Shown here in pieces: positions 1 through 23,648 of a stretch of 23,648 nucleotides of DNA. Source of the DNA: a virus; IMG/VR virus record IMGVR_UViG_3300023087_000104, positions 1 through 23,648 of that record, one strand, 5' to 3'. Made by a program: the position numbers and the translations under genes. Positions within the stretch are counted from its first letter, which is position 1; each line of letters opens with the position of its first letter. The notes beneath the pieces are model-generated. The model was not told the origin of the DNA, did not search any database, and worked only from the letters and a program-made list of their open reading frames with translations.

Positions 1-2
1 AG

Positions 3-182
3 GGTGGGAAGGAGAAGATTATTCGTTTCGGAGAGCAGGGTGCCAGCACGGCTGGAAAGCCCAAGAAAGGCGAGTCCGCACGGATGAAGGCGAAGCGCAA
101 GTCATTTAAGGCCCGCCACGGCAAGAATATTGCCAAAGGTAAGATGAGCGCAGCTTATTGGGCCGATAAGGTTAAGTGGTAG
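3..182 (+). CDS. Small Lys/Arg-rich phage protein, 5' end outside window
   Basis: Only the last 59 codons are present and the frame is open at the left edge. The visible protein is strongly basic and carries the block KAKRKSFKARHGKNIAKGKM followed by SAAYWADKVKW at the very C-terminus. I recognise this ending as a small conserved protein common in marine and cyanophage genomes near the structural genes; its function is not known. The Lys/Arg/His-rich stretch would suit binding DNA or another acidic surface, but that is inference. The stop codon TAG (180-182) overlaps the GTG start of the next gene by one base, so the two are probably translationally coupled. Confidence 0.75.
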   Translation, partial: GGKEKIIRFGEQGASTAGKPKKGESARMKAKRKSFKARHGKNIAKGKMSAAYWADKVKW

Positions 183-580
183 TGCCTAGCAAGTCTAAGG
201 CACAACACAATTTCATGGCGGCGGTGGCTAATAACCCCCAGTTCGCTAAACGTGCCGGTGTCCCACAGAGCGTGGGGCGTGAGTACATGAAGGCCGACGA
301 AGGTCGTTCATTCAAAGAAGGAGGTGATCTAGTGTCTAATTGCGGTACCAAAAGGATGAATGTGGGTGGGATGGCTGGTGCTACTCGCCGCACTGCGTCG
401 CAGAAAGAGGGCTTTCCTGATTTAAACAAAGACGGCAAAGTCACTCGGGCAGATATCCTCAAAGGTCGTGGTGTCGAAGGTATGAACTACGGCGGTAAAG
501 TTAAAAAGATGAGCAAAGGCGGCATGTGCCGTGGTAATGGTATAGCTCAGCGTGGTCAAGGTAGGATAAACCTCCGATGA
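182..580 (+). CDS. Small basic phage protein with EF-hand-like loop and Gly-Gly motifs
   Basis: 132 residues. I chose the GTG at 182 over the GTG at 176 because the product then begins MPSKSKAQHNFMAAVANNP, the usual start of this conserved marine-phage family. Residues 1-48 are the conserved block (QHNFMAAVANNPQFAKR, GVPQSVGREYMKADEG). Residues 80-91, DLNKDGKVTRAD, match a 12-residue EF-hand calcium loop, with acidic or amide residues at loop positions 1, 3, 5 and 12. The C-terminus is basic with repeated Gly-Gly steps (MNVGGM, MNYGGKV, MSKGGM). A very strong internal ribosome binding site at 318-330 precedes an in-frame GTG at 332, so the last 82 residues may also be made as a separate protein, or the gene may be a fusion of two small genes. 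Function unknown; calcium binding is predicted only from the loop. Confidence 0.75.
   Translation: MPSKSKAQHNFMAAVANNPQFAKRAGVPQSVGREYMKADEGRSFKEGGDLVSNCGTKRMNVGGMAGATRRTASQKEGFPDLNKDGKVTRADILKGRGVEGMNYGGKVKKMSKGGMCRGNGIAQRGQGRINLR
318..330 (+). promoter_or_regulatory. Internal Shine-Dalgarno with near-complete anti-SD match
   Basis: AAGGAGGTGATCT lies inside the preceding coding region. Its first 12 bases are fully complementary to the 3' end of bacterial 16S rRNA. The AGGAGG core ends seven bases before an in-frame GTG (332-334), an optimal distance. This supports internal initiation giving an 82-residue product starting MSNCGTKRMNVGG. Chance occurrence inside a Lys/Glu/Gly-coding stretch (KEGGD) remains possible. 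Confidence 0.5.
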
Positions 581-771
581 TGAAATGCAGAGGTATGGGT
601 AAAATGCGGCCCGTAGCCTTAAAGAAAGGTGGAACAGTTAAAGACGAGTGCTACCGCAAGGTGAAGGCTCGGTACAAAGTTTTCCCCTCTGCTTACGCTT
701 CTGGTGCTATAGCTAAGTGCCGTAAAGTCGGTGCCAAGAACTGGGGTAATAAGTCCAGTGGCCGTTCGTAA
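577..771 (+). CDS. Small basic protein with VFPSAYASGAIAKCRK motif
   Basis: 64 residues; the start ATG overlaps the upstream TGA as ATGA. AGGA about ten bases upstream serves as ribosome binding site. A second ATG follows immediately at 580. The core, KVKARYKVFPSAYASGAIAKCRK, contains the Y-K-x-x-P-S-A-Y-A-S-G signature that I associate with a small domain of unknown function in phages and large algal viruses (DUF5872-like; recalled, not searched). There are three Cys residues, at positions 4, 25 and 48, and a KKGGTV step like those in neighbouring proteins. The protein is highly basic. No function can be assigned; a nucleic-acid or virion role is inferred only from charge and location. Confidence 0.75.
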   Translation: MMKCRGMGKMRPVALKKGGTVKDECYRKVKARYKVFPSAYASGAIAKCRKVGAKNWGNKSSGRS

Positions 772-1054
772 GACAAAGAAAGGCGCAGCGTTAAAACGCT
801 GGTTTAAGGAAGATTGGAAAGACGTTCGTACGGGTAAAGCCTGCGGACGCAAAGAAGGTGAAAAGAGGGGCACTCCTTACTGTAGACCCACCAAACGAGT
901 TTCCAGTAAGACCCCTAAAACCTCTGGTGAAATGACTAAATCCGAGAAACGATCTCGGATAGCCCAGAAGAAACGACTAGGTCAACCAGCAGGAGCACCG
1001 AAGAGAGTCCAATCTTTGAAACGCAAGAAGAAGGTGGCGAAGAAGAAAAAGTAA
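758..1054 (+). CDS. Lys/Arg-rich small protein, conserved CGRKEGEKRGTPYCRP motif
   Basis: 98 residues from the GTG at 758, giving MAVRKTKKGAALKRWFKEDW, which matches the usual start of this phage family. A GTG further upstream at 731 would add nine residues unlike the family. The start overlaps the previous gene by 14 bases. Conserved segments are FKEDWKDVRTGKACGRKEGE and RGTPYCRPTKRVS; two Cys residues 14 apart could pair or bind metal. The C-terminus is almost pure Lys/Arg (LKRKKKVAKKKK). I recognise the N-terminal half as a recurrent small protein of cyanophages and marine phages of unknown function. Binding to DNA, or charge neutralisation in the capsid, is a guess from composition. Confidence 0.75.
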   Translation: MAVRKTKKGAALKRWFKEDWKDVRTGKACGRKEGEKRGTPYCRPTKRVSSKTPKTSGEMTKSEKRSRIAQKKRLGQPAGAPKRVQSLKRKKKVAKKKK

Positions 1055-1236
1055 TGGCTAAAGGTGTAAACCACTATTACAAAGACGGAAAGGTGCATAG
1101 AGGTGGTATGCACAAACATGATGATGGGACTCTTATGACCGGTAAAACTATGTCTAAGAGTTCTAAGAAACTTTACCACTACAAAGATTTGTCTAAGACC
1201 GCGCAGAAAAAGGCGCGGGAGAGCTGGGGTAAATAA
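1054..1236 (+). CDS. Small His/Lys-rich protein of unknown function
   Basis: 60 residues. The start overlaps the previous stop as TAATG and the stop overlaps the next start in the same way. The sequence begins MAKGVNHYYKDGKVHRGGMHKHDDGTLMTG and ends with KDLSKTAQKKARESWGK. The combination KDGKVHRGGMHKHDDG-LMTG is typical of small conserved marine-phage proteins. It has six His residues, mostly in the N-terminal third, so metal binding is possible, but there is no recognised domain. Tight coupling on both sides suggests it is made together with the adaptor protein that follows. Confidence 0.75.
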   Translation: MAKGVNHYYKDGKVHRGGMHKHDDGTLMTGKTMSKSSKKLYHYKDLSKTAQKKARESWGK

Positions 1237-1928
1237 TGGCTACGTCCGGTACAGCAACATTCAACATGGACTTCACGGAGATCGCTGAAGAAGCGTGGGA
1301 ACGTGCGGGCCGTGAGATGCGTTCTGGCTATGACTTACGTACCGCCAGACGTTCCATGAACTTGTTAACTATTGAGTGGCAGAACCGTGGCATCAATATG
1401 TGGACGATTGAGGAAGGCACTGTCAACCTCACCGAAGGAACTGCGACATATGCTTTACCGGCGGATACCATTGATTTGCTTGAGCATGTTGTACGTACTG
1501 GTAGCGGTAATGTGTCTACTCAGTCTGATCTCAACATTACGCGTATAAGTGTGTCTACTTACGCCAGTATCCCTAACAAGCTATCGCAGGGGCGGCCCAT
1601 ACAGCTTTACATAGACCGTGGGCAAGCAAACCCATCCGCCACTGTGTGGCCTGTCCCTGATGCGTCAAGCACTTATGTTTTAAAGTATTGGCGTATGCGA
1701 CGTATTGAAGACGCCGGTACTGGGGTGAATACGGCTGACGTGAATTTCAGGTTCTTACCCTGCTTAGTTGCAGGGCTTGCGTATTACATAGCTATGAAAG
1801 AACCAGAACTGGCCGAGCGTTTACCTATGTTAAAAGCGACCTACGATGAGCAGTTTGCATTGGCGGCAGAGGAAGATAGAGAGAAAGCTACACTTAGCTT
1901 AGTACCTCGCATTTACGGGGTTAGGTAA
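1236..1928 (+). CDS. Putative head-to-tail adaptor (connector) protein, first copy
   Basis: 230 residues. Two N-terminal helices (FTEIAEEAWERAG, YDLRTARRSMNLLTIEWQNRG) are followed by a beta region with the pattern typical of podovirus gp4/SU10-type adaptors: VNLTEGTATYALPADTIDLL, then GRPIQLYIDR, then TVWPVPDASSTYVLKYWRMR. A C-terminal helical pair follows (FRFLPCLVAGLAYYIAMK, LPMLKATYDEQF). Adaptors of this class form a dodecameric ring below the portal and link head to tail. The assignment rests on this secondary-structure order and on position; identity with a named family is not proven. The second adaptor-like protein at 2470 has the same order of elements, so the two may form successive rings. 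The ribosome binding site is the GGGG/GGAG in the end of the preceding gene. Confidence 0.65.
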   Translation: MATSGTATFNMDFTEIAEEAWERAGREMRSGYDLRTARRSMNLLTIEWQNRGINMWTIEEGTVNLTEGTATYALPADTIDLLEHVVRTGSGNVSTQSDLNITRISVSTYASIPNKLSQGRPIQLYIDRGQANPSATVWPVPDASSTYVLKYWRMRRIEDAGTGVNTADVNFRFLPCLVAGLAYYIAMKEPELAERLPMLKATYDEQFALAAEEDREKATLSLVPRIYGVR

Positions 1929-2278
1929 TGGGTTACAAGTACGCGTCTGGGCAAAAAGCTCTAGCAATCTGCGATATTTGCGGGTTCCAGTGCAAACTCA
2001 GAGAGTTAAAAGAACTTATACGTAAAGGCAATAAGACAAACTTAAAAGCATGTCGTGAGTGTTGGAATCCAGACCAACCGCAAAATAAGTTGGGTGAGTT
2101 TCCAGTAGATGACCCGCAGGCTTTGCGTGATCCGAGACCTGACTCGGCAGAGTTAACGGCCAGTAGAGACATACAGTGGGGTTGGAACCCTGTCGGGTTT
2201 AACAATAATGACGGGATAACCCCCGACAACTTAGAAGCAACCGGCCAAGTCGGTGCGGTAACAGTAACAACAAGTTAG
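1928..2278 (+). CDS. Small zinc-ribbon protein in connector region
   Basis: 116 residues, starting in the TAATG overlap with the upstream gene. CDIC at residues 15-18 and CREC after a 23-residue spacer form a CX2C-X23-CX2C zinc-ribbon pattern. The following stretch, WNPDQPQNKLGEFPVDDPQALRDPRP, is a strongly conserved signature I have seen in many marine phage genomes next to adaptor genes. The tail is Asn/Thr/Gly-rich and probably flexible. No enzymatic motif is present. A structural or assembly role is inferred from its place between the two adaptor genes. Confidence 0.75.
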   Translation: MGYKYASGQKALAICDICGFQCKLRELKELIRKGNKTNLKACRECWNPDQPQNKLGEFPVDDPQALRDPRPDSAELTASRDIQWGWNPVGFNNNDGITPDNLEATGQVGAVTVTTS

Positions 2279-2288
2279 GAGCTACGCC

Positions 2289-2459
2289 ATGAAGCGCGAA
2301 AGCAAGAAAGCCCCAAAGGTTATTGAGTTCCCTAATCAGCCTACAGTCTATAAGTCTGAGTGCTGTAACCAGCCTATAGATGTAAAAACTAGCGGTATTA
2401 AGATGCGCGGTGCTGGTGCGGCTACTAAAGGCACTATGTCCAGAGGCCCAATGGCTTAA
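2289..2459 (+). CDS. 56-residue conserved phage protein
   Basis: A short frame beginning MKRESKKAPKVIEF and ending KMRGAGAATKGTMSRGPMA. AGGAG ends about nine bases before the ATG, a good ribosome binding site made from the previous stop region. It fills the gap exactly between the zinc-ribbon gene and the second adaptor. The paired Cys (SECCNQP) and the C-terminal RGAGAATKGT-SRGPMA signature are familiar from small proteins of marine and cyanophages. Function unknown. The C-terminal signature lends confidence that this is a real gene rather than spacer. Confidence 0.75.
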   Translation: MKRESKKAPKVIEFPNQPTVYKSECCNQPIDVKTSGIKMRGAGAATKGTMSRGPMA

Positions 2460-2469
2460 GAGGTAAGGG

Positions 2470-3102
2470 ATGAACTATTCTGAACTTACAGCAAACATAG
2501 AGGATATCTGCGAACAGACATTTACCGCAGACCAACTTGCTATGTTTACCGAGCAAGCAGAGCAAAAAATATACAACTCTGTTCAGCTACCTGCGCTCCG
2601 AAAAAACCAGACCGGGAACGCAACCTCGGGTGATAAGTACCTGATATACCCGACTGATCTTTTACATGTGTACTCTTTGGCGGTTATAGATGGTAGTGGT
2701 AACTACACATACCTTCTGGATAAAGATGTAAATTTTATTCGTGAAGCCTACCCAAATGCTTCTAGTACGGGTACCCCAAAGCACTATGCGTGGTTTGACA
2801 ATACGGCTTTTATTTTAGGGCCGACACCGGATGCAAACTACAGTGTAGAGATTCATTACGGATATTACCCAGAGTCTATTGTTACTGCGGGTAACACTTG
2901 GTTAGGCAATGAGTTCGATTCTGCGTTGTTGAACGGTGCTCTGGTTGAAGCAATACGCTTTCAGAAAGGTGAGCCTGATATGGTGGCCCTATACGAGAAG
3001 TTGTACGTGCAAGCTCTTACGCTGCTAATCAATTTAGGTGACGGTAAGATGCGAAAAGACGCATATCGTGATGGGCAGACTACCAGAGGGGCAGAAGTTT
3101 GA
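2470..3102 (+). CDS. Putative head-to-tail adaptor protein, SU10-like, second copy
   Basis: 210 residues with a clear ribosome binding site (GAGGTAAGGG). N-terminal helices (YSELTANIEDICEQTF, ADQLAMFTEQAEQKIYNSV) lead into LRKNQTGNATSGDKYLIYPTD, then a beta sandwich with GTPKHYAWFDNTAFILGPTP and YSVEIHYGYYPESI, then C-terminal helices (FDSALLNGALVEAIRFQKGE, MVALYEKLYVQALTLL). This order of elements, including the D-x-x-F-x-L-G-P-x-P-D strand, fits the adaptor family described for podovirus SU10, which sits between portal and tail nozzle. The identification is from motif recall and not from a search. It shares architecture with the protein encoded at 1236. Confidence 0.75.
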   Translation: MNYSELTANIEDICEQTFTADQLAMFTEQAEQKIYNSVQLPALRKNQTGNATSGDKYLIYPTDLLHVYSLAVIDGSGNYTYLLDKDVNFIREAYPNASSTGTPKHYAWFDNTAFILGPTPDANYSVEIHYGYYPESIVTAGNTWLGNEFDSALLNGALVEAIRFQKGEPDMVALYEKLYVQALTLLINLGDGKMRKDAYRDGQTTRGAEV

Positions 3103-3395
3103 TAAACGGCGTGCAAACAACATTTGATAACGGTTTTAAGGTGGATGTCCATACGACCAGTAATCGTGGTTGGACGCCAGAAGAGTTAGCAGATCGTGCG
3201 TTAGACAAGCTGCTACATGTCAGTAAAGACGCTGATGAGCAGGTCAGAGCGCAGGCTCTGGTGTTTAAAGAACAGATTAGACAGGTTTTAGTGTTCTACA
3301 TGAAAGAAGCTATCAAGTCAGATAGAACCACTATTTGTGCGGAACTCCAAAAGCAAGGCCATGCTGAGTTGGCTAATATCATACGTAAACTATAG
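3099..3395 (+). CDS. Small helical conserved phage protein, TTG start
   Basis: 98 residues from a TTG at 3099 that overlaps the upstream stop as TTGA. AGAGGGG lies about ten bases upstream of this TTG, while the alternative GTG at 3111 would be too far from it. The core TTSNRGWTPEELADRALDKL and the C-terminus FYMKEAIKSDRTTICAELQK followed by GHAELANIIRKL are hallmarks of a small all-helical protein found in very many marine phages, usually directly after adaptor genes. It has no known activity; a chaperone or minor structural role is inferred from location. Confidence 0.75.
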   Translation: MINGVQTTFDNGFKVDVHTTSNRGWTPEELADRALDKLLHVSKDADEQVRAQALVFKEQIRQVLVFYMKEAIKSDRTTICAELQKQGHAELANIIRKL

Positions 3396-3407
3396 GAGAG
3401 GCCCATT

Positions 3408-3854
3408 ATGGCTATTACTCAAGCAATGTGTACGAGCTTCAAAGTGGAGCTTCTTAACGGTATACACGCATTTGGAACAACTGTTGCCCGCGCAGGAACC
3501 ACTGCGGATAGCATGTACATTGCGTTGTACACCAGCTCTGCAACTTTGGATGCGACAACCACAGCATACAGTGCAACTAACGAAACCTCTGGCACAGGCT
3601 ACACCGCTGGCGGAAACTCGCTGACTGCGGTAGCACCTACAAGCTCTGGTACTACAGCGTTCACTGATTTCAACGACACCACTTGGTCTACAGCATCAAT
3701 CACTGCTCGTGGCGCGTTGATCTACAACAGCACACAGTCTAACAAGGCCGTTGCTGTACTTGACTTCGGTGCGGACAAAACCGCTACTGCTGGTGACTTT
3801 ACTATTGTCTTTCCAGCAGCGGACGCCAGTAACGCGATCATTCGTATTGCCTGA
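3408..3854 (+). CDS. Beta-rich minor structural protein
   Basis: 148 residues with an excellent ribosome binding site (AGGAGAGG, eight bases before ATG). An N-terminal helix (AITQAMCTSFKVELLNGIHAF) is followed by Thr/Ser/Ala-rich beta structure: MYIALYTSSATLDATT, then the signature GTGYTAGGNSLT, then ITARGALIYNS and VLDFGADKTATAGDFTIVFP, ending NAIIRIA. This family is widespread in marine phages and also sits beside tail-fibre genes, so a virion surface or tail role is likely. No catalytic residues are evident. It opens the fibre region and is coupled to the next gene by a TGATG overlap. Confidence 0.75.
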   Translation: MAITQAMCTSFKVELLNGIHAFGTTVARAGTTADSMYIALYTSSATLDATTTAYSATNETSGTGYTAGGNSLTAVAPTSSGTTAFTDFNDTTWSTASITARGALIYNSTQSNKAVAVLDFGADKTATAGDFTIVFPAADASNAIIRIA

Positions 3855-4585
3855 TGTCCATTATCCTTGCTGACAGGGTTAAAGAGACTACCTCTACCAC
3901 AGGTACGGGTAGCCTCACGCTTGCTGGGGCTGAGACTAATTTTCAGTCCTTCAGCAGCGGCTTGACCAGCGGGGATCAGACTTACTATACGATTGTTGAT
4001 TCCACCAACACTGCTTGGGAGACAGGGATAGGGACTTTTACCTCCCCGTCCACTCTTTCAAGAGACACCATCTTGGCCAGCAGTAATTCTGGCTCTGCGG
4101 TAAATCTGGGTGCAGGCACAAAGGAAGTTTTCATCACCATACCTGCTGCATCCGCCGGATTTGTTGGTGTTCAGGGGCCGATGCTTTCCGATGCTACTAT
4201 GAATGACAGCACGAGCTATACTCAGAAAAACGTGTTTGGCGTACCTGAGTTCAACTTCGGCGGATTCACCAGAGCGACATCAGGGATTACGGTTCCCTAC
4301 GATGGCGTATATGAGCTTTATGCCAATTGTTATTTTGTCGCAAACGACCAACGCCCAAATATAGGAATTAAATTTGCTATTGATGGCACAGAAAGAAGCG
4401 AAGTCAGCGCCTCTGACTATATTCGTGCTTCAGGCGGACATGACGAGGCAAGCACTAATCTAAAAGTGGTGGTCGAAATGACCGCAGGTGAAGAGGTTAA
4501 CCTTTTTGTTGCACGATTAGCTGACGCTGCAACAGTTACCTTACAGGCTAGTGAGAGCGTTTATACCGTCATAAAGGTGGACTAA
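3854..4585 (+). CDS. Fibre protein with C1q/TNF-like jelly-roll domain
   Basis: 243 residues. Residues 1-100 match a common phage virion-attachment module: ADRVKETTSTTGTGSLTLAG, TYYTIVDSTNTAWETGIGTF, LSRDTILASSNSGSAV, GAGTKEVFITIP. From about residue 137 there is a jelly-roll pattern: FTRATSGITVPYDGVYELYA, then IGIKFAIDGTERSE, then LKVVVEMTAGEEVNLFVARL. The G-x-Y-x-x-x strand before the central domain and the final strands are typical of trimeric C1q/TNF-like domains used for ligand binding. It probably forms a trimeric fibre or knob. The start overlaps the upstream stop and has no strong ribosome binding site of its own, which suggests coupling. A second protein with the same type of domain is encoded at 13782. 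Confidence 0.7.
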   Translation: MSIILADRVKETTSTTGTGSLTLAGAETNFQSFSSGLTSGDQTYYTIVDSTNTAWETGIGTFTSPSTLSRDTILASSNSGSAVNLGAGTKEVFITIPAASAGFVGVQGPMLSDATMNDSTSYTQKNVFGVPEFNFGGFTRATSGITVPYDGVYELYANCYFVANDQRPNIGIKFAIDGTERSEVSASDYIRASGGHDEASTNLKVVVEMTAGEEVNLFVARLADAATVTLQASESVYTVIKVD

Positions 4586-7072
4586 ATGTTAGGTTTTAGT
4601 CCTCTATCTTCAGCCCCCCTCTCTGATCTTGGAGCTGGCGCGGGCGTAACCGTCAATGTAACCGGCGTTCAGGCTGCTACTGGTCTGGGTTCTGCCTCTG
4701 TTGGCATCTCTTTTACCTTCAACGCTACGGGAGTCCAAGGCACTACAGCCCTAGATTCTGTAGTTGTTAGCCTTCCCAGAACGGTCTCAGCTACCGGAGT
4801 CTCTGCCACTGGAGCTACCGGAAGCGTAACGGTAAACACTGAGATTTCAGTAATAGTCCCTCTTGGCGGTTGGGGTCGAGGGGGCTGGGGCGATTTTGCC
4901 TTTGGTACGGGTGGCTTAGGGGTATCCGCCTCTGGTGAAGTAGGATCGGTATCTGTATCTTTTGGCGCGACAGCTAACGTCACCGGGCTAGAAGCCACCA
5001 CTGCTCTCGGTAGTGTCACCGTCACGGCTGATGCAAATGTAAACGCTACCGGAAATGAAGCTACAGGCGAAGTAGGCTCGGTAACTGCCCAAGCAGACGC
5101 TAATGTTTCAGTCACTGGGGTTTCTGGTACTACTGGGCTAGGAAGCGCAACAGTCACCGCTGATGCCAATGTAAGCCCGACAGGCAACGAAGCCACAGGC
5201 GAAGTAGGCTCACCCACAGTACAGGGAGATGCCAACGTATCGGTAACAGGGGTTGCCGGAACCACCGCTTTAGGTAGCGTTACCGCTAAGACTGACGTTG
5301 ATATAAGCGTCACAGGCAATGAAGCTACAGGTGAGCTGGGTACAGTAACCACCACGGCTGATGCCAATGTGTTCCCCACAGGTGTTGCCGGAACCACTGC
5401 GCTAGGCAACACCGCAGTACAGGCCGATGGGTCAGTAGAGGCTCTTGGTAACGCTGCTACCGGCGAGCTGGGCACAGTCACAGTACAGGCTGACGCTAAC
5501 GCCATAGTTACTGGAGTTTCGGCCACCACTGCTGTTGGCACTGTAGACATTGCAACCGGCATTTTCGTTGATGTCACGGGGGTCGAAGCCACAGGCGAAG
5601 TAGGTACTGTAGCTACGCAGGCTGACGCTAATGTCTCTGTAACTGGGGTTTCGGGGACTACTGCCCTTGGGTCAGCTTCGGTATCTCTCCCTGCGGAAGT
5701 CTCTGTAACAGGCGTAGAAGCCACGACCGCCCTTGGATCGGTAACTGTAGCCCTGCAACTAGATGTCCCTGTAACGGGCGTACAGGGCGCTACAGGGCTT
5801 GGAACGGTAACAACGCAGGTTGATGCCAATGTCTCAGTGACAGGGGTTTCCGCGACCACCGCTCTGGGTAACACCGCAGTACAAGCTGACGGTTCAGTGG
5901 AGGTTCTGGGCAACGCTGCCACGGGTGAAGTTGGAACCGTAACCCCCACAGCAGACGCCAATGTCTCGGTTACTGGGGTTTCTGGCACTACTGCTCTAGG
6001 CACGGCCACTGTAGACCTACAGCTAGATGTTCCTGTGACGGGCGTCGAGGCCACCGGAGAGCTTGGTACACCGACAGTATCAGGCGATGCAATAGTCTCG
6101 GTTACTGGGGTTTCCGCAGAGGCTTCAACACTAAATAACGGTTCTGAATTTACCGCAGATGGAAACGCGCAGCTTTCAACAGCCCAAGCTAAGTTTGGTT
6201 CTGCTTCACTACTGCTTGATGGCACAGATGACTTTGTAGCGTCTGACGACAACATTGACCTAAGTTCCGGTGATTTCACGGTAGACCTGTGGATTCGTCC
6301 GACAAATGTTACGGGCTACAAAGGAATTTGGCAGACTGGTACAAGCACAACAGAACAGTCCTATTTATTAGGTAACCAAGTTTATTGGGTTGTAAACCCA
6401 TCAACAATTATTAGTAGTTCAGTCACCGTGTCTGCCGGTGTTTGGACAATGTTGTCTTATGAAAGAGAAGGAAATGTTCATAGGATATATAAAAATGGAA
6501 CCTTAGAAGATACGTTTACCACATCTAATACACCTGATAGTGGCGTCTTTAGTGTTGGTAAAAACGGCTTTGGTGATTTTAACGGGTATATTGATGAGGT
6601 ACGACTTTCATCTGTAGCCCGTTATGAAGGCACATCCTTCACAGAACCGGTTGCAGAGTACGAAGTAGACAGAGACACTACAGCACTACTGCATTTTGAC
6701 GGTATCAATGGTTCTACGGATATAGTCAACGAAACAGCGGGTAATGTTACCGTACAGCTTGGCATAACCGTACAAGCCACCGGAGTTCAAGGCACAACCC
6801 AGCTAGGCAGTGCAGTAGTCGCGGGTGGCGCAAACGTGTATCCTATCGGGGTTCAGGCTGTAGGACGGCTTGGAACTACGCTAGTTTGGGGTACAATAGT
6901 TCCTGACCAGAATCCGAACTGGGCGGGCATAGGGCCGTCTCAAGACCCCAACTGGACGCCTGTAAGCGGCACAAATGACCCGAACTGGGTAGAAATAAAC
7001 GAAACCGGCTCGCCCGGTTGGACTGAAATTACCAATACCGACCCACCAGATTGGACGGAGATAGCGGCATGA
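4586..7072 (+). CDS. 22-residue-repeat fibre protein with inserted LamG-like lectin domain and Trp repeats
   Basis: 828 residues, starting directly after the previous stop. Residues 26-506 hold 21 repeats of exactly 22 residues (typical start TGVSGTTALGSVTV or TGNEATGEVGSVTV, end ADANVSV). A 19-residue Gly/Trp insert (GGWGRGGWGDFAFGTGG) lies between repeats 3 and 4. Repeat 22 begins at residue 507 and is interrupted after TGVSA by a concanavalin/LamG-like domain (about 512-720: FGSASLLLDGTDDFVAS, GDFTVDLWIRP, GVWTMLSYEREG, GYIDEVRLSSVARYEG). It resumes at 721 with VTVQLGITVQA, and two more repeats follow. The C-terminus (774-828) has Trp every 11 residues in a DPNW context. The repeats probably form a beta-rich shaft displaying the lectin domain. 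Carbohydrate binding at the host surface is inferred. No enzyme motif is seen. Confidence 0.8.
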   Translation: MLGFSPLSSAPLSDLGAGAGVTVNVTGVQAATGLGSASVGISFTFNATGVQGTTALDSVVVSLPRTVSATGVSATGATGSVTVNTEISVIVPLGGWGRGGWGDFAFGTGGLGVSASGEVGSVSVSFGATANVTGLEATTALGSVTVTADANVNATGNEATGEVGSVTAQADANVSVTGVSGTTGLGSATVTADANVSPTGNEATGEVGSPTVQGDANVSVTGVAGTTALGSVTAKTDVDISVTGNEATGELGTVTTTADANVFPTGVAGTTALGNTAVQADGSVEALGNAATGELGTVTVQADANAIVTGVSATTAVGTVDIATGIFVDVTGVEATGEVGTVATQADANVSVTGVSGTTALGSASVSLPAEVSVTGVEATTALGSVTVALQLDVPVTGVQGATGLGTVTTQVDANVSVTGVSATTALGNTAVQADGSVEVLGNAATGEVGTVTPTADANVSVTGVSGTTALGTATVDLQLDVPVTGVEATGELGTPTVSGDAIVSVTGVSAEASTLNNGSEFTADGNAQLSTAQAKFGSASLLLDGTDDFVASDDNIDLSSGDFTVDLWIRPTNVTGYKGIWQTGTSTTEQSYLLGNQVYWVVNPSTIISSSVTVSAGVWTMLSYEREGNVHRIYKNGTLEDTFTTSNTPDSGVFSVGKNGFGDFNGYIDEVRLSSVARYEGTSFTEPVAEYEVDRDTTALLHFDGINGSTDIVNETAGNVTVQLGITVQATGVQGTTQLGSAVVAGGANVYPIGVQAVGRLGTTLVWGTIVPDQNPNWAGIGPSQDPNWTPVSGTNDPNWVEINETGSPGWTEITNTDPPDWTEIAA
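4661..6103 (+). repeat. Tandem 66-bp coding repeats, 21 copies with one 57-bp insert
   Basis: Direct reading gives 21 units of 66 bases. Most start with ACxGG, coding for Thr-Gly; three start with Leu-Gly. Units alternate loosely between a T-T-A-L-G type and an A-T-G-E-V/L-G type. Nucleotide identity between units is uneven because synonymous positions have drifted, but some segments recur nearly exactly, such as the NTAVQADGSVE unit followed by LGNAATGE (5408-5470 and 5870-5932). This points to duplication of multi-unit blocks. The 57-base insert coding the Gly/Trp segment is at about 4859-4915. Confidence 0.85.
6905..7069 (+). repeat. Five 33-bp coding repeats with Trp every 11 residues
   Basis: Trp codons fall at residues 779, 790, 801, 812 and 823 of the 828-residue protein, exactly 11 apart. 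Each Trp is preceded by a P-N, P-G or P-D pair. The strict spacing suggests one structural unit per 11 residues, possibly a small trimer-forming or anchoring tip. Confidence 0.8.
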
Positions 7073-7281
7073 TAAAAGTAAATGAAGCGGTAAGTCTAGG
7101 GGACTCAATAGACCCTAAGCACGAAATTGAGATCGTGTGCGCTAATTGTGGCTATGACTTGGACGAGTCTGAGTTGGCGGCGGATACTTGCTCTGATTGT
7201 GGGCAGGCTTTGAATCTCAAGCAAAGCACAAAGATTTATGCTACCTCGGTGCCTCCGGCAACGGGCGATGCGTCATTATAG
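7069..7281 (+). CDS. Small zinc-ribbon protein in fibre region
   Basis: 70 residues from the ATG at 7069, which overlaps the previous stop as ATGA and has GGAG eight bases upstream; an upstream TTG in the same frame is less likely. CANC and CSDC flank a 13-residue spacer (CX2C-X13-CX2C), a small zinc ribbon with the sequence GYDLDESELAADTCSDCG. The rest is short and acidic with no other domain. It sits between two large fibre genes, so a role in fibre assembly or as a minor virion part is plausible but unproven. Confidence 0.75.
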   Translation: MIKVNEAVSLGDSIDPKHEIEIVCANCGYDLDESELAADTCSDCGQALNLKQSTKIYATSVPPATGDASL

Positions 7282-7291
7282 GAGCTGACAG

Positions 7292-9460
7292 ATGGCGACT
7301 TATGTAAACAACTTACGCCTCAAAGAAATCACCACAGGTGACGAGGACGGCACTTGGGGCACCAGCACCAACACCAACCTAGAGCTGATTACTGACGGTT
7401 TCAGCTATGGCACAAAGCAGTTGGCGGCGGATGCCAACGAGACTTTTACGATGCCGGACGGCACGGCTGATGACAGCCGGTCTTTTTATCTCAAGATCAC
7501 TTCTGCTGTATCTCTTACCGCTACTAGAGAAGTCACACTAGGGCCGAACACCGTATCCAAGGTGTGGATGATCGAGAACGCTACTACGGGTAGCCAGACC
7601 ATCACTATTAAGCAGGGTTCAGGCGCGACAGTAGATGTCCCCACTGGCGAAAAGGTAATGGTGGTTACAGACGGGGCAGGGGCTGGTGCCGCTGTTTTGA
7701 ACGCCAATCCTAGTGGTGCTACTGGCGGCACAGTCACCAGCGTAAGCGGTACAGGCACAGTCAACGGTATAAGCCTGTCCGGCACGGTTACAAGCTCGGG
7801 TAATATTACTCTAGGCGGTGCCCTTACTGGTGTAGACCTGACCTCACAAGTTACTGGAACACTACCCACTGGGAACGGCGGTACAGGTTCTACTGCTACA
7901 ACCTACTGTAGTCTGACTGCTAACGTAACAGGAATACTGCCCACTGCGAATGGCGGTACAGGGCTTTCAAGTATAGGCACAGCTAACCAAGTGCTTGCAG
8001 TCAATTCTGGCGCTACTGCCCTAGAGTACAAGACGTTTCAAAATAACCCATCAATAACCGCCACTGCATCTGGTGCGTTAGCAGATGGTGACCCAGTTGT
8101 TATCAAGTCAGACGGCAAGGTGAGTGCAATTACATCTACATCTGCAACTACGGGCAGTCCACAAGATACTGGAGAGGCAAACGCTACTGGTGGTGAAGCT
8201 GTTGCTGTTTCATACGATCCCAGTGCAGGCGCGATGCTAATCTCTTTTAGAGATGATGTTAGCAATGAGGGTAGGACTATGGCTGCAACTATTTCTGGCA
8301 CAACGATCAGCTACGGGACTATGACTGACGTTGATGTTGCTCGAGACGTGCAGGCTTCTGTCTATTACCCAACAGAAAACGCAACCTTCCTTTGCGAACT
8401 AACCAATGACGACTTTGAGGTAGTAACCGTATCAGGAACCACTGTTACTCGAATTGCAGGAAGCCAGTTTGATTTCACCCAGAACACAAGAAGTGCCTGT
8501 TATGACGCATCAGCGGATAAACTTATTGGATTGGGTGCCATAGACGTGGCTACGATAGACTATGTATCTCTTCAGGCTGTTGACCTTACAGGGACAACTA
8601 TTACAAGAGGTAGTAATACCAGAAGTGCTGGAACTCTTCTTGCCGCTAGTGGTCTGGCCAACGCCAGCATAACGCACGACTCCGTTAAAAATGACAACAC
8701 TTTTATCGTATCAAACGTTGATGGAACGTATGTACAAACATGGTCTTGCAGCGGAACTACACTGACTAATGTATTTACTTCAGCTTTTCCCGGTGTTTCC
8801 ACTACAAGCAGAGAAGTAAGAGTTATTTATGGTTCAACTTCAAACTCATACTTGTTCTTTTATCAGGACGAGTCCAACAACGCTTACCCTACAGTAATTG
8901 GAGCGATTAGAGTAGGAGACTCTTTTTCGTATGGCTCTCCAGTAGTAGTTGCATCTGGGGCTTACACTGATTTGCAGGTTGGATACAACCCTGCCGCTAA
9001 TAAGTTTTTGGTCAGTTATAGAGGGGCGAGTAACTATAAGTATCTCCATGAGGTTACCCCGGATGGAAGTGATTTGGGAGCTGGTAGCGCGGTAGATATA
9101 AGCAACTCAGTAGCTATAGAGACAGATACTTTTTCAAACATAGCCTACGACTCCGATACAGAGCAAAACATAATTGGTTATGCAATTACCAGTGACCGTA
9201 GTGTTTTTGCGGTTATATATGACCCAGCAACAAGCACTTTAACTTCCAACACCTTTATTGGCTTTTCTGACGGGGCGTACTCAGATACGGCTACGGCTAC
9301 GATTCAGGTTGTTGGTTCGGTAGATGATGCTCAGACAGGACTAACTACTGGCAAAAAGCATTACGTCCAGACTGATGGCAGTCTTGCCACTTCACCAGAT
9401 GTACCCGAAGTATTTGCAGGTACAGCCATTTCAGCGACTCAGATTATTACTAAGGGGTAA
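7292..9460 (+). CDS. Tail fibre with predicted seven-bladed beta-propeller
   Basis: 722 residues with a good ribosome binding site (AGGAG, TAGGAGCTGACAG-ATG). Residues 1-135 are the conserved virion-attachment module (TYVNNLRLKEITTGDEDGTW, GTSTNTNLELI). Residues 140-250 are fibre repeats with LPTGNGGTG and LPTANGGTGLSS, the usual phage tail-fibre motifs. From about 303 to 673 I count seven similar segments of roughly 45-60 residues, each opening with a strand such as SYDPSAGAMLISF, VYYPTENATFLCE, GYNPAANKFLVSY or AYDSDTEQNIIGY; this fits a seven-bladed propeller. The C-terminus (GKKHYVQTDGSLAT, VFAGTAISATQIITKG) is a standard ending of such fibres. Likely role: receptor binding. The blade count is my own reading. 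Confidence 0.8.
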   Translation: MATYVNNLRLKEITTGDEDGTWGTSTNTNLELITDGFSYGTKQLAADANETFTMPDGTADDSRSFYLKITSAVSLTATREVTLGPNTVSKVWMIENATTGSQTITIKQGSGATVDVPTGEKVMVVTDGAGAGAAVLNANPSGATGGTVTSVSGTGTVNGISLSGTVTSSGNITLGGALTGVDLTSQVTGTLPTGNGGTGSTATTYCSLTANVTGILPTANGGTGLSSIGTANQVLAVNSGATALEYKTFQNNPSITATASGALADGDPVVIKSDGKVSAITSTSATTGSPQDTGEANATGGEAVAVSYDPSAGAMLISFRDDVSNEGRTMAATISGTTISYGTMTDVDVARDVQASVYYPTENATFLCELTNDDFEVVTVSGTTVTRIAGSQFDFTQNTRSACYDASADKLIGLGAIDVATIDYVSLQAVDLTGTTITRGSNTRSAGTLLAASGLANASITHDSVKNDNTFIVSNVDGTYVQTWSCSGTTLTNVFTSAFPGVSTTSREVRVIYGSTSNSYLFFYQDESNNAYPTVIGAIRVGDSFSYGSPVVVASGAYTDLQVGYNPAANKFLVSYRGASNYKYLHEVTPDGSDLGAGSAVDISNSVAIETDTFSNIAYDSDTEQNIIGYAITSDRSVFAVIYDPATSTLTSNTFIGFSDGAYSDTATATIQVVGSVDDAQTGLTTGKKHYVQTDGSLATSPDVPEVFAGTAISATQIITKG

Positions 9461-9462
9461 GC

Positions 9463-9711
9463 ATGAAGACTATTATTGACGGTATGGGTTGCTCAAAGTA
9501 TCTGTTCCCCGATACTGAGGTTGTTGTAATTGGCGAAGAAAACATAACGATTGGCTCTCCTGTTAAGTTTATTATCGGAGACCTTAACGCTAATAACTCA
9601 ACGCTTGTTGAAAATGTGACTGAGCCAGACGATTGGTATGGCTGCAAGTACAACTATGTCAATGGTGTTTGGGAACTATGTGTTGAATGGGTTGATCCCC
9701 GAAATAGCTGA
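9463..9711 (+). CDS. Small protein downstream of tail fibre, possible fibre-assembly factor
   Basis: 82 residues; the start lies three bases after the fibre stop and GGGG serves as ribosome binding site. The sequence begins MKTIIDGMGCSKYLFPD and contains STLVENVTEPDDWYGCKYNY and VNGVWELCVEW. The pattern V-x-x-P-D-D-x-x-G-C-K-Y-x-Y is one I associate with short proteins encoded right after phage tail fibres, often taken to be assembly helpers. No signal peptide or membrane segment is present. Function assigned only by position. Confidence 0.65.
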   Translation: MKTIIDGMGCSKYLFPDTEVVVIGEENITIGSPVKFIIGDLNANNSTLVENVTEPDDWYGCKYNYVNGVWELCVEWVDPRNS

Positions 9712-9740
9712 TTTAGGTTAGCCGCACAAAGTTATTTTAT

Positions 9741-9890
9741 ATGCCAGCGTTAGATGCAATATCGGCCCTGTGGCCTCTTGTCCTTGGGTTCGTGACGCTA
9801 GTCATAGTGCTGGCAAAGATGCACTCGGATATTGATACGATCAAAGAAAAAATAAAGATACTGTTTGAGTTGTGGAATAAAAAAGACTGA
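9741..9890 (+). CDS. 49-residue membrane protein, holin candidate
   Basis: A short frame coding MPALDAISALWPLVLGFVTL followed by VIVLAKMHSDID and a charged helix IKEKIKILFELWNKKD. Residues about 8-25 form one clear transmembrane segment; the C-terminal half is an amphipathic charged helix. This layout, the size, and the place at the head of the lysis block suit a small holin, but similar proteins in marine phages are normally annotated only as hypothetical. No Shine-Dalgarno sequence is visible upstream; the gap holds AAAGTTATTTTA instead. Confidence 0.65.
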   Translation: MPALDAISALWPLVLGFVTLVIVLAKMHSDIDTIKEKIKILFELWNKKD

Positions 9891-9915
9891 AGTTATTTGA
9901 TTATGGTGTTGTTAG

Positions 9916-10281
9916 ATGGCCAAGCTCAACGAAGATACAGAACTGTCGATCCCGCTGAAGAATATCGTGGGTCTTTTGGTGATGGTATCTATTGCCACGG
10001 CTGGGTACTTTGATGCGATTGAGCGGATTAACTCGCTTGAACACGCCTTTGAAATATCAGAGCTGGCAATATCGCAAAACAGTGAATTCAGAGTCAAATG
10101 GCCGAGGGGTGAGCTTGGCGCTCTACCAGCAGATGCCAGACAAGACTTATTCATTGAGATTCTCCAGAACCAGATAGAGCGATTGGAGGGGAACTTGGAA
10201 AGAATAGACGATATACAGGTGCGTACAAAACTGCTTGAGCAGCGGTTGGATTTTGATATTCCGCTGGACGGAGAGATATAG
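9916..10281 (+). CDS. Membrane-anchored coiled-coil protein, inner-spanin or holin candidate
   Basis: 121 residues. A short N-terminus (MAKLNEDTELSIPLKN) precedes one transmembrane segment (IVGLLVMVSIATAGYF, about 17-32), then a long helical domain (ERINSLEHAFEISELAI, and DLFIEILQNQIERLEGNLER). Between the helices is the conserved block NSEFRVKWPRGELGALPADA, seen in related marine-phage proteins. A single N-terminal anchor plus a periplasmic coiled coil is the plan of inner-membrane spanins, and a small lipoprotein is encoded downstream; the two could work as a pair. This is inference from topology. No Shine-Dalgarno sequence is visible before the ATG. Confidence 0.7.
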   Translation: MAKLNEDTELSIPLKNIVGLLVMVSIATAGYFDAIERINSLEHAFEISELAISQNSEFRVKWPRGELGALPADARQDLFIEILQNQIERLEGNLERIDDIQVRTKLLEQRLDFDIPLDGEI

Positions 10282-10291
10282 GTGTAAGGTG

Positions 10292-10513
10292 ATGGACTTT
10301 CAAACGGGATTTAATGTTTTTCTAGGGATAGTCAGTTTTGGTGGTGGTTGGCTCGTTAACAGAGTCTTTGTACTGCTAGACAGAATGGATGCAGACATGA
10401 AGCAAATCCCTGAGAAGTACGTGTCTAAAGACGATTACCGAGAAGACATTCGTGAAGTCAAAGAGATGCTGGGGGCCATATTCAAGCGGCTCGACAACAA
10501 GGCAGACAAATGA
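10292..10513 (+). CDS. 73-residue membrane-anchored coiled-coil protein in lysis block
   Basis: The ATG at 10292 is chosen because AGG lies about nine bases upstream and the product then starts MDFQTGFNVFLGIVSFGGGW, like related phage proteins; the frame is open further upstream but would overlap the previous gene. Residues 7-28 are hydrophobic and form one membrane segment. Residues 30-73 are charged and helical (EKYVSKDDYREDIREVKEML, FKRLDNKADK). It is coupled to the lipase gene by an ATGA overlap. Candidate roles are holin, antiholin or spanin component; the sequence alone cannot decide. Confidence 0.7.
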   Translation: MDFQTGFNVFLGIVSFGGGWLVNRVFVLLDRMDADMKQIPEKYVSKDDYREDIREVKEMLGAIFKRLDNKADK

Positions 10514-11196
10514 AAATCGACCCCGTACTGCTCAACATGGCCGCAAGCTGGTCGCTGAAGGCGTATAACGACAAAAACAAAAGTACCATTAAAGTAGAAA
10601 ACAAGATGACGGGAGCCACGGCTTTCGTAATCAAGCGCAAAACCATAGATGTCATTGCCTTCAGGGGTACTCAAAAGAAAGTAAACGATGTCCTCACCGA
10701 CATGTTTGTACTCCCTGTGCCGTATGTCGGGAGGCTGTGCCACGGAGGCTTTGTAGCCCAGCACGTCTCTATATGGGGAGAGATCGAAAAACACCTAGAC
10801 CCCAAGAAGCGCACCCTGATAACCGGCCATAGCCTTGGTGGGGCGTTAGCGGAGCTGTCTGCGGCTAAACTGAACGGCAAGCACGAGAACATAAACCTGA
10901 TTACTTTCGGTAAGCCAAACGTGTTTTTCAAAGGGTTCAAGCGTCCAATGAAGCTCGATACCCAGATATCCTGTGTGCAGGGTAGTGATGTGGTGGCTAG
11001 AATCCCACGGTTCTGTTATGGCCCCTCTAAGTCCCAAGACATGCTGTACTTCAGCAATACGGGCGGAACACTGATTAACCCTAAGAGAAGTTTCCGTGTG
11101 GCAGACCGAGGGGGTCTGAAAGACCGAGTTGCCGATCATTGTATGGAAGGCTACAAGCACAGCCTGACTCGTTTTCTGGAGGAGGAACACAAATGA
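10510..11196 (+). CDS. Class 3 lipase-like alpha/beta hydrolase in lysis block
   Basis: 228 residues. The lipase class 3 pattern is clear: VIAFRGT at 48-54 (oxyanion region), the nucleophile elbow GHSLGGALAELSA with Ser108, NINLITFGKPNV (G-x-P strand), GSDVVARIPR with Asp160 as catalytic acid, and His210 in VADHCMEGY as the probable catalytic base. All three triad residues are in the usual order. The family hydrolyses acyl esters of glycerolipids. There is no signal peptide, so release to membranes would depend on the holin or on cell lysis. It lies between membrane proteins and a lipoprotein, upstream of the lysozyme, with ATGA overlaps on both sides, which argues for a role in lysis. An injected or virion-borne lipase is an alternative. 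Confidence 0.85.
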   Translation: MKIDPVLLNMAASWSLKAYNDKNKSTIKVENKMTGATAFVIKRKTIDVIAFRGTQKKVNDVLTDMFVLPVPYVGRLCHGGFVAQHVSIWGEIEKHLDPKKRTLITGHSLGGALAELSAAKLNGKHENINLITFGKPNVFFKGFKRPMKLDTQISCVQGSDVVARIPRFCYGPSKSQDMLYFSNTGGTLINPKRSFRVADRGGLKDRVADHCMEGYKHSLTRFLEEEHK

Positions 11197-11423
11197 GACT
11201 TCTAGCTATTGCACTACTGTTTACCCTGCCTAGCTGCACCACCGTACAGGGCGTCATCGACAACAAAGAAATCTATTGTTCTCAGCTATACAAAGGGGTT
11301 CGGGCTGTTGGCCGTTCTGCCCTGTCTGCTACTGCTGGCGTGGTGGTGCCTGATGTCTGTGACACTATCGACGAAATCGTTGCGGAGGAAAACGCCGACG
11401 GCGTAGACAAAAGCGATAGCTGA
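11193..11423 (+). CDS. Small lipoprotein, outer-spanin candidate
   Basis: 76 residues from the ATG at 11193, which overlaps the lipase stop (ATGA) and has GGAGGAG upstream. The N-terminus MRLLAIALLFTLPSCTT is a lipoprotein signal peptide with a lipobox ending at Cys15, so the mature protein would be lipid-anchored. The remainder (VQGVIDNKEIYCSQLYKGVR, SALSATAGVVVPDVCDTIDE) has two more Cys residues and an acidic tail. Small lipoproteins in lysis blocks often act as outer-membrane spanins. Usual Rz1-type proteins are Pro-rich and this one is not, so the call is tentative; a partner for the lipase is another option. Confidence 0.7.
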   Translation: MRLLAIALLFTLPSCTTVQGVIDNKEIYCSQLYKGVRAVGRSALSATAGVVVPDVCDTIDEIVAEENADGVDKSDS

Positions 11424-11462
11424 TATAAAGTTACTCGTCCAACTAATACTGTTGTTTCGTTG

Positions 11463-11903
11463 ATGAAAAAGCTGATTTCAATGCTTAAACGCCATGAAGG
11501 CGAGGTAAAAACTAACGGCAGGCATGTAGCGTACAAGTGCCCAGCCGGATACTGGACTCTGGGAATCGGGCGTAATATAGACCCAGAAAACGGCATTGGG
11601 CTGTCAGACGATGAGGTTGACTACCTCCTAGAGAACGATATTGCCAGAGTAACCAAGGAGTTAGCCGCAGAATATAAGTGGTTTAACGATCTTGATGATG
11701 TACGAAAAGATGCTATTATTGACATAGCATTTAACCTCGGAGCTACGCGTTTACGTGGCTTTCGACGCGCATTAGCCGCTATGAAAGCGGCGGATTATAA
11801 AACTGCTGCGACAGAGTTCTTGGACTCTAAGTGGGCAAGACAGGTTGGTGGCCGTGCTTTGGAGCTAACCGACATGATTGCCAGTGGCGAGTATGCGGAA
11901 TGA
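11463..11903 (+). CDS. T4-type lysozyme (endolysin, GH24-like)
   Basis: 146 residues from ATG 11463; an adjacent TTG at 11460 adds one residue. The N-terminal active-site region reads LKRHEGEV, then VAYKCPAGYWTLGIGRNID. Glu12 is the general acid, Thr32 matches T4 Thr26, and the position of T4 Asp20 is Cys26. The E...C-X5-T arrangement is known in natural phage lysozymes and Asp20Cys T4 lysozyme is active, so the enzyme should cleave peptidoglycan glycan strands. The C-terminal helical lobe is intact (VRKDAIIDIAFNLGATRLRG, SKWARQVGGRALELTDMI). No signal peptide or signal-anchor is present, so it is a canonical holin-dependent endolysin. The 39-base gap upstream has no Shine-Dalgarno sequence. 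Confidence 0.9.
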   Translation: MKKLISMLKRHEGEVKTNGRHVAYKCPAGYWTLGIGRNIDPENGIGLSDDEVDYLLENDIARVTKELAAEYKWFNDLDDVRKDAIIDIAFNLGATRLRGFRRALAAMKAADYKTAATEFLDSKWARQVGGRALELTDMIASGEYAE

Positions 11904-11910
11904 GGTTTAG

Positions 11911-13782
11911 ATGGCTGTCAGAAAACTACAATTCAAACCGGGTGTAAATAGAGAAACCACCCGTTACGCCGCCGAAGGTCAGTGGTACGACACTAACAAG
12001 GTGCGCTTCAGACGTGGGCTACCCCAGAAAATAGGCGGGTGGCAGCGTATTTCCTCAGAAACTTATTTAGGTGTGGCCAGATCACTGCATAACTGGGTGA
12101 CCCTTTCTGGCCAAAACATAGTAGCCCTTGGCACTAACCTGAAATATTACCTCGAACGTGGGGGTGCCTATTTCGATATTACCCCCATTAGAGCTACTAC
12201 AGCAGCCGGTGACGTGACTTTTGCTGCTGTTGATGGTTCTGCCACTCTTACTGTTACTGACACAGCCCACGGTGCCTCACAAGGCGACTACGTGACATTT
12301 TCCGGTGCGGTATCTCTGGGCGGCAACATTACGGCTGATGTATTAAACGCAGAATATACAGTAACCACTGTGGTAGACGATGACAACTACACCATCACAG
12401 CTACGGCCACGGCCAATGCGTCTGATACAGGCAACGGCGGGGCTTCTGTCGTAGGTGCGTACCAGATACCTGTCGGCAATGAGATCGAGGTGCCCGTTAC
12501 TGGTTGGGGTGCAGGGCGTTGGGGTTCAGGCACTTGGGGTACGGGTGGTTCTACCAATGCTTCTATGCGGTTGTGGTCAGAAGCTAACTTTGGCGAGGAC
12601 TTGTTTTTTGCCTACAGAGGAGGCGTACCGCTTTACTGGGACGCCACAAACGGCACTACGACAAGAGGTGTATACGTCAGTTCCTTGGGTGGAGCGTCCG
12701 ATGTACCTACTATAGTAAATCTAGCGTTTGTATCAGACATATTTCGCTTTGCGTTCTGTTTTGGGGCGAATGACTTGGGCGGCTCTACGCTTGACCCCAT
12801 GCTGATCCGTTGGTCAGACCAAGAAGACGTGGCTAACTGGACGCCTGCCGCTACCAACCAAGCGGGTAGTTTGCGCCTGTCAGAAGGCACAGAAATCGTA
12901 GACGCCATCCAAGCACGTCAAGAGGTGCTGGTCTGGACTGATTCGGCCTTGTACGGCCTACAGTATCTGGGTGCTCCAGAGGTATGGGGAGCGCAGCTTC
13001 TGGGTTCAAACCTGACCATAGCCAGCCCGAATGCGGCGGTATACTCAAACAACATTGCCTACTGGATGGGCACAAACAAGTTTTACTATTACGATGGTAC
13101 GGTCAAGACGTTACCCTGTGACGTGCGCAGCTACGTATTTGATGACTTCAACCAAGAGCAGGTTGACCAAGTAATCTGTGGCTCTAACGAGCAGTTTGAT
13201 GAGATATGGTGGTTCTATTGCTCTTCTGAAGCCACACAGAACGACCGTTATGTGGTCTATAACTATGTCGAAAACGTCTGGTACTACGGCACACTAAGCC
13301 GTTCGGCGTGGATTGATTCAGACATACGAGAGTACCCGATAGCTGCTACTTTTAGTAACAACTTGGTCTATCAAGAGTACGGCGTGGATTGTAACGAGCT
13401 AGGCTCGGCGAACCCGATTGTGGCTACTATAACCTCGGCACAGTTCGATCTGGACGATGGCGACCGGTTCATGCTGATTAACAAGATGCTGCCTGATATG
13501 ACGTTTGACGGCTCTACAGCGGATTCTCCTGCGGCTACCATGACTCTGAACCCCTTGGAAAACTCAGGTTCTGGGCGGTATGACCCAGCCTCAGTCGGGG
13601 GTAACAGCAGCGCAACGGTCACCAGAACAGCCGTATTGCCTGTAGAAGAGTTTACAGGGCAGGTATTTACACGGGTACGGGGTCGGCAGATGTCGATCAA
13701 GATTGAGTCTACAGAGCTAGGAGTAACGTGGAAACTAGGCGCACCTAGAATGGATATGCGGCCTGACGGTAGGAGAGGTTAG
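11911..13782 (+). CDS. P22 gp10-like DNA-stabilisation / tail-hub protein
   Basis: 623 residues. The N-terminus FKPGVNRETTRYAAEGQWYD, then NKVRFRRGLPQKIGGW, and the C-terminus VRGRQMSIKIESTELGVTWK with GAPRMDMRPDGRR are signatures of the marine-phage relatives of P22 gp10, which closes the tail machine to keep packaged DNA in. Strand-loop repeats in between (YWDATNGTT, MLIRWSDQEDVANWTP, LVWTDSALYGLQYLG, YWMGTNKFYYYDGTVKTLPC, DEIWWFYCSS) suggest a propeller. Residues about 99-175 (DTAHGASQGDYVTFSGAV, LNAEYTVTTVVDDDNYTITA) look like a small FCCH-type beta barrel inserted in it. Residues 198-213 are a Gly/Trp segment (GWGAGRWGSGTWGTGG) that resembles the one in the repeat protein at 4586. GAGG precedes the ATG. 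Confidence 0.75.
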   Translation: MAVRKLQFKPGVNRETTRYAAEGQWYDTNKVRFRRGLPQKIGGWQRISSETYLGVARSLHNWVTLSGQNIVALGTNLKYYLERGGAYFDITPIRATTAAGDVTFAAVDGSATLTVTDTAHGASQGDYVTFSGAVSLGGNITADVLNAEYTVTTVVDDDNYTITATATANASDTGNGGASVVGAYQIPVGNEIEVPVTGWGAGRWGSGTWGTGGSTNASMRLWSEANFGEDLFFAYRGGVPLYWDATNGTTTRGVYVSSLGGASDVPTIVNLAFVSDIFRFAFCFGANDLGGSTLDPMLIRWSDQEDVANWTPAATNQAGSLRLSEGTEIVDAIQARQEVLVWTDSALYGLQYLGAPEVWGAQLLGSNLTIASPNAAVYSNNIAYWMGTNKFYYYDGTVKTLPCDVRSYVFDDFNQEQVDQVICGSNEQFDEIWWFYCSSEATQNDRYVVYNYVENVWYYGTLSRSAWIDSDIREYPIAATFSNNLVYQEYGVDCNELGSANPIVATITSAQFDLDDGDRFMLINKMLPDMTFDGSTADSPAATMTLNPLENSGSGRYDPASVGGNSSATVTRTAVLPVEEFTGQVFTRVRGRQMSIKIESTELGVTWKLGAPRMDMRPDGRRG

Positions 13783-14435
13783 TGGCTAACCGCCTGATAA
13801 ATAAGGTAGAAAATCCTGCCCTGCCGATACCGCCAGAGAAAAACACACTGCGGACGTATTTAGATGACCTGAATAATATTTTGCGTTTGTTTTTCAATAG
13901 GTTAGCAAACAATGTAAACTTGTTAACCGGTGAGTATGGTGGCCAGTTTATAGAAAAGCCTAACGGGTTGTTCTTTTCCACTACAGATCAGCCCATAGCA
14001 GTAGTAAACACAGCTCAGGTAGTTAGTTTTGAAAACACCTATTTGAGCGAAGCGATAACGATAAACGGCGGTTCTAACAGCCAGATTACAGCAACATATT
14101 CTGGTATTTATAACTTCCAGTTTGTAGCCCAAGCAGTTAGTGGGTCAGCCTCGTCCAAGAACGTGTACGTGTGGATCAGGCGAGATGGTACGGATATAAA
14201 CTATTCGGCCAGACATTTGGTTTTATCAGGCTCCAACGACAGTAATGACATTGCGTGGAGTTTTAGTATTGATTTACAGGCAGGGTCGTACATAGAGATG
14301 ATGTGGTCATCGGACGATATAGATACGTCACTAGACGCTGAAACAGCGGTAAGCCCACACCCCGGCGAACCCTCTGCTGTAATTACTGTAACTTTCGTCT
14401 CAACATTGCCTGAGACACTACCGACACCTCCGTAG
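13782..14435 (+). CDS. Virion fibre with C1q-like jelly-roll domain
   Basis: 217 residues from a GTG at 13782 preceded by AGGAGAGG; the start overlaps the previous TAG by one base. Residues 23-49 are helical (LRTYLDDLNNILRLFFNRLA) and could trimerise. From about residue 62 (GLFFSTTDQPIAVVNTAQVV) the pattern is C1q/TNF-like: ITINGGSNSQITATYSGIYN, FQFVAQAVS, VYVWIRRDGTDI, WSFSIDLQAGSYIEMMWSS, VITVTFVST. The S-G-x-Y-x-F strand and the L-x-A-G-x-Y-I-E strand are diagnostic in style. It ends with a Pro-rich tail. Likely a trimeric surface or tail fibre binding a host ligand; it follows the gp10-like tail gene directly. Confidence 0.7.
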   Translation: MANRLINKVENPALPIPPEKNTLRTYLDDLNNILRLFFNRLANNVNLLTGEYGGQFIEKPNGLFFSTTDQPIAVVNTAQVVSFENTYLSEAITINGGSNSQITATYSGIYNFQFVAQAVSGSASSKNVYVWIRRDGTDINYSARHLVLSGSNDSNDIAWSFSIDLQAGSYIEMMWSSDDIDTSLDAETAVSPHPGEPSAVITVTFVSTLPETLPTPP

Positions 14436-14442
14436 GCGAGAT

Positions 14443-16191
14443 ATGAGTGTAACTGATCCTCAGTTTGGTGAAGATGATCCGAAGATTGAAGCAATTGATG
14501 TATTCGGCACTTACGGTGGCGGTAGCGGTGGGAATTTCTTTGGTAACCTGAATGACATTTTAGGTGCTAGGTCAGGAATTGCTGACACTATTGGCGCTGA
14601 TGCAGTAGACGTAGTTCTTGGTGATCTTGGTGATTATTCTAGTTCTGGCGGTGGCACATCTTTGTCAGATCAGATTGCAACTGAAGTTACTACGTTGCAA
14701 GCAGACAATGCTCTAGCTCAAATGGAAAAGCAACTTAAAGATGAAGTTGCGAAAATACAGTCAAACACTGTGCTTTCTGAGTCACAGAAGAAAATCAGAA
14801 TAGCTCAATTGGCTAACGATTGGCTTGTCGAGTCTGGTGCTCCCAATGCCGTCAAAGCCGAGGTAATGACTGAAGTCTGGAGTGAGTTGGGTGAACAAGT
14901 AAATTTAACCGCTGAAGGTTATCAGGAATTACCTTACGCTGGCGCATCTAGTCCTTATGGAGTTCGAGAAGATGAAAGTGGTTTGATTAAATTTATTGAA
15001 TCCACTACTGATGAAGTCGCCGGAGGTGGGGCATCTTCAGAAACAGCAGCTAGTACCGCTCCCGCAGCGGCGGGTGGAGGCGGCGGAACCCCGTCTGGAA
15101 GCGCAGCACAATCAGCCCAAACAGCGGCGGAAGCGGCGGCAACGGCAACAGCAAATGACCCCAATGCGGCAGCGGCAGCAGATATTGTAGAGGCAGCGAT
15201 TGGTAAGGCTAGAGATGTTGGTGAAGCCCCAAAACTACGGGACACATTTCAAGACCCAAACGGTACAGTTTGGATGAACACTGGCCCAGCATCAATGTCC
15301 CCCGGAGAGGAAAATTTCAACACTTGGCGGGCGCTAAACCCCTCTGCCGATGTTATCGCGCAATGGGAAGAAGCCACAGGGGAGACCTACGATCCAAACA
15401 GTTCGCAAATAAGATTCAAAACCTCGAAAGGTGTTTGGCCCACTACCGGAGCTTCTACTACTGAAACTGGGGGAGGTGCTACTCCAACTAGCCAGACCCC
15501 AACTAGCCAGACCTCAACTAGCCAGACCTCAACTAGCCAAGGCGATGATTTATTTTCAAATGCTGCAAGTATTGCTGGAACAATTGCTGCGACAATTTTA
15601 GACAAAGATAAAGATGATGCAGTAGACGTATTAGCCAACGGCACTACAGGCACTAGCACAGACATTACGGACACTACAAGCACAGGCACTGGCACAGACA
15701 TTACAGACATTACAGGCACTGGCACAGACATTACGGATATTACGGACATTACAGGCACTGGCACAGACATTACGGATATTACGGACACTACAGATATCGA
15801 CGATGGTACAGGTGACGGCATCGACACTGGCACAGACCTTACAGATACCGGTGATGGTACAGGCGATGGTGTGGGTGATGGCATAGGCGATGGCATAGGC
15901 GATGGTATAGGCGACGGCACAGGTGTTGACGGTGGGTTTGACCTACCTACAGTAACAACAACTCCTACCACTCAAGGTATGAGGGGGATGTCTACAGAGA
16001 AGGCTGGAGTGGCTGATATAGGTGACCCATACCAGTTAAGTGCTTCTTTATATGAGAACATTATGCGGATTCTTCAGCAAGACAGAGAAAACCGCAAAGA
16101 TGACAGGAACAGGGCAAGAACGTATTATGGCGGTGGTAGCGTGCGTGCTTCGGATCGAATCGACGAAATCGCTAGGATAATTAGAGGCTAA
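14443..16191 (+). CDS. Virion-associated protein with Thr/Asp and Gly/Asp low-complexity repeats
   Basis: 582 residues; AGGCGAG precedes the ATG. The N-terminal half is partly helical (LQADNALAQMEKQLKDEVAK, SESQKKIRIAQLANDWLVES). An Ala-rich stretch follows (about 195-245). Then come four TPTSQ/TSTSQ units, a run of TDIT units mixed with TGTG, and GDGIGDGIGDG. The C-terminus is well ordered (YQLSASLYENIMRILQQDRE, ARTYYGGGSVRASDRIDE, IARIIRG), and the YYGGGSV-ending resembles other marine-phage internal proteins. No enzyme motif is seen. The acidic repeats could bind divalent cations or act as an entropic spacer; both are speculation. Position suggests a minor or internal virion protein. Confidence 0.7.
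   Translation: MSVTDPQFGEDDPKIEAIDVFGTYGGGSGGNFFGNLNDILGARSGIADTIGADAVDVVLGDLGDYSSSGGGTSLSDQIATEVTTLQADNALAQMEKQLKDEVAKIQSNTVLSESQKKIRIAQLANDWLVESGAPNAVKAEVMTEVWSELGEQVNLTAEGYQELPYAGASSPYGVREDESGLIKFIESTTDEVAGGGASSETAASTAPAAAGGGGGTPSGSAAQSAQTAAEAAATATANDPNAAAAADIVEAAIGKARDVGEAPKLRDTFQDPNGTVWMNTGPASMSPGEENFNTWRALNPSADVIAQWEEATGETYDPNSSQIRFKTSKGVWPTTGASTTETGGGATPTSQTPTSQTSTSQTSTSQGDDLFSNAASIAGTIAATILDKDKDDAVDVLANGTTGTSTDITDTTSTGTGTDITDITGTGTDITDITDITGTGTDITDITDTTDIDDGTGDGIDTGTDLTDTGDGTGDGVGDGIGDGIGDGIGDGTGVDGGFDLPTVTTTPTTQGMRGMSTEKAGVADIGDPYQLSASLYENIMRILQQDRENRKDDRNRARTYYGGGSVRASDRIDEIARIIRG
15481..15540 (+). repeat. Four 15-bp coding repeats (T-P/S-T-S-Q)
   Basis: Four consecutive 15-base units, each containing CAACTAGCCA, code for a pentapeptide T-x-T-S-Q. 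Near-identity at the DNA level shows recent slippage or unequal exchange. Confidence 0.8.
15641..15930 (+). repeat. Thr/Asp and Gly/Asp low-complexity coding repeats
   Basis: Units of GGCACTGGCACAGACATTAC and GGATATTACGGACATTACA recur between 15641 and 15790, then GGCGATGGCATA units recur between 15850 and 15920. They encode TDIT and GDGI tandem motifs. The reverse strand stays open across this region only because of the repeat composition. Confidence 0.8.
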
Positions 16192-16193
16192 TT

Positions 16194-17393
16194 ATGGGCT
16201 GGCTTGAAAACTTATATTCTACAAATGGCAAATTTGACCTTGCCAAAGCAGCAGCTACTGCGGGTGGGGTTGCTACTTTATATGGTGCGCTAAAGCCGGA
16301 CAGCAGCGTCGGTGAATTTTTAGGTATGGGTAGTTCTCAGCAACCCGTTGGGTACACGGGCGGCATTCCCGAGTATGAGATATCCCGTGAGGTGCTACCC
16401 GGAGCTTTTGCGACCACTACAGCCGAAGGCACACCTAGAAGACCCGGTTCAATGGGCCGTAGATACTTTACTGATACTACGTTTACCCCAACCGGCGAAG
16501 TAATGAGTGCTGCCGGTACGCCTGCAACTGCAACTGACACCACCGCCACTACCAATGCAGCCAGCGGTCTTCTGAGCGCACTACCAGAAGAAGCAGTTAT
16601 CGGGTTGCTTTCCAGTTTTTTCGGTGGTGGGATCGGGAGTACGGGTGGGGGAGACGAAGATACAACAACCACTCAGGCTGCAACTGACGCAGATGAAGAT
16701 ACAACAACCACCCAGCGAAGACGAAGCCGAACAAGGGAAGCCATAGAAAGCGATCCTGCTCGTCAGACTTATGCAGAAGCCTACACGCCTAGAGCTACTA
16801 CAGGGGAGGTTAGCGATCTTAGCGGGCTTGAGATATACCAGACTGTTCCCGGCAACCAAACACCGTTGTTTAGCGATCCGTACAACGACATAGCTGAAAT
16901 CATAAACTACATGGAGTCAACAGACGGTATTAGCACCGGCGAAGCAGGGCGAGTGTTGGACTATGCTATAACCAACGACATACCGCTAACTGATATTGTA
17001 GAGATAACGCAAGGGATTGATCCAAATTTCACTATAGAAGATGCCGTAGCTTACCTAGAAACTTACTACCCGCATCATTCTTACAATTACCTGAAGAGCC
17101 AAGGTTATGCTGGCGGTGGGCTAGCTTCTTTAGGCGGTAAAGGTTACTACTTAGGTGGCTCTACTGACGGGATGGCAGATCAAATACCCGCTACAATAGA
17201 CGGTCAACAGCCTGCTGCGCTCAGTGATGGTGAATTCGTTATTCCCGCTGATGTGGTGAGTCATTTAGGCAATGGCAACTCTGATGCAGGGGCGCAACAA
17301 CTATATTCAATGATGGATAGGGTGCGTCAAGAACGTACTGGGACTACCAAACAAGGCCCAGAGATCAACCCTACCAAGATGATGCCAGCGTGA
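16194..17393 (+). CDS. Virion-associated protein with C-terminal DGEFVIP domain
   Basis: 399 residues; AGAGG lies just upstream. The N-terminus (MGWLENLYSTNGKFDLAKAA) and a Thr-rich middle with a duplicated DEDTTTTQ are variable. The C-terminal 80 residues are highly distinctive: YAGGGLASLGGKGYYLGGST, DGMADQIPATIDG, then ALSDGEFVIPADVV (residues 342-355), SHLGNGNSDAGAQQLYSMMD, and EINPTKMMPA. This domain is recurrent in marine phages. Its L-x-x-G-E-F-V-I-P core resembles a short motif found in many tape-measure proteins, where it lies near Gly-rich segments. Role in the virion or in DNA ejection is likely but unproven. Confidence 0.75.
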   Translation: MGWLENLYSTNGKFDLAKAAATAGGVATLYGALKPDSSVGEFLGMGSSQQPVGYTGGIPEYEISREVLPGAFATTTAEGTPRRPGSMGRRYFTDTTFTPTGEVMSAAGTPATATDTTATTNAASGLLSALPEEAVIGLLSSFFGGGIGSTGGGDEDTTTTQAATDADEDTTTTQRRRSRTREAIESDPARQTYAEAYTPRATTGEVSDLSGLEIYQTVPGNQTPLFSDPYNDIAEIINYMESTDGISTGEAGRVLDYAITNDIPLTDIVEITQGIDPNFTIEDAVAYLETYYPHHSYNYLKSQGYAGGGLASLGGKGYYLGGSTDGMADQIPATIDGQQPAALSDGEFVIPADVVSHLGNGNSDAGAQQLYSMMDRVRQERTGTTKQGPEINPTKMMPA

Positions 17394-17400
17394 GGTTGAG

Positions 17401-18174
17401 ATGAAATATTACAACAACGGCGGTAACGTAAATAACGTAACAGCAGAAGAGTCTTCGCTCTCTAGCTGGGCTGGCCCGTATGTAACCGACATGCTTGGTC
17501 GTGGCGCGGCTTTGGCAAATATGCCGTATACCCCCTACGAAGGCCCACTTACCGCTGGGGCTTCTGAACTACAGCAACAAGCCTTTGCTGGGTTAGGCGC
17601 GTTAAGCGCACCGAGTACCTTAACTGGGGGGACTACGCAGCAACAAATTGCTGGTCTAATGAACCCATATATTGAACAGGCGCTGAACCCACAGCTAGAA
17701 GCCGCCAGACGCCAAGCCGAAATACAAGCACAGCAGCTTCAAAGCCAGTACGGTAAAGCCGGTGCGTACGGAGGTTCTCGACAAGGTGTGGCCGAAGCTG
17801 AGTTACAGCGCGGACTACTGGACAGGATGGCCCAACTTACCGGAGAAGGCTACCGAACTGCGTACGATAAAGCGGTTGACCTATTAGGTAGAGAGCGAGG
17901 ATACGGCTTGGATGCTCTAGCTGCGCAACGACAAGCAGGTGCAGAACAACGAGCTATAGAGCAAGCAGGTGTAGCTGCTGACATAGCGCAGTTTGAGCAG
18001 GAAAGGGACTACCCATATAAGCAGACACAGTTCATGCAGTCGTTGTTGCAAGGCTTGCCTTTGGAGACTCAGAGTTATTCGTATTACCAACCGTCTGGGC
18101 TACAGAATTTGCAAAGTGGGCTGTCTGATGTGACAGGTATATACAGTCTTTTAAGCGACTATTTCGGGTCTTAA
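17401..18174 (+). CDS. Conserved internal virion-type protein, Gln/Ala-rich helical
   Basis: 257 residues, GAGGTTGAG before the ATG. Signature blocks are YTPYEGPLTAGASELQQQAF, MNPYIEQALNPQLEAARRQA, KAGAYGGSRQGVAEAELQRG, and FEQERDYPYKQTQFMQSLLQ followed by GLPLETQSYSY. I recognise this combination from many uncultured marine phages, normally followed by a long helical protein as here. It is mostly alpha-helical with no membrane segment and no enzyme motif. The gene block 14443-20511 probably encodes proteins carried inside the head or the tail core. The Gly-Gly step NNGGNV at the N-terminus echoes those in its neighbours. Confidence 0.7.
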   Translation: MKYYNNGGNVNNVTAEESSLSSWAGPYVTDMLGRGAALANMPYTPYEGPLTAGASELQQQAFAGLGALSAPSTLTGGTTQQQIAGLMNPYIEQALNPQLEAARRQAEIQAQQLQSQYGKAGAYGGSRQGVAEAELQRGLLDRMAQLTGEGYRTAYDKAVDLLGRERGYGLDALAAQRQAGAEQRAIEQAGVAADIAQFEQERDYPYKQTQFMQSLLQGLPLETQSYSYYQPSGLQNLQSGLSDVTGIYSLLSDYFGS

Positions 18175-18189
18175 GGTTAGGAGTTAGTA

Positions 18190-20511
18190 ATGGCTATACA
18201 ACAAGGTTTAGGTGGACTTATGCCACAGGCTCCTATGGCTGCTCAGCCCGTTGATCCCAGAATGGGCGCAGCTCTGGACGTAGTAGGCGCAGACGAAATG
18301 GCGGAAAAGACCGATATGCCGTTAGCTACGGCTGCTTTGATGAAGCGTAATGAAGCTCTGGAGCTGCTAAAAAGCGCCGAGAATGACGAGAGAGCCGCAC
18401 AGTTTCAGGCTCCTCCTAATCCCTCTATTAACGACCAAGTTAACCAAGGCTTAGCTGGAATGCTACGCAGCATGATGCCCGGCCAAGCACTGCGGGGTAG
18501 ACAAGTCCAGCAAGCTAGAGCCAGACAGATGTTAGGCCCTATGCCACAACGAAGAGCGCCCCAGATGGCGGCTGGCTTGCCCGGCCTACCTGCGACTAAC
18601 ATGCGCCGCATGGCTGCTAATGGTGGGGTTATTGGGTATGAATCAGGTGGTGACGTAGAGGCGGAAGACACGGGTTTTCTAGCAGCGTTGAGAGAACTTG
18701 ACGAAGGTTTGAAGGCAGACGAAGCCGAAAGACAAGCCGAAAGAATGGCCAGAGGCAGGAGAGTTTCTGACTATATCCCCGTGCCGGGCGGCGGTAGCTA
18801 CTACTTACCTGTGAAGAATTTAATGTACGACATCGGGCAAGGTGTGTCTGGTCTGGCTAATCTGATGAAGAGAAAGCCCGAAGAAAAAGAAGAACCAGTA
18901 GACGTAAACGCACTATTTTTAAGTGTTTACGACGACTACACCAAAGCTTTAGAGAGTGGCAACGAAGAGAGAATAGCCCGCACTTTAGAGCTTGTGAATA
19001 GTTTTGACGAGACCACTCGACGAGAAGCACTGCAAAGCGTACAGCAGAACAAAATGATGGGTGGTGAGGTAAAAGGCTACGCTGGCCCTGATGGTTCTTT
19101 AGTACGCCGAAGAGACACAGCAGCGCAAGAACAGAGAAGACAGGCAGCTCAGGAAGCCCGCGCACGAAGAGAAGCCGAGAGAGAAGCCAATAGAGCTGCT
19201 TTTAACGATCTTGTTGCACTTATAAACTCTGGTAAGTCGCCAGCAGAAGCTAGAAGAATTTTAAGCAGCAGAGAAGCGTTGACTACAGATACGGGCGTAA
19301 CAGAAGCACAGTACAACTATGCTACAGGGCCTGAACCTACTATAACCGAATATTTGCCTAATGCAGACCAATCTACTTTACCTATGGGCGGCTTAGGTGC
19401 GGAAGAAGAACCAACGCCAGCACCAACAACCGAGGGCGCGGAAGAAGTTCGCGCTCCTGCACCTCAAAGTTTTCCAACCCAACTCCCTGAAAACTTTCAG
19501 TCAGACATGGCAACATTGCTAGAAAGAAGCAAAGGTTTGATGGCACTAGACGAAGAAGCAGATGCTAGGCGTGTGAGCGACAGGCTCGCTGAAATTATGG
19601 GGCCAACAAGAGAAGCCCAAGAGTCACGTAGACAGGCGCAAGAAGAAAGCAGAAGGTTGAGAGAAACGGAGTTTACGCCAGAAGCAATGCGTTTTAACCG
19701 CCTAAGAGCTGCTCTGGAGCGAGGTGGTAGAGAAGGTCTTGGTGGTTTTGGTGCTGGTGAACGTGCCGAAGCTGATAGATTACTCAAAGCGCAAATTGAA
19801 TCTAGCGATAAGACTGCTGCCGAGTTCGATGCTCTTGTAAAAGAAATGCAAGCTATGGGCTTGAATGAGTTCCAAGCAGAAGAAGCAGCACGGCAAGGTA
19901 TAAGAGACCAAGTTCAAACAGGAATGACTGTAACTCAGGCTATCAACAAAAACTTGGCCGATATAGCAGTTTCGGAAGCAGACAGAGCCGAAAGAGCAGC
20001 AGGGCGTCAACTATCGGCCCAAACTTCTCTGGACGTTGCTCAGATTCAAGGTGATGTGCAGTTAGCAGTAGCAAATCTGAACAAAGAAAACACGGAGTTT
20101 GGTCGGAAGTTTAGGACGCTTAGAAATCAAGCAAAACAAGATAATCCGAATCTTAGTGCTGTAGAACTAGATAGCAGGGCGTTAGAAGCGTTGTTCGACC
20201 AAGAAATCAAAGCGCAAATGTCAAGAATTGGTGTAACTGAACAACAGCTACAACAAAGCGCAGTAAACGATTCAATACGTGCTGCCGCAGACGTATTGGC
20301 AAATGATATGAGTACCATTGGTCAACCAGAGCTAAGACAGCAAAAGATATTGGATTTAGCCGAACAAATAAGAAACCAATACGGTACGAGTACCACTGGT
20401 GCTCAACCTAACGCGAGTCAAATACAAGCGTTAATTGCTAACCCTCAACGTCGTGCTGAGTTTGATGAGAAATTTGGGCAAGGTGCAGCAGCTAGATTTT
20501 TAGGTCAATAG
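18190..20511 (+). CDS. Long coiled-coil internal virion protein
   Basis: 773 residues with a strong ribosome binding site (AGGAG). Near residues 126-154 is the recurrent marine-phage motif MAAGLPGLPATNMRRMAANG followed by GVIGYESGGDV. A Gly-rich YIPVPGGGSYYLP block is near 195. From about 300 onward the sequence is almost entirely Glu/Arg/Gln/Ala-rich helix (QEQRRQAAQEARARREAERE, EAQESRRQAQEESRRLRETE), interrupted by a Pro/Glu linker near 400-430. The C-terminus ends NPQRRAEFDEKFGQGAAARF. No catalytic motif is visible. Length, coiled-coil composition and position suit an internal or ejection protein of the virion. Confidence 0.7.
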   Translation: MAIQQGLGGLMPQAPMAAQPVDPRMGAALDVVGADEMAEKTDMPLATAALMKRNEALELLKSAENDERAAQFQAPPNPSINDQVNQGLAGMLRSMMPGQALRGRQVQQARARQMLGPMPQRRAPQMAAGLPGLPATNMRRMAANGGVIGYESGGDVEAEDTGFLAALRELDEGLKADEAERQAERMARGRRVSDYIPVPGGGSYYLPVKNLMYDIGQGVSGLANLMKRKPEEKEEPVDVNALFLSVYDDYTKALESGNEERIARTLELVNSFDETTRREALQSVQQNKMMGGEVKGYAGPDGSLVRRRDTAAQEQRRQAAQEARARREAEREANRAAFNDLVALINSGKSPAEARRILSSREALTTDTGVTEAQYNYATGPEPTITEYLPNADQSTLPMGGLGAEEEPTPAPTTEGAEEVRAPAPQSFPTQLPENFQSDMATLLERSKGLMALDEEADARRVSDRLAEIMGPTREAQESRRQAQEESRRLRETEFTPEAMRFNRLRAALERGGREGLGGFGAGERAEADRLLKAQIESSDKTAAEFDALVKEMQAMGLNEFQAEEAARQGIRDQVQTGMTVTQAINKNLADIAVSEADRAERAAGRQLSAQTSLDVAQIQGDVQLAVANLNKENTEFGRKFRTLRNQAKQDNPNLSAVELDSRALEALFDQEIKAQMSRIGVTEQQLQQSAVNDSIRAAADVLANDMSTIGQPELRQQKILDLAEQIRNQYGTSTTGAQPNASQIQALIANPQRRAEFDEKFGQGAAARFLGQ

Positions 20512-20519
20512 TTGAGGGT
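20441..20519 (+). promoter_or_regulatory. Inverted repeat pairing with ribosome binding site of the last gene
   Basis: ACCCTCAAC (20441-20449) is the exact reverse complement of GTTGAGGGT (20511-20519), 61 bases apart. The right arm includes the GAGGG ribosome binding site just before the ATG at 20523. Pairing would hide this site until ribosomes on the upstream gene open it. The effect is predicted only from base pairing. Confidence 0.3.
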
Positions 20520-20522
20520 CTT

Positions 20523-23500
20523 ATGGCAGACCAACAAAACTTTTTTGACCAGTTTGATACTGCAAAAGAAAATGTCGCTCAAGATAATTTCTTTGACCAG
20601 TTTGACACTGGGTTAGACGAGGCTCAACCTCCCGCAGAACAAGAGCCTGTACAAACGGTTGATGGTAATTTCTTCGATCAGTTTGACCCTGTGCAGGTAG
20701 AACCCCCAGCCCAAGAACCTCCTCCCGTACAGTCCAATATATTGCGGGAGGCTGCTGACATACCTCTGAATCTTGCCAGTGGCGTAGTTACTGGTACGAA
20801 GCTAATCACAGATATCTTTGGTGCAGATAATCCTGTCTCTCGACAACTAAGCGGAGTCGAAGAGTATATAGACGGACTTCTCTCTGCACAGGCTAAAGCA
20901 GACCAGCAAGAAGTTGCTAGGATCATGCAAGAAGCCGAGGACAAAGGCGCAGGAGCGCAAGTCAAAGCCGCTCTCAGAGCGTTTGCTACTTCCCCATTAG
21001 ACTTTGCTGCACAAGGCGTAGGCACAATTATCCCTGCTCTCGCTGCCGCTGTGTATGGCGGTACAGTTGGTGTGGCTGGGTATGGTGTTGGTTCTGGTGT
21101 TGGCCTAGTAAAAGACGCCGTATTCAGCACTGTTAATGACGAAATGCTCAAGCAAGGTCTTAGCGAGCAAGAAGCTAGAGAAATTGCAACGCAGGCACAG
21201 TCTTATACAGGCGATAACTTAGACATGATCGCGCTGGGTGGTGCATTCGGCTGGTTGGCATCTAGGTTTGGTGTGCCAGAAACAGTGCTTAAAACTGAAT
21301 TTGGTAAGCGCCTAATGCAAGATGGGCTAAGTCGTGGCGTTGTTAGGAACATGGTTGAAGCCGCTGGGCGAGAGGGCGCACCAGAAGCCATACAAGCAGC
21401 CCAAGAACGCTTTGCCCAGAACCTAGCTCTGCAAAGAGAAGGCGTGGACGTACCACTTAGTCGTGGCGTAGTAGGCCAAGCTGCATTGGAAGGCATTGTC
21501 GGTGGCATTATCGGTGGCGGTGTAGGTGCGGTCGAGGCGCAGGTTGCGGACACTGCGCGAGCAGAACAAGAAGCCGAAAGAAGAGCGTTGGAAACAGAAG
21601 GCTTAGAAGTAGAGGCGCAACCAGAAGAAGTCGTAGCGGAAGAAGTTGCAACTGACGAAGAAGGAGACATTGAGGCTCCTGTTTGGTTTGATGCGATAGC
21701 AGATGAAGTAGATGCAGACCAAGGGCAAGAAATAGACCCTGAAAAGATCGGTCGTTTAGTTGCCCAGTACGGACAAGAAGCGGCTGAGATGTACGTCAGA
21801 GGTGTGCGCGGAGAAGGACTGACTCTTGCCAGAACTGAATCAGCGCCTGAAGTAGACACAGAAACTGACACAGCAGAAATAGGTGGAATAGATACTAACC
21901 AAGATGAAGCTGCGCCAGCACAAAAAGAAGAAGTCAGGGATGAACCGACTCCGGATGATTACGAAGCATGGATGGCGGGGATAGAAACAGATACACAAAA
22001 AGACTTAGACACAATAGAGAATGAAAACATAGATGAGTCTTTGTCTCTTGCCGGTAGCACACCAGAACAAAAGCCTAAAGCAGCGGCAATAACTCCAGAC
22101 CAAGAACAAATCGGGCTGCCCGGCATAGAAGAAGCACCGGAAGCTCAAGTTGGTAGGCCCCCCGTAGAGCGCGCTCCGGAGGCTACTGCCAGAGTTAATG
22201 AGCTGCAAAAAAGACAGGACAACCAGAGAAAATCTGAGATACGCACTGTAGAGAAACTTACAAACTCTCTGGATAGGGGCGTACAGAAAATATTAAGTAA
22301 AAAAGGTTATGTTCCGTTCTTTGCCAACCAAGAGGCTTTTAATGAGTACGACGCTGACCCTGATGCTCAATATGAAGCCAGAGTACAAAGAAGAATACAG
22401 TCATATCGAATACTAGGCGCTAACCCAGAGGAATCTGCACGCCGCGCCCGTAGGGATGCGAACAAGCAGCGAATTGCTTATAACGAGATACAAAACGAAA
22501 TTGCCGCACTGCAAGACAAAACCATAGACCAGCTAGCTGATGTCATCAACATAGCAAACAACTCTAGGTTAGAAGGTAGAGCGGCCCACACTGCTGCTTT
22601 AAGAGCTTTACAGGATGCAAGGCTCACACCAGAGATGCTGGCCGAAGCGCGAAAAAGAGCTAAGGCTAAAGCTCCTACAGGCATAATTCCACTAGAAAAC
22701 AAAACAGTAAGAAACGAAATAGTACCCGGCGAATATGCTCCGTTAGTTCCGCGCAAAGAGATGATTGATGGCCCGATAGAAGAGGTCACAACTGCGGAAG
22801 AAGCAATGGAGGTAATTAACGCTGACACTAACAGGACAGACTTTGAGAGAGGCTTAGCTGCACTGTTTAGGCCGATAGCAAAAAAATTAGCTACGAAGTT
22901 TCAGCTTATAGAAAACTCGGAACAAGTACCGGATGACTTGCTTCAATATTGGGTAGACGAGAACGGAAAGCAAATTTCTGCTGGTCTTTTCGACCCAGAA
23001 ACTAACACCATGTACATAGATTCAGTTGAGGGCTTGGACGCTCGCACTGTATTACATGAAATGATCCATGCCAGTACGCTGGATATAATATCAAGCTTTA
23101 AACAAGGTCTGCTTATATCCCAAGAAGCACAAGCTGCAATAGATGACGCGCTTCTGTTGATGCACCAAGTAGGGGTACAGTACCAAAACTTACTTGCGTC
23201 AGATCGTGCATCACCTGCATTGCAGCGTCTAGCTAAAAGTACAGATAATTTTACTGACATAGCTGAATTTCTTAGCTATGGCATTACCGAGCAACCGCTT
23301 CAAGAGATGTTGCTCAACATGGCTCCTGTAAACAAATACCAACTCGGAGCTATTAAAACAGCATTCTCTAACTTTGTAGACATAATTCGTCGGATGTTGG
23401 GTAGGCCCAGCAGAGACATAAGCGCGTTCGAGCAGCTAATCGACTTGACTGGCCGTCTTGCAGAAGAACAGGTACGCACTAGGCCAAAACGTGCAAGCCA

Positions 23501-23648
23501 AGTGGTGCAAGCCAAGAAGCAAGTAGAAAAGCTTTCTAAGGTGCAGAAGTTGCAGGCGCAGCAAAACACGTTGCGTAAGTTTTTAGGTCAGTCAAAAGGC
23601 ATAATAAACGCGGTTAGAGACCCAGAAAAAGGTATCCGAGACTTCTTG
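20523..23648 (+). CDS. Large polyvalent-type ejection protein with zincin motif, 3' end outside window
   Basis: Open for 1042 codons to the window end. Three identical NFFDQFD boxes (residues 6-12, 22-28, 49-55) sit in an acidic Pro/Gln-rich N-terminus. Residues 165-196 (GTIIPALAAAVYGGTVGVAG, then YGVGSGVGLV) and 324-337 (GIVGGIIGGGVGAV) are glycine-zipper hydrophobic segments that could insert in membrane. A long acidic linker follows (about 345-560), then a Lys/Arg-rich helical part. Residues 813-920 look like a zincin metallopeptidase: GLFDPETNTMYIDSVEG, ARTVLHEMIHASTLD with HEMIH at 845-849, and a downstream DIAEFLSYG whose Glu915 may be the third ligand. This domain, inside a giant multi-part protein next to internal virion genes, fits the phage polyvalent proteins injected with DNA. 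Peptidase activity is predicted, not shown. Confidence 0.75.
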   Translation, partial: MADQQNFFDQFDTAKENVAQDNFFDQFDTGLDEAQPPAEQEPVQTVDGNFFDQFDPVQVEPPAQEPPPVQSNILREAADIPLNLASGVVTGTKLITDIFGADNPVSRQLSGVEEYIDGLLSAQAKADQQEVARIMQEAEDKGAGAQVKAALRAFATSPLDFAAQGVGTIIPALAAAVYGGTVGVAGYGVGSGVGLVKDAVFSTVNDEMLKQGLSEQEAREIATQAQSYTGDNLDMIALGGAFGWLASRFGVPETVLKTEFGKRLMQDGLSRGVVRNMVEAAGREGAPEAIQAAQERFAQNLALQREGVDVPLSRGVVGQAALEGIVGGIIGGGVGAVEAQVADTARAEQEAERRALETEGLEVEAQPEEVVAEEVATDEEGDIEAPVWFDAIADEVDADQGQEIDPEKIGRLVAQYGQEAAEMYVRGVRGEGLTLARTESAPEVDTETDTAEIGGIDTNQDEAAPAQKEEVRDEPTPDDYEAWMAGIETDTQKDLDTIENENIDESLSLAGSTPEQKPKAAAITPDQEQIGLPGIEEAPEAQVGRPPVERAPEATARVNELQKRQDNQRKSEIRTVEKLTNSLDRGVQKILSKKGYVPFFANQEAFNEYDADPDAQYEARVQRRIQSYRILGANPEESARRARRDANKQRIAYNEIQNEIAALQDKTIDQLADVINIANNSRLEGRAAHTAALRALQDARLTPEMLAEARKRAKAKAPTGIIPLENKTVRNEIVPGEYAPLVPRKEMIDGPIEEVTTAEEAMEVINADTNRTDFERGLAALFRPIAKKLATKFQLIENSEQVPDDLLQYWVDENGKQISAGLFDPETNTMYIDSVEGLDARTVLHEMIHASTLDIISSFKQGLLISQEAQAAIDDALLLMHQVGVQYQNLLASDRASPALQRLAKSTDNFTDIAEFLSYGITEQPLQEMLLNMAPVNKYQLGAIKTAFSNFVDIIRRMLGRPSRDISAFEQLIDLTGRLAEEQVRTRPKRASQVVQAKKQVEKLSKVQKLQAQQNTLRKFLGQSKGIINAVRDPEKGIRDFL

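Follow-up and report, generated by a model that had tools for sequence, protein, structure and literature searches.

A predicted zincin-like metallopeptidase domain in a giant, probably ejected protein of a podovirus-like phage

The giant gene and the anatomy of its product

The window, namely the whole stretch of 23,648 nt that was analysed (IMG/VR virus record IMGVR_UViG_3300023087_000104), ends inside a giant gene. Its final open reading frame, on the plus strand at 20523-23648, shows no stop codon up to the window end and encodes the first 1042 of 2104 residues of a putative ejection protein of the PLxRFG/polyvalent type. The complete gene is supplied by a near-identical contig, L003 (L003:7709-14023, 2104 aa), whose product differs from the window ORF at a single residue, I1038V, over the shared part. 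Full-length members of the window clade are mostly about 2000-2200 aa. Since dN/dS between the L003 protein and that of a 95% identical relative, L005, is 0.11 for the whole protein and 0.28 for the zincin domain described below, the protein is under purifying selection.

What kind of genome harbours this gene? The product of 11911-13782 (plus strand) is a virion structural protein (phrog_3287, E 1.1e-70; DSL-LC04, 40.7% over 100%), and annotations of its relatives read tail stabilization or needle-head protein, which indicates a podovirus context. A homologue of DNA ejection proteins (phrog_4287, E 5.3e-8) is encoded at 17401-18174 on the plus strand, upstream of the giant gene, which is the last one in this podoviral late operon; beyond it, L003 continues with replication genes on the opposite strand. 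It is known that the largest ejection protein comes last in podovirus ejection operons (PMC8954989). Because the position of the giant gene fits this order, its product is probably packaged in the virion and ejected with the DNA. The late cluster also holds a lysozyme/endolysin-family protein, whose gene adjoins one for an esterase/lipase-family protein (10510-11196; phrog_21992, E 1e-19). Elsewhere, a 536-codon open frame on the minus strand (4669-6279) lies antisense to an 828-aa gene of tail/baseplate type and is probably a by-product of codon usage.

From the N-terminus, the giant protein consists of three NFFDQFD repeats (20541-20558, 20589-20606 and 20670-20687, plus strand), two hydrophobic stretches rich in Gly/Ala, a low-complexity and then helical part, the zincin domain at residues 759-995, and a C-terminal half that is largely helical and contains a PLxRFG domain. 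The hydrophobic stretches are located at residues 159-187 (20997-21083, plus strand) and at residues 316-342 (21468-21548, plus strand; the Gly-rich GIVGGIIGGGVGA). The original prediction had spoken of pore-like and docking segments linked to the zincin; these likely correspond to the two hydrophobic stretches and the three NFFDQFD repeats, respectively, and their roles are putative.

To judge by their sequences, the N-terminal repeats may be a hypervariable tag for docking or packaging. A repeat with at least 5/7 identity occurs in 49 of 70 N-termini, versus 6% in shuffles. Most full-length relatives have two or three copies of a short motif at the N-terminus (in the window, 20535-20690), with linkers of Pro/Ala/Glu in between; the motif varies by member: NFFDQFD, ENPFLQYV, FSFEEA, FVPFTGKLD, QFGGVPV, IVDPFD, WWEDAP or SPEEWLAQQ. 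Members devoid of tandem motifs (L036, L037, L050, L064 and L154) often begin with MPIYEYQGQQYD...AAKAKILAYLG or MAIEAELADGRILEFPDGTDPAVIQATVKKV. The idea that the motif is a tag common to other ORFs of the locus was discarded, as no second ORF carries it in the available flanks of the same loci, save one chance-like match in L118.

Which known families does the rest of the chain belong to? The PLxRFG model NF032893 matches L003 residues 1273-1785 with 250.4 bits (curated cut-off 100; E 3.7e-74), and profile comparison (877 columns, probability 100) shows the C-terminal half to be homologous to the C-terminus of a DarB-like protein in Serratia phage Parlo. Among 36 aligned relatives, 35 match LPD39 (PF18858) in Pfam with an E of at most 0.01; L003 itself does not. 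Thus, the further polyvalent features anticipated for the protein are indeed found. A model of the C-terminal half (L003 10718-14020; pLDDT 72.7) gave no meaningful match in a PDB search. The possibility that the C-terminal 1101 residues correspond to domain C2 of N4 or to the tails of phiKMV/Prado-type proteins was rejected, with hhalign scores not exceeding those of reversed controls; N4 was also absent from the matches listed in a fold search with the C-terminal model, though the two may be distantly related.

The original prediction had also suggested one multi-part effector, and this part of the proposal found no support: Pfam recognises no second enzymatic domain in the window/L003 protein or in most relatives. 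The sequence beyond the window, where more effector domains were anticipated, brought the PLxRFG domain and no second recognised enzyme. No methylase or helicase was recognised in the 2104-aa protein, Pfam found no RNA polymerase family in it, and L003 has no match to a lytic transglycosylase (SLT), a domain present in the proteins of the Limnohabitans phage and DoCa9. Among the halves preceding the zincin in 32 members, a known enzyme domain was seen in only one, an ART. LPD39 may itself be enzymatic, and poorly modelled helical parts of the chain may hide further enzymes. As for larger relatives (2874-3057 aa), they have a GHKL (HATPase_c) domain, located in L025 at residues 1367-1441, near the zincin; that of L129 is upstream, at residues 1148-1287.

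The zincin-like domain, its conservation and its reach

Residues 759-995 (22797-23507, plus strand; about 237 residues) form, as judged from sequence and structural model, a catalytic-type zincin-like metallopeptidase domain. The domain had been expected at 22950-23300, where it is indeed present, but its true extent is wider. Its HEMIH motif (residues 845-849; 23055-23069, plus strand) provides two histidines predicted to be zinc ligands and the putative catalytic Glu846, whose numbering in the original prediction was correct. As the 1042 residues contain just four histidines and any HExxH appears in shuffled versions at a frequency of 0.001, the motif is beyond chance. Ahead of the active-site helix, DSSP assigns a beta hairpin, GLFDPETNTMYID, to residues 821-833 of the model (22983-23021, plus strand), and the FDPETNTMYID segment that had been pointed out as a preceding strand (residues 823-833) falls within this hairpin. 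The later DIAEFLSYG segment, noticed as well, comprises residues 912-920 and includes Glu915 (23265-23267, plus strand), which is invariant in all alignments and is predicted to be the third zinc ligand. Zincins typically have a distal Glu as a ligand.

The AlphaFold2 model of the domain (pLDDT 82.7, pTM 0.79) shows, in order, a helix, a three-stranded sheet with strands at 821-824 and 829-833, the helix of HExxH (840-860) and that of Glu915 (913-922). Its best match among solved folds is domain C1 of the N4 virion RNA polymerase (vRNAP; 9pnt, residues 2139-2359; Z 9.2, 5.0 A over 185 residues), and the next neighbours are the zincins of lethal factor and PPEP, with Z of 6-8 and all below 8. 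Among predicted viral structures, the best matches are phiKMV-like internal core proteins and polyvalent proteins. Foldseek alone gave no PDB match below E 0.05, and therefore three things carry the case for a zincin: the match to N4, the agreement among the neighbours, and conservation. The expected profile similarity to zincin and polyvalent-protein families was obtained in part: PHROG 2206 matches the stretch around the zincin (residues 561-1031, E 7.8e-19; residues 560-1033 in another alignment), while none of the Pfam zincin models reaches the window protein.

Is the active site conserved because it was sought, or because it is kept? Patterns used in a first family scan contained HExxH and were biased toward it, so that scan was unusable as a test of the motif, and conservation is argued here from a second scan, which used only the C-terminal half and not the motif. 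The zincin is present in at least 57 relatives whose ORF spans the region (a redundant set, among the matches listed), and no copy with a dead active site is seen among these 57. Reduction at 80% identity left 36 relatives; aligned with the window, they make up 37 rows selected independently of the motif, and these bore out the predicted conservation: the sole invariant positions are H845, E846, H849, E915, F916 and F951, while the x positions of HExxH vary, with seven residues at the first (A, L, M, V, I, F and T) and four at the second. A scan of host genomes with a strict pattern yielded just two weak matches in MAGs and was uninformative.

Two of the spanning relatives among the matches listed, L129 and L136, are devoid of the zincin. 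In L129, a weak WLM-like HEASH (residue 1711; Pfam E 5e-4, short of the cut-off) precedes the C-terminal block by about 390 residues; L136 carries an HExxxH at another place, residue 759. Both have other putative peptidase candidates, a hint that proteins of this kind require such an activity, and perhaps one putative peptidase was swapped for another.

How far does the domain reach? An HMM was built from window-type sequences alone, with E-values scaled to 100,000 sequences and reversed decoys at 560 or worse. It detects the Limnohabitans phage protein (3e-30), phiKMV gp37 (4e-29), the Parlo DarB-like protein (1e-25), Pradovirus (1e-15) and N4 (2e-5). For weak N4-type members, the values are 0.1 (L184) and decoy level (L181), and HExxH is intact in both. 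T7 gp16 was examined as a possible member and rejected, since it gives no match and its lone HExxH string is not covered by any domain match. By sequence comparison, one conserved active site is thus common to three kinds of giant protein thought to be ejected. A full-text search of an incomplete library found no paper on a zincin in phiKMV-type ejection proteins. Tentatively, and with rather more doubt than confidence, a peptidase module may be carried by at least three unrelated ejected giants (N4-type RNA polymerases, phiKMV-type gp16 analogues and PLxRFG polyvalent proteins); the reason would be that a protease delivered by the virion against an envelope or ejectosome protein is a widespread and overlooked step of podovirus entry.

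Possible action of the peptidase after ejection

What might such a peptidase do? The two histidines and Glu915 would hold a zinc ion, and Glu846 would activate a water molecule by which a peptide bond is cut. The giant protein would be packaged, pass through the tail as a threaded chain together with the DNA and refold in the host envelope or cytoplasm, and the peptidase would then work on a host or ejectosome protein in trans rather than solely on its own chain. We lean, by a modest degree, toward this whole reading, a zincin of an ejected late podovirus protein that acts after ejection and more likely in trans. A role against host defences or envelope proteins, which the original prediction had raised, is hypothetical. 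In the literature surveyed, no metal or protease activity is reported for any of these phage domains.

Two roles have been proposed for the metallopeptidase domain (MPTase) of polyvalent proteins, self-processing, which is the leading one, and action on host proteins (Iyer et al., 2017; PMC5512222). Self-processing is a strong rival, although we consider it less probable: the zincin would cleave the giant chain to which it belongs, either in the head or once ejected, and so release the membrane-like N-terminal part or else the C-terminal block. It was proposed from DdrB of phage P1, which is processed before packaging (PMC5512222). The central position of the peptidase, with the low-complexity N-terminal half on one side and the helical C-terminal half on the other, suits this idea, and so do the other metallopeptidase candidates of L129 and L136. 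However, no processing of the N4 homologue occurs before packaging (PMC5512222) and recombinant full-length N4 gp50, purified whole, shows no degradation (PMC12633501), so that spontaneous self-cleavage is unlikely in N4. Moreover, as the zincin is the sole recognised enzyme of the window protein, there is little known to release from this minimal architecture. Trans action after ejection is thus a slightly better guess than self-processing.

Could the fold be kept as a structural brick that helps the protein to be packaged or to unfold on its way through the tail, without catalysis? The N4 region containing the zincin is required for encapsidation (PMC5512222), and N4 C1 touches the RNA polymerase in the autoinhibited complex (PMC12633501). 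Nevertheless, H, E, H and E are strictly kept amid free variation, and a brick ought to lose its active site now and then, for which the 57 relatives listed offer no example; we regard a purely structural role as improbable. Even more remote is a non-peptidase metal enzyme on an HExxH scaffold, such as an alpha-ketoglutarate-dependent HExxH hydroxylase, against which speak both the distal Glu ligand and the best fold neighbours after N4, the peptidases lethal factor and PPEP. The N4 structure paper does cite zincins together with alpha-ketoglutarate-dependent HExxH enzymes for its motif (PMC12633501).

With trans action after ejection as the preferred reading, the natural protein at this locus has its own value: it carries a catalytically conserved domain, and its zincin is the sole enzyme recognised in it. 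As the same domain occurs in the laboratory phages N4 and phiKMV, the choice posed in 2017 between self-processing and attack on the host becomes testable with single active-site mutants.

Comparison with known systems

The MPTase of polyvalent proteins was described with an HEXXH helix, a helix with the distal Glu and a three-stranded sheet (PMC5512222), and the window protein shares these elements in an equally giant phage protein encoded by a late gene. The MPTase was also described in N4 vRNAP and linked to the lethal-factor fold (PMC5512222); both the presence in N4 and the link are found here as well. Unlike in the proteins of that description, no enzyme besides the zincin is recognised in the window chain, and Pfam models fail to reach its own sequence; the domain company of the zincin is the PLxRFG domain in the same chain, and LPD39 in relatives only. 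Lethal factor and PPEP have a similar core fold, but they are secreted bacterial proteases with identities of 8-16%.

Among individual phage proteins, Escherichia phage N4 gp50 gives the best structural match through C1 (PDB 9pnr, 9pnt), with the same active-site motif, at H2228, E2229, H2232 and E2310, and, as in the window protein, about 1100 mostly helical residues that follow; the RNA polymerase domain of gp50 is unrecognised in the window protein, and profile and fold searches detect no relation between the C-terminal halves. phiKMV gp37, an analogue of T7 gp16 (PMC8954989), shares the domain at residues 361-571, with HEAVH at 423-427 and Glu496, whereas T7 gp16 itself has no zincin. The internal virion proteins of phiKMV (gp37), Pradovirus and LIMElight are 1337-1632 aa and differ from the window protein at the C-terminus, and the DoCa9 protein, unlike the window protein, has an N-terminal transglycosylase domain. 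Parlo gp81, of DarB-like/PLxRFG type, shares both the zincin and the homologous C-terminal region of about 880 residues, though it is 3764 aa and annotated as DarB-like antirestriction protein while the window protein has 2104 aa. The domain type and the idea of autoprocessing have thus been known since 2017 (Iyer et al., PMC5512222), and what is added here is the extension to the phiKMV-type ejection proteins.
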